Positions 1-56,675 of a stretch of 56,675 bases of DNA are shown piece by piece. Under the pieces are notes generated by a model. The model was not told the DNA's origin and ran no database searches. It saw nothing but the letters and a program-made list of their open reading frames with translations. The position numbers and the translations under genes are program-made. The DNA is taken from positions 1-56,675 of IMG/VR virus record IMGVR_UViG_3300044953_000632. One strand, written 5' to 3'. The DNA comes from a virus. Within the stretch, counting starts at the first letter, position 1. Every line of letters begins with the position of its first letter.

Positions 1-15
1 CCTAATAAGGTGATG

Positions 16-275
16 CTAAAGGATACCCCCCTAGTTTAGGCTAGAGGGGTCCTGAGTGTTTTTAATGAACTAGCCACATCCACACTCAAAAAGTGCTAGT
101 CTTCCGACTCAGAGATTATCTTCCCTAAAGGATAGTCTTCTACATAAGTCCTCTTGGTATTTTATCTCCTTTAGCCATCCTAAAATGGCATGTCGAATAA
201 TTGTGTGTCTTCTTGACATCTCTTAAGAACCGCTTACGATTATTAGAGATGCCAAGTAAGAAAATAACAATCCTC
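16..275. repeat. Structured tandem repeat, copy A
   Basis: This is the first of two related non-coding units; the second is at 324-574. The copies share a start (CTAAAGG, then a CCCCCTAG...CTAGaGGGG hairpin and the block TCCTGAGTGTTTTT) and an end (CGCTTACGATTATTAGAGAT, then CCAAGTAAGAAAATAACAAT). The middle differs in sequence but keeps pairing: ACTAGC at 69-74 with GCTAGT at 95-100, and GCCAT/ATGGC near 175-190. No convincing reading frame covers it. Whether it is an RNA gene, a DNA-level signal, or which strand is transcribed cannot be told from the sequence. Confidence 0.7.
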
Positions 276-293
276 CATTTCTAGATACCAAAT

Positions 294-335
294 GGTACCC
301 TTTAGGTGCACCGTTATGTGCAGCTAAAGGGTACC
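294..335. other. Long hairpin between the two structured repeats
   Basis: GGTACCCTTTAG at 294-305 pairs perfectly with CTAAAGGGTACC at 324-335. Inside it TGCAC pairs with GTGCA, leaving a six-base loop and one internal mismatch. The right arm is the beginning of repeat copy B. There is no T-run next to it on either strand, so a simple terminator is not supported. Confidence 0.65.
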
Positions 336-574
336 CCCTAGTTTAGGGTTTAGGCTAGGGGGGTCCTGAGTGTTTTTCTTTTAGACTATCCAACATTTAC
401 ACTCCAAATGATGGCAGTCTCTCGACCAGGATAGTCTTCTACCGTCGTAGTTGACATCCTTTTTCTCTTTAGCCACCCTAAAATGGCAATGTCAGGGCTG
501 TCGAGTGTCTTCTTGACATCTCTAATAACCGCTTACGATTATTAGAGATACCAAGTAAGAAAATAACAATCCTC
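324..574. repeat. Structured tandem repeat, copy B
   Basis: This is the second copy of the unit at 16-275. The hairpin block near its left end is longer (CCCCTAG ... CTAGGGG around TTTAGGGTTTAGG). The central pairing is GACTATCC at 384-391 with GGATAGTC at 429-436. The 3' stem is a perfect 11 bp, 518-528 with 539-549, loop CCGCTTACGA. In copy A the same stem is partly broken, but its loop and 3' arm are conserved. Differences that keep helices in the middle region point to selection on structure. Confidence 0.7.
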
Positions 575-923
575 TTACTTGACACCTGGGAGAATGAAAA
601 AGTACCTACAGGGTATTTCGCCTGTAGATACCGCGCTAACCCACAAATCAATATTACAATGATCAAAGTCGGGGTCAGATCCTTTGATCAAGGGAGATAC
701 CTTCATGAAACAGTTTATTAGCGGGTGTTTCACTTCCACTAAATCAACTTGAAGGATACTCTGGTTCCTCCATGTATAAACGGATATACATGAAACGCAG
801 CCTATAGAACTGTACAGTTCTACAGGAATACCTATGCTTATAACCCTATTTATACTCGCATAGTCGAGTTGAGGGGAAGAAATGTTTTTTAGGCACTTCT
901 TCCCCTCGGAGACAATGTACTTG
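575..923. other. Gene-free stretch rich in hairpins
   Basis: No credible gene lies between the repeats and the stop of the gene at 924. The stretch contains several inverted repeats: 606-612 with 621-627, 660-668 with 682-690 (9 bp), 772-778 with 785-791, a perfect 18-base palindrome at 805-822 (TAGAACTGTACAGTTCTA), and an 11-bp stem 871-881 with 897-907. The last hairpin lies just past the end of the minus-strand lysis operon and may stabilise or end that mRNA. The 18-base palindrome could also be a repressor site. Confidence 0.5.
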
Positions 924-1313
924 TTACTGATGATCCTTCTGGTAGTCACGCCAGCAAGAATCGTCGCCCTCAAACGGGGAATCTCCCATCAACCGGGGGT
1001 CGATAGGAGTGTTTGGCGTATTGGAGGCGTTTGCTTCTCCCAAACCCATGATCTGATTCAGAGAGGGATCTGAATTTTGTATCATAGGTTTGAACTTCTG
1101 CTGCAACTTCCTCATTTCCTCGTGAGCTGCAGCGTACGAAACTGTTTTCCAGAATCCGGCTTTAGTTTTCACTATTCCGGACGCCCAATTGCAGAACCGG
1201 AGGATGACCTGTGCATCCTCGGACATGGCATCATCAAGGCTGTTGTTGTCATGAGTGTACCATGCGTTCTTAAAGAGCGACAACGTCACGAACTTAGGTG
1301 GCGTTACATTCAC
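924..1313 (-). CDS. Hypothetical protein downstream of lysozyme
   Basis: A 129-residue soluble protein that I do not recognise. It starts at a GTG whose bases overlap the TGA of the lysozyme gene (GTGA), with AAGGGAG just upstream, so the two genes look translationally coupled. The central part is rich in charged and aromatic residues (FCNWASGIVKTKAGFWKTV). The C-terminal third is polar and low-complexity (NTPNTPIDPR). There is no signal peptide or membrane segment. The position suggests a late role next to lysis, but no function can be assigned. Confidence 0.7.
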   Translation of the reverse strand: MNVTPPKFVTLSLFKNAWYTHDNNSLDDAMSEDAQVILRFCNWASGIVKTKAGFWKTVSYAAAHEEMRKLQQKFKPMIQNSDPSLNQIMGLGEANASNTPNTPIDPRLMGDSPFEGDDSCWRDYQKDHQ

Positions 1314-1702
1314 TTGAGCTCCCTTCTGACCTTGGCCCAGTAGGCCTCGGTCTTCTTGTTAAGGTGACCCCTGGGACCACCATTGTGTATACGTGCGTAC
1401 ACTTCATTTGAGACCCCCTTGGGAGCGTAGCGTTTCATGTAGGCTCGTACGATCTTGCAAGAGTACTCTGGGTTGTAGCAGTCGGCGTATGTGCCGCCGA
1501 TGCTCTTGTCGTATTCAACAGCATCCCTCCAGTATCCGTAATGGATTTGGTAGGGACCAATCGCTCGACCATTGTCTCCAACGGCTTTGTCGTTGCCGCT
1601 AGATTCTACTTGACGAATTGCCGCAAGCAGCTCATCTGATTGGCCGTACGACGGCGGGCAGAACAGAAGGCTGGCGACCATGATGCACACAAGCTTTTTC
1701 AT
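1310..1702 (-). CDS. Exported i-type (destabilase-like) lysozyme
   Basis: A predicted muramidase of 130 residues. The start is the internal ATG at 1702, because AGGAGACAATGGT sits directly before it; the reading frame is open 17 codons further up without such a site. Residues 1-20 form a signal peptide (basic MKK, hydrophobic core, PPSYG). The mature part matches i-type lysozymes: QVESSG with E33, VGDNG with D43 as the likely acid/base pair, GPYQI at 49-53, AYMKRY at 87-92, IHNGGP at 105-110 and a TEAYW end. Invertebrate members carry many disulfides; here only C75 and C82 remain in the mature protein. Export by the host Sec system would let it reach the cell wall without a classical holin. 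Confidence 0.85.
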   Translation of the reverse strand: MKKLVCIMVASLLFCPPSYGQSDELLAAIRQVESSGNDKAVGDNGRAIGPYQIHYGYWRDAVEYDKSIGGTYADCYNPEYSCKIVRAYMKRYAPKGVSNEVYARIHNGGPRGHLNKKTEAYWAKVRRELK

Positions 1703-1764
1703 ACCATTGTCTCCTATGTTAAAGCAGCTGCAAACCAGGAGGAACGCCCTCATGGTTAAACCTG

Positions 1765-1785
1765 GATCTTATGCTCCTTAAGATC
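1765..1785 (-). other. Hairpin with AGGAG in its loop, lysozyme leader
   Basis: Read on the minus strand, GATCTTA and TAAGATC pair around the loop AGGAGCA. The exposed AGGAG is about 20 bases before the first in-frame ATG of the lysozyme frame, too far for normal initiation. It may be a leftover or regulatory ribosome-binding element. Confidence 0.4.
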
Positions 1786-1850
1786 TAAGATTTAGAGAAA
1801 GATGAAGACAACCCTCGGAGTTTAACCTGGCGAGAAGGGCTGTTTGGGGG

Positions 1851-1881
1851 ATGTAATACTGACCTTAGACCAGTATTACAT
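1851..1881. other. Inverted repeat upstream of lysozyme
   Basis: ATGTAATACTG at 1851-1861 pairs with CAGTATTACAT at 1871-1881 around a nine-base spacer. It lies between the stop of the small acidic gene at 1908 and the lysozyme leader. No clear T-run follows on the minus strand, so this is either a weak terminator or an operator-like site. Confidence 0.5.
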
Positions 1882-1907
1882 AATACTAACTTATTACATG
1901 GTTAATT

Positions 1908-2129
1908 TTAGTATATATCGTCATCGTCGTCATCGTCGTTTTCCTCTATTTCGACGATGAAATTTGGCGACTTTTTATTAGTTTTTTTGGCAGTATAGCA
2001 TTGTTCACCAATTATGCTCAAGTTATTTGAGAAATTAAGCTGAGCTTTTTCGTAGTCTTTCTTGGTTATATATGTAGATACTATTATGTCGACGTACGAA
2101 AAGTTGTTTTCTTTTTTTCGTCTGCCCAT
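1908..2129 (-). CDS. Small protein with poly-aspartate tail
   Basis: A 73-residue protein of unknown function. A good ribosome binding site (AAAGGTAG) precedes the ATG. The N-terminus is basic (MGRRKKENN). The C-terminus is a run of glutamates and seven aspartates ending in IY, encoded by a GTC/ATC trinucleotide run that probably changes length easily. The middle (YVDIIVSTYITKKDYEKAQ) could be a small folded domain. An acidic tail like this is common in proteins that mimic DNA or bind basic partners, but that is only a guess. Confidence 0.65.
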   Translation of the reverse strand: MGRRKKENNFSYVDIIVSTYITKKDYEKAQLNFSNNLSIIGEQCYTAKKTNKKSPNFIVEIEENDDDDDDDIY

Positions 2130-2202
2130 AACTACCTTTAATATCTAACTTTAAAGCTCTTACGAACTCTATAAACTATTGTAACCAACATTCGCACTTT
2201 AT

Positions 2203-2871
2203 TTAGCTGCCTAAATTCATCGTTTCAATAAGCGGATTTTTGTCAATTACGATTCCGCATGACACTATTGGCTTCTTAAGGAAGGCCTGACTGTATTTCA
2301 TGAATATATGATTCCTATCTACTCCGCAACCTACATTCATTCCCCACACTTTTGCCGTTGGTCCCGCCTGATACCATATGCCGCAAGCGGAATGGTAGTG
2401 CCCTATTACTGTGGACTGCATTCTCATCTTGGCTGCTGCAAAGGCTGGATGTTGCCCTCCCCCCACCCCTTCTCCGTGATAATAGTAGATTCCGTCTATC
2501 TCAACATTTTCCTTCCATTTCCATTTAGGGGTGTTATAAAGATTGTTAAATTCCTTCAGATATATTTTCGGAATTCCCATCTTTGCGTTTAGACGCATGA
2601 CCCTCATGTCGTGATTTCCAATCGTTATATCCAATTCTGGAAAAGCTTTGTATAGTTTTTGCACCTGATCATAGGCTTGTTCAAACTCTTGCTTTGCCCC
2701 GGGATTGTCGGGGTGTTTGTCGTGGAACGATATGCAGTGATGGTCTAGGACATCTCCAATATGTACGAACCTGTCTATTTTCCATTTTTTAGCGGTGTTT
2801 TGCAAAAAAGAGATGTAGTTTTTGTGCATGGCGGGAACGTGAGTGTCTCCAATAACAAGTACTCTGCTCAT
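2203..2871 (-). CDS. Calcineurin-like metallophosphoesterase
   Basis: A 222-residue two-metal phosphoesterase. The metal-binding motifs appear in order: GDTH near residue 8, GDVLDHH near 41, GNHD near 85 and GHYHS near 158. The start at 2871 is chosen because AGGAGACCC precedes that ATG; the frame is open 17 codons further up without support. The substrate could be a phosphodiester in RNA or DNA or a small signalling nucleotide. It stands alone rather than beside an SbcC partner, and it is distinct from the SbcD-like gene at 44684. The strong terminator at 2974-3007 separates it from the propeller gene upstream. Confidence 0.85.
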   Translation of the reverse strand: MSRVLVIGDTHVPAMHKNYISFLQNTAKKWKIDRFVHIGDVLDHHCISFHDKHPDNPGAKQEFEQAYDQVQKLYKAFPELDITIGNHDMRVMRLNAKMGIPKIYLKEFNNLYNTPKWKWKENVEIDGIYYYHGEGVGGGQHPAFAAAKMRMQSTVIGHYHSACGIWYQAGPTAKVWGMNVGCGVDRNHIFMKYSQAFLKKPIVSCGIVIDKNPLIETMNLGS

Positions 2872-2973
2872 AGGGTCTCCTGGGGCTGTAAGTGCAGACG
2901 TTGACAGCTTAAGGACCATCACTTACGGTTGTCAAGTTGGTATGTATATTGATCGACATTATTTGCCATAGCT

Positions 2974-3007
2974 AAAAAAACCTGAGTACGTCGGAGTACT
3001 CAGGTTT
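2974..3007 (-). terminator. Intrinsic terminator of the first propeller gene
   Basis: AAACCTGAGTAC and GTACTCAGGTTT form a 12-bp stem with loop GTCGGA. On the minus strand it is followed by a run of seven U. It ends the transcript of the gene at 3098-4039. A near-copy of this hairpin is at 4161-4192. Confidence 0.9.
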
Positions 3008-3097
3008 GCAGCTAGAAGAAGAAACACTCAGGGAGCAAAGAAGGAAGAGTGCAACTTCTTTTCTTCCTCACTTCCCCCATGTGTAGTCCTTGTAGTC

Positions 3098-4039
3098 CTA
3101 CCATGGCACAACCTTGCACCAATCCAGGAGCCGCTTCGCTGCATACTTGCCAATAACGCCCTCGATTCGTTCAACTTCTCCCCCTATGTCCTTAAAGGGC
3201 ATATGTCCCTTATTACATAAAGGGCATAGTATGCTCCCTTTTGGAACATTTTGCAAGGGGGAATGAGAAGAAAGCAAGCCAAAAATGGCAAGAGAAAAAT
3301 CCGCCGCCTCCTGAGAAGAACCTTCAACCGGCGCACCCCACGAGACGACGGTGCCGTTCGCCAGCCGGGCAGCTGTGCGAAAACGGCACGCCGCGACCCG
3401 CACCACACCAGTCAGATCTTCTGGCACATCCGTTTGGCCGTGGTCGTTCCACCCCCATGCAACGATGGTGCCGTCCGACTTGAGCGCAACTGTGTGGTGA
3501 ACGCCAGCCGCGACTTGCACCACGCCCATCAGGCCTTTTGGCACATCCGTTTGGCCGTTAATGCCCCACCCCCACGCCACAACAGTACCGTTCGACCTCA
3601 ACGCAACTATGTGGTAAGCGCCCGCCACGACTTGCACCACGCCCGTCAGGCCTTTTGGCACATCCGTTTGGCTGCTTCCGCTGTTCCCCCACACGACGAC
3701 GGTGCCGTCCGACTTGAGCGCAACTGTGTGTGCATAGCCCGTCGCGACTTGCACTACGCCCGTCAGGCCTTTTGGCACATCCGTTTGGCCGTTCTCGTTG
3801 TACCCCCACGCGACGACTGTGCCGTCCGACTTGAGAGCAACTGTGTGGCCCCAGCCAGCCGCGACTTGCACCACGCCCGTCAGGCCTTTTGGCACATCTA
3901 TCGCAACATCTCTTTGGCGGGCGTTGTTGTACCCCCACACCACAACAGTACCATCCGACTTGAGCGCAACTATGTATCCACGGCCCGGCTCAACTTGCAA
4001 AATACCTGTGGAATCGACGAGTTCGCTAGATGCTTCCAT
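3098..4039 (-). CDS. BLIP-II/RCC1-type beta-propeller repeat protein, copy 1
   Basis: A 313-residue protein with six repeats of 39 residues (117 bases at DNA level). The unit reads VPKGLTGVVQVAAG, two variable residues, HTVALKSDGTVV, one variable residue, WG, then a variable turn before GQTD. The period and the WG...GQT(T/D)VP...AG..H..AL pattern match the seven-bladed propeller of Streptomyces BLIP-II more closely than longer RCC1 units. AAGGAG precedes the ATG. The last ~60 residues leave the repeat and contain CPLC plus a segment resembling part of the MoxR protein at 13715. A role in binding another protein is likely; the target is unknown. Confidence 0.85.
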   Translation of the reverse strand: MEASSELVDSTGILQVEPGRGYIVALKSDGTVVVWGYNNARQRDVAIDVPKGLTGVVQVAAGWGHTVALKSDGTVVAWGYNENGQTDVPKGLTGVVQVATGYAHTVALKSDGTVVVWGNSGSSQTDVPKGLTGVVQVVAGAYHIVALRSNGTVVAWGWGINGQTDVPKGLMGVVQVAAGVHHTVALKSDGTIVAWGWNDHGQTDVPEDLTGVVRVAACRFRTAARLANGTVVSWGAPVEGSSQEAADFSLAIFGLLSSHSPLQNVPKGSILCPLCNKGHMPFKDIGGEVERIEGVIGKYAAKRLLDWCKVVPW

Positions 4040-4160
4040 TGGTCTCCTTCGAGGGGTTATATTGTTTTGGCTATTCGGCAGAGTTGCCGAAATACCTATA
4101 ACTCCTCTTCTATATAGTGACTCAATATGAGGCTATTTTTAGTCTAATTATTTAATAGCT
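4040..4160 (-). promoter_or_regulatory. Promoter and leader of propeller gene copy 1
   Basis: Reading towards the gene there is an A/T-rich block (ATTAAATAATTAGACTAAAA), then CTATATAG, then TTATAGGTATTTCGGC with a hairpin TTCGGC/GCCGAA, then AACAATATA and AAGGAGACCA before the ATG. The same order of elements occurs upstream of four more genes in this zone (4789, 5981, 6742, 7008). A -10-like box at the TATA stretch and a start near TATAGG are inferred from that conservation. Confidence 0.6.
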
Positions 4161-4192
4161 AAAAAAAACCTGAGTACGTCGGAGTACTCAGG
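4161..4192 (-). terminator. Intrinsic terminator of the second propeller gene
   Basis: CCTGAGTAC at 4169-4177 pairs with GTACTCAGG at 4184-4192 around GTCGGA. On the minus strand a run of eight U follows. It is nearly identical to the terminator at 2974-3007, so the whole transcription unit, not just the coding part, was duplicated. Confidence 0.9.
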
Positions 4193-4221
4193 TCTGAGCA
4201 CGCCGGGCTGGGCGTACTCAG

Positions 4222-4788
4222 TTAGTTCGCGGGGACTCTTCCCCACGCAACAACGGTGCCGTCCTGCTTCCAGGCAACTGTGTGCTCCTCGCCCGCTGAG
4301 ACTTCCACCACGCCCGTCAGATCTTCTGGCACAGTGGTTTGGCCCCAGCCGTTGTCCCCCCAACATACGACGGTGCCGTCCGACTTGAGCGCAACTGTGT
4401 GTAACTCGCCCGCCGCGACTTGCACAACGTCCGTCAGGCCTTTTGGCACACTCGTTTGGCCCCTGCCGTTCCCGCCCCACTCAACAACGGTGCCGTCCGA
4501 CTTGAGCGCAACTGTGTGTACATAGCCCGCCGCGACTTGCACAACGTCCGTCAGGCCTTTTGGCACATCCGTTTGGCCGCAGCCGTTCCACCCCCACACC
4601 ACAACAGTACCATCCGACTTCACAGCAACTGTGTGTGCTTCGCCCGCCGCGACTTGCACCACACCAGTCAGATCTTCTGGCACAGTGGTTTGGCCACTGC
4701 CGTTCCCGCCCCACTCAACAACGGTGCCGTCCGACTTGAGCGCAACTGTGTGGCAACTGGGATCCCACTTAAATGTCTTCACAAGCAT
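4222..4788 (-). CDS. BLIP-II/RCC1-type beta-propeller repeat protein, copy 2
   Basis: A 188-residue paralogue of the protein at 3098-4039 with one partial and four complete 39-residue repeats. The consensus and DNA are almost the same as in copy 1. Differences fall mainly in the two residues before HTVAL (EA, YV, EL, EE) and in the turn after WG (GNGS, WNGC, GNGR, DNGW). The start at 4788 is the first ATG after the conserved leader; the open frame further up runs through the leader hairpin. Its site AGAAAGAGAA is weaker than in copy 1. Five blades alone would not close a BLIP-II-like ring, so it may form dimers or be a shortened copy. Confidence 0.8.
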   Translation of the reverse strand: MLVKTFKWDPSCHTVALKSDGTVVEWGGNGSGQTTVPEDLTGVVQVAAGEAHTVAVKSDGTVVVWGWNGCGQTDVPKGLTDVVQVAAGYVHTVALKSDGTVVEWGGNGRGQTSVPKGLTDVVQVAAGELHTVALKSDGTVVCWGDNGWGQTTVPEDLTGVVEVSAGEEHTVAWKQDGTVVAWGRVPAN

Positions 4789-4911
4789 TTGTGTTCTCTT
4801 TCTGAGGTCTATATTGTTTTGGCAGTCCGACAACGTTGTCGGAATACCTATAGGACCTCCATGCACTTATATCACAATATAAGGCTATTTTTAGTCTAAT
4901 TATTTAATAGC
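4789..4911 (-). promoter_or_regulatory. Promoter and leader of propeller gene copy 2
   Basis: The order is the same as for copy 1: the A/T-rich block TTAAATAATTAGACTAAAAA, ATATTGTGATATAAG, CCTATAGGTATTC, a perfect hairpin TCCGACAACGTTGTCGGA, then AACAATATA and the ribosome binding site. The hairpin sequence differs from copy 1 while its position and stem are kept. Confidence 0.6.
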
Positions 4912-4953
4912 TAAAAAAGATCTTAGTGTGTCTGGCCCGACACACTAAGATCT
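4912..4953 (-). terminator. Intrinsic terminator of the 313-residue membrane protein gene
   Basis: AGATCTTAGTGTGTC at 4918-4932 pairs perfectly over 15 bp with GACACACTAAGATCT at 4939-4953, loop TGGCCC. On the minus strand it is followed by a U-run and then the next promoter block. Confidence 0.9.
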
Positions 4954-5038
4954 GAAATAACCCTAGCGTTTTGCCGGTGCAGCCGTTGGCTCCCCTTGCA
5001 AATTAGAACGATAGGGTCTTTACTTGCTTCTCTGACAC

Positions 5039-5980
5039 TCAGCGATTCCACCACCAGCTGAAAAACTGACCCCAGCTGGGATTGGCAAATGACTCAAGCT
5101 CACGCTCGTCATTTATTCGCTCGCTTTGGATGACCTCCACGACTTCTGCACAGCGAGGCTCCCCCTTGCTAGCGAAGGACTCGATGACGCCCTCGTACTC
5201 GGGAAGATGAAGAGTTTCCTGATCGAGAACATGCTTGGTAAAGATACTACCAAGTCTAGAGACCTTGGAGGTCTTCAAGCGCTTCAATTCAGGCATGTCT
5301 TCACTTTCCAAATCAGCATATGCCGCCACCATGGTTTTGCCAAAATGGGGTACCATTTTGACTCCAGCATCCGTTGCCTCCGTGTAAAGAGTTGAATAGT
5401 CCTCACCGGAGTATAGGGGAACGAGCTCGGTCAGGATCTGGCTAGTGCTGATTTGAGCTTTTTGGCGTTCCTGCGTCTTCAGAAGACGACGGTCAACCTG
5501 TATCGCTGCCAAGTTTGCAGATTTGATCCGATCTGACAAACTTTGTGGAACCTTCGACTTGAGTCCATCCTTGTCCGAACGTATCTCGTCCTTGAGTTTA
5601 GGCGAAAGGAGCCAATCGAGATCGTGATCTGCAGGATCGCGCCAGACGATGTCATCTGATCCGAAGTTGTGATGGCGCGTTCGGAAGATGTTGAGATTCT
5701 GAATTGAGTCTCCCAATATGACTAGGAGGGTTTTGTTCTCGTCGACCGAAAGGAGCCAATCGAGATCGTGATCTGCAGGATCGCGCCAGAGGAGCGATCC
5801 GGTTGGAACCTCAGTAGCCGGAGCCGGGGCCTGGGCCTGAGTAGTGGAGATCTTGCTGTCTTGCGCCGCTACGGTAATAGGGGCAACGAGCATAGAAATC
5901 ACGAATGGGCCCACGAAACCGACAAAACAACCAACAACAAAAGTTACGGTGTGCGTGAAGATGCCTCTGATAACTGACAT
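5039..5980 (-). CDS. Signal/membrane-anchored protein with duplicated WRDPADHDLDWLLS motif
   Basis: A 313-residue protein I do not recognise. The start at the ATG near 5980 follows AGAAGGAGACAGTGACC; the frame is open back to a GTG inside the leader, which is not supported. Residues ~8-40 form a hydrophobic signal or anchor segment (FVVGCFVGFVGPFVISML), then an Ala/Pro/Gln-rich linker. The 14-residue motif WRDPADHDLDWLLS occurs twice, 48 residues apart, and is encoded by an exact 44-base direct repeat. The rest is charged and probably helical and ends in FFSWWWNR. It shares its whole promoter/leader with the gene at 6199. Confidence 0.75.
   Translation of the reverse strand: MSVIRGIFTHTVTFVVGCFVGFVGPFVISMLVAPITVAAQDSKISTTQAQAPAPATEVPTGSLLWRDPADHDLDWLLSVDENKTLLVILGDSIQNLNIFRTRHHNFGSDDIVWRDPADHDLDWLLSPKLKDEIRSDKDGLKSKVPQSLSDRIKSANLAAIQVDRRLLKTQERQKAQISTSQILTELVPLYSGEDYSTLYTEATDAGVKMVPHFGKTMVAAYADLESEDMPELKRLKTSKVSRLGSIFTKHVLDQETLHLPEYEGVIESFASKGEPRCAEVVEVIQSERINDERELESFANPSWGQFFSWWWNR
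5603..5646 (-). repeat. 44-base direct repeat, copy 1
   Basis: These 44 bases are identical to 5747-5790, 144 bases away and in the same frame of the same gene. They encode most of LLWRDPADHDLDWLLS. Such an exact match suggests a recent duplication or gene conversion. Confidence 0.85.
5747..5790 (-). repeat. 44-base direct repeat, copy 2
   Basis: Partner of 5603-5646; see that entry. The preceding residue differs (LLW versus IVW), so the exact match starts inside the motif. Confidence 0.85.
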
Positions 5981-6127
5981 GGTCACTGTCTCCTTCTGAA
6001 TGTGTTTATTAAACACATTCGAATGTGCTTTTAGGCATTCTGGAACACCCAGAATACCTATAGGCGGGTTATGTATTTATATCACAATATAGAGTCTTTT
6101 TTAACCTCATGGATACGTACAATATCT
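5981..6127 (-). promoter_or_regulatory. Promoter and leader, membrane-protein unit 1
   Basis: The unit contains ATATTGTGATATAAATACAT, CCTATAGGTATTC, the hairpin TTCTGG/CCAGAA, then a second hairpin GAATGTGTTTAATAAACACATTC and the site AGAAGGAGACAGTGACC. The block is almost base-for-base the same as 6742-6889. TATAAATA resembles the T4 late promoter core, but a sigma-70-like -10 reading is equally possible. Confidence 0.6.
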
Positions 6128-6160
6128 AAAAAAAACCCGGGCGCCTTATTAGGGCACCCG
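6128..6160 (-). terminator. Intrinsic terminator of the 180-residue membrane protein gene
   Basis: CGGGCGCC and GGCACCCG form a GC-rich stem with one mismatch around TTATTAG. On the minus strand a run of eight U follows. It is closely related to the terminator at 6889-6920. Confidence 0.85.
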
Positions 6161-6198
6161 AGTCGGAACAATAAGCGTTTGGAGTCGTCGTAACTGGC

Positions 6199-6741
6199 TC
6201 AGACTTCAGCCTTTTCGGCTTTTGCCCTGGGATGCCTGTTAGCCGGTGCCACAGGCGTTGAAACGGCATCTGCCAAATCCTTCTCTGATGGTGGCAGCTG
6301 AACAGCAGTAATTGGAGCAGAGGTCTCCTCAAACTTGGGATCAACCCCATTCCAATACTGTTTCAGCGTTTCCCGTTTGCTTAAGAAGAACGGGGTAAAT
6401 GAGAGCACCAAGAAGAGGCCGGCTGCCAAGGCAAGCAGAATGCCATTCCGCATGAACACACCAGCGGTCCAACTTCCAACGGTCGAAGTCGCGGCATTAG
6501 CAGCAGCATTAGCAGCGTATGTGGCCTGCTGAGTAGCGAAAGCGGCAGCCTCATCGAGGCCCCAAGAAAACGGATTGTACCACCGTTCCCCACTATCAAG
6601 GATAGGGGGGATAGTGAGGCTGCTCGGTACGACAGGAGTACCCATCGTAAGAACAGTAGCCTGATGAGCTGCCCAAATCAGCAGCATGGGCAGACCGACG
6701 GCGAGTAACGACGCCCACACGAACAAAAGAACCTTCTTCAT
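6199..6741 (-). CDS. Two-segment membrane protein, alanine-rich
   Basis: A 180-residue membrane protein of unknown role. The ATG at 6741 follows the same leader and ribosome binding site as the gene at 5039. Residues ~1-33 are a signal or first membrane segment (KKVLLFVWASLLAVGLPMLL). An alanine-rich stretch with aromatic residues follows (WYNPFSWGLDEAAAFATQQA), then a second strong membrane segment (GILLALAAGLFLVLSF) and a charged, proline-rich cytoplasmic tail. The topology would fit a membrane sensor or a superinfection or lysis accessory protein, but no family match is visible. Confidence 0.75.
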   Translation of the reverse strand: MKKVLLFVWASLLAVGLPMLLIWAAHQATVLTMGTPVVPSSLTIPPILDSGERWYNPFSWGLDEAAAFATQQATYAANAAANAATSTVGSWTAGVFMRNGILLALAAGLFLVLSFTPFFLSKRETLKQYWNGVDPKFEETSAPITAVQLPPSEKDLADAVSTPVAPANRHPRAKAEKAEV

Positions 6742-6888
6742 TGTCACTGTCTCCTTCTGAATGTGTTTATTAAACACATTCGAATGTGCTTTTAGGCATT
6801 CTGGAACACCCAGAATACCTATAGGCGGGTTATGTATTTATATCACAATATAGAGTCTTTTTTAACCTCATGGATACGTACAGTATCT
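6742..6888 (-). promoter_or_regulatory. Promoter and leader, membrane-protein unit 2
   Basis: A near-identical copy of the block at 5981-6127; the only clear change is CAATATCT to CAGTATCT near the far end. With the adjoining terminator it forms a direct repeat of about 170 bases flanking the gene at 6199. Recombination between the copies would delete exactly one gene unit. Confidence 0.65.
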
Positions 6889-6920
6889 AAAAAAAACCGG
6901 GCGCCTTATTAGGGCGCCCA
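6889..6920 (-). terminator. Intrinsic terminator of the 24-residue peptide gene
   Basis: GGGCGCC at 6899-6905 pairs with GGCGCCC at 6913-6919 around TTATTAG. On the minus strand a run of eight U follows. A full terminator placed here supports the tiny gene upstream as a real transcription unit. Confidence 0.85.
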
Positions 6921-6932
6921 GGGCTTTACCCT

Positions 6933-7007
6933 TTAGTTGCCGTTTTCGAAAAAGGCGCCCCAGGGTAGGTTCATGAGGCAGATAAGGAAGATTATCAGCA
7001 AGAACAT
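6933..7007 (-). CDS. 24-residue hydrophobic peptide
   Basis: A very small gene encoding MFLLIIFLICLMNLPWGAFF followed by ENGN. It has AGAAGGAGACAACGACA before the ATG, the same strong site as its larger neighbours, plus its own conserved leader and terminator. The peptide is one hydrophobic segment of about 13 residues with a short polar end, so it should sit in or on the inner membrane. Roles seen for such phage peptides include lysis timing, inhibition of a host membrane protein and superinfection exclusion; nothing here chooses between them. Confidence 0.6.
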   Translation of the reverse strand: MFLLIIFLICLMNLPWGAFFENGN

Positions 7008-7100
7008 TGTCGTTGTCTCCTTCTGAATGTGCTTTTAGGCATTCTGGAACACCCAGAATACCTATAAGCCGGTGTATGCATTAATACCACGCTTTGATCC
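7008..7100 (-). promoter_or_regulatory. Promoter and leader of the 24-residue peptide gene
   Basis: The most diverged copy of the leader. It has GTATTAATGCATAC, CTTATAGGTATTC and the hairpin TTCTGGGTGTTCCAGAA, then goes straight from GCACATTC to AGAAGGAG. The second hairpin present in the copies at 5981 and 6742 is missing exactly between two ACATTC repeats. Confidence 0.55.
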
Positions 7101-7167
7101 CTATTTTAGGGCATCAAGGGACTACCTTGGTAAGAAGCCCCCTATTCCTTTGCAGCACGAGGGTCTT

Positions 7168-7590
7168 TTACATCGCACAGTTCCAGGACTGCTCATGTTC
7201 AATTATTGGATCTATTAGTTTTAGATATCCATCTACAGGAATTTCAATTCTTACTCCCTTTGGGGACAGTACATGTCCATTCAAGTACCTCCAACCAGAT
7301 GGAAGCAATGCTGCAATTGCCATAGATGTGGTTCTGGTCTTCCAGCCGGCGTAAGAAATATACATTGTTTCATTGCAAGCATCAGGATCCCAATCTGCAC
7401 GCTCCCAATCCATCCAACTAACGTTGCATCTTTTGGCTATGACATTTTTATGTAACCTAGCCTGTATCTCCATTTTATTGTTGATAGACTCTATTTTTAC
7501 ACTTCTGTTGTCTTTATTGGAGCTGTATTCATGTCCGCTCCAGAAACATTTTTGTAACTTTACATTTCTTAATGAATATCTGTGGTTCAT
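7168..7590 (-). CDS. Hypothetical protein
   Basis: A 140-residue reading frame of unknown function. The first ATG at 7590 lies directly after the T-run of the terminator at 7592-7617 and has no ribosome binding site. The true start may be lower, for example M40 (MEIQARLHKN), or the gene may be translated from a leaderless transcript. Tryptophan-rich stretches (WMDWERADWD, YAGWKTRT) and a regular C-terminal half (RIEIPVDGYLKLIDPIIEHE) look like folded protein rather than noise. About 65 bases further on begins the promoter region of the peptide gene. Confidence 0.5.
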   Translation of the reverse strand: MNHRYSLRNVKLQKCFWSGHEYSSNKDNRSVKIESINNKMEIQARLHKNVIAKRCNVSWMDWERADWDPDACNETMYISYAGWKTRTTSMAIAALLPSGWRYLNGHVLSPKGVRIEIPVDGYLKLIDPIIEHEQSWNCAM

Positions 7591-7591
7591 G

Positions 7592-7617
7592 TAAAAACAG
7601 CCCAGTTTCCTGGGCTG
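7592..7617 (-). terminator. Intrinsic terminator after the portal gene
   Basis: CAGCCCAG and CTGGGCTG form an 8-bp stem with a TTTC loop. On the minus strand UUUUU follows. It closes the long replication and structural train that runs down from 46 kb. Confidence 0.85.
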
Positions 7618-7640
7618 CTCCTTTTTAGATGTTAGTTTAT

Positions 7641-9473
7641 TTATTGAGGGGGTACTGGCTGTCTCAGCTGTTCCTTGCCTTGATTGGCAGCTTGCTGAGT
7701 TATTTGATCCAGCATTGATTTTACTACTGCGTGCAGATTTGGATCCTGTGCCTTGATTTGATCCAGGATTTGTCGTCTTTGCGGCGATCCAAGCGGTGCC
7801 GTTGCCATGATTTCGTTCACTCTAGCTTGCGCATCTGCAAAGAAGCTGTCCAAATCTTTGCTCGGCCCTGCCGACATCGGTCCTGCAACTCCATTTGGAG
7901 GCATTGATGCAGCAGGAGGCATCCCTTCTGCGCCCATTGTCTGTCCGGGTGCGGCAATGTTTGCACCTGGAGGAGCAGCCATGATCTGCTCGTTCTCTTG
8001 AGCTTTTTGCATTCGATCCCGGTAGATCTTCTCTTCTCGCATTTTGAACTCTTGTTCGATCTGGCGCTTCTTGAAAGTCTCCTTCCAGTCCAGGCCGAAA
8101 AGATTAAGCACATCTTGCTCTGCGGCAATGCCCTGCATCATCATCTGCAACATCAGCATTCTGCGCTCTATATCATCCGCATGGGTAGGACGCGTAAGGA
8201 CCGCCTCGCATGGGATCCAGTTCAATATTGCGCTTATTCTGTCCACTATCCAAGACAACGTGAATTGCAGTCCATGTAGGAAGTGCGCCTCTCCGGCCTC
8301 AAATAGTCTTGCTGCAAATGGAGCAGTCTGAACGCTTAGATTTTTTCTGTATAGCTCTACTGGAACACCTATTCCATTTAGGAAGTCGGATTGCGCTTGC
8401 TCCAACAGCTGAGGCACCACAAACTGTTTGCCTTCTCCTCCAAGCAGTTGGTAGTTGACAGGTATCGGCATCCACTGCCATCCAGTTGGATCTTTTCTAG
8501 CCCTTTCCACTGAGCGCATGACCTGCTGTCCGAACGACCCTATGTTGATGGATTTCATGAAGTCGCCGCCTGCGCCTATCGATGCAGGGGTCACCATTCT
8601 AATGGGCAGCATGTGATCCATGGCTATCGTTTCATTGTTTCTCTTCAGTATTTGAGCGAGATAAGCATCCCTGAATCCAGCTATTACCGGAGGAAGACCC
8701 CATTCTCCAAGACGTATGTCGCTCAGGTTGCCTATAGAGAAGTGATGTATCATGTTTTCGCCGAATTGAAATAAGGTCCCAGATCTTACAGATTGCACTA
8801 TGCCCCAAGGCACGCTTTCCAAGAAGGATTTGTTGGCAGCCTGGATCTGCTGTACGTCAGACGTAGGTATCTCGTAGTAGTATTGGGGTTTTCCTCCATA
8901 CTGATGGCCGACTATTCGTATGTTTTTTATGTTCCATCGTTTAACGTATATTTCGTTTTCCTGCAAAGTAGGTCTGTCATCAGGATTCTTAATCTGACAG
9001 TGTTTGTTGCAGTGATTGCACTGATAACTAAAGCCTTGGTTTAAAGTAAATTTATAGTCAATGGACTGAATGGGTTTGCTAGAACTGCAGTTTGAACAAG
9101 TTAAAAATCTTTTAAATGGGGCCAAAACAGATATACAGCTATTGCCGTAAACCTTTACATCTCTGCCGATCATAAACATTAAAGATTTGATGTCCAGCTT
9201 TTCCACAAGAAACCTTTTATATTCATGGCTCTTGTCTTCGTCCTTTGCAAGGATGTTAATATCACATCCAGTGAAGTAAGACACTACATACTCTATGGCT
9301 TGAGCAAATGTACGATTGCTATAGTACATCAATTCGGCAATTTCAAATGCCTCATTAAGATTTGTAGGCATATACAGCGATGCATAGTCCAGGAATGGAC
9401 TAGGCACGTTGTCAGCGTGGGCAAGAGTCCTGCGTTGAGGCGCAAAATTACCGCTTGATGGAAACCCTGTCAT
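7641..9473 (-). CDS. Portal protein with embedded zinc ribbon
   Basis: A 610-residue predicted portal: the twelve-fold ring at the capsid vertex through which DNA is packaged and ejected. The central part (WGLPPVIAGFRDAYLAQIL, IPVNYQLLGGEGKQFVVPQL, FLNGIGVPVELYRKN) matches large phage portals. An unusual zinc-ribbon-like pair, C126/C129 and C152/C155, interrupts the N-terminal region before the wing. The C-terminus is Met/Pro/Gly-rich (residues ~495-560) followed by a helical segment, as in portals whose tail faces the capsid interior. The gene follows the ankyrin gene with a one-base stop/start overlap and is followed by a terminator. Confidence 0.85.
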   Translation of the reverse strand: MTGFPSSGNFAPQRRTLAHADNVPSPFLDYASLYMPTNLNEAFEIAELMYYSNRTFAQAIEYVVSYFTGCDINILAKDEDKSHEYKRFLVEKLDIKSLMFMIGRDVKVYGNSCISVLAPFKRFLTCSNCSSSKPIQSIDYKFTLNQGFSYQCNHCNKHCQIKNPDDRPTLQENEIYVKRWNIKNIRIVGHQYGGKPQYYYEIPTSDVQQIQAANKSFLESVPWGIVQSVRSGTLFQFGENMIHHFSIGNLSDIRLGEWGLPPVIAGFRDAYLAQILKRNNETIAMDHMLPIRMVTPASIGAGGDFMKSINIGSFGQQVMRSVERARKDPTGWQWMPIPVNYQLLGGEGKQFVVPQLLEQAQSDFLNGIGVPVELYRKNLSVQTAPFAARLFEAGEAHFLHGLQFTLSWIVDRISAILNWIPCEAVLTRPTHADDIERRMLMLQMMMQGIAAEQDVLNLFGLDWKETFKKRQIEQEFKMREEKIYRDRMQKAQENEQIMAAPPGANIAAPGQTMGAEGMPPAASMPPNGVAGPMSAGPSKDLDSFFADAQARVNEIMATAPLGSPQRRQILDQIKAQDPNLHAVVKSMLDQITQQAANQGKEQLRQPVPPQ

Positions 9474-9811
9474 TAAATGTTATCCCCATTGTCCATCACC
9501 TTGGACAAAATACTTCTGGCAAATTCATTGCCGGCAAGCACTGCCCAATCATATGCAGTCAGCTCGTCGTTATCCTTATCATTCGGATTGATCATCGGAT
9601 TAGCAATGACATAAAGCGAGATCAAGTAGTTCATTATGTGAGGCTGACTGTAGTATGCAGCCATCATGAGCAGGTTGTGTCCGCGCTTGTTTCTCATTAC
9701 AATCAACTTTGGAAATTTGTCTAACAAAGCGTTCATAAGCACCAAGTCGCTGTTGATGGTAGCGCTTATCATTAGAGGAATGGCCTCTTGAATGTTATTG
9801 ACTATTTTCAT
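9473..9811 (-). CDS. Small ankyrin-repeat-like protein
   Basis: A 112-residue protein with two recognisable ankyrin-type units: RGHNLLMMAAYYSQPHIMNYLI near residues 43-64 and ELTAYDWAVLAGNEFARSIL near 83-102, with a weaker one at the N-terminus. Ankyrin repeats mediate protein-protein contacts. Its stop overlaps the portal start by one base, so it is translated at matched levels with the portal. It could be a portal chaperone or a host-protein binder; neither is proven. The start ATG lies inside the end of the small cysteine-rich gene at 9795. Confidence 0.75.
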   Translation of the reverse strand: MKIVNNIQEAIPLMISATINSDLVLMNALLDKFPKLIVMRNKRGHNLLMMAAYYSQPHIMNYLISLYVIANPMINPNDKDNDELTAYDWAVLAGNEFARSILSKVMDNGDNI

Positions 9812-9971
9812 TCTTAGCCTCCTTTTGACTATTGTTGTTTTTGCAGTTGCACTTACACCTAGAATCGCACAATTTTACTTTATCTAGAACTTCATCGGAC
9901 GCCGTTTTGATAACGTTAGTATCAGATTCGTTCTCAATAACTCCCTTTTTTACAAATTCATCATTAATCAT
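9795..9971 (-). CDS. 58-residue cysteine-cluster protein
   Basis: A short gene starting at the ATG at 9971 and overlapping the next gene by 17 bases. The protein is MINDEFVKKG and onward, acidic, with a tight cluster CDSRCKCNCK near the C-terminus followed by an Asn/Lys tail. Four cysteines in ten residues suggest a metal-bound knuckle. The ribosome binding site is weak, and translation may depend on the unit upstream. The overlap arrangement fits the rest of the operon, which is why I accept it despite its size. Confidence 0.6.
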   Translation of the reverse strand: MINDEFVKKGVIENESDTNVIKTASDEVLDKVKLCDSRCKCNCKNNNSQKEAKNENSQ

Positions 9972-10044
9972 TTTTAAACATTCTTTTAGGATTTATGTAA
10001 GTTTATCCAAAATTTAAACTAGAAATTTTTGGCATTAAATTCTG

Positions 10045-10731
10045 TTAATTTAGCACCCTCAGTACTAATACATACTTCATAGTTTTTAAATCTAACAATT
10101 CTATATTTAGTACTTGACACTTTAGTGTTTGTTTATCGACGGTACAGTAGAATTCTGGTATGGATATTCTACCATTTTCTCCCAGTTGTGCTACAGGGGG
10201 CCGCCAAATAGGCTTTAATGTCTCTTTGTCCAAAGAAATTTCCAACATTAACCATTCTTGTCCACCTCTATTAACATCCGCTCTATGGTATACGGCATTC
10301 AAACATTGAATTAAAAGCTTGGCTCCGTACCAGTCTATCTCAACTGACTTTGTTGTAATGGTTTGATTGGTAAAAGAAAGTACAGTAGGAAGGGCGTTTT
10401 CCCTTACTGCACCTTCTTTACTTTGCATTGGTTTTACGTTTAAATCTATTTTAGCATTTAGATCAAGTCCTGCCTGCATGAGATTTATTTTTTCAAATTC
10501 CTCTCTTTGTATAACTCCTCCATTTACCAATTTTGGAAATTCTCCAAGCGGCTTATGAAATGTTCGAGCTTCTGCAGCCGGAGGCACTGGTATGCCTGCA
10601 ACTGCTGCCCATCCAAAGGAGTTATCTGTAACTTTTACAGGATCTTGCTTTTTAGCACCTGGGCCAACGCCAACCTTCATTCCCAGAGGAGAATTGGTGC
10701 TTGCTTTAGTAGATTTACTCGATTTGCTCAT
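10045..10731 (-). CDS. Hypothetical protein, possible structural role
   Basis: A 228-residue protein with a Ser/Lys-rich flexible N-terminus (MSKSSKSTKASTNSPLG) and a compact C-terminal domain from ~110 on, rich in beta-forming residues and ending LKTMKYVLVLRVLN. No family was recognised. It lies between the ankyrin/portal genes and the 548-residue protein, with short gaps and the same strand, so a morphogenesis role is possible. A weak GGAT site precedes the ATG. Confidence 0.7.
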   Translation of the reverse strand: MSKSSKSTKASTNSPLGMKVGVGPGAKKQDPVKVTDNSFGWAAVAGIPVPPAAEARTFHKPLGEFPKLVNGGVIQREEFEKINLMQAGLDLNAKIDLNVKPMQSKEGAVRENALPTVLSFTNQTITTKSVEIDWYGAKLLIQCLNAVYHRADVNRGGQEWLMLEISLDKETLKPIWRPPVAQLGENGRISIPEFYCTVDKQTLKCQVLNIELLDLKTMKYVLVLRVLN

Positions 10732-10761
10732 AAATCAATCCATTATTAGCTAGAGGTACCC

Positions 10762-12408
10762 TTAAACACCATTAGAGCTATAGGGGTGTTGATAGACTTC
10801 CGATAACTCTTCGTCATCTTGAGCACTACTCCTCCTCAGGATATGGTCCAACTCTTCAAATTCTTTATTTATTGTTATTGAAGATAAAGCAAGATTGTTG
10901 GCCTTGTTTATATGAAATATAACTCCTTGTTTGGCAAGGAGCTCTGAGACTTTTTCGTGCGCAGCTTCCATCGGCATACAGCATACGACATTATTGCTCA
11001 GTTTCAAGTTTATCTTTGTGCGGTCGGCTTTTAAAACATCAGACGACGTTCCAATAGGGCCCAGAAAGTGCTCAATATGCGCTATATTCATCAAGCCCGT
11101 ACTGTAGCAAAGCAATAAGGTAATGTCTGGACGTCTTGTCGTAAACATACCATTTGGATCAACGGAATAATACAAAATTTTTGTATTATTACAGAATTTG
11201 CTTGCAATTGGTACAAACTTTTGGAATACGCCACAGCTATCAAACGTAGGCATTACTCCCAATGCCAAACATGCTTTCACCGGGAACATCTCGGGGCTAA
11301 GTCGTCGTGAAGAGTATCTGCTGTTTGGCCACTCGAGACTGTTGACCGCTGAGACGTATTGCCCGTACTCGCTAGTGTTAGCCAAGATAATTCTTTGCAG
11401 ATTGTTAAAAAAGAATTCCAAGCCTTTTCTGCACAGTTCCAGCAAGCGAATATTGGCGAACACAGGCAGATCGCAATACAGTTTTTCCATGTTGCTGGAT
11501 CTTCTGCTACTCCCCATCAGCGAAGCTAGCGTATGGTGCTGGAGAGAGATAGGCGACTCCTGGGATTCAAACCAGTGGTGGTCAAGGGTATATGGCCACT
11601 TGGAGTGCTTATTGGGTTTTCGCCACTTGGTCGCGCACGTTTCATCGAGGGCCTTGTCGGTTCTTTCTAAGTAAATAGAGATCCTCGGGACCACATTGTT
11701 CCATCTTATGCTGCAAATCTGATTGTTTATTTCCGTTTCCGATTTGCAGCATTCGATGAATTTTGCATATATAGAGGTTGTGCTATTTTCTTTGTTTTGC
11801 ATGAACTGCTCTAGAGGGTAGTTACAACTGCACAAGGCTTCCAGCAAGCCTTTACTCTCGGGCAGCTTTATGTAGCCCATGGCGAATGCCTTAACCACGT
11901 CCTCAGCCTTGCACTTGAAGCCTCTAGACGAGCTACCAGGGTAAAATATCTTGGAGTTCATAGGAGTCGCCTTGAGCATTTTGAGACACTGAGCACTCAA
12001 CTTAATTTGATTCTTTTTGAAGTCCTCATTTGTTTTCACCATTTTAACTTGTCTTGGCGGACAGTGCATACCTGGTTCGGCATCTGCCAAATTGTCTATG
12101 GTTTCCCCATCACCATAATTCAACATTGACGAGGCAGATTTAGCTATGCGGCAGAAATAGAATCCGTAGATTCCGCCGCCTTGACTCCAACCAATGTGCA
12201 AAGGTACATAAAGCATCTCGCCCACCATGAAGGCAGCTGGCGGCTGAGACTTTTGATTGATGTTAGTATCCAAATATGCAGTTGAGCCATTTAAACAGCA
12301 CTCAAAGTAGTCCGGAGGCAGATCGAACAGCATTTTGGAGTTTGTAAATTTTTTAAGAAAAGATTGAATGTCTATGAAGTTTTTTTGTAAAGATACGAAG
12401 TATTTCAT
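10762..12408 (-). CDS. Large hypothetical protein
   Basis: A 548-residue protein of unknown function. I place the start at the ATG at 12408, preceded by TTGGAGCAAAAAC; the frame is open 39 codons further back but those residues lack a ribosome binding site and overlap the previous gene's end. It is soluble, with scattered cysteines and several aromatic-rich stretches (YGFYFCRIAKSASS, KPNKHSKWPYTLDHHWFES). The end is acidic (SSAQDDEELSEVYQHPY). It follows the MoxR/VWA pair and may work with it as a client or adaptor, an inference from order only. Confidence 0.7.
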   Translation of the reverse strand: MKYFVSLQKNFIDIQSFLKKFTNSKMLFDLPPDYFECCLNGSTAYLDTNINQKSQPPAAFMVGEMLYVPLHIGWSQGGGIYGFYFCRIAKSASSMLNYGDGETIDNLADAEPGMHCPPRQVKMVKTNEDFKKNQIKLSAQCLKMLKATPMNSKIFYPGSSSRGFKCKAEDVVKAFAMGYIKLPESKGLLEALCSCNYPLEQFMQNKENSTTSIYAKFIECCKSETEINNQICSIRWNNVVPRISIYLERTDKALDETCATKWRKPNKHSKWPYTLDHHWFESQESPISLQHHTLASLMGSSRRSSNMEKLYCDLPVFANIRLLELCRKGLEFFFNNLQRIILANTSEYGQYVSAVNSLEWPNSRYSSRRLSPEMFPVKACLALGVMPTFDSCGVFQKFVPIASKFCNNTKILYYSVDPNGMFTTRRPDITLLLCYSTGLMNIAHIEHFLGPIGTSSDVLKADRTKINLKLSNNVVCCMPMEAAHEKVSELLAKQGVIFHINKANNLALSSITINKEFEELDHILRRSSAQDDEELSEVYQHPYSSNGV

Positions 12409-12464
12409 GTTTTTGCTCCAATAGGGGGGTGCACTAACTTCACATGCACCCCCTCTTGTTATTT

Positions 12465-13718
12465 TTAATTGTTTATTCTGATTGTTTTGCCGTATGGGGC
12501 TACGACGTCTGAATTCATTACCCACAGTACGTCGAATTTTGGGTCATCGCCAAAATCGCCGTATCCGTCGGTAAAGTAAACAAGCACGTCTACATCGGGC
12601 TTGTTTTCTTTCAAATGGTCCATGACCGGAACAAATGAAGTTCCTCCGCCGCCAATAAGCGACGGAATGGGCTCATCGTGTCGGACCCATTTTGCTCTGT
12701 TAACATTGTAATCAGCTTCCATCAAATAAACAGGCACTTTATACAGCTTTCTAATGGCATCCATTTCCGACACCCCCTTCGTTATGTCACTTCGCGACAT
12801 TGATCCAGAGGTGTCTATGGAGAACGCAATGCTGGGTTTTTTAGCCCCTGTTCTGCTTGTAAGAATTATGTCTTGATACAAATACCTTCGATTAGGCGGA
12901 GTGAATGTATACCTGTTTTTGCTATTCATGCAAAACTTTTGCCTGAGGTAGTATGCCAGGACGTTGTACCAGGCCACTTCAGGATTTATCAATTTATCTA
13001 TTTGACGCTCCATGAACTTTGGACAATTGCCCGCCATTCTACTCCTAGTGGCTGCCTCTAAGCCAGCCTCAGCCCATTCCTTGCCGTCTTTCGGAGTGTC
13101 CTCGGACTTATCCCTTATGTTGTCTCCTTTAGGCTCTTCTCCTGGCTCGAAATCGACGATGTCGTTGCTGTCATTTAGACCTGAACTTTTGTTTTTACTA
13201 TTGCTTTTTTGACTCTTATTTACCTTGTCTACATAGGTTGCCGCCTCTGCAGCCAACTTGTCGTACACCTGCTCGGTGGTCACAGAGTTATGGTCTATAT
13301 CTAGATTTATGGATGTGCAAGTAACGTATTTAGATATGTATTCATTAGAAATGTTGTTTTCATTGAAATGATCTTTAAGCATTTCGTTGATTAATACATC
13401 GCCAGCGATGTTCCACATGTGGAGATCTCTTGCTCCACGTCTGTTGTGGTGGTCTAGTAGCAAGTGCATAACCTCGTGGGCAAGGACAAAATGAATGTGG
13501 TTATCGCACAGAGAATCGAAAAACGACTTGCTAAAATAGATGTTGCCGTGTTTGTCGATGCAGGCTGTAGAAACCTTATCGGTATCTGCAATCAGCTTAA
13601 TATTGCACTTTTCAATCAGAAACGCCCAAAACGGAAAGTCTTGGAACATCCTGAACATACATTTGTTCATTTTCTTTCTGGCAGCCTGCATATCAGTAGG
13701 ATTTATTTCACTCATCAT
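12465..13718 (-). CDS. VWA-domain protein with HExxH metallopeptidase-like half
   Basis: A 417-residue two-domain protein. The N-terminal half contains HEVMH at 81-85 with a further WNIAGD, as in the putative metallopeptidase domain found next to VWA domains (DUF2201 type). A flexible acidic linker runs from ~165 to 215. The C-terminal half is a von Willebrand A-type domain with the metal-site motif DTSGS at 302-306 and FTDGYGD further on. The start codon overlaps the stop of the AAA+ gene (ATGATGAG). MoxR ATPases and VWA proteins act together as metal- and ATP-dependent assembly or activation machines. Here the VWA protein may also cut a target. Confidence 0.85.
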   Translation of the reverse strand: MMSEINPTDMQAARKKMNKCMFRMFQDFPFWAFLIEKCNIKLIADTDKVSTACIDKHGNIYFSKSFFDSLCDNHIHFVLAHEVMHLLLDHHNRRGARDLHMWNIAGDVLINEMLKDHFNENNISNEYISKYVTCTSINLDIDHNSVTTEQVYDKLAAEAATYVDKVNKSQKSNSKNKSSGLNDSNDIVDFEPGEEPKGDNIRDKSEDTPKDGKEWAEAGLEAATRSRMAGNCPKFMERQIDKLINPEVAWYNVLAYYLRQKFCMNSKNRYTFTPPNRRYLYQDIILTSRTGAKKPSIAFSIDTSGSMSRSDITKGVSEMDAIRKLYKVPVYLMEADYNVNRAKWVRHDEPIPSLIGGGGTSFVPVMDHLKENKPDVDVLVYFTDGYGDFGDDPKFDVLWVMNSDVVAPYGKTIRINN

Positions 13719-14740
13719 TGCACCTCAAATGGAACGAGCAGAGCTCGATGCTTGGACAGCCAATCCTTGGTGTTGGCGGACTTCATTACGTTCGTCAGAA
13801 ACTTGTCGCTTTTTTGGCTTAGCAGGCCGCCAAAATAAAGCGAACTGATCTCGGGGCGAATTGAAAGCATGATTGCTGCACCCTTGTCAATTAGCCCAGG
13901 ACTTTTGATAGCACGGAACAGGACGTTGCTGACAATCCCGTAGGTTATGGATAGCTTGTTAGGGCCGTCCTGATAGGTGGCCTTGCCTTCGAGCAAAGCA
14001 TCGATATCCGGCATTACCTTAATCTCGTTGCAGTACTGCAGGAACCAGTTCGCTGCAGCTTTGCCAATAGCGCCCTCGATCGCTTCACGTTCGACGATAT
14101 GGCTTTTTAGCAAACGGGACACCATTGTCCAACCACGAGGAGTAGGGAAATTACCATACTCGTCAGTGGGATCGGAGTATAGGTGCTGGCCGCTGGTGCT
14201 GCTCATGAAGCCGAGCACGTTTTCATGAATGTCATTGCTAATCGCCCAGTTGCGCCACTGGTTAAAATCCGGCTCCATCTCTATGATCACGAAGCGATTA
14301 CGGAGAGGAGCGCTCAGAGGATTGACGTGAGCCTTGTGGCTGGACTTGTTGCCGCAGGCGACGATCCACCAGCCATCTCCCAGCCTATGCGGACCACAGC
14401 GGCGATCCAGAATAAACTGTAAGGCAGCATTTTGAACGCTGGGATCGGCGGTGTTCAGCTCGTCAAAAAGGATGATGCCCCTGCCGTCACGGGGCAGGAA
14501 GTCGGGCTTGGCCCACTCGACGTTGAATTGAGAGCCGTCACCACTCCTGTTCACAACCGGCATGCCGCGCATGTCAACAGGCTCCAGCATGGAAAGACGA
14601 ACATCCTTGACCTCGTCACCATCGGCCGCTTGTTTACAGATTTCGGACTTGCCGATACCGGGACCGCCAAAGATTAGCAGGGGAACATTCGCATTACGGT
14701 ACTGCTTGAGTTTCTCTACGTAGTTGATCGATGTTGTCAT
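13715..14740 (-). CDS. MoxR-type AAA+ ATPase
   Basis: A 341-residue AAA+ ATPase. Walker A is GGPGIGKS at 25-32, Walker B IILFDEL at 89-95, sensor-1 is in WWIVACGNKS, and the arginine finger region is PLRNRFVIIEM. A further stretch, EAIEGAIGKAAANWF, matches the helical lid of MoxR proteins. Such hexamers remodel partners together with VWA proteins, and the VWA gene follows immediately with overlapping stop and start codons. In the phage it might mature a virion part or switch a host enzyme. A short DNA segment at 14049-14080 is nearly repeated at 3135-3166. Confidence 0.88.
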   Translation of the reverse strand: MTTSINYVEKLKQYRNANVPLLIFGGPGIGKSEICKQAADGDEVKDVRLSMLEPVDMRGMPVVNRSGDGSQFNVEWAKPDFLPRDGRGIILFDELNTADPSVQNAALQFILDRRCGPHRLGDGWWIVACGNKSSHKAHVNPLSAPLRNRFVIIEMEPDFNQWRNWAISNDIHENVLGFMSSTSGQHLYSDPTDEYGNFPTPRGWTMVSRLLKSHIVEREAIEGAIGKAAANWFLQYCNEIKVMPDIDALLEGKATYQDGPNKLSITYGIVSNVLFRAIKSPGLIDKGAAIMLSIRPEISSLYFGGLLSQKSDKFLTNVMKSANTKDWLSKHRALLVPFEVQ

Positions 14741-14768
14741 TTGTTTTTTTATTCCTTTTACCGTGGGG

Positions 14769-15221
14769 TTAAACTGCGGAGTTGTCGTTTACATCGTTGG
14801 AAGATTCAGATTCTTTGATTATCGATATCATTTGCTCACAGCTCTCTAGAAAATCCGAGCATTCTTTTGTGTATCCTATTGCGTTTGCAGGAGATCTGTT
14901 AGTAACGCTGCTGAGCGCAGTGCCGATGTTCACCATCTTCTTGTCGTCTTCTTCTAAGCTTTCCCAATTTTTATAGTTTGAGTGCTGCGAAATGAAAAGC
15001 TCCTTGCAAAAACTGGTGCCAAATATGCCCATTCCAAAGAAGTCAACGATTTTGTCTACTTGCTCTAGCGTCAGTCCTTCGGTGTAGCTTTTGTCTTGGT
15101 TTTCAATTATTTTTTTGCAAAAGTCTTCCGAAGCTCCCATCAACTTGCAAATCTCATAGATATCCAATGTGTTTGATTTGTACAGGCAACGTATGACGTG
15201 GGTGATGTAGGTGTTTACCAT
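14769..15221 (-). CDS. Acidic hypothetical protein
   Basis: A 150-residue acidic, helical protein I do not recognise. The N-terminal part (LDIYEICKLMGASEDFCKKII) has the look of a small DNA-binding or adaptor helix bundle. The C-terminus is Ser/Asp/Asn-rich and probably disordered. No ribosome binding site stands out before the first ATG, so the start is uncertain. It precedes the MoxR gene by 28 bases and follows a strong hairpin, so it may be the first gene of the MoxR/VWA unit. Confidence 0.65.
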   Translation of the reverse strand: MVNTYITHVIRCLYKSNTLDIYEICKLMGASEDFCKKIIENQDKSYTEGLTLEQVDKIVDFFGMGIFGTSFCKELFISQHSNYKNWESLEEDDKKMVNIGTALSSVTNRSPANAIGYTKECSDFLESCEQMISIIKESESSNDVNDNSAV

Positions 15222-15271
15222 TTTTTAAATGCTAAAAGTTTGGAAGTAAGTGGTGTAGAACAACACTCCAG

Positions 15272-15305
15272 AGGGGGTCCCAGAATTAATTTTCTGGGAC
15301 CCCCT
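15272..15305. other. Perfect 14-bp GC-rich hairpin between genes
   Basis: AGGGGGTCCCAGAA pairs with TTCTGGGACCCCCT around TTAATT. There is no U-run after it on the minus strand. It may halt exonucleases and set the 3' end of the 15326 gene's mRNA rather than act as a standard terminator. A similar GC-rich hairpin without a U-run is at 41765-41797. Confidence 0.75.
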
Positions 15306-15325
15306 GTATGGAGATAGGGTTGAAG

Positions 15326-16420
15326 TTAGCCTTGAACATTTTGCTCTTGCAGTTCGCATTCAGCCTGTTCGACAGGGGGAGGAAGCTGAGGCGCGATCTT
15401 GATTTCGATGATCGTGTCCTGAACTTCCTCTGTCCCTCTATTCAGGCTTTGAGAGCCGATCTCATAGCCCATTTCCCTTGCCGGGATGAAGCTACGAGAG
15501 CTGGTTAAAGTGCTTTCCACTCTCTTTGCGGTTACGTAGCTGTCCTCGATGTTAGGAATCTGATATGGGGATTCGTCGTCGGCGAACCACCACGGTATGT
15601 AGTTGCAGAACTTGCTTAAGTCTTTGGACTTGAGCCATTTCTTTGCAACATTCATGGAGATTCCCAACATCTCCAGAGGCGCTTTGATAAGCATATCCAC
15701 GATCCTCAGACACTTGTTCAAGACGCCCTTTTTCTTGTAGACATCGTGGCACATAATCTCTGTACGACAGCCGGCCGCCAGATACATCTCCCATGGAGAC
15801 ATGCCGAACTCTGACTCGAGCAATTTCCTCATTTGGAAGTAGATCGGGCTTTTGGTAGAGCCTACGCCCGCGCACAGATGACGGAGCAATATCTCTAGTA
15901 TGCAGTGATTTTCCTGCATTTTGATTTTTGGAATCCAAATGAGAGGTTCGTTAACTAACATCGATGCCGATCTGTAGATTCGACACAACTGCTGGTTTCG
16001 AAGTGCCAGGGTTGCCAACGGAGGAGTTCCGGGAGCATACATTCTTATCGCCCCAGCTCCTGCAAAGTTGACCATGTGTGGCAGATCCTTCCAACAGACT
16101 GACTGGCCCTCAAAGAACCACTTGATCTGTTTGTCGCTCACGACAACCTTTTGCTCGGTCAGCCAATAGAAAGACAAGTGAGTTTCTTCACCTTCCTTCC
16201 AGTCCAGCCACTGCTTGGCTATCGGTGTCCATTCCCCATTTGCCTTCATGAGCACGAATGCCCGGGTAGTTTGATCGGTGCGTCCGATGTAGGAGCAGTT
16301 TCTCGTTCTACTGCTCTCCACATAGGCCGATCCCCACTCGTTAACATGACCAAACGCCACGGTCACCACAACAAATTTTGACTCCTGAGACTCAACGTCC
16401 TTGCTGGTCTTTTTTTGCAT
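15326..16420 (-). CDS. Hypothetical protein
   Basis: A 364-residue protein of unknown function. The start at 16420 (MQKKTSK) is preferred because GGAGAATAGG directly precedes it; an ATG four codons earlier overlaps that site. It is rich in aromatic and cysteine residues (YWLTEQKVVVSDKQIKWFFEG, LLRHLCAGVG) and the C-terminal ~60 residues are polar and proline/glutamate-rich. The terminator at 16431-16460 lies just before its ribosome binding site, so it likely has its own promoter or receives read-through. Nothing points to an enzyme class. Confidence 0.7.
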   Translation of the reverse strand: MQKKTSKDVESQESKFVVVTVAFGHVNEWGSAYVESSRTRNCSYIGRTDQTTRAFVLMKANGEWTPIAKQWLDWKEGEETHLSFYWLTEQKVVVSDKQIKWFFEGQSVCWKDLPHMVNFAGAGAIRMYAPGTPPLATLALRNQQLCRIYRSASMLVNEPLIWIPKIKMQENHCILEILLRHLCAGVGSTKSPIYFQMRKLLESEFGMSPWEMYLAAGCRTEIMCHDVYKKKGVLNKCLRIVDMLIKAPLEMLGISMNVAKKWLKSKDLSKFCNYIPWWFADDESPYQIPNIEDSYVTAKRVESTLTSSRSFIPAREMGYEIGSQSLNRGTEEVQDTIIEIKIAPQLPPPVEQAECELQEQNVQG

Positions 16421-16430
16421 CCTATTCTCC

Positions 16431-16460
16431 AAATAAAACCGCCATCCAAAAGGATGGCGG
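16431..16460 (-). terminator. Intrinsic terminator
   Basis: CCGCCATCC at 16439-16447 pairs with GGATGGCGG at 16452-16460, loop AAAA. On the minus strand it is followed by UUUUAUUU, so it ends transcription coming from the genes at 16548 and above. Two smaller hairpins (16482-16500 and 16498-16511, mutually exclusive) lie just upstream in the same transcript. Confidence 0.85.
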
Positions 16461-16547
16461 ACGTCCTAACCAACGAACTTTGCTGCAACCGGTTTGCAGC
16501 GAAATCGCTGGTAATTTATTTTAACGCACTATATGCCCAAATTTACA

Positions 16548-16796
16548 CTACTGATCCACCTCTAACTTTCTGATTTCACCAAGGTCTTCCAGCAGCAGCT
16601 TACCGCTATCGCTGACCTTGAGGCGGTATCTATACAACCATTTTCCAGAATTAGAGGCAGTACTTATTACGCATATTATTGCACTTTTTGATTTGCCGTA
16701 GAACGAAGGTTCAACCAGCATTACGACGCCTTTGTTGTCCTTTGGAAAAGACGTCTCGGATTCCATAGGATCCGTTTCATGAAAGTTTACCTTCAT
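16548..16796 (-). CDS. Small hypothetical protein
   Basis: An 82-residue protein, not recognised. It starts at an ATG overlapping the stop of the gene at 16793 (ATGA), the usual sign of coupled translation here. It looks like a single beta-rich domain (GVVMLVEPSFYGKSKSAIIC, WLYRYRLKVSDSGKLLL) with an acidic end. It is the last gene before the terminator at 16431-16460. Confidence 0.7.
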   Translation of the reverse strand: MKVNFHETDPMESETSFPKDNKGVVMLVEPSFYGKSKSAIICVISTASNSGKWLYRYRLKVSDSGKLLLEDLGEIRKLEVDQ

Positions 16797-17443
16797 GACG
16801 TCTCCCTTAGTTTTTGGAACAGTGATGCAGCTTCTCCTGGTCCTGAGCTGCTTCTTGATACATATACGCAGTGAAACGGCGGACCGTTCTTGGTGTTCAA
16901 ATAAAGATTGCTGACAGGATTGCTAGGCAGAAAGAAAGTGATTGAAACGAATTCCCTTATTCCAACTATCTGCATTGTTTGAAGCTTTACCGGATCCCTC
17001 ATCAGTACTTCTTCAGATTCACAGCTGTATAAAATTTTGTTTCCCTTGGAGTCAGCAGCCATCCACTTGGAGTTGAGCATCCAGTTACGGAAGTCAGACC
17101 ATTCCTCTTTTGGAAGTCCTTGTACATAGCGGCTCCAGCCGGCCTCAGGTTGGTTGAATCCTGCCGGAGCTACTACGTCCTCTACTAGTATAGGCTCGGG
17201 AAGCACAAAATGCATTATATGCAGTTTTTTGTTGAATTGTTTTGCGTACAATTCAAACAAGCTGACAGGTATTCGCAGGTACATATGCATGGTGTTTACA
17301 AAAAACAACTCATAGTCTTTTGACCAGCTTTTTAACTCATCTTTTGGGGCGATGGCATCTTCGAATACCAGTTCGGTGTTCTTAGAAGTTTTCGCAGCCT
17401 TTGCGGGAGAGAATATCCTGTCGTTTAAACTACCCACAATCAC
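16793..17443 (-). CDS. Hypothetical protein
   Basis: A 216-residue protein of unknown role. The first possible start is a GTG overlapping the TGA of the gene upstream; a second GTG two codons later is better spaced from AGGGGA and may be the real one. The sequence is mixed alpha/beta with aromatic clusters (YELFFVNTMHMYLRIPVSLF, GWSRYVQGLPKEEWSDFRNW). It sits in a run of four small overlapping genes downstream of the RuvC-like gene, which suggests a shared recombination or replication setting. Confidence 0.7.
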   Translation of the reverse strand: MIVGSLNDRIFSPAKAAKTSKNTELVFEDAIAPKDELKSWSKDYELFFVNTMHMYLRIPVSLFELYAKQFNKKLHIMHFVLPEPILVEDVVAPAGFNQPEAGWSRYVQGLPKEEWSDFRNWMLNSKWMAADSKGNKILYSCESEEVLMRDPVKLQTMQIVGIREFVSITFFLPSNPVSNLYLNTKNGPPFHCVYVSRSSSGPGEAASLFQKLRETS

Positions 17444-17769
17444 TCCCCTGCAACTTTATTTATAGAAAGCTCTGCTCCGTTATCGGTTTTGTTCTTTTCA
17501 ACATCTTGGGCTTCTTGCTGCTGCTGCATCTTCATCAACGAAAGCTGCAGGTTGTTGTGAATTACTCTGAGCGAGGCCAGCGTATCGTTTGCATCTTCTC
17601 CATTCAAAACAAACGATTGCGTAGTGTCGTGCATTACTCCAAGGGGGGTGCGCACCTTGGTGGTAACCTTGATCTCCAGCAGTTCACCTTCGCCATTTGA
17701 ATTTGGCATTCGAGTGAAAGAGGTGCTCTCACTTAGCAGAGACAGTTTTGTTGTGGTTGATTGAGTCAT
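17440..17769 (-). CDS. Hypothetical protein
   Basis: A 109-residue protein starting inside the last 41 bases of the RuvC-like gene, with AAGGAAAT before the ATG. The N-terminal half is beta-like (LLEIKVTTKVRTPLGVMHDT). The second half is a helix with a glutamine run (LMKMQQQQEAQDVEKNKT). No family recognised. Overlap with the resolvase gene suggests it could be an accessory to it. Confidence 0.7.
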   Translation of the reverse strand: MTQSTTTKLSLLSESTSFTRMPNSNGEGELLEIKVTTKVRTPLGVMHDTTQSFVLNGEDANDTLASLRVIHNNLQLSLMKMQQQQEAQDVEKNKTDNGAELSINKVAGE

Positions 17770-18343
17770 TTTTTATTTCCTTGTAAATAGTTGTTTGCTT
17801 GGCGGCCGTGTAAACGGAGAGCGCATCATAGACATGTTCGTTGCGTCCTTCAAGTACCTGTCCTCGTTTTCCCTTTATCCACCCTGTAAATAAAGGAAAC
17901 TCCTTTATTACGGAACTCTTAACCTGATTTTTCGATGCAGAGTTTTCTCCGGTTGCCGCCTTCTTTGCTTCAAAGGGTGTGACCAGAGTGACAGGTATCT
18001 TAAAGTTGGACATTACCGCACAGGCAGCACCTCTGGCTATAGCCATGCTCTTAGCTGCCTGTGCGTTCTTTGATCCACCGGTAGGGCACTCGATAAATAC
18101 ATGTCTAGGCTTGTTGTCCAGCAGTAGTTTTTCAAGCGCCGTAACCAGCTCCTTAGTTCTTCTCCACTCGTCATCGGATGTCCTAATCTTTAGCTTTCTC
18201 ATAACTGATTTATCGGACTTTTCAGTATGAATAGTGTCCACATGAAGCAATGTGTCCGACGCAGATCCTACGGATATAACAGCCACCCCTGTGTTGGCAA
18301 GGGCAAGATCAAGGCATACTATTATCGAATTGGTAAAAGTCAA
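17729..18343 (-). CDS. RuvC-like Holliday junction resolvase
   Basis: A 204-residue RNase H-fold nuclease of the RuvC group. The acidic catalytic set is visible: D12 in CLDLALANTG, E85 in FIECPTG and H170/D173 in NEHVYDALSVY. Phages use such enzymes to cut branched DNA made by recombination before packaging. The start appears to be a TTG at 18343, five bases after the stop of the previous gene, with no strong ribosome binding site; coupling to that gene is likely. The last ~40 bases overlap the gene at 17440. Confidence 0.82.
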   Translation of the reverse strand: MTFTNSIIVCLDLALANTGVAVISVGSASDTLLHVDTIHTEKSDKSVMRKLKIRTSDDEWRRTKELVTALEKLLLDNKPRHVFIECPTGGSKNAQAAKSMAIARGAACAVMSNFKIPVTLVTPFEAKKAATGENSASKNQVKSSVIKEFPLFTGWIKGKRGQVLEGRNEHVYDALSVYTAAKQTTIYKEIKNDSINHNKTVSAK

Positions 18344-18347
18344 AATA

Positions 18348-18779
18348 TCAATTTATTTCGTCTTCGTCTTCGTTTTCATTGTCTACATGAAAATCGCCGG
18401 GATTTGGATCGATTTGATTGTTTGGATTTATCTTGAACAGCGAGTTCATTATATTGTTCAAGTCAGATCCAGGTTCCATTGTAAATAAGGCATTCCAATT
18501 TGCAATTGGACCATCCGTCTTTTCCATTGAAAAGATTTTCTTATCTTTAATTTTTTTTGGAGGATTTACATGCATAGCTATCTCTATCAAGGCTCCGGCG
18601 TTTATTGGACCATCGAAGATATTTGGAACTAAGGATACCCAGTTGTTGCTTCCCGTCAACGGAATACCGAGGTAGACCTTTATTCCAGCCAGATCCTGCA
18701 CTTCCATTATGTATCCTAGCTGTGATTTCTCATTAATAGCGAGCTTCTTCAAGTGTTCTTCTTCTTCTTCTTTTGCCAT
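18348..18779 (-). CDS. Acidic hypothetical protein
   Basis: A 143-residue protein with a Glu/Lys-rich beginning (MAKEEEEEHLKKLA) and an acidic end (VDNENEDEDEIN). The middle looks like a compact beta domain (GYIMEVQDLAGIKVYLGIPL, NWVSLVPNIFDGPINAGALI). Acidic C-terminal tails are typical of phage single-strand-binding and helicase-loading proteins. The fold is not recognised, so that is only a possibility. It overlaps the gene upstream by one base. Confidence 0.65.
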   Translation of the reverse strand: MAKEEEEEHLKKLAINEKSQLGYIMEVQDLAGIKVYLGIPLTGSNNWVSLVPNIFDGPINAGALIEIAMHVNPPKKIKDKKIFSMEKTDGPIANWNALFTMEPGSDLNNIMNSLFKINPNNQIDPNPGDFHVDNENEDEDEIN

Positions 18780-19282
18780 TAGTCTAATCCCTTTCCAAGG
18801 GACTTTAGCAGAGACTCCGCCGCCGTATTAATGGGAAAGTCTCTGAAGTCCTTAATGTTATTGACTCTGGCTATGGCGGCCTGATGCCACATTCTGATTA
18901 TGATGTCTCCAAGATTCTTGAGCACCCAGGTCCTAGTCTGCCACGACAAATCTACAAACCCAGAGGCTAGGTAGGCCTCTTCCACAGTGGGGTGAGTAAG
19001 GCCGTCTCTTGAAAGAATATATCTCAGGGCCAGAACAGCCTTCTGCATATCCTCTTCAGATATATTCAGGGTACGGGTGGACACCTCCGTATCCACAGAT
19101 TGAATTAGTTTGCACATTCCGACAAACGCGCCGGGCACACAGTTAAGGATATCATGCTGTGGGACATAGGTCTCATTTACCGTGGTGGCACCGTGTGGGT
19201 TGATGGAAAGCATGTGCTGCGGATTGAATGGCAGCGGCAGGTTTACGGGAATGTCTAGGCCTCTTCTGAAGTCTTCTGACAT
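18779..19282 (-). CDS. Hypothetical protein
   Basis: A 167-residue protein of unknown function. AAAGGAAAAAATAT precedes the ATG, which lies inside the last 28 bases of the gene at 19255. The N-terminal third is proline-rich and extended (IPVNLPLPFNPQHM); the rest is helical (EEDMQKAVLALRYILSRDGL). It belongs to the overlapping block running down to the resolvase. Confidence 0.7.
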   Translation of the reverse strand: MSEDFRRGLDIPVNLPLPFNPQHMLSINPHGATTVNETYVPQHDILNCVPGAFVGMCKLIQSVDTEVSTRTLNISEEDMQKAVLALRYILSRDGLTHPTVEEAYLASGFVDLSWQTRTWVLKNLGDIIIRMWHQAAIARVNNIKDFRDFPINTAAESLLKSLGKGLD

Positions 19283-20175
19283 ATATTTTTTCCTTTAATT
19301 AAGAGGATTACGTTTTCTTTAACATCTTTGCGAGATCTCGGGGAACATCCCTTCGGACACTGATCATAACCTATTTTACAAACATGGCAAGGATGTCGAA
19401 ACCCATATTGACATAATTGATTACGATCTTTTACAAGCTCAAGATTGGCTTTCTTTTGCTTTGCAGTGGCCTTTATGGCCGCTATGGAATTTACCTTGGT
19501 TAAATACCTGAGCCTTATGTGTCCTGCGCCAGGAGCAAATTCTAATATGTTTGTTTGCTCGGGGTACACGGTTACCTGCATCTGCACCGCTTGTTTGTAG
19601 TCGGCCAATCTCATTCTGTCTTTATCTATTTTGTATGTAGCTCCTAAGACATCAGACATCAGTTTTATTGTTTTAGGCGCCGACATGAACATATCCAGGC
19701 CGGCCGCAGGCCCATCCATTATCCTAATTCTATAGGCACCAGTAGGGGACGATTCTTCGCTGACATACTCTGCTATGACCCCAGACATCCATCCGGAATT
19801 TACTATTGCGAAGTTATAGACATAGGGCTGCATGTTCTTTAATCTTTTTCTATTTCCCGCTATTTGCCAGCATATTACATCTTGAACTTTTTTGTCTATA
19901 TAACAGGAATCAAAGATTTGCAACATGTTTTTTGCTATACCGACCTTGCAACCAGTAACTTCGGCTGCAGCTCTAGCTATCTCTGCCAGGTTTTTAGTGA
20001 ATAACGGATTTCCTATTAAATTCATTCTGTCCAATCGTAGGCGCATAAGCTTGAACGCCTCCATTGCCTTCTCAGGTTGATTGTATAGAGGCTTCTTTGG
20101 CAGCTTCAGGGTGCCTTGCGCAGATTGTAGCCTGCAAGAAGGACTTACAGGCAGCAATGATTTGTCATAGGTCAT
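19255..20175 (-). CDS. Hypothetical protein with C-terminal cysteine cluster
   Basis: A 306-residue protein not recognised. AAGGAAAAC stands before the ATG. Most of the chain is a mixed fold. Near residues 262-280 a cluster CHVCKIGYDQCPKGC, with another C and H just before it, looks like a zinc knuckle and is followed by a basic segment (SPRSRKDVKEN). Basic residues around cysteines suggest nucleic-acid contact. It lies between the GroES-like gene and the small genes leading to RuvC. Confidence 0.7.
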   Translation of the reverse strand: MTYDKSLLPVSPSCRLQSAQGTLKLPKKPLYNQPEKAMEAFKLMRLRLDRMNLIGNPLFTKNLAEIARAAAEVTGCKVGIAKNMLQIFDSCYIDKKVQDVICWQIAGNRKRLKNMQPYVYNFAIVNSGWMSGVIAEYVSEESSPTGAYRIRIMDGPAAGLDMFMSAPKTIKLMSDVLGATYKIDKDRMRLADYKQAVQMQVTVYPEQTNILEFAPGAGHIRLRYLTKVNSIAAIKATAKQKKANLELVKDRNQLCQYGFRHPCHVCKIGYDQCPKGCSPRSRKDVKENVILLIKGKNICQKTSEEA

Positions 20176-20214
20176 TGTTTTCCTTAATAAAACGCTACGG
20201 TATCCCGGCAGCCT

Positions 20215-20544
20215 TTACTCTTCCAGAACACCTAGAAGCTCTGTGATCCTCATTATTAGATATCCTTCTGGCATTGGGATTTCTGATCCTGAAAATGCGC
20301 TAAATAGCACCTCATCTCCGATCTTTATGTTCGGGACTGGAATTTTTTGAGCTTTTAGATTTTCACAATTGCCAATCTTAATCACTGTTCCTCTTTTGGA
20401 TTGGTAGTCCTTGCGATCCTCAGGAACAATGATTCCAGAATCAGTCTTTTCTGGTGTCTTCCATTTTTTGATTACCACAAAATCATAGATGGGCTGGAAC
20501 GTATTTAGCATTTCTTTTTCTTCAAGTCTTAGCACTAGTGCCAT
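20215..20544 (-). CDS. GroES-like co-chaperonin
   Basis: A 109-residue protein with the co-chaperonin fold signature: PIYDFVVIKKWKTPEKTDSG (the lobe before the mobile loop), IIVPE, then GTVIKIG, VPNIKIGDEVLFSAF and the closing strand EGYLIMRITELLGVLE. Bacterial GroES and phage T4 gp31 are about this size. T4 gp31 replaces GroES so that GroEL can fold the large capsid protein, and the same job is likely here. The ATG at 20544 follows AAGGAGCAGCAAC. A second ATG at codon 12 is less well supported. Confidence 0.85.
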   Translation of the reverse strand: MALVLRLEEKEMLNTFQPIYDFVVIKKWKTPEKTDSGIIVPEDRKDYQSKRGTVIKIGNCENLKAQKIPVPNIKIGDEVLFSAFSGSEIPMPEGYLIMRITELLGVLEE

Positions 20545-20564
20545 GTTGCTGCTCCTTATTTAAC

Positions 20565-20891
20565 TTATTTTTTTTTATACATCAAAGCTGCAAATTCCAT
20601 TCCAACTAAACCTGCAATAACTGCAAATCCCACTATAATTAAACCTACAAGAACACTTTTAATGATAATCTCTACATAGCTGAGCTGAACTAACTGCTCG
20701 TCCTGCTCGTCGTTTTTAGCTGCGCAGTATTTTGTATCAACAGAAGCAGGTACTGCAGCTGCATTAAGGGGAATTTCTTTAGATGAATGTTCAAACCGTG
20801 GGTTTGTGTTGTTGGGGTTGTTTACTGACTTGCAGCTCATGAGAATAGCGCATGCTACAAAAAATGCCACTAATGTTTTTACAGTTTTCAT
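20565..20891 (-). CDS. Lipoprotein with C-terminal membrane segment
   Basis: A 108-residue protein with a lipoprotein signal (basic MKTVK, hydrophobic core, lipobox LMSC with C20). A polar, Asn/Pro-rich external part of about 50 residues follows, then a strong membrane segment (VLVGLIIVGFAVIAGLVGM), ending in a basic YKKK. A lipid anchor plus a transmembrane helix would tie it at both ends to the envelope. Phage lipoproteins of this size act in lysis (Rz1-like spanins) or block superinfection. The gene follows a small TTG-start membrane gene by one base, and the two could work as a pair. Confidence 0.75.
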   Translation of the reverse strand: MKTVKTLVAFFVACAILMSCKSVNNPNNTNPRFEHSSKEIPLNAAAVPASVDTKYCAAKNDEQDEQLVQLSYVEIIIKSVLVGLIIVGFAVIAGLVGMEFAALMYKKK

Positions 20892-20892
20892 A

Positions 20893-21021
20893 CTATTTTA
20901 ATCCGTTCATGCATATAACCAGCGTCGCCCATAAAATCACTATGAGTGCGGCTTTGAACAGTTGCCGCTTTGGTTTTAAATCCGGCTTTGAACAGTCGTC
21001 ACATGAGTTTGGTTTTAACAA
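20893..21021 (-). CDS. 42-residue CxxC membrane peptide, TTG start
   Basis: A small gene beginning at a TTG at 21021 with AAGGGGCG seven bases upstream. It starts right after the stop of the gene at 21032 and ends one base before the lipoprotein start. The peptide (MLKPNSCDDCSKPDLKPKRQ, then LFKAALIVILWATLVICMNG) has a CDDC motif, a basic stretch and one membrane helix. Tight packing against both neighbours and the good ribosome binding site support it. A cytoplasmic CxxC beside a membrane helix could bind metal or be redox-active. Confidence 0.6.
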   Translation of the reverse strand: MLKPNSCDDCSKPDLKPKRQLFKAALIVILWATLVICMNGLK

Positions 21022-21031
21022 TTTACGCCCC

Positions 21032-21466
21032 TTATTTATGGAGAGTCATGCTGAACACTTCTGCCTTGATTATCAAAGACTCATGGTTTTTGTCCTCAGC
21101 GCACTCTGAGTTGCTGAATCCGCCATCCAACTCTTCTACAAGTTCCTCGGCTTCATCGCCATTTTCCATGACCGTTTCTATACACCACTCTTCCAACAGT
21201 CGGGCCCTGTAGTTGTTGTATCTGACAACCACTATGTGCAGCACGTCGCCCACCTTAGCGCTGAAATCTAGTTCAAGCTCTATGAACTCTCCCTTAGGTT
21301 CCTTTGCGCACAGTTTTATGGGGACAAATTCTACAAATATTTTGTCATCAAAGTTTTGGTATTCGTCCACATCTAGCTCTTCCTCCTCTTCCTCGTTTAT
21401 ATCAGAAAAGTCGGACTCCTCATTTCTACTTTCGGCATATTGTAAATAAACAGTGGTGTAAGGCAT
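21032..21466 (-). CDS. Very acidic hypothetical protein
   Basis: A 144-residue protein with long acidic runs (NEEEEEELDVDEYQNFDD, ENGDEAEELVEELDGG) around a beta-rich centre (GDVLHIVVVRYNNYRARLL). Such charge suggests a DNA-mimic or an inhibitor of a basic protein, as seen among phage anti-host proteins, but nothing specific is visible. Its ribosome binding site and ATG lie in the loop of a 15-bp hairpin (21448-21490), so its translation is probably controlled. Confidence 0.7.
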   Translation of the reverse strand: MPYTTVYLQYAESRNEESDFSDINEEEEEELDVDEYQNFDDKIFVEFVPIKLCAKEPKGEFIELELDFSAKVGDVLHIVVVRYNNYRARLLEEWCIETVMENGDEAEELVEELDGGFSNSECAEDKNHESLIIKAEVFSMTLHK

Positions 21467-21490
21467 GTGTATCTCCTTACACCACTGTTT
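21448..21490 (-). promoter_or_regulatory. Hairpin displaying ribosome binding site and start codon
   Basis: On the minus strand AAACAGTGGTGTAAG pairs perfectly with CTTACACCACTGTTT; the 13-base loop GAGATACACATGC holds the ribosome binding site and the ATG of the gene at 21032. The 3' arm also encodes residues 2-6 (PYTTV). A 15-bp stem round a start site resembles translational operators such as that of the MS2 replicase gene. Confidence 0.7.
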
Positions 21491-21515
21491 ATCTTATTAC
21501 AAAATTTTATGCAAA

Positions 21516-21881
21516 TTACTTCTTGGTTTGTTTAGTGAAATTTGATGATACAAATGTTAGGGATTCGGAGACGCTATTGTCAGCTACGCCACGAATATAA
21601 GTCATTACATAGGTGGCGACGGAGTAAATGTACCCGCCTTCCACAGGCATTTTCCTAGTTATTCTTTTAAAAGTATTTGAAATACTTTCTCCCAACTTCG
21701 GCTCACTCCAACGTTCTTCGGACACTGTCTGCCAAGGGCTCTCTGCTGCAGGCGCCTCCTGTTCGGCAACAACAGGCTTATCAAATGCCATGATTTCCGT
21801 AGGGCTCATGGGGGCTCGTTTGTTGTTGATTGGTGTTTCCGCCAGATTGCCGGTGACAATAGATTCAAAATTACCGCTCAT
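21516..21881 (-). CDS. Hypothetical protein
   Basis: A 121-residue protein, not recognised, preceded by AAGGAGCAAAA. The first ~65 residues are polar and proline/glutamate-rich (EQEAPAAESPWQTVSEERW). The second part is a likely amphipathic domain (GGYIYSVATYVMTYIRGVAD). It lies between the reductase gene and the hairpin-controlled acidic protein and may be co-expressed with NrdJ, whose stop is only nine bases upstream. Confidence 0.65.
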   Translation of the reverse strand: MSGNFESIVTGNLAETPINNKRAPMSPTEIMAFDKPVVAEQEAPAAESPWQTVSEERWSEPKLGESISNTFKRITRKMPVEGGYIYSVATYVMTYIRGVADNSVSESLTFVSSNFTKQTKK

Positions 21882-21890
21882 TTTTGCTCC

Positions 21891-24359
21891 TTATTCACAT
21901 TTGCTTTGACCGCAGGACTTACAGGTAACGCACCCTTCCTGCCTTATCAGGCTTTCAGACGAGCAGTTGCTGCATCTTTCACCTTTGACAATAGTACCGT
22001 CAGGGATGTACTTTTTCAATGCACGGGCAACCGTCTTTGAGAAAGAGAACATACCCCCCTTGACCTTCTCCAACTGATGTACGATATAGTGCATTTCGAC
22101 CCCATGTCTAAGTGCGGTTGAAATCAGTCTAGTGACTGCTCCTGCTTCACTTGACACCAGGTTTCCAAGCTTATTCAAAGTTAAAATCTCTCCGTCGTTT
22201 TTATCATCGACGAATTGACCTTTGTAATGCCCCCTGTCCATCTTGGTGAGGGTTCCGGCTTTGAATCTCTTGGGAATGATAGGCTCGTCGTCATCTCCTT
22301 TGTTAACTCCTGCGAACACCTCATGCGGGGTGTTGTCTTTCATGCTGACAAGTACGAAGTAAGGCACGCCATCCACAGTGTGATGATGGATTTCGCAAGG
22401 TAGAAGCTGCGGACGTTTGTATGAAGCGTCTTTTTTCTTTTTGTCCTCTTTGGCCACCAATACTCCGGTTCTGCAGCCGTCTCTGTAGATGGTAATGCCC
22501 TTGCAGCCAAACTTCCAGGCCTTTATGTAGATTTTGTTGACCGTCTCAACGGACGTGTCCGAAGGTAAATTAATAGTGCTGCTAATAGCGTGGTCTATGT
22601 GCTTTTGGGCTATTGCCTGAATGCTGACTCTGCTCTCCCAGTCGATTTCCTGGGCAGTGGCTCCTGCCCATGGACTCTTGGATAAATCTTTTTCTCCGGT
22701 GATTTTCATCCATTCCGATACCTTTGGAGGGTATACGGTGAACTCCATCCAGTGATCTCCGTTCTGATCTACGAAGTCAGATCTGAAATTCTTATCTCCG
22801 TGGTTGCCTTTTTTGCGTCTCGTATACGGCTGGATCATGAACTGGGGCTCGATGCCTGAGCTGGTCTGGGTCAAGATAGATACCGAGCCGCATGGCGCCG
22901 TAGTTAAGAGCGCAATATTGCGTCTACCGTGCTTCTGCATGTCCTTCCACAGCTTGGGATCCTCATGCTTTATTCTGCCTAAGAATGGATTCGGCGCCTC
23001 ACGATTCGCTTCCCAGATCGGGAATGGTCCGATCTCCTGAGCCATGTCCACAGAAGAGCGGTAGCACGCCAGCTTGAACTCTTTGTAGATGGAATCGATT
23101 GTTGAGATACCCTTAGTTGATCCGTAGTCGATTCCAAGCGCAGCAAGGGTGTCACCTATGGCAGTCATGCCAGATCCGGTGCGACGTCCTTGACGTGCCG
23201 CAGAGCACACTTTTTTCCAAAGCTCTACTTCACGTGACTTAAGATTCTGCGATTCTGGATCCGAGGAGATCTTTAGCTGGATGCGGTCGATGCACTCGAG
23301 CTCAAGATCGACCATATCGTCCATGAGCCTTTGTAGCATGTACGCGTCCTTGCGAAATGCCTCAAAATCAAACTTTGCGTTTTTGGTGAACGGATTAATC
23401 ACGTATGAGTATGCATTGAGAAGCATGAGGCGACACGAGTCGTACGCCGAAAGGGGGATTTCTGAGCATGGATTTGTGCACACTGTCTTGAATCCCAGGT
23501 CTGCATAGCAGTCGGGGATAGACTCATTGATGATATTGTCCCACATCAACATGCCGGGCTCTGCAGTTTCATGGGCGGCTTCGATGAGCATATCCCACAC
23601 CTTTTTGGCATCGGCCATTTTGGACTGCTTTACATAAGAATCTGGCCATCTCTGCTCGTACTGCTCACCTTTCTCTACGGCACTCATGAACTCATCGGTG
23701 AGCCTAACAGAGATGTTGGCGCCGGTTACCTTTGTCAGGTCTTTTTTGCAAAATATAAACTTTTCTATGTCTGGGTGGTGGATGGATTGCGTGAGCATCA
23801 AAGCCCCACGTCGACCGTTTTGACCTACCTCTCGAATTGAATTTGAAAATCTCTCCGCAAAGGGAATCGTTCCGGTGCTGGTTCTGGCGGCGTTCTTAGT
23901 CAGCGTTCCCTCTGGACGCAGTGTGGAGATGTCGATGCCGCACCCCCCTCTTCGCTTGCTGATCTGCACCAGCTCTTCGTCTGCTCTGCAAATGCCCGCA
24001 TAGCAGTCCTCTGGGCTTTGAATTACATAGCAGTTGCTTAGGCTGATGATCTGGTATGGATTGCCGATGCCGTACATAGGACTGCCTTGCGGCACGATTC
24101 TTTGGAATTTATCTAATGCCTGGAAGATTTGCTCTTCTGTATATGGATTTTTGAATTTCTTGGCCTCTACTCTTGCAAATTCTTTTGCAATGCGTCTATG
24201 CATGTCTTCCGGAGTTTTCTCAAGAAGTGTCTGCTGCGAATCTCTTAGTGCGTATTTGTCTACAAATACTCTTGCTGCAAGATCGTCGCCATTAAAATAT
24301 TCCGTGGAGGCTGTAACCGCCTCTTCATAAGAGTAACCTGTGGCCTTTGGTAAATTCAT
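21891..24359 (-). CDS. nrdJ: Adenosylcobalamin-dependent (class II) ribonucleotide reductase
   Basis: An 822-residue reductase that makes deoxynucleotides from ribonucleotides for phage DNA synthesis. The active-site motif NPCSEI contains the thiyl-radical cysteine (C298), with partner cysteines C110 (LSNCYVIQ) and C310 (YDSCRLML). The signature STINLPSDT is also present. After the barrel come a TSCPD-like domain (GNLVSSEAGAVTRLISTALR) and a C-terminal four-cysteine ribbon (CSNC...CKSCGQSKC) used to re-reduce the active site. I start at the ATG at 24359; an upstream TTG would overlap the previous gene. Class II enzymes work with or without oxygen but need host vitamin B12. Confidence 0.93.
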   Translation of the reverse strand: MNLPKATGYSYEEAVTASTEYFNGDDLAARVFVDKYALRDSQQTLLEKTPEDMHRRIAKEFARVEAKKFKNPYTEEQIFQALDKFQRIVPQGSPMYGIGNPYQIISLSNCYVIQSPEDCYAGICRADEELVQISKRRGGCGIDISTLRPEGTLTKNAARTSTGTIPFAERFSNSIREVGQNGRRGALMLTQSIHHPDIEKFIFCKKDLTKVTGANISVRLTDEFMSAVEKGEQYEQRWPDSYVKQSKMADAKKVWDMLIEAAHETAEPGMLMWDNIINESIPDCYADLGFKTVCTNPCSEIPLSAYDSCRLMLLNAYSYVINPFTKNAKFDFEAFRKDAYMLQRLMDDMVDLELECIDRIQLKISSDPESQNLKSREVELWKKVCSAARQGRRTGSGMTAIGDTLAALGIDYGSTKGISTIDSIYKEFKLACYRSSVDMAQEIGPFPIWEANREAPNPFLGRIKHEDPKLWKDMQKHGRRNIALLTTAPCGSVSILTQTSSGIEPQFMIQPYTRRKKGNHGDKNFRSDFVDQNGDHWMEFTVYPPKVSEWMKITGEKDLSKSPWAGATAQEIDWESRVSIQAIAQKHIDHAISSTINLPSDTSVETVNKIYIKAWKFGCKGITIYRDGCRTGVLVAKEDKKKKDASYKRPQLLPCEIHHHTVDGVPYFVLVSMKDNTPHEVFAGVNKGDDDEPIIPKRFKAGTLTKMDRGHYKGQFVDDKNDGEILTLNKLGNLVSSEAGAVTRLISTALRHGVEMHYIVHQLEKVKGGMFSFSKTVARALKKYIPDGTIVKGERCSNCSSESLIRQEGCVTCKSCGQSKCE

Positions 24360-24375
24360 TGTTTTATTGCTCAAT

Positions 24376-25329
24376 TTATTGAACTCCTGTTCCAAATATA
24401 ATTGCCTTCTTTTTTCCTTTTACAGCCGCTTTATAGCTTTCCAAACTGTGTTGCAGTACAGAGCTATGCAAACCTTCTGGAGCTATGCCTGCTAAACATA
24501 CAGGGGGGCAATCATATAGCTTGAGGCAGACGTTGTCTAGCCCCTCTTCAACTGTGATGTTGATTACTCTGTTCGGATTTTTTTTGAATATGGATGTTTT
24601 TAATTTTATAAGTGTCTTCTTGGCAAAATCCATATTGACAGCATCCAGTAGAATTGCAGTTCTTGTGCATATGGCTGGATTCCTATTCTCCTTAATTGTT
24701 GCGCCAATAGTTCTTACGGCAATAAACTTTATTGACTTTAGCCTATTGCATATTCTTTCTGATAGGTCGTCGTCTAGTTCAAAATCATATCCGTAGGAAT
24801 TTGACTGGATCATTGTTTCTGAGCTTATCACCAATGTTTTAACCGCATTTGGCAAAATTTTATTTAGTTTTAGTTTGCTGGCAATTGCTTCTTTTGTGTC
24901 ATTTGCTTTTCTCATATAGCAGTTTGCACAGAAAAAGCTTTTGCAGGGATACGTCGTTCCTCCAAATCCTATTGGAGCACAAAAACTTTGTCTGATTATT
25001 TCTTTCGGAGAAGCGCTGGCCAATGCAGACAAGCATAGTTTGTTAAATCGGATGTTGAAAGAGCCAAGTGCGCCTCTCCGTATGACAGATGCAACGTGAG
25101 ACTTAGTCAGTCCTATTGCGTAGTAGTTGTAATTTAGTATGAACTCTGAGGGATCTTTTCTTCCACTGTTTCTTAGATGGTTAACAAGCCCTATGCCTAT
25201 GTCAGGGTTAGAATTGTTTATCAGCATGGATATCTGATTGTCCATGACCTTCCATAGGAACGGCGTAAGCTTAAATGGTATACCTTTTAGAGAGACTTTG
25301 CAGTCAACTCCTTTTTTAGTTACCTGCAT
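24376..25329 (-). CDS. Hypothetical protein with cysteine motif
   Basis: A 317-residue basic protein of unknown function with AAAGGTAAT before the ATG. A cysteine-rich segment at ~128-141 (YPCKSFFCANCYMRKA) could bind metal. The C-terminal half looks alpha/beta (VINITVEEGLDNVCLKLYDC). It is followed after 16 bases by the reductase start. It may be a nucleotide-metabolism or regulatory partner of NrdJ, but no family match supports this. Confidence 0.7.
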   Translation of the reverse strand: MQVTKKGVDCKVSLKGIPFKLTPFLWKVMDNQISMLINNSNPDIGIGLVNHLRNSGRKDPSEFILNYNYYAIGLTKSHVASVIRRGALGSFNIRFNKLCLSALASASPKEIIRQSFCAPIGFGGTTYPCKSFFCANCYMRKANDTKEAIASKLKLNKILPNAVKTLVISSETMIQSNSYGYDFELDDDLSERICNRLKSIKFIAVRTIGATIKENRNPAICTRTAILLDAVNMDFAKKTLIKLKTSIFKKNPNRVINITVEEGLDNVCLKLYDCPPVCLAGIAPEGLHSSVLQHSLESYKAAVKGKKKAIIFGTGVQ

Positions 25330-25342
25330 TTTATTACCTTTA

Positions 25343-27862
25343 TTAGGAGGGCAGATGTATAGTGATTATGTCTCCAACCCCTAGGTTGTAGTTTATCAAT
25401 ATGCTTTTGCTTGTCGCGTAAGTGACTTGCCTCACTCCTGAAACGCTAGCCATCTTAACAAGCCTCTCGTTGTTTAAGTACACCTGGCAATATGGATTTA
25501 CCACAAAGTTTGTTGGCACCAATACTTTTGTTTTATCGCTTGCCGATTCATAGATCAAGTTTGCCGAAGCGCTCTGGTATATTAGGGCGCTGTCATATAT
25601 CGATAGAATTATGCTCGCACCAGCTTCCCAACCTATTGGAAGAGATGTGATTCTGAAACTGACTTCGATTTTGGGTTTGACGACATCATCCACATATTGT
25701 TTGTTTGCAACATCGGTTATTGACAATGGATATGCAACGTTTTGAATTCTATTTAAATGGGCATTGATGCCGTTTGAGCTGGCAGATATAACGCTATTGC
25801 CATTCACTATCATGGCCAAAGACTGCAGCTTGTTTTGCCCAATGCCTGTCATATTGTCTCCGGCAAAAGAGTACGTGGGCACTCCGGAGGCGCCAAGATC
25901 AGATGAATACGAGCTTATGCTGTTGGTTAGCCTGATTAGTGGAGCGTTGTTTATGTTAGATCTTCCAGTAAGAATATTAGTTGTGGCGTTTACCTCAAGC
26001 ACCTTTGTCCCGTTTGCTGAAAATCCTATCCTCTTGTCGACGTCGACTCCTGCATAAACCCCCAGGCCATTGCTGTTTATCATAGGGTTGCTTGGAGTTG
26101 TGTTAGAGTTCACCCTGAGGCCTGCGCTCAAAGCAGTGGATCCATCTGACTTGACTATATTGGAAGTCAGCGACTCAACGCTTACCCACTTCGACTCTCC
26201 GTTTATGTACTGAAGGACCCCGTTTGCCAGTTCATTGTCCGGTAGGTTGAATACTGTGTTGTTGGAGGTGGCAGGTACCTTTATGGTGACTGATCCGCCA
26301 CTGGACGAATTGAGCTTGAATGTAGCAGGTTCTGATATAGAACCTATTTCTAGCTTGCCTCCGAAGTATTTAGCATTGCTCTCAACATAAAGTCCCGTAG
26401 AACTATCCACTGTCGGCATGGCGCCAGGGGTATTGCCTATAGGAATTCTAGCGTCCACATACTGTTTGTTTGCGGCATCCAAGGCCTCTGACGGTGTCGC
26501 TACATTTGAAAGCTTGTTGCCCTTTAGGCTGACTTTCTTGTCGGAGAACTCCATTATAGGAGTCCCCTTTACTGATACGGCCATGGCATTGATATCGGAT
26601 CTGTACAGGCCCAGCCCTTCAGCTTCGTTAAACGTGTAGGTGGGTTTTACCGGATTGTTTATAGCTGCCTGGGTATCGAGGAGTATCTTTGCCGTACCGG
26701 TAGATCCAACCAAGGCTGAAGATATGCCTTCGTTGGATATTTTTGTTACAGCTTCGCCAAATACAACAAACTTCAACGATTCTGATGTTGACACTAAACC
26801 CACAGAGCCAATATTTAGCGAAGGCTTGGATTCAAATCCAGAGCTTACACTGAGTGTGGCCGCTGGCTGCAGAACAAAGTCCTTTGCATCTTCGGTATTT
26901 ACCGTTTGAGAAATGGCCTGGGGGTTTATGTATCTTTTTCCTGTAGACGAAATTAGCACTATGTTTTGCTGGGCGTCGTCGTACCATAAAGATCCTATGG
27001 GGTTGCTTACAGGATCTATTGACGATGCTGGAGGAAGGCTAAATCCAGCGTACATTCTCATGTACGGCACGTCTACATCCTCAATGGTGAATATAAGACG
27101 ACCTGACATCTTGAAAAAAGATGCCGGATTTTCAGATACGGAAACATCCGTGTATCCGACCTCAAATTTAGAGCCGAACTGTATGTTTGCGGACAGGTAG
27201 TTAGTTGTCTGCAAATATAGAGGGCGACCTTCCGACAGCTTAAACTTATTGTCAGATGTATCTAGGAATATTGGCTGCGGTAAATCCTGAAACTCCAAAT
27301 TGCCTAGCGCATTGGCTCTCAGTATGTTTCCATTAGTAGGAATGTTGTTTGGAAACGCATATCCAGCTACCCGCAGTAAGTTTATTGAAAAATACCCGCT
27401 GTTTACGTTTATATAACCAGAGTTTGCATTCACATGAAACAGCGTGACGATATGCTTTTCTTGCATATGGCCGGTATTGTCTAGCTGCAAAAATTGAACG
27501 CTATCTCCTGTCAGCCCTCCTGGCATTCCTGCATTTAAAGAATAAGAGTTTAAACTACCATCATTTCCCAGCAGATTTACGAAGTACTGAGAATTTAGTC
27601 TTAGCGGACTACCATTGAGATTGTTCATTATCTGCTGTGCAGATATGAGGTCGTTTACTGTTGTATAGCCTAAGGTGCCATTGCTCTTGATATACAATAC
27701 GTCAGAAGTTTTGCCTAGCGATGTGACTGGAACCGAGTTTGTTACATGGTTCAACGTATAAGTAAAATTAAAATTTAAAGCATCTATTAGTTGATTGTGC
27801 GTGTCGGCTAATTGTAGCTCTGATTTTGTCTTATATTGCGCTAGATTAATAAGTGAAGGCAT
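25343..27862 (-). CDS. Tail fibre / adhesin-type structural protein
   Basis: An 839-residue, beta-rich, Ser/Asn/Thr-heavy protein. It carries three copies of the phage fibre signature NKQYVD (AANKQYVDARI, DVANKQYVDDVV and relatives) and repeats such as PTYTFNEAEGLGLYRS and PIGSLWYDDA typical of trimeric fibre shafts. No intramolecular-chaperone end is obvious. The C-terminal ~110 residues form a separate beta domain (IEVSFRITSLPIGWEAG). It probably contacts the host surface or forms part of the baseplate fibres. No clear ribosome binding site is seen, so expression may depend on a nearby promoter; the terminator at 27890-27915 lies just upstream. Confidence 0.82.
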   Translation of the reverse strand: MPSLINLAQYKTKSELQLADTHNQLIDALNFNFTYTLNHVTNSVPVTSLGKTSDVLYIKSNGTLGYTTVNDLISAQQIMNNLNGSPLRLNSQYFVNLLGNDGSLNSYSLNAGMPGGLTGDSVQFLQLDNTGHMQEKHIVTLFHVNANSGYINVNSGYFSINLLRVAGYAFPNNIPTNGNILRANALGNLEFQDLPQPIFLDTSDNKFKLSEGRPLYLQTTNYLSANIQFGSKFEVGYTDVSVSENPASFFKMSGRLIFTIEDVDVPYMRMYAGFSLPPASSIDPVSNPIGSLWYDDAQQNIVLISSTGKRYINPQAISQTVNTEDAKDFVLQPAATLSVSSGFESKPSLNIGSVGLVSTSESLKFVVFGEAVTKISNEGISSALVGSTGTAKILLDTQAAINNPVKPTYTFNEAEGLGLYRSDINAMAVSVKGTPIMEFSDKKVSLKGNKLSNVATPSEALDAANKQYVDARIPIGNTPGAMPTVDSSTGLYVESNAKYFGGKLEIGSISEPATFKLNSSSGGSVTIKVPATSNNTVFNLPDNELANGVLQYINGESKWVSVESLTSNIVKSDGSTALSAGLRVNSNTTPSNPMINSNGLGVYAGVDVDKRIGFSANGTKVLEVNATTNILTGRSNINNAPLIRLTNSISSYSSDLGASGVPTYSFAGDNMTGIGQNKLQSLAMIVNGNSVISASSNGINAHLNRIQNVAYPLSITDVANKQYVDDVVKPKIEVSFRITSLPIGWEAGASIILSIYDSALIYQSASANLIYESASDKTKVLVPTNFVVNPYCQVYLNNERLVKMASVSGVRQVTYATSKSILINYNLGVGDIITIHLPS

Positions 27863-27889
27863 TAGGATATTTTACATGGTTTGAGGTAA

Positions 27890-27915
27890 AAAAGAATGGG
27901 CGTTGAATTCAACGC
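27890..27915 (-). terminator. Probable terminator after the ThiF-like gene
   Basis: GCGTTGAATTCAACGC (27900-27915) is a perfect palindrome. On the minus strand CCATTCTTTTTT follows, and on the plus strand TTTTTC. It separates the ThiF-like gene from the tail fibre gene. The U-run on the minus side is displaced by five bases, so efficiency may be moderate. Confidence 0.6.
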
Positions 27916-27922
27916 TTTTTCA

Positions 27923-28519
27923 TTAATTTATCGCTAACTCTGGAGGAGCCACCCAGGAATTTACTATTGAAGCAAATACATGAGCGGCGATAGTCCTTCC
28001 AATGTTTGCAACTTCTTTTCCATACGAAACTTGGTCTAGCTCAGAGCCGCAGTCAGCGTGAGATCCACATGTGTATTTAAGAACATTTCCTAGACCCTCT
28101 TGGGTAAATCCCGTGAAGTAAATCTCTTTGCAGGAATTTTCTAAGAATTTGCACAAATGCTGTTTTGTGCCAAGCGTCATAGGCTCGCAGCACACGAGCA
28201 CAGTATTGCCTTTGATCTTCGACGACAGTTTTTGAATTAGTTCTTCGTCGAGCAGTTTGTGCTGAGAGAATTTTATGTTATAGAAGGCTTCACTCATTGC
28301 CTCCATTACGGCCTGAGTTTTCGGCATTCCGAGATCCAGATCTCCAAACCCCTGTTCCTGGCTCTTTGCTCCGGCGCTTACTATCTTGTCGTCTACAAGG
28401 GTTATGCTTTCTGTTCCTAGCGCTGCCAGCATACCAACTAGACTTCTTCCTATTGAATTCATTCCTACGATTACAAACTCAATTTTATCGTTTGATACAG
28501 TTATTTTAGCCCGACTCAT
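27923..28519 (-). CDS. ThiF/E1-like Rossmann-fold protein
   Basis: A 198-residue protein resembling the nucleotide-binding core of E1-type activating enzymes. The N-terminus has GMNSIGRSLVGMLAALG for the phosphate-binding turn, LVDDKIV for the acidic end of strand 2, and GMPKTQAVMEAM for the lysine-bearing helix of ThiF/MoeB. The classic GxGGxG is altered, and the arginines that normally grip ATP are not evident. Cysteines at CGSHADCGS might bind zinc or be catalytic. The start at 28519 (MSRAKI) is preferred over a TTG 18 codons upstream. No ubiquitin-like or E2-like gene is adjacent, so the substrate is unknown. Confidence 0.7.
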   Translation of the reverse strand: MSRAKITVSNDKIEFVIVGMNSIGRSLVGMLAALGTESITLVDDKIVSAGAKSQEQGFGDLDLGMPKTQAVMEAMSEAFYNIKFSQHKLLDEELIQKLSSKIKGNTVLVCCEPMTLGTKQHLCKFLENSCKEIYFTGFTQEGLGNVLKYTCGSHADCGSELDQVSYGKEVANIGRTIAAHVFASIVNSWVAPPELAIN

Positions 28520-28556
28520 GATGTGATATCTTTTTTGTTTTAGATTGTCTAAAACA

Positions 28557-28697
28557 TTATTTATTTTGTTCAAACAGTTCTTCGGGTATTTCCGATAAGA
28601 AAAAACCGTATTCGTCTACTTTATCTATGATTGGTGACATTTGATAAAGTTGAAAATCTATATCATCTAAATTAGCGTGTTTAAACAATTTTTTCAT
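28557..28697 (-). CDS. 46-residue acidic protein
   Basis: A small gene overlapping the 3' end of the diphosphohydrolase gene in another frame and ending 37 bases before the ThiF-like start. The frame is open further up, but the first sensible starts are the ATGs at 28712 and 28697 (MKKLFKHANL). The product is acidic toward its C-terminus (IPEELFEQNK). No function can be assigned, and the ribosome binding site is weak. Confidence 0.5.
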   Translation of the reverse strand: MKKLFKHANLDDIDFQLYQMSPIIDKVDEYGFFLSEIPEELFEQNK

Positions 28698-29241
28698 TTT
28701 GAGGTAACTCATACTGCGGAAGGTCGTTATATTCGGTTGGCCAAAGTCCACGGCGAATCATCTCCTGTCCATGCATGATTGCATCAATATTAAAAGCACA
28801 ATGTGCCAAATGATCTTCGTCAGTGGCTCCCATGAGAAACTGTACGAAGTGTCTATTGGCCGAAGCCACAAATACGCTTAGTGGCATTCCCTTTTCCCAG
28901 TTTCTCACACCGTATTTTTGAGCGCCCAGCTCCATAACTTTACCTCTTCTGATCGTTGCAAATGGCGACAGTAAGTCTGGCCTAGGCTTTCCAAAAGCTG
29001 AATCTCTGTGAGCACCAGTTTCAAACATCCTGTTGTCGGAATTAAACTCAAATCCGTATTTGTTTTTATCGTTAGGGGTTTTAACTTTGCTTTGTTCTTT
29101 AAGTATTTTTGACGTTGATCCTAGCATCCTGCCATCTCCTTGGCCAAGATCTAGAATTCTTCCGGAAAGTGCAAAGTTAGCCGGCGGCGGCTCCGTTGGC
29201 TCTTGATAGTTCGAGGACGTAGGTTTTAAGTTTGTTGTCAT
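28681..29241 (-). CDS. dATP/dGTP diphosphohydrolase-like protein
   Basis: A 186-residue protein whose residues ~75-170 match the phage domain annotated as the N-terminal domain of dATP/dGTP diphosphohydrolase (DUF5664-type). Key stretches are ETGAHRDSAFGKPRPDLLSP, MELGAQKYGVRNWEKGMP and DEDHLAHCAFNIDAIMHGQE, with the acidic and His residues expected to bind metal. The family includes MazZ-like enzymes that turn dGTP into dGMP in phages with 2-aminoadenine DNA, but it is also common elsewhere. The N-terminal ~60 residues are polar and unrecognised. The start overlaps the previous gene by 65 bases and lacks a clear ribosome binding site. Confidence 0.75.
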   Translation of the reverse strand: MTTNLKPTSSNYQEPTEPPPANFALSGRILDLGQGDGRMLGSTSKILKEQSKVKTPNDKNKYGFEFNSDNRMFETGAHRDSAFGKPRPDLLSPFATIRRGKVMELGAQKYGVRNWEKGMPLSVFVASANRHFVQFLMGATDEDHLAHCAFNIDAIMHGQEMIRRGLWPTEYNDLPQYELPQNEKIV

Positions 29242-29656
29242 AGATGTAGTATCCCATATGTGGAAACTTTTTGATCAATCCTTTAATTGACTTGTTGGCT
29301 AGTTTAGCCGCTTCATCAAGCGTGTCAAAATCTTTCACCAATATTCCACTATTTTTTACGTTGTACTTTCCAACAATAAGGAGAAACCTCTTTTGATTTT
29401 TTGGCTTTACGTACTTTATCTCTATTTGTGTAGGAGAAAACATGTACGGTTTGGACTTTTGCTTGGTCTCTTGCTCTTTCTTCCTTTTGGCCCATGTTTT
29501 TAGAAACGATACAGGCTTAAGTTCGTACATAGCGTTTTTATGTACCGTCTCCTCCATGATGACTCTTTTGATTTCTTTTTTACTATTTACATACGGTTCT
29601 TCACCATCCATCATTATTGAATCTAAATCCGGTATGTATATGATGTATTTTTCCAT
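29177..29656 (-). CDS. Basic hypothetical protein
   Basis: A 159-residue lysine-rich protein. The N-terminal part is acidic (YIPDLDSIMMDGEEPYV); the middle is strongly basic (KTWAKRKKEQETKQKSKPY). A C-terminal region (LVKDFDTLDEAAKLANKSI) looks like a small domain often seen in phage proteins that read amino-acid positions against the chain. Its start shares one base with the stop of the gene upstream (TAATG). Function unknown. Confidence 0.65.
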   Translation of the reverse strand: MEKYIIYIPDLDSIMMDGEEPYVNSKKEIKRVIMEETVHKNAMYELKPVSFLKTWAKRKKEQETKQKSKPYMFSPTQIEIKYVKPKNQKRFLLIVGKYNVKNSGILVKDFDTLDEAAKLANKSIKGLIKKFPHMGYYIYDNKLKTYVLELSRANGAAAG

Positions 29657-29871
29657 TATAAGAAATCTCTTAGGGGTGCAACAAATATATTGTTTACCGT
29701 AAGATTAGGATAAACTTTATTTAACAATATTACTGCGTCTGACTTTCTTTCATAAGCCAGCTCCATATTGTTAAATATAAATTCAGGATGCCGAAGGTAA
29801 TCCACTAGAAATCCCTTTTGTTCATAAGCCAGAACCCACTTGTCTTGATATTTTTTGTGGTTCTGTTCCAT
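29656..29871 (-). CDS. Small hypothetical protein
   Basis: A 71-residue protein beginning at the ATG at 29871 within the last 50 bases of the gene at 29822, in another frame. The sequence (KYQDKWVLAYEQKGFLVDYL, NMELAYERKSDAVILLNKVY) is helical with two similar YEQKG/YERKS segments. The run VYPNLTVNNIFVAPLRDF closes it. It is not recognised; coupled translation with both neighbours is likely. Confidence 0.6.
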   Translation of the reverse strand: MEQNHKKYQDKWVLAYEQKGFLVDYLRHPEFIFNNMELAYERKSDAVILLNKVYPNLTVNNIFVAPLRDFL

Positions 29872-30328
29872 TAAATTCAACCCCGTCAATATTCTTCAGG
29901 ATTGTTTTACATTTTTCTTTTAACTGTTCAAGTCTAATTTTGTCTACAAGTACATTACATCCTTGTTGCTTTGCCGATACTTGAAGTTTGCATACATCAT
30001 ACATTAAATCTACTATTTCGCGAAAGTAAATTTTCTTAGGGTCGTTGCTAAGAATTTGATTTTTAAACGCAGAAGGACCTAAATGGATGTCTAGTATGGA
30101 TATGCCGGTGACGGTCGGAGCGTCCAACCATCCGCATATTTCATCATATACGCAGTTCTCCAAAGTGTGCTTAGCGGGGTTTTTACTTATTGCCAGGGGG
30201 CCTTGACATTTTGGTGCGTATTCTTTCAGTATGTAATGGTTGAATACAGACACATCAGTTATGGCGGCGCGTATTGTAAATTCCAACGCATCCCTCAATA
30301 GTACTCTTTGTGGTATATCGTCACTCAT
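29822..30328 (-). CDS. Hypothetical protein
   Basis: A 168-residue protein. I choose the ATG at 30328 because it overlaps the TGA of the upstream gene (ATGA); the frame is open 12 codons earlier without support. The protein is mostly helical with several cysteines (YAPKCQGPLA, ENCVYDEICGW, QQGCNVLVDK). It belongs to the run of small overlapping genes downstream of the recombinase gene. No family recognised. Confidence 0.65.
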   Translation of the reverse strand: MSDDIPQRVLLRDALEFTIRAAITDVSVFNHYILKEYAPKCQGPLAISKNPAKHTLENCVYDEICGWLDAPTVTGISILDIHLGPSAFKNQILSNDPKKIYFREIVDLMYDVCKLQVSAKQQGCNVLVDKIRLEQLKEKCKTILKNIDGVEFNGTEPQKISRQVGSGL

Positions 30329-30696
30329 TGTTTTATTTTTCTTTTTGATGGAGTTTTTATCCATTGAGATTCGTTCTCCACCTTAAGCTTAAATCCAATT
30401 ACCTCCAAAGGCAGTGTATCAATGGCCACTTCTATATGTTGAATTTTATCAGCATTTGAACTGAGTAAATTAGCGGCGCTACGATTCACTAGCCACATAT
30501 ACCGGCCGTATCTATCTCCGTAGTTCCATATGTAGTCTCTGTTGTTGTGTGCTTCTGCCACCGTATTAAATGGACCAAGCAGGTGAACTTTTGCCCTCTT
30601 ATCTAAGTCTAACAACCACATGCTAGGATATATGTATTTTAGCTCGTCTTTTAACTTACTTACGACTTCATACTCTAGTAGTGTTCTGTACTTCAT
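30325..30696 (-). CDS. Hypothetical protein
   Basis: A 123-residue basic protein, not recognised. It contains a patterned aromatic segment (NNRDYIWNYGDRYGRYMWLV) and a lysine-rich end (TPSKRKIKQ). AGGCAATAA precedes the ATG, which overlaps the stop of the upstream gene by four bases. Position in the recombinase-linked cluster is the only functional hint. Confidence 0.65.
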   Translation of the reverse strand: MKYRTLLEYEVVSKLKDELKYIYPSMWLLDLDKRAKVHLLGPFNTVAEAHNNRDYIWNYGDRYGRYMWLVNRSAANLLSSNADKIQHIEVAIDTLPLEVIGFKLKVENESQWIKTPSKRKIKQ

Positions 30697-31214
30697 TTAT
30701 TGCCTGCAATCATCTCCAAAAATCCTTCAAAGGTATCTATGACTACCCCGCCATTTCCCGAAGATGAAGATCGAACCAGCCTAAAGTACCCATTGGGCAT
30801 ACAGGTTGAGGTACCGGTATGTATTACCATGTCTTGACCTACGACTGAATTGTAGAATATCATGGCTGCTATCTGCCCCTTGGGACAAACCGCCACCTTT
30901 TCAGCAAACTCCTGCCAAAGGGGATGTTTGGCTAGCTTGGTAGGAGATCCGAGAAGATCGTTTATGCTCCAATTCTGTAGCCTATGAGTGGTTATCCAAA
31001 AGTGTCCTAACAAATCTTGGAGCTCGGCTAGAGGCTCACTGCTCGCCTCTAGCCGTTGCTTCCAGGCGTCAAGTTCAGGGCTTTCTTTTTCAAAAAGTCT
31101 GGTGACAAGTTTTTTGCATATTTTGTTTTCGTAAGCGCTTTGGCGGTTGGTTTCCTGCTTTGCGCAATAATCTGAAAAGCTGTCAAAAAACCCTAACTCT
31201 TGACGTTTTTTCAT
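30693..31214 (-). CDS. Hypothetical protein next to RecA-like recombinase
   Basis: A 173-residue protein with GAGGTATCGAA before an ATG that overlaps the recombinase stop. The N-terminal half is helical and charged (SAYENKICKKLVTRLFEKES); the C-terminal half is beta-like with a Ser/Gly loop (FRLVRSSSSGNGGVVIDTFE). Direct coupling to the recombinase gene makes a mediator or accessory role possible, but the family is unknown. Confidence 0.7.
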   Translation of the reverse strand: MKKRQELGFFDSFSDYCAKQETNRQSAYENKICKKLVTRLFEKESPELDAWKQRLEASSEPLAELQDLLGHFWITTHRLQNWSINDLLGSPTKLAKHPLWQEFAEKVAVCPKGQIAAMIFYNSVVGQDMVIHTGTSTCMPNGYFRLVRSSSSGNGGVVIDTFEGFLEMIAGNK

Positions 31215-32455
31215 TTCGATACCTCTTGCTGTTGAAGTTGTTCTGCTAGCTGTTTGGCTACAGGATACGCTGTCTTTTCATAGACGTTTTTGTTTTGTAT
31301 GTCCAATCCTGGCCATACCTTCATGCGGTTAATGCCCAAAGCGTCTGAAATTCTTTCTCTGAGGCTTACGTTGGATCTAATGGCTTCGCCCATCTCAGTG
31401 TCCGTGACAGCGACTAGATCCAGCTCCTTGCAGCTGTATTTGTTGCTGTTGATCGTCACATTAATAATGTCCTTTAGGCGATTCTTGACTCCCGTAGGAC
31501 TATCATCGGTCAAGAGCAGGGCCGTTGCCGCATCCCAGTCAAACCAGCATTCGCTGATTTGTCCGTTCTCGTCACCTCTCCAGCGGTATGGAATTTCAAT
31601 GTTGCGTTTGCTGGCGCCCATTGAATTTTTGTTTACCGTTATTTTTAACAGCTTTTCGGTAAACCCTCTGGTTGCTTTGAAGACAGGGGTGCCCTTGACC
31701 ACCGAAAACCACAGGTCCAGAACTGCATGATAATCCTGACCAGTGCCGCCAGGTTTGCGCTTGGCGCCCTGGATCGGGCTGTTCGGATCGTCAGACAGGT
31801 GGTTGATGTACACCAAGGCGTAAGGCTTCATGTACAAGTGCTTGTTCACATGTCGGAAGAACTCGTTGTGAGACTTGCACTTGATCATGCCGCCGGTATT
31901 GCGAGGATTGATGCCGCCCTCCTTTTCGATTCTTGCATCAGTCTCCTTAGTATCAACGCCTCCCAGCGAGTCGATGATGAACATGATCGGTCTATTCTGC
32001 ATCGAAGGATTTTGCGAGGCAAACTTCAAGGATTCTAAGATCTGTTCCTGCCACTGCTCGGTGGAAAAGGCGGGATACTCCAAAGTCTTTTGGGTATTGA
32101 TTTCTCCTACCACCGCTCGGTACAGCGTTGCGGATTTTTTGTTTTCGGTGTCTACGTACACACATAGACCTCCAAAGTCCATCCACAGCTTTGCCAGAGT
32201 CATGGCAAACGCTGATTTGCAGCTCTCCTTCATCCCTGCTACTCCGACGATTCTGCTCATTTGGTAGCAGGTGTTGTCAACTAGCCATCTATAGGATATG
32301 TAATCGCACGGCAGACCCCAGATCCTGTTTGCAAGGTCCGAGGCCAGGCACACCTGACTCCCGGAAGCCCTCATGGCGTGAGCCATGAGGGCCTTGATCC
32401 CAGGATCCATCTCCGATTCGTTGATGCTATTTTCTTCTTTTTTCTTTTTGGTCAT
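31211..32455 (-). CDS. RecA/UvsX-like recombinase
   Basis: A 414-residue ATPase of the RecA superfamily that should coat single-stranded DNA and drive strand exchange. The phosphate-binding loop is GVAGMKESCKSAF near residues 71-83, of the relaxed form seen in phage UvsX (ending KS, no GKT). Walker B is RPIMFIIDSLGG, and YINHLS follows in the next strand. A basic N-terminus (MTKKKKEE) precedes it. The C-terminal ~130 residues carry an extra domain (GVKNRLKDIINVTINSNKYS). It is placed between the likely DNA-binding protein and a block of small genes. Confidence 0.82.
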   Translation of the reverse strand: MTKKKKEENSINESEMDPGIKALMAHAMRASGSQVCLASDLANRIWGLPCDYISYRWLVDNTCYQMSRIVGVAGMKESCKSAFAMTLAKLWMDFGGLCVYVDTENKKSATLYRAVVGEINTQKTLEYPAFSTEQWQEQILESLKFASQNPSMQNRPIMFIIDSLGGVDTKETDARIEKEGGINPRNTGGMIKCKSHNEFFRHVNKHLYMKPYALVYINHLSDDPNSPIQGAKRKPGGTGQDYHAVLDLWFSVVKGTPVFKATRGFTEKLLKITVNKNSMGASKRNIEIPYRWRGDENGQISECWFDWDAATALLLTDDSPTGVKNRLKDIINVTINSNKYSCKELDLVAVTDTEMGEAIRSNVSLRERISDALGINRMKVWPGLDIQNKNVYEKTAYPVAKQLAEQLQQQEVSK

Positions 32456-32462
32456 TGTTTAC

Positions 32463-33890
32463 TCACTTATTGGTGTTGCTCTGAAGCTTGTTCATTAAGG
32501 CTTTCATTTGTGAGGATAGATCAAGCTCCCCTGTAGGGGGAGCTGCGGGTACTGCAAGTCCAGCTACTCTTCTAGCAGCACCACTAACTGCTGCAGGAAC
32601 CGGAGGGACCGGATTTGTGATAGGCGCCACTGGTAGTGGCATTACCGGTACCGGCGCTGCAGAAACCGATCTAGCCGCTGGAATGGCTGGAGCCGGGGCA
32701 TAGACAGGGGCAGGAACATTCTGATCCTGTGCAGCAACTGGCGAGATGTGCATTGACACCTTGTTGCTGCCGTCAGAGATAATGCCAGCCTCCACCATCG
32801 CCCATTCGTCTCCTGGGAACAGCTCAAGCAGCCATTGAATCTGCAGCTTTTCGTTGTTCTCCAGGATATAGTCGCTGAACGGGCGAACTTTCTTCAGAAT
32901 CTCGTCAGGCAGCATGTAGTGCTGACCGAAGCGATTAGAAAGGTTTTGGACTGAGCAGGCGTAAGTAGCAATACCTGCAGGACCAGATGGATAAGAGGAG
33001 AACGTGACCAGCTTTTGGTTTAGGGCAAAGTCCGCATGTCGAAACCCTGCCTCCCAGTTCATCTGTGCACTTTCGCTTTCAGATACATCGCCAAAGTGGT
33101 TAACGATGTACTCGGGGTCCATTCCAATTCCGTCAGTTCGTTCGAACCATACGTCGTAGAAGCCCTCCTTAGTTCTAGCATCCTCACGAGACTTCATCGC
33201 AGACAGCTGATTGATCAGCAGGATTTTGTGACGAGGCCAACATGGCTGACCTTCCTCGTCCATCGTATAATTGATTCCGGCGTTGTTCATCACGAAGCCC
33301 TGCAGGAACATGGTTCGGACACCTTTTCCCAAAGGGGCATTCATATCGTTTCCGTCGATTGGAACCAGTTCATGCGCTCTCTTGTACTTTGCGGTTGATG
33401 TATCAACATTCGTAATGCTAGGCACCGATCGACGCAGGATCTTGTCGTACTTATGTCCGCCACCGATCTTCCACAGGTACTCTCGGAGCTTGTACATCGG
33501 GCTCATATAGCCCTTGCCCCACTCTCTCTCGGTCTGCACGATCATGCCGTCAGGCCCCTCGATCATGTTGATGGCGAGGATGTCCTTGCGCTTCTTGTAA
33601 TCTGAATCGTTGCCGACCTTGCGGTAGACCGTGACCCAATCAATACCGTACTGTCCCAGGGTTGGAACCACGCCTCTGGTGGAATCCTGTCGGAAACCGC
33701 CGCTGGTCATGGCAGTGCTGGCTCCGTAGCTGGGATGTGGAGGCACTAAGATAAACTCGCAGGGAGCTTTGTTCGAGATGTATCCCATCGACGGAGCGTC
33801 GTCATTGAAGATTTTTTGGTAATCAGAGCTACGCGATCCGACATTATTCTTGCTGTCTTCGTATACAGCTTTATTGAAATCGAATGACAT
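32463..33890 (-). CDS. Probable replication/DNA-binding protein with Pro/Ala-rich tail
   Basis: A 475-residue protein between the polymerase and recombinase genes. Residues ~1-365 form an unrecognised folded region (APCEFILVPPHPSYGAST, KGVRTMFLQGFVMNNAGINY). Residues ~370-455 are a long proline/alanine/valine linker. The last ~20 (LDLSSQMKALMNKLQ) form a short amphipathic peptide. A flexible tail ending in a short binding peptide is typical of single-strand-binding proteins, and the position fits. However, the core fold was not identified and no zinc motif is visible. AAAGGAAAC precedes the ATG. Confidence 0.6.
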   Translation of the reverse strand: MSFDFNKAVYEDSKNNVGSRSSDYQKIFNDDAPSMGYISNKAPCEFILVPPHPSYGASTAMTSGGFRQDSTRGVVPTLGQYGIDWVTVYRKVGNDSDYKKRKDILAINMIEGPDGMIVQTEREWGKGYMSPMYKLREYLWKIGGGHKYDKILRRSVPSITNVDTSTAKYKRAHELVPIDGNDMNAPLGKGVRTMFLQGFVMNNAGINYTMDEEGQPCWPRHKILLINQLSAMKSREDARTKEGFYDVWFERTDGIGMDPEYIVNHFGDVSESESAQMNWEAGFRHADFALNQKLVTFSSYPSGPAGIATYACSVQNLSNRFGQHYMLPDEILKKVRPFSDYILENNEKLQIQWLLELFPGDEWAMVEAGIISDGSNKVSMHISPVAAQDQNVPAPVYAPAPAIPAARSVSAAPVPVMPLPVAPITNPVPPVPAAVSGAARRVAGLAVPAAPPTGELDLSSQMKALMNKLQSNTNK

Positions 33891-33932
33891 TGTGTTGTGT
33901 TTCCTTTTGCGTTTGTGAATGGGGTTGTTAAA

Positions 33933-36797
33933 TTACTTTTTGTACTTTGACAGCGCAGGATATTCTGCGACGTCCTCATTAGTCAAGGGCTCGCTCCAAC
34001 GAATGCAAACTTCTTGATCAATGCTCAGCATGAGATCGTTGTTCGGGATTCTGCATCTTTCGCACATCGCTATTCTCATGACTTCCAGGGTCTCTTCTAC
34101 CTGCTCTATAGGGCAGGTTATCAGAACTTGGTCATGAACACTCATGATGATTTTGTATTTCAGATGAGGTCTTTCCAAGTTTCTAATCATGAATAAATTT
34201 ACCATGGCCAAGGACATCAAGTCCCCTACAGTGCCTTGAATAGGTGCATTCATGGCTTGTCTTTTCTGGTGGGATATTAACTCCCTGTCATTAGTTTTTT
34301 CAAATCTTCTCCTTCGGCCAAATCCATTTTCTACATAGCCTTGGGAGTTATCGTTTCCTACGCAGCTTTGCTGTTGCTCTAGCCAATATGCAAGATCTGG
34401 AAAAGTCTCTTTAAACTTGTCAATAGAGTCTTGAGCCTCTTCAACTGTGATGTTGATTCCCTCCATGTACACGGCTTGATGAATAGCTGCTGCGCCTCGA
34501 CCGTACGCAATTCCGAACGTGATAGTTTTTGCAATTGTTCTGTACTTTCCGTTACCTGATTCCTTTAGCCACTCTTTAAGTCCCTTTGAGTAGTCTGCCG
34601 GCGGTTTGGACAGACGGAACATATCTATGGCAACCTCGGAGTGGAAGTCTGAGTCTGGATCGCTCAGTTTTTGCTGCATGTTCCAATCTCCGCTGAGCCA
34701 AGCCATAACGAACAACTCGGCCTGCACCCAGTCGCAATCCAGCAACACCCAGCCTGGATCTGCACGGAAACAAGATCTGATGGACGGGATTTTCTCACCG
34801 GTGTCCTTGAACGCACGACCTATCAGATCTTCTGCAGTCTTTGGCAACTGCGCCATATTGGGATCAGAGTGTCCATATCGTCCAGTCTCTACGGTTTGTC
34901 TGATTTTTGTATGGGCTTTGCCATCAGACCACAGCTTTGAAAGTATGCCTCCTTCGATGGAGTAAGATCCGTTTTCATTGACGATAAAGGATCCGCAGAA
35001 AGTCTTGACTATCTGCGCTATCGCCGTGTACGAAAGCATGGTGTTGAGAAACTTGTCGTCTTTGTTAGACATTATAAGTTCTTGTAGCACACTACGTTCC
35101 GTTGACGGCGTATAGTTGTTCGTCGTCTCAGTAGACTTTATGACCTCCGACCACTTTCTGTCATTGGTGGCTCTGATAGGCTCAAACCTTCTCAGGGTTG
35201 CGGTGATAGGTGGGTTGGTCTTGGCTCCCGGCTTTACCCATCCAAACAGAGATGCAGCCTTCTGCACGGATGAATCTGGGTTGAAATCAGGCCAATTTAG
35301 CATGGACTGCAGGGTCTCGACCAGCTCTTTGCGCCTCTCGGAATATTTTTGGGAAAGAAGTTCCAATCTGTGGATGTCGACGTTCATGCCGGTCATTTCC
35401 ATCTCCAGAATAGGCAAGGTGGCCGGCATGACTACGGTTTCGAATAGGGACTTTATTTTGCTATTTTCGGCAAAGCTCATCTCCTGCTGTTGGACCTGGA
35501 ATATTCTAAAGGTCACGTCGACGTCCTTTGCCGCATATTCGAACAGCACTTCGTCCGATATGTCTCCGTAGCCGTTCTCATCTACGTCGTACTTGTTGTC
35601 CTTGATCCACTTATTCAAAGCCAACTCGTATCTACCCATCTTGGTGTGCCTAGAAGTGTACACCTCCAGCCCTTGGGCCCAGTTTTCATTCAGCAAGTGT
35701 CCCGCCAGGGCGGTATCCCAGCCGAACATTGCCGAAGCAGTAACGTCCACTCCGTTGTGAACCAGCCATGGAAGGTCGGCTCTGATGAAGTGTCCGATGA
35801 GCTTAGTCTTTCCATTATCAACCAGATTTCCTATCAGCTTCCAGGCTTCCGCCTTATTGTTGCCGATATGCGTAGGAAGCATTCCTGCGTGGTTGAACAC
35901 CGCCACTACCGCCTTGCCTGGCGCCCAGCCAAATTGGATGCAACGCAGCTCGCCTTGCAAGTAGTTCTTGCCTCCCCACTCGCAATCAATAGAAAGCCAG
36001 CCCGAATACTCGGACCTAATGGTGTTCAGGCTGCTATTAAGCTGATCGATGGTGTAGCAATAGGTGTACGATATCGGAGTGTCGTCGACCACCTCAGTAG
36101 TGTTGGACTCCAGTTCGTTAGCTATTCTGGCCAGCTCCATCGAAAGTCCACCTCTCATCTCTGGAACGTGCAAGACTGCCGAAAAATCAGTTATGGCCGT
36201 TGTCTTGACGCCCAGCGGGCTTTCCTCGGCAGTCAGTGTCCTGTTCTTGTAGTACTCCATTGTAGCCTTTGCGCCAAACAAAGCCTTTAGGACCTTGGTG
36301 CCTAGGATAATCAAAATATCAGGCTTGACTATCTCCAACTCCTTTTTGAACAGGGGCATGTAGTCTTTGATCATCTCCTTTGGAATGGAGGTCTTCTTTC
36401 CATTAACGTGCGTCTTTACGAATGTGGTAAAGTACACATCGTTTATATTCAGTCCGGCTTTATTCATCAGGTCTTTGAATTCCAAAATCCAATCGCCGTG
36501 AAACAGCCTTTTTTCCTTGTCCTCGATGGAGTTTGGCCAAGAGCCAACCATCATAATCTTTTTGTATCCTGGGCCGGTTATTGCCGCCGCCACCCCGTCT
36601 TTAACGGAATCCAGGTGGATTCCTGGCAAAGTAGCGATTGGAAATAGGATGCCGTCGTCCTTTTCCATCGTTATTTGGTAGTGTCTGTACAGCATATCCG
36701 TAAGTGTGTAATCCAAAGTTTGAGTGCTGTTCTTGGAAGCTTTTACTACTATGTTTCCATAGGTTTCTACATCTTTGTTTACTAATTCAACTGGCAT
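33933..36797 (-). CDS. Family A DNA polymerase fused to a uracil-glycosylase-like domain
   Basis: A 954-residue replicative polymerase. Residues ~70-225 resemble a family 4/5 uracil-DNA glycosylase (IMMVGSWPNSIEDKEKRLFH, PDILIILGTKVLKALFGAK), but the usual catalytic motifs are altered, so this part may only bind DNA. A 3'-5' exonuclease follows with D271/E273, D341 and YAAKD (421-425) intact. The polymerase domain has motif A DCDWVQAE (D689, E694), motif B R753/K757/F761/Y765 and motif C VHDQ (D889). Phage SPO1 has a comparable fusion. CGGAGCAAC precedes the ATG. It lies with primase and helicase as one replication block. Confidence 0.92.
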   Translation of the reverse strand: MPVELVNKDVETYGNIVVKASKNSTQTLDYTLTDMLYRHYQITMEKDDGILFPIATLPGIHLDSVKDGVAAAITGPGYKKIMMVGSWPNSIEDKEKRLFHGDWILEFKDLMNKAGLNINDVYFTTFVKTHVNGKKTSIPKEMIKDYMPLFKKELEIVKPDILIILGTKVLKALFGAKATMEYYKNRTLTAEESPLGVKTTAITDFSAVLHVPEMRGGLSMELARIANELESNTTEVVDDTPISYTYCYTIDQLNSSLNTIRSEYSGWLSIDCEWGGKNYLQGELRCIQFGWAPGKAVVAVFNHAGMLPTHIGNNKAEAWKLIGNLVDNGKTKLIGHFIRADLPWLVHNGVDVTASAMFGWDTALAGHLLNENWAQGLEVYTSRHTKMGRYELALNKWIKDNKYDVDENGYGDISDEVLFEYAAKDVDVTFRIFQVQQQEMSFAENSKIKSLFETVVMPATLPILEMEMTGMNVDIHRLELLSQKYSERRKELVETLQSMLNWPDFNPDSSVQKAASLFGWVKPGAKTNPPITATLRRFEPIRATNDRKWSEVIKSTETTNNYTPSTERSVLQELIMSNKDDKFLNTMLSYTAIAQIVKTFCGSFIVNENGSYSIEGGILSKLWSDGKAHTKIRQTVETGRYGHSDPNMAQLPKTAEDLIGRAFKDTGEKIPSIRSCFRADPGWVLLDCDWVQAELFVMAWLSGDWNMQQKLSDPDSDFHSEVAIDMFRLSKPPADYSKGLKEWLKESGNGKYRTIAKTITFGIAYGRGAAAIHQAVYMEGINITVEEAQDSIDKFKETFPDLAYWLEQQQSCVGNDNSQGYVENGFGRRRRFEKTNDRELISHQKRQAMNAPIQGTVGDLMSLAMVNLFMIRNLERPHLKYKIIMSVHDQVLITCPIEQVEETLEVMRIAMCERCRIPNNDLMLSIDQEVCIRWSEPLTNEDVAEYPALSKYKK

Positions 36798-36825
36798 TGT
36801 TGCTCCGATGTTTGGTTGTTTTCGT

Positions 36826-37932
36826 TCATTTATGTGATTTTTTTTTGTTTATAGCTTCTAAGAGATCTGCTGTGGACATGGTCGCTGGATCGTGTCCTTT
36901 TGGCAGCTCGACCGTGAGGCATCCGCCAGATACCTTGGAGTCAAGTCGCGCTATGCACTCAAATATACGTTTGTTCAAGGCAGCCTCGTGCTCTACCATG
37001 AAGATTATCTGACCGTCTTTGAATGTCGATGCTAGAAGCTCTTCTTGCATCGGCTTTGGGTACATCCCAAATGTGCATACTCCGGCGGGTCCGCAGGCTA
37101 TTGCTGACAAAGCGCCTTCGCATACTATACAAAATCTGCCATCTGTGAACTTCCTGGCATCTTCCAGCCTGTACACGAAATTGCTGAACGAATAGCCGGG
37201 GGCATTTAGATACTTCTGTATCACTGGCTTTCCTGTGGAGGGATCGCACGGTATGACTCCGATATACCTAGCCATCCAGCCTTGCCATATACCTTGTTGG
37301 ACATTAGGAATTATGAGTCTCTCTTCTGGAGTTATGGTATGCCATGTTCCTCCTGAATCCATAAAGCTTTTCTTCCACGGACTCCTATTGCAATAACAGA
37401 ATTGATACTCGCAGGCCATCTTATTTATGTCCTTAAATCCACGGGACATCAAATAAGATACGGCAGGATGGTCCTTTGGAAGCTCGTTGACAGGTATAAG
37501 GTCATCTACCTCTCCGGGCAACTCCATTTTTCTGGCGTCTATGTCGACTCCGGTCTTTAGCGAATCGGTCTTGACATCGTAGGCGGTTATGTCAGAATTG
37601 CTATAAAGCACTTCCCACAGATCCGACCAATCGCAAGCCTCGTTATGACATTTGACGCATGAGTATATGCGCTTGCCTGCTTCTTCGCATCTAGTACCCC
37701 AAACATGCCCAATGTAAAGGCGAAACCTTTTGTCCTTGCATTTTGGGCAGTTGACGGAATAGGTTTCGCCCCAATTTATCATATTGATCTTCTTAGGCGT
37801 GCTGGGATCAAAGTGCAGCGCTAAGGCGTCAATAACTATTCTGTACTTTGCTTCGACTCCTGCGGTGGTTATCTTTACTTTTCCAAATTTGTTTTGAAGA
37901 ACTTTATACAACTTTTCATTTATAGGTCTCAT
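36826..37932 (-). CDS. DNA primase (zinc ribbon plus Toprim)
   Basis: A 368-residue primase. The N-terminal zinc ribbon is formed by CPKCKDKR and CVKCHNEACDW; the Toprim-like core has FCIVCEGALSAIACGPAG with the metal-binding glutamate, then IIFMVEHEAA. It should make the RNA primers for lagging-strand synthesis together with the helicase gene directly upstream. The ATG overlaps the helicase stop (GGATGA), so the two are coupled. The length is typical of phage primases without a fused helicase. Confidence 0.87.
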   Translation of the reverse strand: MRPINEKLYKVLQNKFGKVKITTAGVEAKYRIVIDALALHFDPSTPKKINMINWGETYSVNCPKCKDKRFRLYIGHVWGTRCEEAGKRIYSCVKCHNEACDWSDLWEVLYSNSDITAYDVKTDSLKTGVDIDARKMELPGEVDDLIPVNELPKDHPAVSYLMSRGFKDINKMACEYQFCYCNRSPWKKSFMDSGGTWHTITPEERLIIPNVQQGIWQGWMARYIGVIPCDPSTGKPVIQKYLNAPGYSFSNFVYRLEDARKFTDGRFCIVCEGALSAIACGPAGVCTFGMYPKPMQEELLASTFKDGQIIFMVEHEAALNKRIFECIARLDSKVSGGCLTVELPKGHDPATMSTADLLEAINKKKSHK

Positions 37933-39404
37933 CCTAGATTTTCTCTAACTGCTGAACTAAATTCTGAAGCACTGACTATTTTGCGAGGACGTTTATCAAA
38001 CAGCGTGGAGCTTCCAGTTTCAGAAATACTGTTCTGATCGTACACCTTCATAGACTCGATGTTTACGTTTGCCTTGTCTACGTGTTTCCATCTAGACAGC
38101 GCACCTTCCATCTGAATAGTCATGTCCATGAAGGGCTGACCATTTCTTACCTTTGGAGCAGTGATCCAAGCCAAGTTGCTTTCTGGATCGCGGTTTCCTA
38201 TGCAGATGACCGTATCCATATAGTGATGCAGCGTTCTGCATTGAAATGCATCTGTGGCTTCTGGCTTTCTTCTGGCACCTGCTTGTGCAGCCTGTGTGCC
38301 AAGCTGATGGTATATGAAAATATTTACGCCGTAGTCTGTGCCTATCTTTCTTATTTGATCAGCGCAATCATTCATAACCTTGGTTATATCATTTTGGTTT
38401 ATGCTCCTTGCAGCCATATAGTTGTTTACCATAGGTCCAAGCCAGTCTATTCCCACGTACCTCAGGTTTGCACCTCTGTCTAAAACCTGCTTTATCATTT
38501 TGGCAATTTCCGAAGGGCCGCCGCCGCCGCCTTTATTGTTTCTTGCAGCCTCCAGCATGTCAAATAGGTGAAGCTTGCCCTTCAGCCGGCTCTTGATTTC
38601 GGACCACCTTTGCATTATCGCCCTGTTGTCCTTGAACTTGGATATGTTCATGTCGTTCAGGGACGCGATTGGAACGCCCAGCGCATAGGAATAGATTCTG
38701 TTAGTGATGCCAGGGACAATCGATTGCTCGTAGCTGATTATCATGGCGTCTTCACCGTTCAACGCAGCTGTGGTGGCTATCTGGACATTCGTCAAGGTTT
38801 TGCCGCCGCCAGATGGCGCAAGCAGCAAGGTGGTTTCGCCAAGGGAGGATCCTCCGCTGGTTACTACATCGATAAAGTCGACGCCCCATGGCTTCCTCTT
38901 GTTGTCGACCAGCATCGGATCGTCTTTTGCAAACGGATCTACCGCACCGGTCTTACAGATAGACGACTTTGCCACCTCCTGATTAAGTCTGACGATACCC
39001 TCAAGGAGATCGTCGGACTTTGGCAGCTGTTCGATGACAGGCAGAATCTTTCTGGCTATTAAAAGTTTCTTAAGCTCATCGAGTATGTAGTTCTTCACAT
39101 CCTTTATCTCGGACGTCGAAGAGTATGCCCATTGAAGGTGTTCGCCGAAGGATACGGCATCTGCCTCAGATATCAGGTTGTTTCTAAGTATGCTGTGCTC
39201 GAACTCGAACACAACTACATCGTAAGGCACGGCGCTCTTCGATTGCTTGAACCATTTGCTGCCTATTAGGTACGCTACTCGTAATGGATTCTCACTCTCC
39301 TTAAAATCCTTGAATGAAAGCTTACTAAAAGCCTCCTCCATTACGTCGGGAGACCTCAGAAAGCCTAGGACTAGCCATTTACTAAATGTTTGGTTTACAT
39401 CCAT
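37929..39404 (-). CDS. DnaB-like replicative helicase
   Basis: A 491-residue hexameric helicase of the DnaB/RecA-fold group. Walker A is APSGGGKT near residue 198, Walker B lies in LRYVGIDWLGPM, and IFIYHQLG matches the sensor strand. A glycine run (NNKGGGGGPS) lies between them. The N-terminal ~150 residues are the helical domain that contacts primase. The gene starts with overlap into the preceding gene and ends overlapping the primase start. It unwinds DNA ahead of the polymerase encoded two genes downstream. Confidence 0.88.
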   Translation of the reverse strand: MDVNQTFSKWLVLGFLRSPDVMEEAFSKLSFKDFKESENPLRVAYLIGSKWFKQSKSAVPYDVVVFEFEHSILRNNLISEADAVSFGEHLQWAYSSTSEIKDVKNYILDELKKLLIARKILPVIEQLPKSDDLLEGIVRLNQEVAKSSICKTGAVDPFAKDDPMLVDNKRKPWGVDFIDVVTSGGSSLGETTLLLAPSGGGKTLTNVQIATTAALNGEDAMIISYEQSIVPGITNRIYSYALGVPIASLNDMNISKFKDNRAIMQRWSEIKSRLKGKLHLFDMLEAARNNKGGGGGPSEIAKMIKQVLDRGANLRYVGIDWLGPMVNNYMAARSINQNDITKVMNDCADQIRKIGTDYGVNIFIYHQLGTQAAQAGARRKPEATDAFQCRTLHHYMDTVICIGNRDPESNLAWITAPKVRNGQPFMDMTIQMEGALSRWKHVDKANVNIESMKVYDQNSISETGSSTLFDKRPRKIVSASEFSSAVRENLG

Positions 39405-39964
39405 GGGTTTAAAACTTCCTGAGGTATAAACTCGCTAAATTTTTCCATGTACACGGGGTGGCAAAAAGCTTGTCGCCTTGCTGCGGACAGTATATCCTGA
39501 GAGAGCTCGTTTTGCCTTCCAAGATTTTTTGCCACAGTGTATTTAAATACGGCATCAAATGTGTTTATAGGGTCCTGCAGAAACTTTAAAACATCTTCTT
39601 CTACAGGCAATCTTTCCAGTTTTTTAAACATAAGCTCAAACCTTAGCTTATGCTGCTGGTATTGAGGATCAGGTTTTCCGCTAGCCATGTATAAGTTAAA
39701 ATTTTTATCTAAATTGAACTTATACGGCATTGGATACGCCGGATACTCATTGAAGAAGCACCATTCCACATATGCTCGTGGATTCACATTGTGATCGACG
39801 CACTTGCATGCGACACTTCGCCATATGTCCAATACCTTTTTGTTCTTGGATCGCGTGGCGTAGGTGTAGTCTTCCATCCTGCCGGTTACGTTAAGTTTAC
39901 ATTTTGCGTAAGTCTCCACTATGGACGCAATCATGTGTCCAAGTTCACTTTTATTACTTCCCAT
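39395..39964 (-). CDS. Hypothetical replication-linked protein
   Basis: A 189-residue protein between the UvsW-like and replicative helicase genes, overlapping both. The start at 39964 (MGSNKSE) is chosen for the GAAGAC site ahead of it; it begins within the last 34 bases of the upstream gene. It is helical and basic, with CKCVDHN near the middle. The placement is the usual one for a helicase loader, but no loader signature is seen, so this is only an inference. Confidence 0.65.
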   Translation of the reverse strand: MGSNKSELGHMIASIVETYAKCKLNVTGRMEDYTYATRSKNKKVLDIWRSVACKCVDHNVNPRAYVEWCFFNEYPAYPMPYKFNLDKNFNLYMASGKPDPQYQQHKLRFELMFKKLERLPVEEDVLKFLQDPINTFDAVFKYTVAKNLGRQNELSQDILSAARRQAFCHPVYMEKFSEFIPQEVLNPWM

Positions 39965-41370
39965 TTTTTGTCTTCGTAGCTCTGGAATCGATTCTTCGAT
40001 CGTCTTGCTGTCCATAAATCAAATGTGTCCGCAAAGTCCACCAATATGCCCTTGTCTTTGCCGGAGGAGATGCGGCAGACGCGTCCAGGCATTTGAATGT
40101 CCTTGATAGGCGACGCTCCTCCGTCGGCACGAATTATCATAGACAGCTGGGGAAAGTCAACTCCAGTGCCCCATATACCTGTAGCAATGGCTCTCTTCAG
40201 CTCTCCTGCACTGAACTTTTTACGTATCCCCTCTACCTGTTTCTTAGTAAGGGGATCGCCTTTTAAAAGTTTGGCTTTCTTGAAACACTCAGCAGACTCG
40301 TCATCCATGTTTCCATATACGACTTCAAAATCCGGCATTAGCTTTTTAAGTTCAAGCGCGTGTTCTATTTTATCCACCAATACCAGTATTTGCGGATCCT
40401 TCTCTGTAAGGCGCTGAGGCACTATTTCGTACACCACCCTGGATATTGCGGTGTTACGTGCGAAGTTGCTCCAGTATCCTAAGCGCATCCTTTTGACATC
40501 CGATTGAAAGTTTCTGATGGCGTCGACGGGAGTGCAGCCCCAGTCCACCTTCCACACCTCTATAGGCACGACAAGTCCTAAATCTACTCCGTCTTGGTAG
40601 TCCACCTTGCATATCTTGTTTCCAAAATACGCCTCCATAGCCAAGGCTGTATTGTCCAGTCTCTGATCAGGGGATGCCGAATAGGATATCATTTTGCATC
40701 CACTGAACGCAGGATAGTACTCCAAAAACGAAGGTATCAGCAGCTCATGCACTTCATCCAGCTGCACGACGTCAAATTTCTCCAGCTCCAGGCCGCCTAA
40801 AGATCCAGAAGTGCAGACCATTGGATTTCCCTTTATGTGATAATCGGAGTTCCATACTCCTATTTTGGGAAACTTTGCCTTCAGCTTCTGGTGCAGCTGA
40901 TTGCATACAGCCTTTGACTTTGTTATCACCGCATGGTTCTGTTTTGGATACAGCTCTACGATTTTCTCAATCACAACGCCTTTTCCAAATCCGGTCAGTG
41001 CATCCACTATACCCATATCGGCTTTGATGATCTCGTCTATAACCGTCAGTTGACCGGGGCGGAGTCCTGCAAGTTTGGATGTGTTGGGAGTCGGCAACTT
41101 GCCAGGCCGCAGATCTTTAAACTCAGGCTTGTACCCCTCTCTAGCTAGAACGTTGAGGCATCGTTCAAGCAAACCGCAGGGAAAGTACATCCATCCGTCT
41201 TGAAGAGCGTACAGGTCCACCGGATTACCCACGTATCTGGGTGCCCTTCCAGGCTCCCTTACTTGAGTTCGGTGGATGTACTGAAATTCTTTCTTTAGAA
41301 TGTCATTATGGGGGCCCTCCGGAGTTCGAAGGAATCTCATTATTCTTTCCACTGTGACTTTTTGCATCAA
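39931..41370 (-). CDS. UvsW-like superfamily 2 DNA helicase
   Basis: A 479-residue DEAD/H-type helicase. The nucleotide loop is ALTGFGKG near residues 124-131, with G in place of the usual T/S after the lysine. The DEAH-type box is DVVQLDEVHEL. Motif III is ISYSASP, and the C-terminal lobe has ATGIWGTGVDFP and the arginine motif QMPGRVCR. The N-terminal ~100 residues are a separate domain as in T4 UvsW. Such enzymes move or undo branched recombination and replication intermediates. It stands between the SbcC-like and helicase genes. Confidence 0.85.
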   Translation of the reverse strand: MMQKVTVERIMRFLRTPEGPHNDILKKEFQYIHRTQVREPGRAPRYVGNPVDLYALQDGWMYFPCGLLERCLNVLAREGYKPEFKDLRPGKLPTPNTSKLAGLRPGQLTVIDEIIKADMGIVDALTGFGKGVVIEKIVELYPKQNHAVITKSKAVCNQLHQKLKAKFPKIGVWNSDYHIKGNPMVCTSGSLGGLELEKFDVVQLDEVHELLIPSFLEYYPAFSGCKMISYSASPDQRLDNTALAMEAYFGNKICKVDYQDGVDLGLVVPIEVWKVDWGCTPVDAIRNFQSDVKRMRLGYWSNFARNTAISRVVYEIVPQRLTEKDPQILVLVDKIEHALELKKLMPDFEVVYGNMDDESAECFKKAKLLKGDPLTKKQVEGIRKKFSAGELKRAIATGIWGTGVDFPQLSMIIRADGGASPIKDIQMPGRVCRISSGKDKGILVDFADTFDLWTARRSKNRFQSYEDKKWEVIKVNLDT

Positions 41371-41390
41371 TATACCTTCTATTAGTTTTA

Positions 41391-41750
41391 TTAATGATAC
41401 AGATAGTTTGCGTCAACGACAGTCACGCAAATGCCGTTATTTAGTTCGTGCGCCTTCTTGAAGATCTCCGTGATTTCCATAAGGTAGTTACTGTTTATCA
41501 AAGATTTAAAGTCGTAATATCTCATGAAGCGATTAAACCCATTCCGCGAACGAACTAGATGGAAGTTAAACAACCTCTTATAAATCAGCTTTGACTTAGC
41601 AGAGTCGACGCATTGAATTTTGGTGAAATCTACCTTTCCTATCAGCTTGATAGCAGCTGCAACATCTTCTGTGATATTGATATGAACCATGTTGTTCGTG
41701 ATGGGGGTGCTGAGAATGGATCGAAGATTCAGATTTGATGCAGTTTTCAT
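41391..41750 (-). CDS. Hypothetical protein
   Basis: A 119-residue basic protein, unrecognised, with a patterned centre (SKLIYKRLFNFHLVRSRNGF) and a C-terminal beta/alpha part (GICVTVVDANYLYH). It lies after the SbcC-like gene, separated by a strong GC-rich hairpin, and 20 bases before the UvsW-like gene. Function unknown. Confidence 0.65.
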   Translation of the reverse strand: MKTASNLNLRSILSTPITNNMVHINITEDVAAAIKLIGKVDFTKIQCVDSAKSKLIYKRLFNFHLVRSRNGFNRFMRYYDFKSLINSNYLMEITEIFKKAHELNNGICVTVVDANYLYH

Positions 41751-41764
41751 TATTCTAGCTATAT

Positions 41765-41797
41765 TTCAACAGGGGGAGGCCCCCTCCCCCTGTTGAA
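41765..41797. other. GC-rich 14-bp hairpin after the SbcC-like gene
   Basis: TTCAACAGGGGGAG pairs with CTCCCCCTGTTGAA around GCCCC. It sits three bases past the SbcC-like stop. There is no U-run on the minus strand, so it probably protects or trims the mRNA end rather than stopping polymerase alone. Compare 15272-15305. Confidence 0.7.
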
Positions 41798-41799
41798 TT

Positions 41800-43986
41800 T
41801 TACACCTGCTCTGAACCGTCCAATGCGATGTTCTTGCAGCCATATGCGGCAAGCGCAGGACTGTGGGTGATGACTATGAACTGACGACCGGTCTGTCTGC
41901 CCATCTTTGCAAGATAGTTGAAGGCTTCTGCAAGATCCCTGGAATTGGATTCTTGCATTGCTCCAGAAGGCTCGTCGAGAGCCAAGACTCCTAGTGTGCT
42001 TGCAAACACATCGTTGACGGCAAGCAGATAGCAAACGCTGGCTTGCTGCTTCTGGCCACCGGACAGCCTTTTGGCATGATGTACCAGTCCGTTGGACTTG
42101 GTGGCCATGAACTCAAGGTTATCGTCTATGTGGGCAGTAAAGTCAGCATTTATTGTGCTCAAGTAGAACTTAAGCCTGTCATTGAGCATCTTCATGTAAT
42201 GTAGGGACAGCAGCCTAGGTAGACCGTCCTTCATCAAAACTTCATTAACCTTGTCCAGTACCTTTCTAAATCTCTCTATAGGCTTGACGGATGCTGCACG
42301 CTTCTCTTGCAGGCTCAACTTCTGTTCCGCTCGCTCAAGAGACGACTTGGCGGTGTCTAGGCTGCCGTCCAGCCTGTTCACCTTATCCTTTATGGCGACT
42401 GCATCCTGGTGCAGCTTAGTAAAACGAGCATACTCATGCTCGTCGTACTTTGCCGGATGTATGTCCGCCAGCTCGTTGGCTATGGATTCCTGCAAGGCTA
42501 GCTGAGATTGGATGTGGCCGTTTATGGCGCTGACGCTGTTCTCCATGGTAGATATGTTCTTTTCCAATATGTCGAAATCGCTGACCGTCCTGGCCAGAGT
42601 CTTCTTTATCTCAAGAGTCATCTTAGGAGTAGTGGCCACAAGATCTTCCAGCTCCTTGTTTACTTCAGTCGCCTGAGTCATGATGGTCTGGACGCAGGCG
42701 ATGTACGAAGCTTGATCGGCTTCACATGTATCCCACGTCTTATTGAGCGCCTTCACATGCTTTATCGTTTCTATCAGCAACTCTACGCCAGAGGCAAGCT
42801 GCTGCACTTCTGCAAACAAAGCAGCGCGATCATGAGCGCAAAGTGCGGTTTCGGCCCCGCATTCAGGACACTTACCCTGATCGACCAATGTCAATCTTTT
42901 TGCAGCTATGCAGTGCTGCTGCTGTTTCTCGTTAAGATTGTCCTGCAACCAAATCTCTGCACCATCGGCAGGCCTGTTCTCCTGTGGCTCGACAGGTTTA
43001 GTGGAGATGCACTTTTGCAACTCCTCCGCCAACTTAGAAGCTTTTGTCTTTAGCAGCTCTATACGGTTATTGGCCGCAATGAGCATGTCCGCTGAATACA
43101 AATTTTTCTTAGCCGCCTCTGCTTCTACTTTCAGAGACTCTTTTTTCTCCAGCATGGAGCTCAGGTTATCTTGTTGGCCCTTGAGTCCTGCTTGGAGCTG
43201 AAGGGTCGCCGACTTGCAGGTTTTGAGCCTTTGATCAAGCTGATTTCTCTTGTCGTCGTTCTTCTTCAGCTGCTCAAGCACGTCGAGCTTGACATTAATG
43301 GTTTGTATATCAAGACTGATATATTGAGCCATCAAATCTGATATCTCGGACTGTAAGCGGTTGACTTCACCTTCAGCCAAGTTTCTCTCCACCTGGGCCT
43401 CCTGCAAAGGCACATGGACGTCTGGCACTGTGATAGCCAACAGCAGGTCTCTCACCTGTCCACGCATTACCTCCAGCTCGCTGGTCCTCGTCAAGGTATG
43501 TATGATTTCCTTGAACTTTGCAGGAGTGACGGACACTGGAGCGGTGATGGAGTCTTGGTCGACGATCAAGTGACCGTCAATGATGCTGGCTGGCACTGGA
43601 ATAAGGGAATGCGTCTTTTCCAACGCCTCCTTGGATCCAAATACCTCTTCGATCTTGCCGTCATCGTATTCTATCCTAAGTCTAGGTATGTTTAGAGCAG
43701 CAAATTTCTTTTCTCCTGCCACTGCCTTTGCAATGTGCAGCACCTTGTTTCCTATGCGCCAGGACGCAACAAAATAGCAGGCCTCCTGAGGCGGTGTTCC
43801 CCAGGAGGCCCAACTATTTGCATTCCCTGGAAACAGATTGGTAAGGGATGCTCGGATCATAGTGAGTATGGTTGACTTGCCACAGCCTATAGGGCCGGTT
43901 ATCACCGTCAGTGCATCGTCAAACTCAAACTCAAAGTCTCCTTTTAGAAGACCGATGTTCCTGCCCCTCAGGGACAGTAGTTTCAT
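41800..43986 (-). CDS. sbcC: SbcC/Rad50-like (gp46) nuclease ATPase subunit
   Basis: A 728-residue SMC-type protein. Walker A is GPIGCGKST at 31-39; long coiled coils follow; the zinc hook is CPEC at 373-376; the second coil leads to the ABC signature RLSGGQKQQ and Walker B VLALDEPSG, then ITHSPALAA. With the SbcD-like partner two genes upstream it resects DNA ends, feeding the recombinase and, in T4-like phages, host DNA breakdown. At 728 residues it is shorter than bacterial SbcC and near T4 gp46 in design. No strong ribosome binding site precedes the ATG. Confidence 0.92.
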   Translation of the reverse strand: MKLLSLRGRNIGLLKGDFEFEFDDALTVITGPIGCGKSTILTMIRASLTNLFPGNANSWASWGTPPQEACYFVASWRIGNKVLHIAKAVAGEKKFAALNIPRLRIEYDDGKIEEVFGSKEALEKTHSLIPVPASIIDGHLIVDQDSITAPVSVTPAKFKEIIHTLTRTSELEVMRGQVRDLLLAITVPDVHVPLQEAQVERNLAEGEVNRLQSEISDLMAQYISLDIQTINVKLDVLEQLKKNDDKRNQLDQRLKTCKSATLQLQAGLKGQQDNLSSMLEKKESLKVEAEAAKKNLYSADMLIAANNRIELLKTKASKLAEELQKCISTKPVEPQENRPADGAEIWLQDNLNEKQQQHCIAAKRLTLVDQGKCPECGAETALCAHDRAALFAEVQQLASGVELLIETIKHVKALNKTWDTCEADQASYIACVQTIMTQATEVNKELEDLVATTPKMTLEIKKTLARTVSDFDILEKNISTMENSVSAINGHIQSQLALQESIANELADIHPAKYDEHEYARFTKLHQDAVAIKDKVNRLDGSLDTAKSSLERAEQKLSLQEKRAASVKPIERFRKVLDKVNEVLMKDGLPRLLSLHYMKMLNDRLKFYLSTINADFTAHIDDNLEFMATKSNGLVHHAKRLSGGQKQQASVCYLLAVNDVFASTLGVLALDEPSGAMQESNSRDLAEAFNYLAKMGRQTGRQFIVITHSPALAAYGCKNIALDGSEQV

Positions 43987-43997
43987 GTTTATTGGTA

Positions 43998-44684
43998 TTA
44001 ATTGGTTTCGCTCTTACGACGACCCTTCGGACGGATGGAGATGTCGTTGCGCTTCAGCGTGTTGATCACACAGCTAACGCTGACGCCGTACTTCTCGGCA
44101 ATTTGTTTTGCGCCGACTCCCTCGTTGTAAAGGCGGACTACCTCGTTCAGAACAAGTTTGAGCTTGTGGGGAGCGCCACGCTTCGAGGCTAAGGCGTCGG
44201 TCGTGTTCAAGGTGGTGTTTGCGGACTGCTTGGGGGCGTTGTTGCTTTGTGTTGTCATGGTGTTTTTATTTTTGTTGATTTCTCTTACTTTGGACTGCTT
44301 TGGCTTTTCTATGTATGGAGCTGGCGCAGCCTTTCTCAAATCAAATTCATTAATAATTTTGATGTCATTTTTTTTTACGTACTCTTGCATCCACTCATCG
44401 GAGGGAACGTCATCGGACATTTTAGTAATTGAATCAGAGTCGTCAATATCCTCACAGGGAATTTCTTCAAATTCGTCAGGACTTTCGTAAAATTCGTCAT
44501 CGCTTTCGTAGCCTTCGTCCTCAGTATCTTCAGTATCTTCAGTATCTTCAACATCTTCTGAATCCTTATCAGGAATAGACTTAGGATCCAGATATTCGGG
44601 CATTTTCACATTGTTATCATCAAATTCGCCATTTAAGATTCTGTCAACAATACTCATGGTAGGTTCCTTTTTATTTGATGCCAT
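43998..44684 (-). CDS. Acidic protein with C-terminal helix-turn-helix
   Basis: A 228-residue protein wedged between the two nuclease subunits. The N-terminal half is strongly acidic with tandem DTE repeats (VEDTEDTEDTEDEG). The C-terminal ~50 residues form a clear helix-turn-helix (EVVRLYNEGVGAKQIAEKYG, VSVSCVINTLKRNDI) with a basic end RPKGRRK, like the DNA-binding part of resolvases and Hin-type proteins. AAAAGGTACG precedes the ATG, which overlaps the SbcD stop. It may regulate phage genes or recruit the nuclease to DNA. An acidic arm plus a DNA-binding tail would also fit a transcription regulator. Confidence 0.75.
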   Translation of the reverse strand: MASNKKEPTMSIVDRILNGEFDDNNVKMPEYLDPKSIPDKDSEDVEDTEDTEDTEDEGYESDDEFYESPDEFEEIPCEDIDDSDSITKMSDDVPSDEWMQEYVKKNDIKIINEFDLRKAAPAPYIEKPKQSKVREINKNKNTMTTQSNNAPKQSANTTLNTTDALASKRGAPHKLKLVLNEVVRLYNEGVGAKQIAEKYGVSVSCVINTLKRNDISIRPKGRRKSETN

Positions 44685-45817
44685 TATATTCGTACCTTTT
44701 CTTTTAAATTACTTACGGCTTTGTCAAACCCCATTTCCATTGCCTGTTTTACAAATTCCATTGCATCTGATTGCGACTCTTCTTTAACATCTAAAAGCTG
44801 AGCGAGAGCGGTATCCAGATCGACCTTCTCGGATAAGGACCCCTTGACTTCGGTGAGGTCTATGTCATGAGATATGTCGACTTTCTCAAATAGAAACGCT
44901 TTTTGTTTGAATCTCCCTATGGCAGCTGCTAGCTCTGAAGTCATTTCCGACGGTATCGTGATGTGCAATCGGGGAAGAATGCTGCCCATGTGCTGCTGCA
45001 TATCGGAAACATAGGGCAGTTCGGAGCAGTTGTCAATCCAGATTTGAATTCTGGCGATGTCCTCCTTAGACCTCATCTCTGTTTTGAGAAAGGGCCTGCA
45101 TCTGAATGGCACCTTCTCTATACTCAAGTCGTCATTCACGACCAGGAATGACTTTGCCTCAGGCTCGCCGAGACGATGCATCCACATTGAGCCAGAGTAC
45201 AGGAATCTTGTGCCTTTGGGCCCACGCCAGTCCCAGGACACATGGATGTCACCCATCAGGACAATTTTGTACTTTCCGTCAAACCATTCAAGATCCATGT
45301 CGCACAGCGGCGCTTCGTTAGGAGGAAGTCCAAGCGCAGGCACTACCTGGGATGCAAAACCGTGCAAGACTAATATGTCCGCCTCTACTAGCTTGTCGGT
45401 TTCAAGGTATGATTCCCACTGACGTCGGGTACGCCAGTTATATCCTGCGACCTTGTATCCAGCGATGTCAAAAACGCGGCCTTCCATGGGCTGCGCCACT
45501 GCTGCATCGCCGCCTTCCAACGACAGCCTTTTAAATCCTCTTTCGTGATTGCCGTCCACGTAAAGGCATCTGTGCCCCGGGATTCCGCGCAACACTTTCC
45601 TTAGGGCCACTGTGTGCTCGTCGCTTATAGTGGGGGTGTCGACTTGATCGCCACCCATTATCATGTGCAGGGGCTCCCCACGATCCCAATTTCTATTGCA
45701 GTAGTCTATGACTTGGCTTAAGGCATACAGGTCGTCGCCTTTGAGTTCCTTAACAGAACGGTAGGCAGACTCCCTGGCCTGCAAGTCGGCGCAGAACGCT
45801 AGTATTGGTTTTGGCAT
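44684..45817 (-). CDS. sbcD: SbcD/Mre11-like (gp47) nuclease subunit
   Basis: A 377-residue two-metal nuclease. The motifs run CADLQAR (altered first motif, usually D-H), GGDQVD, DGNHERG, LHGF and MGDIHVSWDW, matching the Mre11/SbcD layout. The C-terminal ~130 residues form the capping and SbcC-binding part. It lies in the same operon as the SbcC-like gene with one gene between. The first motif shows Q in place of the usual H, so metal binding there may differ. No strong ribosome binding site. Confidence 0.87.
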   Translation of the reverse strand: MPKPILAFCADLQARESAYRSVKELKGDDLYALSQVIDYCNRNWDRGEPLHMIMGGDQVDTPTISDEHTVALRKVLRGIPGHRCLYVDGNHERGFKRLSLEGGDAAVAQPMEGRVFDIAGYKVAGYNWRTRRQWESYLETDKLVEADILVLHGFASQVVPALGLPPNEAPLCDMDLEWFDGKYKIVLMGDIHVSWDWRGPKGTRFLYSGSMWMHRLGEPEAKSFLVVNDDLSIEKVPFRCRPFLKTEMRSKEDIARIQIWIDNCSELPYVSDMQQHMGSILPRLHITIPSEMTSELAAAIGRFKQKAFLFEKVDISHDIDLTEVKGSLSEKVDLDTALAQLLDVKEESQSDAMEFVKQAMEMGFDKAVSNLKEKVRI

Positions 45818-45896
45818 TTTTACATTTTTTGATAGTTGTTATCTATGCGGTCTGATAGAAGCCCAAGGCTTCAGCCAGATTCATTGTTTAACTTGA

Positions 45897-45974
45897 TCAG
45901 CAGGACATATATCTGTTGAACAACTCTTTGCATCTTAGCGCTTCTGTCCAAAGCATTGCCACATTTTTGTCCAT
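45897..45974 (-). CDS. Possible 25-residue peptide
   Basis: A candidate mini-gene whose ATG overlaps the stop of the membrane protein gene at 45974 (TAATG). The peptide is MDKNVAMLWTEALRCKELFN and five more residues ending MSC. The overlap is typical of coupled genes in this genome, but there is no ribosome binding site of its own and the product is very short. About 80 gene-free bases follow before the SbcD-like start. Confidence 0.3.
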   Translation of the reverse strand: MDKNVAMLWTEALRCKELFNRYMSC

Positions 45975-46288
45975 TATTTTGAATTCATCAAAGGGTCTGT
46001 CTTTATCAGAGCCAGCGCTACCAGGCATCCCAGTATCGCAACGCACATCCATGTCCACAGGCCTAGATTAAATGCAAGGCAGTGAAGCGAGGTCAAGGCT
46101 ATCGTGCTCTGCACGCTTAGGCATACGGGACACGATATCATCTTTTGCAAAAAAGTCTCTTGCCTGTCGGCCCACATCATAATAGTGTTAACGGTCAGTT
46201 CAAAATTATGCATGCCCCATACAACCATGTAGGACATGCTGCCAATAATTATCGCTGAAAGAATAACAATGAATATCCATTCAATCAC
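45974..46288 (-). CDS. Multi-span membrane protein with CPVC motif
   Basis: A 104-residue membrane protein with a GTG start that overlaps the stop of a small hydrophobic gene (GTGA). AAGGAAAAAAT sits right before it. Segments: residues ~3-24 (WIFIVILSAIIIGSMSYMVV), a charged loop with ISCPVCLSVQ, and two C-terminal spans (LHCLAFNLGLWTWMCVAILG, CLVALALI). The CPxC before a helix recalls small inner-membrane proteins of the DUF1360 kind. It heads toward the replication operon and may be a holin-like or membrane-anchoring component; neither is shown. Confidence 0.7.
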   Translation of the reverse strand: MIEWIFIVILSAIIIGSMSYMVVWGMHNFELTVNTIMMWADRQETFLQKMISCPVCLSVQSTIALTSLHCLAFNLGLWTWMCVAILGCLVALALIKTDPLMNSK

Positions 46289-46401
46289 ATTTTTTCCTTA
46301 ATTATTGAGTAACTCCATAACCCTATCAGGGCTATAAGTATTGTGGTACAGGGGTCAACGAACAGAAAAATGATAAAGAGAAGACATAGTAGTGGGAACA
46401 A
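46285..46401 (-). CDS. 38-residue hydrophobic peptide, TTG start
   Basis: A short gene with a TTG start at 46401, preceded at good distance by AAAGGT, and ending in TGA that overlaps the GTG start of the next gene. The product is almost all membrane (FPLLCLLFIIFLFVDPCTTI, LIALIGLWSYSIIK). The start region is part of a 33-base repeat also present at 46613-46645, where a second similar peptide begins. Overlap plus ribosome binding site plus duplicated start argue for a real gene. Confidence 0.55.
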   Translation of the reverse strand: MFPLLCLLFIIFLFVDPCTTILIALIGLWSYSIIKEKM

Positions 46402-46416
46402 GATTTACCTTTACTT
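46384..46416 (-). repeat. 33-base direct repeat, copy 1
   Basis: Matches 46613-46645 with two differences. On the minus strand each copy provides AGTAAAGGTAAATC followed by TTG and the codons for a LPLLC-like hydrophobic start, so the repeat carries a translation start rather than a random duplication. Confidence 0.8.
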
Positions 46417-46590
46417 ACATTGGTTGCAATCTGAAGAATTTTGGGATTCCTTTAATTGATTGAAGTTTGGAAGTTTATTAAGATTTAATGTAGGCATGGG
46501 ATCCTTAGCAACAAGTGAAGGATCAAAAGCCTCTATGCCGACTCTTTTTAGATATTCGTCAGGAGATTCTGATTTTACGATTTTGTTCAT
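46411..46590 (-). CDS. 59-residue protein with C-terminal CNQC
   Basis: A small soluble protein (MNKIVKSESPDEYLKRVGIE, then AFDPSLVAKDPMPTLNLNKL and ending DCNQCK). The start at 46590 comes right after the end of the 26-residue frame; the stop lies ten bases before the TTG start of the 38-residue gene. A terminal CxxC suggests metal binding. AATAA precedes the ATG without a clear ribosome binding site, so it may rely on coupling. It is well ordered in composition, unlike random frames here. Confidence 0.55.
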   Translation of the reverse strand: MNKIVKSESPDEYLKRVGIEAFDPSLVAKDPMPTLNLNKLPNFNQLKESQNSSDCNQCK

Positions 46591-46630
46591 TTATTAAGAC
46601 CAAAAGAAGAATACATAGCAGTGGGAGCAA
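46559..46630 (-). CDS. Possible 23-residue hydrophobic peptide, TTG start
   Basis: A mini-frame beginning at the TTG of repeat copy 2 (AAAGGTAAATC before it), reading LPLLCILLLVLINEQNRKIR and stopping inside the 59-residue gene in another frame. The first ten residues match the 38-residue peptide. Either both are made, or this is the truncated relic of a duplication. Confidence 0.4.
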   Translation of the reverse strand: MLPLLCILLLVLINEQNRKIRIS

Positions 46631-46674
46631 GATTTACCTTTACTTTTTATAGTTTCATATACTAACTTTCTCAT
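46594..46674 (-). CDS. Possible 26-residue peptide with CSHC
   Basis: A frame whose ATG overlaps the TGA of the 54-residue gene (ATGA). It gives MRKLVYETIKSKGKSCSHCY and FFFWS, a basic start, a CSHC pair and an aromatic end. It shares DNA with the 23-residue frame in another reading frame. One of the two could be spurious. Confidence 0.35.
   Translation of the reverse strand: MRKLVYETIKSKGKSCSHCYVFFFWS
46613..46645 (-). repeat. 33-base direct repeat, copy 2
   Basis: Partner of 46384-46416; see that entry. The distance between copies is 229 bases and spans the 59-residue gene. Confidence 0.8.
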
Positions 46675-46835
46675 TTGTTTTTATCATTATCTACTAATTG
46701 GTACAAGTTGTCAAAAACAAACTTGCCCAATACGATTATGCTGATAGCCAAAGAGACAACCAGCCTGTAAACAGCTATAAGGAAATCTTTACTCAGTCCT
46801 ATTAGCGCATCTACTGGATTTTCATATGATTGCAT
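46671..46835 (-). CDS. 54-residue single-span membrane protein
   Basis: A small gene starting at 46835 with GGAGTTATTC before the ATG. The product (MQSYENPVDALIGLSKDFLI, AVYRLVVSLAISIIVLGKFV) has one membrane helix at ~19-40 and a charged C-terminus DNDKNK. It is the first gene of the long minus-strand train, and its start codon overlaps that of the terminase on the other strand. Its ribosome binding site lies in the first codons of the terminase gene. Confidence 0.6.
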   Translation of the reverse strand: MQSYENPVDALIGLSKDFLIAVYRLVVSLAISIIVLGKFVFDNLYQLVDNDKNK

Positions 46836-48756
46836 GAATAACTCCGAAGAAATTAACGATCAAAAGCCGAAAACGGATCTAACCTCTTTGGCCCCCAAGT
46901 GGGTTGTAGATATGGCTAATAATATGAAGTCTATATGTCAGATAGATGATATAGACAACATGATATTCACCATGTCTCCAGAGAAATTGAAAGAGATGTA
47001 CAGTCGTCTCAACATGCATGACTTTGCCAAGTTCATGAAAATGTATCTGAACATGAACCAGTTTTCGCCTATTCACCTCACCTCAATGCTCAGATTAAAC
47101 GGTCGCCCGTTCACGTTAGTAAAGCACAAATTTTTTGAGCCCCTTTTCTACCCTAATCTTCCCGATAGGACCTTGCTGGTATGCGCTCGCCAGGTCGGTA
47201 AGTCCACGCACATTGCGGCTCAAGGAGTCCTACAGGCAGCGTCCATAAACCGCTTCAAAGTTCTTTACATGGCTCCTCAGTTCGAGCAGATCCGCAGATT
47301 CAGCCACCAATACATAAGACAGTTTGTACATGAGTCTTACATTAAGTCCATGCTCATGGACGATACTTGTGTGGATTCAGTGATGCAAAAGACTTTTAAA
47401 AATGGGTCAGAGCTATGGTTTTCTTTTGCAAAGTTATCGGTGGACAGAATTCGTGGTTTGTCTGTGGACGGCATACGAATGGATGAGATACAGGATCTTA
47501 ACCCAGAATTCTTGGACATCGTGCGAGAGTGTATGTCTGCATCTGAGCGAAGATCTGAGATGTATGCAGGCACCAGCAAAACCGTAGACAACGTCATAGA
47601 GCAACTTAGGCTGCAGTCGTCCCAGGCCGAGTGGTTCATGAAGTGCCTGTCTTGCAATCACTGGAACATACCGACCGTAGAAGGCTCAGGACCTGGGCTT
47701 GGAGTTATGGAAATGATTCGTCCGGAAGGGCTGTGCTGTGCCAAATGCCACAGTTTGTTGCAGCCGGAGAATGGATTCTGGGTGCATAGGTATGAGGAGA
47801 GGTCTGGTAGCTTTCCTAGCTATCACGTCCCCCAGGTGGTGGCTCCGGTTCACTATGCAAACCCAAAAAACTGGAGATCGTTGATTTTGAAAAGAGAGCT
47901 GATATCTCCAGCGACTTTCATAAACGAAGTGCTAGGGGAGGCATGCGATGAAGGTCAGAGACTAGTAAGTCAGACGGATCTTAAAGCCGTCGGAGTGCTT
48001 GAGGCCAACTCCAAGGACAACGCAGCTAACGCGTTTAAATACGTGGACAGAGTGCTTGGAGTGGACTGGGGAGGAAAAGGAACAAGATTTCAGTCAATGA
48101 CAGCTGCCGCAGTAGCTTGTTACATGCCCGAAGGCAAAATAGACATAATGTTTGGCCATGTGTTTCCTCCAATGATGGACTCAGTGCTTGAGACCAAAGA
48201 GGTCATAGACATCGCCAATCAGTTTAAGTGCACCGCAATTTCCCATGACGTCGCTGTTGCAGGAGAAGTAAGGCTCAGCATTATGAGAAGCATTGGAGTT
48301 CCCGACTCCAGGCTCATCAATTGCAGATATGCTGCAAGCGGAAGCATAAAATCCATGCTGCAGTTCGTGCCGCCGACCGACATAAACCCTACAAGCTACT
48401 ACAACTTAGACAAAAGCAAAGTAATAGCGGCAGTTTGCCTAGCCATAAAGAACAAAAACATACGATTTCCCCAGTATGACAGCATGTTGGACTTGGCCGG
48501 CCAGAACATAATGGACCATTTTTTGGCTGTTTACGAGGAAAACAGCGAAAGTATTTTCGGCACTGAGCGCAGATACATACGCAGAAACCCGGGAATGCCG
48601 GATGACTTTCTACACGCAGTAGCATTTGCCGTAATAACGCTGTGGAGAAGATATCCCGAGCTCATTCCAAATCTGTTAGACGAAGTTTTAGACGGCGATG
48701 AGCACGCACACCTGGGAAATCCGTCTGCATACTACAACAACACAGACCTTGACTAA
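46834..48756 (+). CDS. terL: Terminase large subunit
   Basis: A 640-residue packaging motor. Walker A is CARQVGKST near 117-125, Walker B IRMDEIQD at 214-221 with the catalytic E. A zinc-ribbon-like set C271/C274 and C302/C305 follows. The nuclease domain starts with LGVDWGGKG (D411) and ends with DDFLHAVAFA, giving the metal-binding acids that cut the concatemer. No ribosome binding site is evident before the first ATG, which overlaps the oppositely oriented 54-residue gene; a later start at M27 or M31 is possible. It is the only late gene in this stretch on the plus strand, and no small terminase was recognised beside it. Confidence 0.92.
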   Translation: MNNSEEINDQKPKTDLTSLAPKWVVDMANNMKSICQIDDIDNMIFTMSPEKLKEMYSRLNMHDFAKFMKMYLNMNQFSPIHLTSMLRLNGRPFTLVKHKFFEPLFYPNLPDRTLLVCARQVGKSTHIAAQGVLQAASINRFKVLYMAPQFEQIRRFSHQYIRQFVHESYIKSMLMDDTCVDSVMQKTFKNGSELWFSFAKLSVDRIRGLSVDGIRMDEIQDLNPEFLDIVRECMSASERRSEMYAGTSKTVDNVIEQLRLQSSQAEWFMKCLSCNHWNIPTVEGSGPGLGVMEMIRPEGLCCAKCHSLLQPENGFWVHRYEERSGSFPSYHVPQVVAPVHYANPKNWRSLILKRELISPATFINEVLGEACDEGQRLVSQTDLKAVGVLEANSKDNAANAFKYVDRVLGVDWGGKGTRFQSMTAAAVACYMPEGKIDIMFGHVFPPMMDSVLETKEVIDIANQFKCTAISHDVAVAGEVRLSIMRSIGVPDSRLINCRYAASGSIKSMLQFVPPTDINPTSYYNLDKSKVIAAVCLAIKNKNIRFPQYDSMLDLAGQNIMDHFLAVYEENSESIFGTERRYIRRNPGMPDDFLHAVAFAVITLWRRYPELIPNLLDEVLDGDEHAHLGNPSAYYNNTDLD

Positions 48757-48796
48757 TAGTTAAGCCTAATAAAGTTGATAGTATGTATTGCTTTGT

Positions 48797-48852
48797 ATAC
48801 CTTTCGTCGTCTTAATTTAAACTTAGATTTAAATTAAGACGACGAAAGGTAT
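48797..48852. terminator. Perfect 25-bp inverted repeat between convergent genes
   Basis: ATACCTTTCGTCGTCTTAAT and five more bases (48797-48821) pair perfectly with 48828-48852 around CTTAGA. It lies between the terminase stop and the stop of the large minus-strand gene. The outer half is GC-containing and the inner part A/T-rich, so a bidirectional terminator is the simplest reading. The length is unusual for one, and a DNA-protein site is possible. Confidence 0.6.
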
Positions 48853-48855
48853 GCT

Positions 48856-48877
48856 TTGGTGGCAAAACGACCACCAA
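48856..48877. other. Second hairpin in the convergent gap
   Basis: TTGGTGG pairs with CCACCAA around CAAAACGA. It follows the long inverted repeat directly; a third hairpin with a T-run lies at 48899-48920. Confidence 0.55.
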
Positions 48878-48898
48878 GATATGTTAACAAAATAATTG

Positions 48899-48920
48899 GG
48901 CTATTTTAGCCTGACATTTT
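48899..48920 (+). terminator. Possible backup terminator
   Basis: GGCTA and TAGCC pair around TTT, followed by TGACATTTTT on the plus strand. It would catch terminase transcripts that pass the long inverted repeat. Confidence 0.45.
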
Positions 48921-48963
48921 TCAGCTAATGTATAGCTAACAGACACTATATTATTTTAACATA

Positions 48964-51639
48964 CTATGTGGCTTTAAATAGATTGATTAGGGAGGCTTTT
49001 CTTAGCCCCTTTAGCCTCTTTATTGCGGACACTAAAGTGTTCCATACGGGCTTAGGAAACACTAGCGAGGATATGCCATCTTTGTTCATATTCTGCACTC
49101 CTAATTCCTTTAGTTGCATAACAGCTGATTCCCAAGTCACTACCGGTATGTTATAGTACCTCATTTGACCCAATAGATTGGTCAAATCAACGGCCACTGT
49201 GTCTTCCATGGGGTTTTTAAGTATAACGTAGCGCTTTTTGGTGCTATCTCCGGTAAACGTCTTAAATATTCCGCCTTCTACACCTTCGTGTATGAAGTTT
49301 ATCAGGTGTGCTGCAGCAGAATTACTGTTTATATAGCCCTTCGTTGAAACCATGGCTTTTGCGGCATCTATCATTTCGGTAGACTTATTCAATGATTTAG
49401 CCAAATACTTTAGATTGTCCAGAAAACTATGGGGCCCATTGTGCTTTATGGTAAGAGAGTATTGCATGAAGAATGGGAATACGTTTTCGCTGTTTATCAA
49501 AGCCTTAGTTTCGTAAGAAAATGGCGTATCGGCTCTTACAAAAGACCAATCTTTGTCGGCGGCTATAGATGAGGCCATCATTGAGTTCGCCACAACCAGA
49601 CTGTTCAATCCCTGCCCTTCAAGCCATTGAGCTAGCAGCTTAGGCTTAGATCTATTCCCATCTATCGCTATTGGGACATGGTGCAAAGTGGCCAATGCTT
49701 GGGCGTGTTCCATATCGTTCTTGGAGTGCAGCACTACACTATCCAGTCCAAGATCTATTCTTAGCACATCAAATACGTATTCTGCCAACGACCCCTTGTT
49801 GCCTACGAATAAAGTATTAGTCCTAGAGGATTCGTTGATTACAGCATGTATTCCAGAGATTGTGGAAGCCATGCCTGCCATGTAAGCTACTGTTTCAGGG
49901 CCGTAGTCAAACAGATTAGCCACAGACTTTATGGTTACACCGAGATCCATGGCCAAAGACGTACACGGAGGATCCACATCCCCCATTACAAAAGGAATTC
50001 CGATTTTTATTTGATGGGGGTCGATTGACATCTTGGGCAAATTGAACCTCCCGGTGTCAGAATCATAGCCAACGTAGTTCTGCACAGCATGTACCTCTGG
50101 TGAACTAAGCCTAAGTATTATGTCCAAATACTTTTTAGATATCGAATCCAGGAGAAATGGGTGTTTGGATATGCCGGCGTTTACAGAAATAAAAGCAAGA
50201 GCCTTGGCAGGATCTGATTCTAAGAATTTTTCCTCCATTTGAAATGCTACCTCCTTGCCTTCAAATAAAAACTTACCGAACAAAGATGCTTTGCCATCCT
50301 TTTTAGATCTGCATATATTTGTAATCTTTACTATGGCATTGCATATAAGTTCATCTGCCACTTCTCTGGAACCTTGCATCCACAGCTTTCCATCTTTTTC
50401 AAACACCATTTTCTTATCAATCATAATTGGCTGAGACGTAACCACTTTGCCTAAGATGTCTTTCATCTCTTCTTGGATAGTCTCAGAACAAGACGCAAGA
50501 ATTAAGTTTTTTTGAAATGCGGACAACTCCATCGCATCTACAGCGTTTCTTGCATTTGCGCCGCCCATAGTTATCAGCTCAGCGGTAAGAAAGTCCAAGG
50601 GGTCCATCAAGTTATTCTCAGATATCTGCTTATGAATCTTAGGCATGAAGCTGCCTTCCCACAGTTTTGAAATTTTTTCTACAGGCCTCCATACGTATGG
50701 AGTGTCGTCTATCATGACTTTAAAGTTTTTAGACCTTATACACATCTTTAAAAAAGCAGTATCTGCAGCGTCTGTCCAAACAACGGTGGATTTAGGTAGC
50801 AATAGGGGGTCTAATTGACCTATTGGAGACTTTGCCACTACAGATAGTTTATTATATCTTTCTACAGTACACTTTTGGACTATCCTGGCAGCTTGAAGCG
50901 GGTGGTCTAAGACATATACGGCTTCCGAGGAATCTTTGTGACAAGAGTTTAAACCACAGTATCCCGGGTAGTGCCCATCTAATACATTTAAATAGTTAAG
51001 TTGATCTTTGTTTCCTATAAAGCCAAAACCAGAAATAAATCCAGGTTTTAAATAAAAAGGAATGACTAAAAGACCTTCCGTAGCCTTTCCAAAGCCATGA
51101 ATCTTATCTTCTAGCAGCTCCTCTATTTCATGTTTATAGGCATAGCCAAACCAATCTGTAAAGCCACGATTGTAGACCTCTTGCCCCATCCAAAGATTAA
51201 GTTCGCTAAGCCTGCTTGTTGCAAACCTGTTGGCGGTTGGAAACATATTGTTGCGGGCAATTTCCCATACTTTTAGCACTTTTTCATAATATTTGTTATA
51301 AAATGTAGAGTAGTTGATCAAATTCTCCGTAGACAAGTCTTTTATTTTTAGCTCTTCGGCTAATTTGTAGACTAAGTCGTTTGGATTTAAGATTTTGTAA
51401 GCTTGCCCGTATAGTCGTAGTCCTTCACATGAAATCTTGCATTTATCGCAGTACATCCAACCCCCAAAAGGTATTAGGGCAGAGACATACATACTTGCAG
51501 TTTTACACTTAGTGCATCTAACATAGCTGCCAGGTTTGGCAGTGCCGTCATAACCCAAAAGTTTCAGAATTTTTGTATAATGGAAGGCCGAGTAAAACTC
51601 TTCCGAAGGAACACCATCTATGATTCGTTGGATTGACAT
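48964..51639 (-). CDS. Large primase/helicase-like protein
   Basis: An 891-residue protein. An N-terminal zinc ribbon (C42/C45 and C64/C67) resembles that of primases. A Toprim-like section is suggested around residues 239-270 (EAVYVLDHPLQAARIVQKCT). Farther on, VGYDSDTGRFNLPKMSID and VAYMAGMASTISGIHAVI recall primase-associated ATPases of the DUF927 kind. The expected nucleotide loop reads FVGNKGSLAEYVFD (611-624) and lacks GK(T/S). It may bind but not hydrolyse ATP, or act as a structural partner of the second primase/helicase set at 36-39 kb. The start overlaps the oppositely oriented gene at 51620 by 20 bases. Confidence 0.6.
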   Translation of the reverse strand: MSIQRIIDGVPSEEFYSAFHYTKILKLLGYDGTAKPGSYVRCTKCKTASMYVSALIPFGGWMYCDKCKISCEGLRLYGQAYKILNPNDLVYKLAEELKIKDLSTENLINYSTFYNKYYEKVLKVWEIARNNMFPTANRFATSRLSELNLWMGQEVYNRGFTDWFGYAYKHEIEELLEDKIHGFGKATEGLLVIPFYLKPGFISGFGFIGNKDQLNYLNVLDGHYPGYCGLNSCHKDSSEAVYVLDHPLQAARIVQKCTVERYNKLSVVAKSPIGQLDPLLLPKSTVVWTDAADTAFLKMCIRSKNFKVMIDDTPYVWRPVEKISKLWEGSFMPKIHKQISENNLMDPLDFLTAELITMGGANARNAVDAMELSAFQKNLILASCSETIQEEMKDILGKVVTSQPIMIDKKMVFEKDGKLWMQGSREVADELICNAIVKITNICRSKKDGKASLFGKFLFEGKEVAFQMEEKFLESDPAKALAFISVNAGISKHPFLLDSISKKYLDIILRLSSPEVHAVQNYVGYDSDTGRFNLPKMSIDPHQIKIGIPFVMGDVDPPCTSLAMDLGVTIKSVANLFDYGPETVAYMAGMASTISGIHAVINESSRTNTLFVGNKGSLAEYVFDVLRIDLGLDSVVLHSKNDMEHAQALATLHHVPIAIDGNRSKPKLLAQWLEGQGLNSLVVANSMMASSIAADKDWSFVRADTPFSYETKALINSENVFPFFMQYSLTIKHNGPHSFLDNLKYLAKSLNKSTEMIDAAKAMVSTKGYINSNSAAAHLINFIHEGVEGGIFKTFTGDSTKKRYVILKNPMEDTVAVDLTNLLGQMRYYNIPVVTWESAVMQLKELGVQNMNKDGISSLVFPKPVWNTLVSAIKRLKGLRKASLINLFKAT
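51576..51581 (+). promoter_or_regulatory. Candidate -10 box for the plus-strand virion operon
   Basis: A TATAAT hexamer 39 bases before the ATG at 51620. No matching -35 is visible at 16-18 bases, so an activator or phage factor would be needed. The promoter must lie inside the opposite gene because the two coding regions overlap. Confidence 0.35.
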
Positions 51640-52969
51640 AACTGATGACGTCTCTAAAAAGTATTATAATGCGTTTATACAGCAAGTGGCAATGCCTGAA
51701 TACGTCAAGTCTGCAAATATTCCAACCAAGGATGATGCTGCGGTAAAGAATTCCGAATGCTTTGCTGATAGCGTAAACAAGAAGTTTGCCCTTGATAGCA
51801 AGTCTGATTGCTGGTGCTCTGCTCTTTATTTCTATGGCAATCAGTGTAACACTTTAGCGATAGGTAAACAAGCTGAAGTAAAATTATTAAATGCAGCAAG
51901 AGTATGGGGTATATCGGAAGACATAAAGTCTCTCAAGTCTGCGTTTGAGCAGCAGACTATTCCGGCGTCTTACGCAATAACATTTGATCATAAAGGCGTA
52001 AAAATAGAAAGGTGCCCGGATCATACCAAGGAGGCAGCCACGGCTAGCGCTGAATGGCTATATGAAAATAGATTTAAGTTTCCAGTCAAAGTTCAAAAGA
52101 AGGCAGCTGCAAAGCTGCAGGCAAAGGCAAACGTATTTAAGCTAGGGGTAAAGACAGCATCATATATTGATAAACTTGCCAACTCAGACACCTATTCAAA
52201 CCTTAACTGCAAGATAGCCATTGCAATCACTGACCGCCTTAGTGGTATATCCACGATTAAGTGGTCAGAGCTCGAGGACGAGCTGCTGAAGGTTGCCAAC
52301 GATCTCAATACGCGTCCATTCGAGTTGTGCCAAAATGGAGACATCATTGTAAACTGCCTTGAGGCACTTGACGTAAAGCACGGTCTGAACTCAAAGTGGG
52401 GCTCGGCAGTGCACCATCCGATAGACGTATGCTTCAGAGTCAATCTCACCAAGGCTGCGTCCGCAGCTGACGGCGTAGTGCACCTTACCACCGGCACTCC
52501 AGTAGACTTGACGAAGATCAGCGATCATCAACTTGAAAAAGGCCTGAAGATCGCAGGGGATGATTTCTTTCACTACTGCCAGACGGACGGCTTGAACATC
52601 GACCGCAGCAAAGCTGCCGAAATCATACCGACCATGCCTAAGCCAGAAGCTATGAGATTTGAGTTAGCCATCAAAACCGCAGGCTACATACCGGAAACCA
52701 CATACGGGTTGGCTGACCGAATATTTAAGGAAGGGAATGCAATGATGGGATACGGCGCTATGCCTGCATCTCAAGAGACGACGGGTTCCGACATGGCTCC
52801 AAATGAAGACGATGCTTCATTCGAGGCTCGGATGCATGAGAAGAAAGAGCAAGCTAAAATAGATTCGCTTGATGCTCAAGCGGGATTGGCTGCTGTCAAA
52901 GCTAGAAAAGCAAGGCACCAATACGAACAAAGTATTGCCAACAATTACGTAAAGGAAAAATATGATTAA
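51620..52969 (+). CDS. Hypothetical virion-operon protein
   Basis: A 449-residue protein heading the plus-strand operon. It is helical and lysine/alanine-rich (QKKAAAKLQAKANVFKLGVK), with a cysteine pair CWCSALYF near 68 and a polar, charged C-terminal quarter (EARMHEKKEQAKIDSLDAQA). GAAGGA stands about ten bases before the ATG; a later ATG at MPEYVKS is possible. Its end overlaps the first MIKVANN gene by eight bases. A head or internal protein is plausible from context, but no family was recognised. Confidence 0.7.
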   Translation: MIRWIDITDDVSKKYYNAFIQQVAMPEYVKSANIPTKDDAAVKNSECFADSVNKKFALDSKSDCWCSALYFYGNQCNTLAIGKQAEVKLLNAARVWGISEDIKSLKSAFEQQTIPASYAITFDHKGVKIERCPDHTKEAATASAEWLYENRFKFPVKVQKKAAAKLQAKANVFKLGVKTASYIDKLANSDTYSNLNCKIAIAITDRLSGISTIKWSELEDELLKVANDLNTRPFELCQNGDIIVNCLEALDVKHGLNSKWGSAVHHPIDVCFRVNLTKAASAADGVVHLTTGTPVDLTKISDHQLEKGLKIAGDDFFHYCQTDGLNIDRSKAAEIIPTMPKPEAMRFELAIKTAGYIPETTYGLADRIFKEGNAMMGYGAMPASQETTGSDMAPNEDDASFEARMHEKKEQAKIDSLDAQAGLAAVKARKARHQYEQSIANNYVKEKYD

Positions 52970-53510
52970 AGTTGCAAATAATTTAAACACAATATGTTTA
53001 GTTAAGTTTGCAAAAAGCACAGAAAACGCAAACTACGACGATTTAAAAGAGAAAAAAAAGCGAAAGGTGAATTATCTTCGTCGTGCCCTTACAGGTGCAG
53101 CAATGGGGGGCATTTCAGGTGCCGCGTTGGGGTCTGGATTGACTATTTTAGAGCCGAGCGGCATACTGTCTAACAATATTCCCGTAATTTTGGCAAGAGG
53201 ATTGGGGGCGGGTGGCCTTGGTGCGCTTCTTGGAGCGGGGTCGAACATGCTGCAGGGATTACGAGAGGCGGATGTCATAACCCGACAATCCAAACCCAAT
53301 AGACTTAGAAGAGGATTAATAGGCGCTCTCAGTGGCGCAGCGGGGGGGCTTATGATGGCAAATGCATATCAGCGAGCTCGCACTGCTCGGACAAATCTTG
53401 CCACCTTATTGGGTGGAGGCATTGCGGGTGCAGCCACTGGTGGATTAACCGGAGCCTATATTTATCCGTGGATGAATAAGGACATGTGGGATCAACCAGA
53501 TACCGAATAA
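52962..53510 (+). CDS. MIKVANN-type protein 1, glycine-zipper membrane-active
   Basis: A 182-residue protein starting MIKVANNLNTICLVKFA, a start shared with the next two genes. The body holds three Gly/Ala-rich hydrophobic segments with GxxxG spacing (GAAMGGISGAALGSGLTI, GLGAGGLGALLGAGSNM, GGGIAGAATGGLTGAYI). This type of glycine zipper inserts into membranes, as in phage proteins that form a DNA-delivery channel. Basic stretches KKKRKVNYLRR and PNRLRRG separate the segments. AAGGAAAAAT precedes the ATG. Confidence 0.72.
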   Translation: MIKVANNLNTICLVKFAKSTENANYDDLKEKKKRKVNYLRRALTGAAMGGISGAALGSGLTILEPSGILSNNIPVILARGLGAGGLGALLGAGSNMLQGLREADVITRQSKPNRLRRGLIGALSGAAGGLMMANAYQRARTARTNLATLLGGGIAGAATGGLTGAYIYPWMNKDMWDQPDTE

Positions 53511-53560
53511 GGACTTGTACACATAAACCCGATGCCTAAGGAAAGGGGGTAAAATACAAT

Positions 53561-54088
53561 ATGATCAAAGTTGCCAATAATATTAAACGTATGTTAAGGT
53601 TTAAGGCTTCATCAGAAAGCCCTCAATTCGTTAACCACAGTACCGACCCCTTACACCCGGCATTAGCCCCAGTTGGGATGTTCCCGCAGTCATATTACAT
53701 TAGGGGCATGGACGACGAGACGCGGTGGGCTGCGGGTATTGGCCCGACCGTGTTTAAAGCCCCGCAAAGACGCTTAGATCCGTGGAAAGACAGCAGGGGT
53801 CCAACTAACGACTGGAGTCCCATCAGCAGTGAGTTCACACCAGAGCAGTATGCAATGGCAGTGAATACCATGGTGGGTATGGGCAACAGCGATCTGAGGG
53901 CTGACGGTAGCTACGACGACAGCAAACGACACCGCCTTGCCTTTCCTAATGGAGCAGATGGGCCAAGCATTAGTTTTGATCTAAATGATAAAAAATCGCC
54001 ATTACATATCGACCCTAGAGGACTAAAAGACTTCTACCACGGACAATCGAGACAGCTTTTGCCTGGTATGCGGTGGCGGTCCCGATAG
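53561..54088 (+). CDS. MIKVANN-type protein 2
   Basis: A 175-residue protein with the same MIKVANN start and a matching upstream AGGGGGTAAAATACAAT. After a basic stretch (IKRMLRFKAS) the rest is soluble and proline/aromatic-rich (TDPLHPALAPVGMFPQSYYI, GIGPTVFKAPQRRLDPWKD). It is unrelated to its neighbours outside the N-terminus. Unknown function; the shared start suggests a common destination. Confidence 0.72.
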   Translation: MIKVANNIKRMLRFKASSESPQFVNHSTDPLHPALAPVGMFPQSYYIRGMDDETRWAAGIGPTVFKAPQRRLDPWKDSRGPTNDWSPISSEFTPEQYAMAVNTMVGMGNSDLRADGSYDDSKRHRLAFPNGADGPSISFDLNDKKSPLHIDPRGLKDFYHGQSRQLLPGMRWRSR

Positions 54089-54126
54089 GCTCTGTTTAGG
54101 CTCTAATAAAGAAGGTAAAATACAAT

Positions 54127-54822
54127 ATGATCAAAGTTGCAAATAATTTATTAAAGCTCTCTCAGCACATGTTGAAGCGGAGCTACGACCCGAGACCGTC
54201 GCTGCTCCCATGGCGTTATCCACAGCAGCAGCCACAAATGAGGTACGACTATTCTGGAGGCACTGGCTTCCACGCGGAAGGGAAACCTGCTGTAAGCATG
54301 GCTCCAGAGAAGTTTGAGCGGTACCAAGCCAGAATGTTACTAAATCCGTATAAGATGCCGGGGCTTGAAGCCTTCCCCGATGCCGAAACAGCTGCAGCGT
54401 ATTACAACACTGCCACAGGGGGGGACATAGCTTCATTTGCTCAAAGTCTGCCAAAACGGTTTGTCAAGAACCCGGAGGCGTGGGCTAATATGTTTAATAA
54501 GAAGCCCCCCGTCCAATTTGGCAGCAGTTTCCCCGGTGTTAGTGAAGAGTTCCTAAAGGAAACCCCCGATATTGATGTTGTGAATCCGTTTAATCCTAAT
54601 CAGCCTTACTTTGGTAAAAGGTGGTATTTGCAGGATGACGAAGCTCTTTGGAATCGTGCTGCGTACAGACAAACCCCTAAGAATCCCACGGGGGACATAT
54701 TTCACTACACTGAAGGTCCAGATGGGAAGCCAGTTTTTTCCAATCCAGAATACCTTAAGAGCCTTGCAGCCGAAGGGAATAGGCTAATTAAACAGGAGGC
54801 CCCGAAGAATCCGCTTCAGTAA
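54127..54822 (+). CDS. MIKVANN-type protein 3
   Basis: A 231-residue protein with MIKVANNLLKLSQHMLKRSY at the start and the same AAGGTAAAATACAAT leader as the previous gene. The body is soluble, rich in Pro, Tyr, Phe and Asn (SLLPWRYPQQQPQMRYDYSG, DVVNPFNPNQPYFGKRWYL). No homology to the other two proteins is visible past residue ~10-15. Unknown function. Confidence 0.72.
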   Translation: MIKVANNLLKLSQHMLKRSYDPRPSLLPWRYPQQQPQMRYDYSGGTGFHAEGKPAVSMAPEKFERYQARMLLNPYKMPGLEAFPDAETAAAYYNTATGGDIASFAQSLPKRFVKNPEAWANMFNKKPPVQFGSSFPGVSEEFLKETPDIDVVNPFNPNQPYFGKRWYLQDDEALWNRAAYRQTPKNPTGDIFHYTEGPDGKPVFSNPEYLKSLAAEGNRLIKQEAPKNPLQ

Positions 54823-54905
54823 GGTTACCTCCCCATTTCCGCAGTATAAAAGAAGAAATAGAGAGAACGGATGAGTTGGTGATCCCATATTAGATAAAGC
54901 ACAGT

Positions 54906-55607
54906 ATGCCTGTAAAGTCTGTCACATCTCAAAGGACCTATGAGCAACTGTGGAAAAGTCGAGACACCGTTGGTACCACGCTCCTCGTTATGGTCTTGGA
55001 CTCGTACGGCCAAGAAATCTTTGATATGGATCCCCAGGCCTTCCGCCAAGAGCTTGAAGAGGGATTTGCAGTATCTGACATCCCCGATGTAAACACTGAT
55101 AAGGTATGGGCCCTTTGGAACTCCTTGACGACCGATCTAGTCCATGCCGACGTGTCCACGTTCATAAACTGTGCTAACGTTCTAAGCGGAACGCCAATGA
55201 GCTATGACGTATTTGATGTAGCCGATCCATACGAATGCGCATGGGCGGTAACTGAGCTGACAATGCTGGACCCCAGTACTCCCTACAGATTCAGCCCCGA
55301 AGTGCGCAGATACATGGGGGAGATATGCAAAGAGCTGGGTCTTTACCGCCCCCCACCAGCACTTTTAAAAATAGCGGAAATGGGCGACAAGGACTATATT
55401 GCCAACATAGAATCCTATGCCACTGACACAGTGGAGATGCAGATGATGGTGCAGAACCAGCTTCAATTTAGAGACGACGTGCAAGCTTACGTGGACAGAA
55501 GAACTAGCAAGATGATGTTGGAACTTAATAACGTGCCGTTGATGAATAAAAACTCCGGATCTTGGAATAAGTTTGTGTCAGGATTTGCAAAAGGAATGTC
55601 AAAATGA
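54906..55607 (+). CDS. Hypothetical virion-operon protein
   Basis: A 233-residue soluble, helical protein, not recognised. It has an aspartate-rich front (VLDSYGQEIFDMDPQAFRQE) and a helical end (QNQLQFRDDVQAYVDRRTSK, ending KFVSGFAKGMSK). No good ribosome binding site precedes the ATG; TATAAAAG lies about 55 bases upstream and could be a promoter core. Its stop overlaps the next gene. It could be a head-completion or connector protein, but that is only context. Confidence 0.68.
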   Translation: MPVKSVTSQRTYEQLWKSRDTVGTTLLVMVLDSYGQEIFDMDPQAFRQELEEGFAVSDIPDVNTDKVWALWNSLTTDLVHADVSTFINCANVLSGTPMSYDVFDVADPYECAWAVTELTMLDPSTPYRFSPEVRRYMGEICKELGLYRPPPALLKIAEMGDKDYIANIESYATDTVEMQMMVQNQLQFRDDVQAYVDRRTSKMMLELNNVPLMNKNSGSWNKFVSGFAKGMSK

Positions 55608-56407
55608 ATTTTAATGACAAAGTTAATTTAAAAAAGGCAAACCTTAGAAGATGGTTCAAGGAAAAATGGGTTGACATATCCAAAAAAGACGAGTCAGGAA
55701 AACACCCCCCATGTGGAAGATCTGATGCCGATGAGAAGTCTGGATATCCTAAATGTCGACCCTCTAAAAGAATTTCCAAAGCAACCCCAGAAACGACAAA
55801 GTCAATGTCCAAGTCTGAAAAGAAAAAAGCCGTAGCTCAAAAAAGACGAGCAGAATCGCAACCTAGAGAAGGTAAGAAGCCACATATGACAAGCCACAAC
55901 AAGAAAGCACAAATATCTTCGTCTAAGTCCATAGTCGATGTTCCAATCAAGTGCACTCCAGGATTCGGCTGCAAGAGGTATTTTACTAAAGAAGAGCAGG
56001 CTGAAATCAATCAGGCGAAAGCCAAGATTATGTCTGCCTTGTACCCTACCTCGGGCGACCCTATATCTTCCGGCTTGTCTAGTCCGTATTGGGCAGGGAT
56101 GGGCACTGGAGTCTTGGGAGCCTTGCTAGGCGGAGGAATCGGCAGTGGCGTTGGAGCCCTAGGAGCATTTAAAGGAGACACCAATATAGGACTTAGTTCG
56201 GCCCTAGGCGCCTTGCTGGGTGCCGGCGCAGGGGCCCTATATGGATACAGCAAGAAGAATAAAAAGAATAAAGAAATTATAAACTTAATGCAAGACCTGC
56301 CAGTAGGTGCCGATCTAGGAGATGTTGAAATATTCTCAGATCCTGCACTGAGGCAGCAGCTAGCAAGAGACTTCCAAAGACGACTAATTAAAACGGGCAT
56401 ACTCTAA
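55604..56407 (+). CDS. DUF5872-like basic protein with glycine-zipper segments
   Basis: A 267-residue protein in two parts. Residues ~10-95 are lysine-rich with KWVDISKKDESGKHPPCGR and GYPKCRPSKR, the pattern of the DUF5872 domain found in phage and algal-virus proteins, followed by a basic region like a DNA-binding tail (SEKKKAVAQKRRAESQPREG). Residues ~165-220 hold Gly/Ala zipper segments (GMGTGVLGALLGGGIGSGVG, GALLGAGAGALYGY). Basic DNA-contacting and membrane-active parts in one virion protein would suit a role in DNA condensation or ejection. Last gene before the terminator. Confidence 0.72.
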   Translation: MNFNDKVNLKKANLRRWFKEKWVDISKKDESGKHPPCGRSDADEKSGYPKCRPSKRISKATPETTKSMSKSEKKKAVAQKRRAESQPREGKKPHMTSHNKKAQISSSKSIVDVPIKCTPGFGCKRYFTKEEQAEINQAKAKIMSALYPTSGDPISSGLSSPYWAGMGTGVLGALLGGGIGSGVGALGAFKGDTNIGLSSALGALLGAGAGALYGYSKKNKKNKEIINLMQDLPVGADLGDVEIFSDPALRQQLARDFQRRLIKTGIL

Positions 56408-56430
56408 AAACTTAATACACATTATAAAAC

Positions 56431-56470
56431 AAAACCCGTGGATTGTCTCTAAAACCCTGGGTTTTGCTAT
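56431..56470 (+). terminator. Terminator of the plus-strand virion operon
   Basis: GGGTTTT at 56459-56465 can pair with AAAACCC at either 56431-56437 or 56451-56457. The second choice gives the near-palindrome AAAACCCTGGGTTTT. It lies 24 bases after the last stop codon of the operon. Confidence 0.7.
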
Positions 56471-56663
56471 ATGGGGGGGTTTATTGAGAAGGCAGACCGT
56501 CCGCCTTAAATTATTCTCATCAAAGACCCTAAAAAGTACCTAAAAATAGCAAAAACAAAACATAATAAAAAATAAGAAATTATTTTGTAAATGTGTTTTG
56601 GAATCCAACTAATGTATTGTAGAGTTATGTTTGCCAATAGTAAGTTGGAACTAGGTACTTGCT
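56471..56663 (+). other. Gene-free end region with hairpins
   Basis: A/T-rich stretch without a gene. AAGGC/GCCTT inside TGAGAA/TTCTCA forms a hairpin near 56485-56522. TCCAACT at 56604-56610 and AGTTGGA at 56643-56649 can pair around TATTGTAGAG, a possible -10 region. It is likely the promoter and leader of the next gene. Confidence 0.4.
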
Positions 56664-56675
56664 ATGAAAAGAGTT
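56664..56675 (+). CDS. Possible start of a further gene, cut by the window end
   Basis: ATG followed by codons for KRV at the very end of the window, with AGGT ten bases upstream. Too little is present to judge. Confidence 0.25.

Follow-up and report, generated by a model that had tools for sequence, protein, structure and literature searches.

I propose that MIKVANN, the peptide with which three consecutive genes of a phage genome begin, is the front of a capsid-targeting propeptide, whose helix would dock on the core of the prohead and which the head protease would cut at K-x-A/S. I hold this to be probable, if well short of certain. The window, that is, the whole stretch of DNA analyzed, is a linear virus record of 56,675 bases that encodes a terminase and many phage-type genes (Table 1). 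The fragment has neither a capsid gene nor a protease gene of its own, so the evidence on those two proteins is taken from relatives.

Table 1. Features of the window that bear on the tagged genes
Feature	Position	Strand	Remarks
Terminase large subunit	46834..48756	+	Anchors the tagged cluster beside packaging genes
Protein directly upstream of the tagged genes	51620..52969	+	449 aa; candidate scaffold/core protein
Tagged protein 1 (gene 1)	52962..53510	+	182 aa, ATG start, MIKVANNLNTICLVKFAK; MIKVANN tag, K-F-A at residues 15-17, Gly-zipper body
Tag of protein 1	52962..53012	+	MIKVANNLNTICLVKFA, candidate K-x-A site included
Leader and start of gene 2	53546..53581	+	Common to gene 3
Tagged protein 2 (gene 2)	53561..54088	+	175 aa, ATG start, MIKVANNIKRMLRFKASS; no family match; tag MIKVANNIKRMLRFKAS at 53561-53611
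Leader and start of gene 3	54112..54147	+	Common to gene 2
Tagged protein 3 (gene 3)	54127..54822	+	231 aa, ATG start, Pro-rich; tag MIKVANNLLKLSQHMLKRS at 54127-54183
Protein encoded after the tagged genes and before the DUF5872 gene	54906..55607	+	233 aa
DUF5872 protein	55604..56407	+	Leader MNFNDKVNLKKAN

According to an earlier note on this DNA, three open reading frames begin with MIKVANN, two of them behind the same leader, and the proteins are completely different afterwards. The three starts are indeed there, and genes 2 and 3 do have a leader and start in common, 36 nt with 2 mismatches, where shuffled sequences lead one to expect 0.00 such matches. The leader of gene 1 is unlike theirs, and its first codons run across the stop of the upstream gene, which encodes the 449-aa protein. 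The claim that the bodies differ holds for gene 1 against the other two. Between genes 2 and 3, BLASTP finds a single similarity (E 0.002), and because it is weak and begins at the tag itself, the two may be distant paralogs or may not; the idea that they are clear paralogs is unsupported. None of the three tagged proteins has a convincing match to a family in PHROGs or Pfam.

How widely is the tag spread? A DNA pattern for MIKVANN matched 34 stretches in IMG/VR. Many of the contigs are relatives of the window's phage, with one to three matches each, while the matches outside this phage group are mostly short frames or lie inside other proteins, one per contig. The single bacterial match to the tag pattern, from a cyanobacterial contig, was rejected, since it is an antisense ORF that arose by chance. 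The relatives have up to three exact copies of MIKVANN and further copies as variants. A search of the same genome and its relatives for starts of this type, which the earlier note had suggested, showed that in relatives it stands on no fewer than 29 genes, whose bodies are of many kinds and include several families (Gly-zipper, DUF5872, Pro-rich). A position-specific matrix was built for residues 1-16, with training starts drawn from the very genomes that it later scanned. It gave 40 starts of at least 24 bits, while all other start codons reached at most 4.9 (24,279 starts in 12 genomes or fragments). When the gene starts of each genome were compared with one another in an unbiased way, the tag class came out as the main common start; residues 31-43, used as a control, gave at most one pair. 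The tag was not noticed in the regions read of two cultured relatives, Salmonella phage Arash and Vibrio phage D69.

Seven tagged genes lie in a 69-kb fragment of one relative (G013). A 174-kb relative (G012) has six, found only among head, RNA polymerase and terminase-side genes. They form three groups, one with two genes next to that for the phage RNA polymerase, one in the cluster on the terminase side and one inside the capsid operon. Relatives encode a multisubunit RNA polymerase that is split between two distant loci (in G012, L052 11999-16921 and L059 3560-5443), with tagged genes beside the large part. From a GC-rich 183-kb relative (G019), in which automatic gene calls are poor, the tags alone were used.

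The 29 tags permit one to ask what has been conserved, the DNA or the peptide. Between genomes, the identity of the DNA upstream of the ATG is about 0.27-0.36, right up to the ATG. In codons 2-8 it is mostly 0.75-1.0 at positions 1 and 2 (codons 4 and 8, in which V, L and I vary, are lower at their first base) and 0.36-0.75 at position 3. Conservation stops near codon 16. The GC-rich relative has the same tag written in other codons. Since the first two codon positions are kept, the third drifts and the leader DNA is unrelated between genomes, it is the peptide that has been under selection.

The peptide has two parts. In residues 2-12, hydrophobic residues stand at 2, 5, 8 and 11/12, making an amphipathic helix of about 12 residues, with a helical hydrophobic moment of 0.412 against 0.267 +/- 0.023 in shuffles. 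Residues 2-16 have a mean hydrophobicity of -0.02, and with this value and an amphipathic stretch the tag lacks what marks a Sec signal peptide, a basic start and then a hydrophobic core. After the helix comes K-x-[AS], at a variable position within residues 13-24, in 28 of the 29 tags, compared with 11.6% of 576 untagged genes. Shuffling the same stretches of residues gave a mean of 8.1 and a maximum of 16, and the reversed motif occurs 3 times. K-x-S replaces K-x-A in 9 of the tags, and one has neither. K-x-[AS] lies close by in the further tags, too, that were recognized in relatives by their first 11 residues or by the matrix. Just two matches lack it, an isolated 16-kb contig and the chance antisense ORF mentioned above.

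It is at one form of this motif, K-Q-A, that leaders are exchanged. Within one Gly-zipper family, the proteins of G012 and G019 carry the MIK[LI]A class of leader, and those of G013 and a further relative (G015) carry MTPY[TA]HHSP. Both classes run into an invariant K-Q-A, and from there into a common body. Tagged protein 1 of the window is likewise homologous to the MTPYSHYVPSFKQA and MQPYSHHSPYYKQA proteins of relatives, which have the other leader (MTPYSHY/MQPYSHH). DUF5872 proteins have at least three different leaders, the window's own among them; its homologs in relatives start with MISISHNITTMLLKQA, MIKIADN... or MIKIANN.... The leader MIKLASNLKSAYAPHSPNYGKQAMD (L127 4056, minus strand) looks like a fusion of MIKVANN with the MTPYSHH class. 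Two genes of G015 (14481 and 20281; L064 14481 and L065 281, both minus strand) have the leader M[TN]K.A.Y.LLR.YLMQKIA, which ends in K-x-A/S and is possibly a third class.

That K-x-A may be a protease code is suggested by head proteins that have no tag. Among 29 untagged proteins of the head region of G012, K-x-A is the top of 1,495 gapped pairs (121 vs 70.4, z 6.0). The region was delimited by the order of the genes, at a time when several of its proteins had already been seen, on reading, to contain the motif. In 48 tail and 42 replication proteins of the same phage K-x-A has no excess, and in the head-region proteins K-A, K-x-x-A, A-x-K, R-x-A and K-x-S have none either. Because that region was chosen after the motif was noticed, distant relatives provide a fairer test. 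Arash and D69 were found through matches to the capsid protein, protease and polymerase. K-x-A is the top pair in the head proteins of D69 (70 vs 39) and the third in those of Arash (69 vs 43), and it shows no enrichment in the other structural genes of the two phages. Small site-rich proteins have 10-15 K-x-A sites each, as expected of a scaffold that would be shredded. A logo of 133 sites from Arash and D69 reads, from P5 to P1', L or M; E or V; K; E, Q or S; A; and S. The preferences alternate along the site, as is typical where a protease binds its substrate in extended form.

The code of the T4 protease, gp21, is I/L-x-E, and the pair scan recovers it from T4 head proteins, with IxE at rank 1 and LxE at rank 4 of 820 pairs. 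In SPN3US, the second positive control, AxE came at rank 164 and the code was not recovered, and so the sensitivity of the scan is limited. The head-region proteins of Bacillus phage G have a moderate excess of K-x-A (28 vs 16.8, rank 5 of 1,380), and gp19 of that phage (L109 8841-9743), a homologous protease, has K-x-A sites near both its ends. The code may predate this phage group.

The major capsid protein and the protease of the relatives have the motif near their N-termini. In all aligned relatives, the capsid protein has K-x-A/S just before a conserved segment, KLRExGFxRKI (TIKV[AS]RAT, LVKEAGAA, LTKEAGAA; the automatic alignment is a few columns off there). The protease has EKRA, TKQA or EKSA in its N-terminal region, and VKRA in one relative. 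Its gene sits in the capsid operon. That it is the head protease is suggested by this position and by weak family matches, one to the PHROG 'head maturation protease' (5.9e-5) and one, at 3e-8 in tblastn, to a protein annotated as a capsid maturation protease. Its AlphaFold model has a mean pLDDT of 34, too low to be of use, and its profile found no credible relative among solved structures. The capsid profile matches gp27 of phage G (6wkk), which is uninformative on processing, since the gene product is 282 aa and the solved chain 280. A literature search on Salmonella phage Arash found no paper.

The model, then, is as follows. MIKVANN would be the conserved front of an N-terminal propeptide of about 16 residues, whose amphipathic helix (I2, A5, L8, M/L11, L12) would dock the protein onto the scaffold or core of the growing prohead. 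Diverse cargo proteins would be encapsidated in this way. The head-maturation protease would then cut the leader at [hydrophobic]-x-K-x-A/S, just past the helix, to give the mature protein, and the same K-x-A code would serve to cut the N-arm of the capsid protein, the protease itself and the scaffold proteins. What I infer from sequence is encapsidation, a docking role for the helix, a cut that falls after A/S and, if it occurs at all, delivery of cargo to the host. The earlier note had likened MIKVANN to the targeting peptide of T4 internal proteins, which is later removed. Four lines of sequence evidence speak for the likeness (selection on the peptide, K-x-[AS] in nearly all tags, K-x-A in head proteins and the swap at KQA).

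What if the tag were never cut, a stable helix that binds one partner, be it the scaffold, the inner face of the capsid or the phage RNA polymerase? The strength of the amphipathic helix, the high conservation of residues 1-8 and the two tagged genes beside the polymerase gene of G012 would all suit such a helix. The K-x-[AS] that follows it so regularly would not, nor would the excess of K-x-A in head-region proteins or the exchange of leaders exactly at KQA, and I consider the idea unlikely. It is quite improbable that the tag sends proteins to the host membrane or envelope, independent of the virion. Gly-zipper bodies do look membrane-active and the N-terminal helix is amphipathic, but there is no hydrophobic signal-peptide core, many tagged bodies are Pro-rich or of the DUF5872 type, unlike membrane proteins, and the context of the genes is head and packaging.

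The three proteins might belong to one paralogous family that diverges so fast that the start is the last conserved stretch, as might be thought from protein 3, which has tagged homologs (L014, L018, L024) with strongly diverged bodies. Such a family would hardly put the same tag on Gly-zipper, DUF5872 and Pro-rich bodies that are unrelated to each other, nor would it contain homologous bodies that have no tag and stand under a different leader, and I give this account very little credence. The resemblance might instead be incidental, a consequence of the copying of leader DNA (ribosome site and start) or of a recombination hot spot. Genes 2 and 3 have leader and start in common, as do paralogs in G013 and G015. 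The earlier note had named as its own refutation a start conserved only within DNA duplicated with the leader, and the reverse is found: between genomes the leaders agree little better than by chance, yet the peptide persists, with third positions free to vary, and the GC-rich relative encodes it in different codons. A by-product of this kind is almost certainly not the explanation.

The capsid-targeting propeptide has precedents, none of them identical. In T4, the capsid-targeting sequence (CTS) of IPI-IPIII and Alt has front residues that target (4 and 7 in IPIII) and rear residues (8 and 10) that serve processing, and T-even phages carry diverse cargo behind a conserved CTS (PMC9026906, PMC3012670). 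The tag resembles the CTS in being a short N-terminal peptide common to proteins with unrelated mature parts, 29 genes in this case. It differs in sequence and in code, [LI]-x-E in T4 as against an end in K-x-[AS], a code read here from sequence, and in that leaders of several classes, present together in the genomes of the tag phages, can replace one another. Since sequence and code differ, I have not filed the tag as a T4 CTS, even though it appears to work like one. In SPN3US, gp53 and gp54 are identical in their N-terminal 15 residues (MANFVKSKLARESVE), with candidate protease sites inside, and are paralogs of 34% identity (PMC5694885). The head propeptides of SPN3US and phiKZ are like the tag in that one N-terminus stands on extensively diverged proteins. 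They differ in their code, A/S-x-E, and whereas gp53 and gp54 are paralogs, the tag is carried by several unrelated bodies. The site at which herpesvirus assemblin acts in maturation lies between A and S. The logo of Arash and D69 shares the A before the cut and the S after it, and departs from assemblin in the lysine two residues before the alanine.

A broader reading, for which I see about an even chance, is that these phages have a counterpart of T4 capsid cargo that is unrelated to it in sequence: interchangeable leaders (MIKVANN, MTPYSHH and others), all ending in [LM]-x-K-x-A with S after the cut, under a code that also marks cuts of scaffold, capsid protein and protease in Arash, D69 and perhaps phage G. 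If so, there would be a second, independent capsid-loading peptide besides that of T4, and common cargo leaders would also exist under a different protease code. A short sequence rule would predict head cargo and cut sites among the many unknown proteins of a large phage group, and a genome sequence would be enough to recognize the cargo of the virion.

The 449-aa protein has K-x-A 15 times where 5.5 are expected and is the only large protein of the window strongly enriched in it, which makes it a candidate scaffold or core protein; tblastn found no match to it in cultured phages. The corresponding cluster of G012 has a gene of the same length as the one for the 233-aa protein, with a near-identical start (MPVKSVTS).

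Leaders seem to have been duplicated elsewhere too. In G013, the leader DNA of two tagged genes (L060 5957-5981 and 6682-6706) contains ATGTTTTCAxCTGAA, which matches the start of the adjoining MFSSEL gene; leaders seem to have been copied between genes. Two adjoining ORFs of the window (5039-6016 and 6199-6777, both minus strand) start with MFNKHIQKETVTM from GTG and then diverge; in all likelihood a leader has been duplicated here as well, and translation really begins at the internal Met codons. The window also encodes a family A DNA polymerase (33933-36797, minus strand), whose long N-terminal part resembles, by eye only, a uracil-DNA glycosylase domain. Two adjoining genes (3098-4039 and 4222-4866, both minus strand) contain RCC1-like repeats, VVQVAAGxxHTVALKSDGTVVxWG, and a 2,485-aa protein of G012 matches RCC1-like PHROGs.
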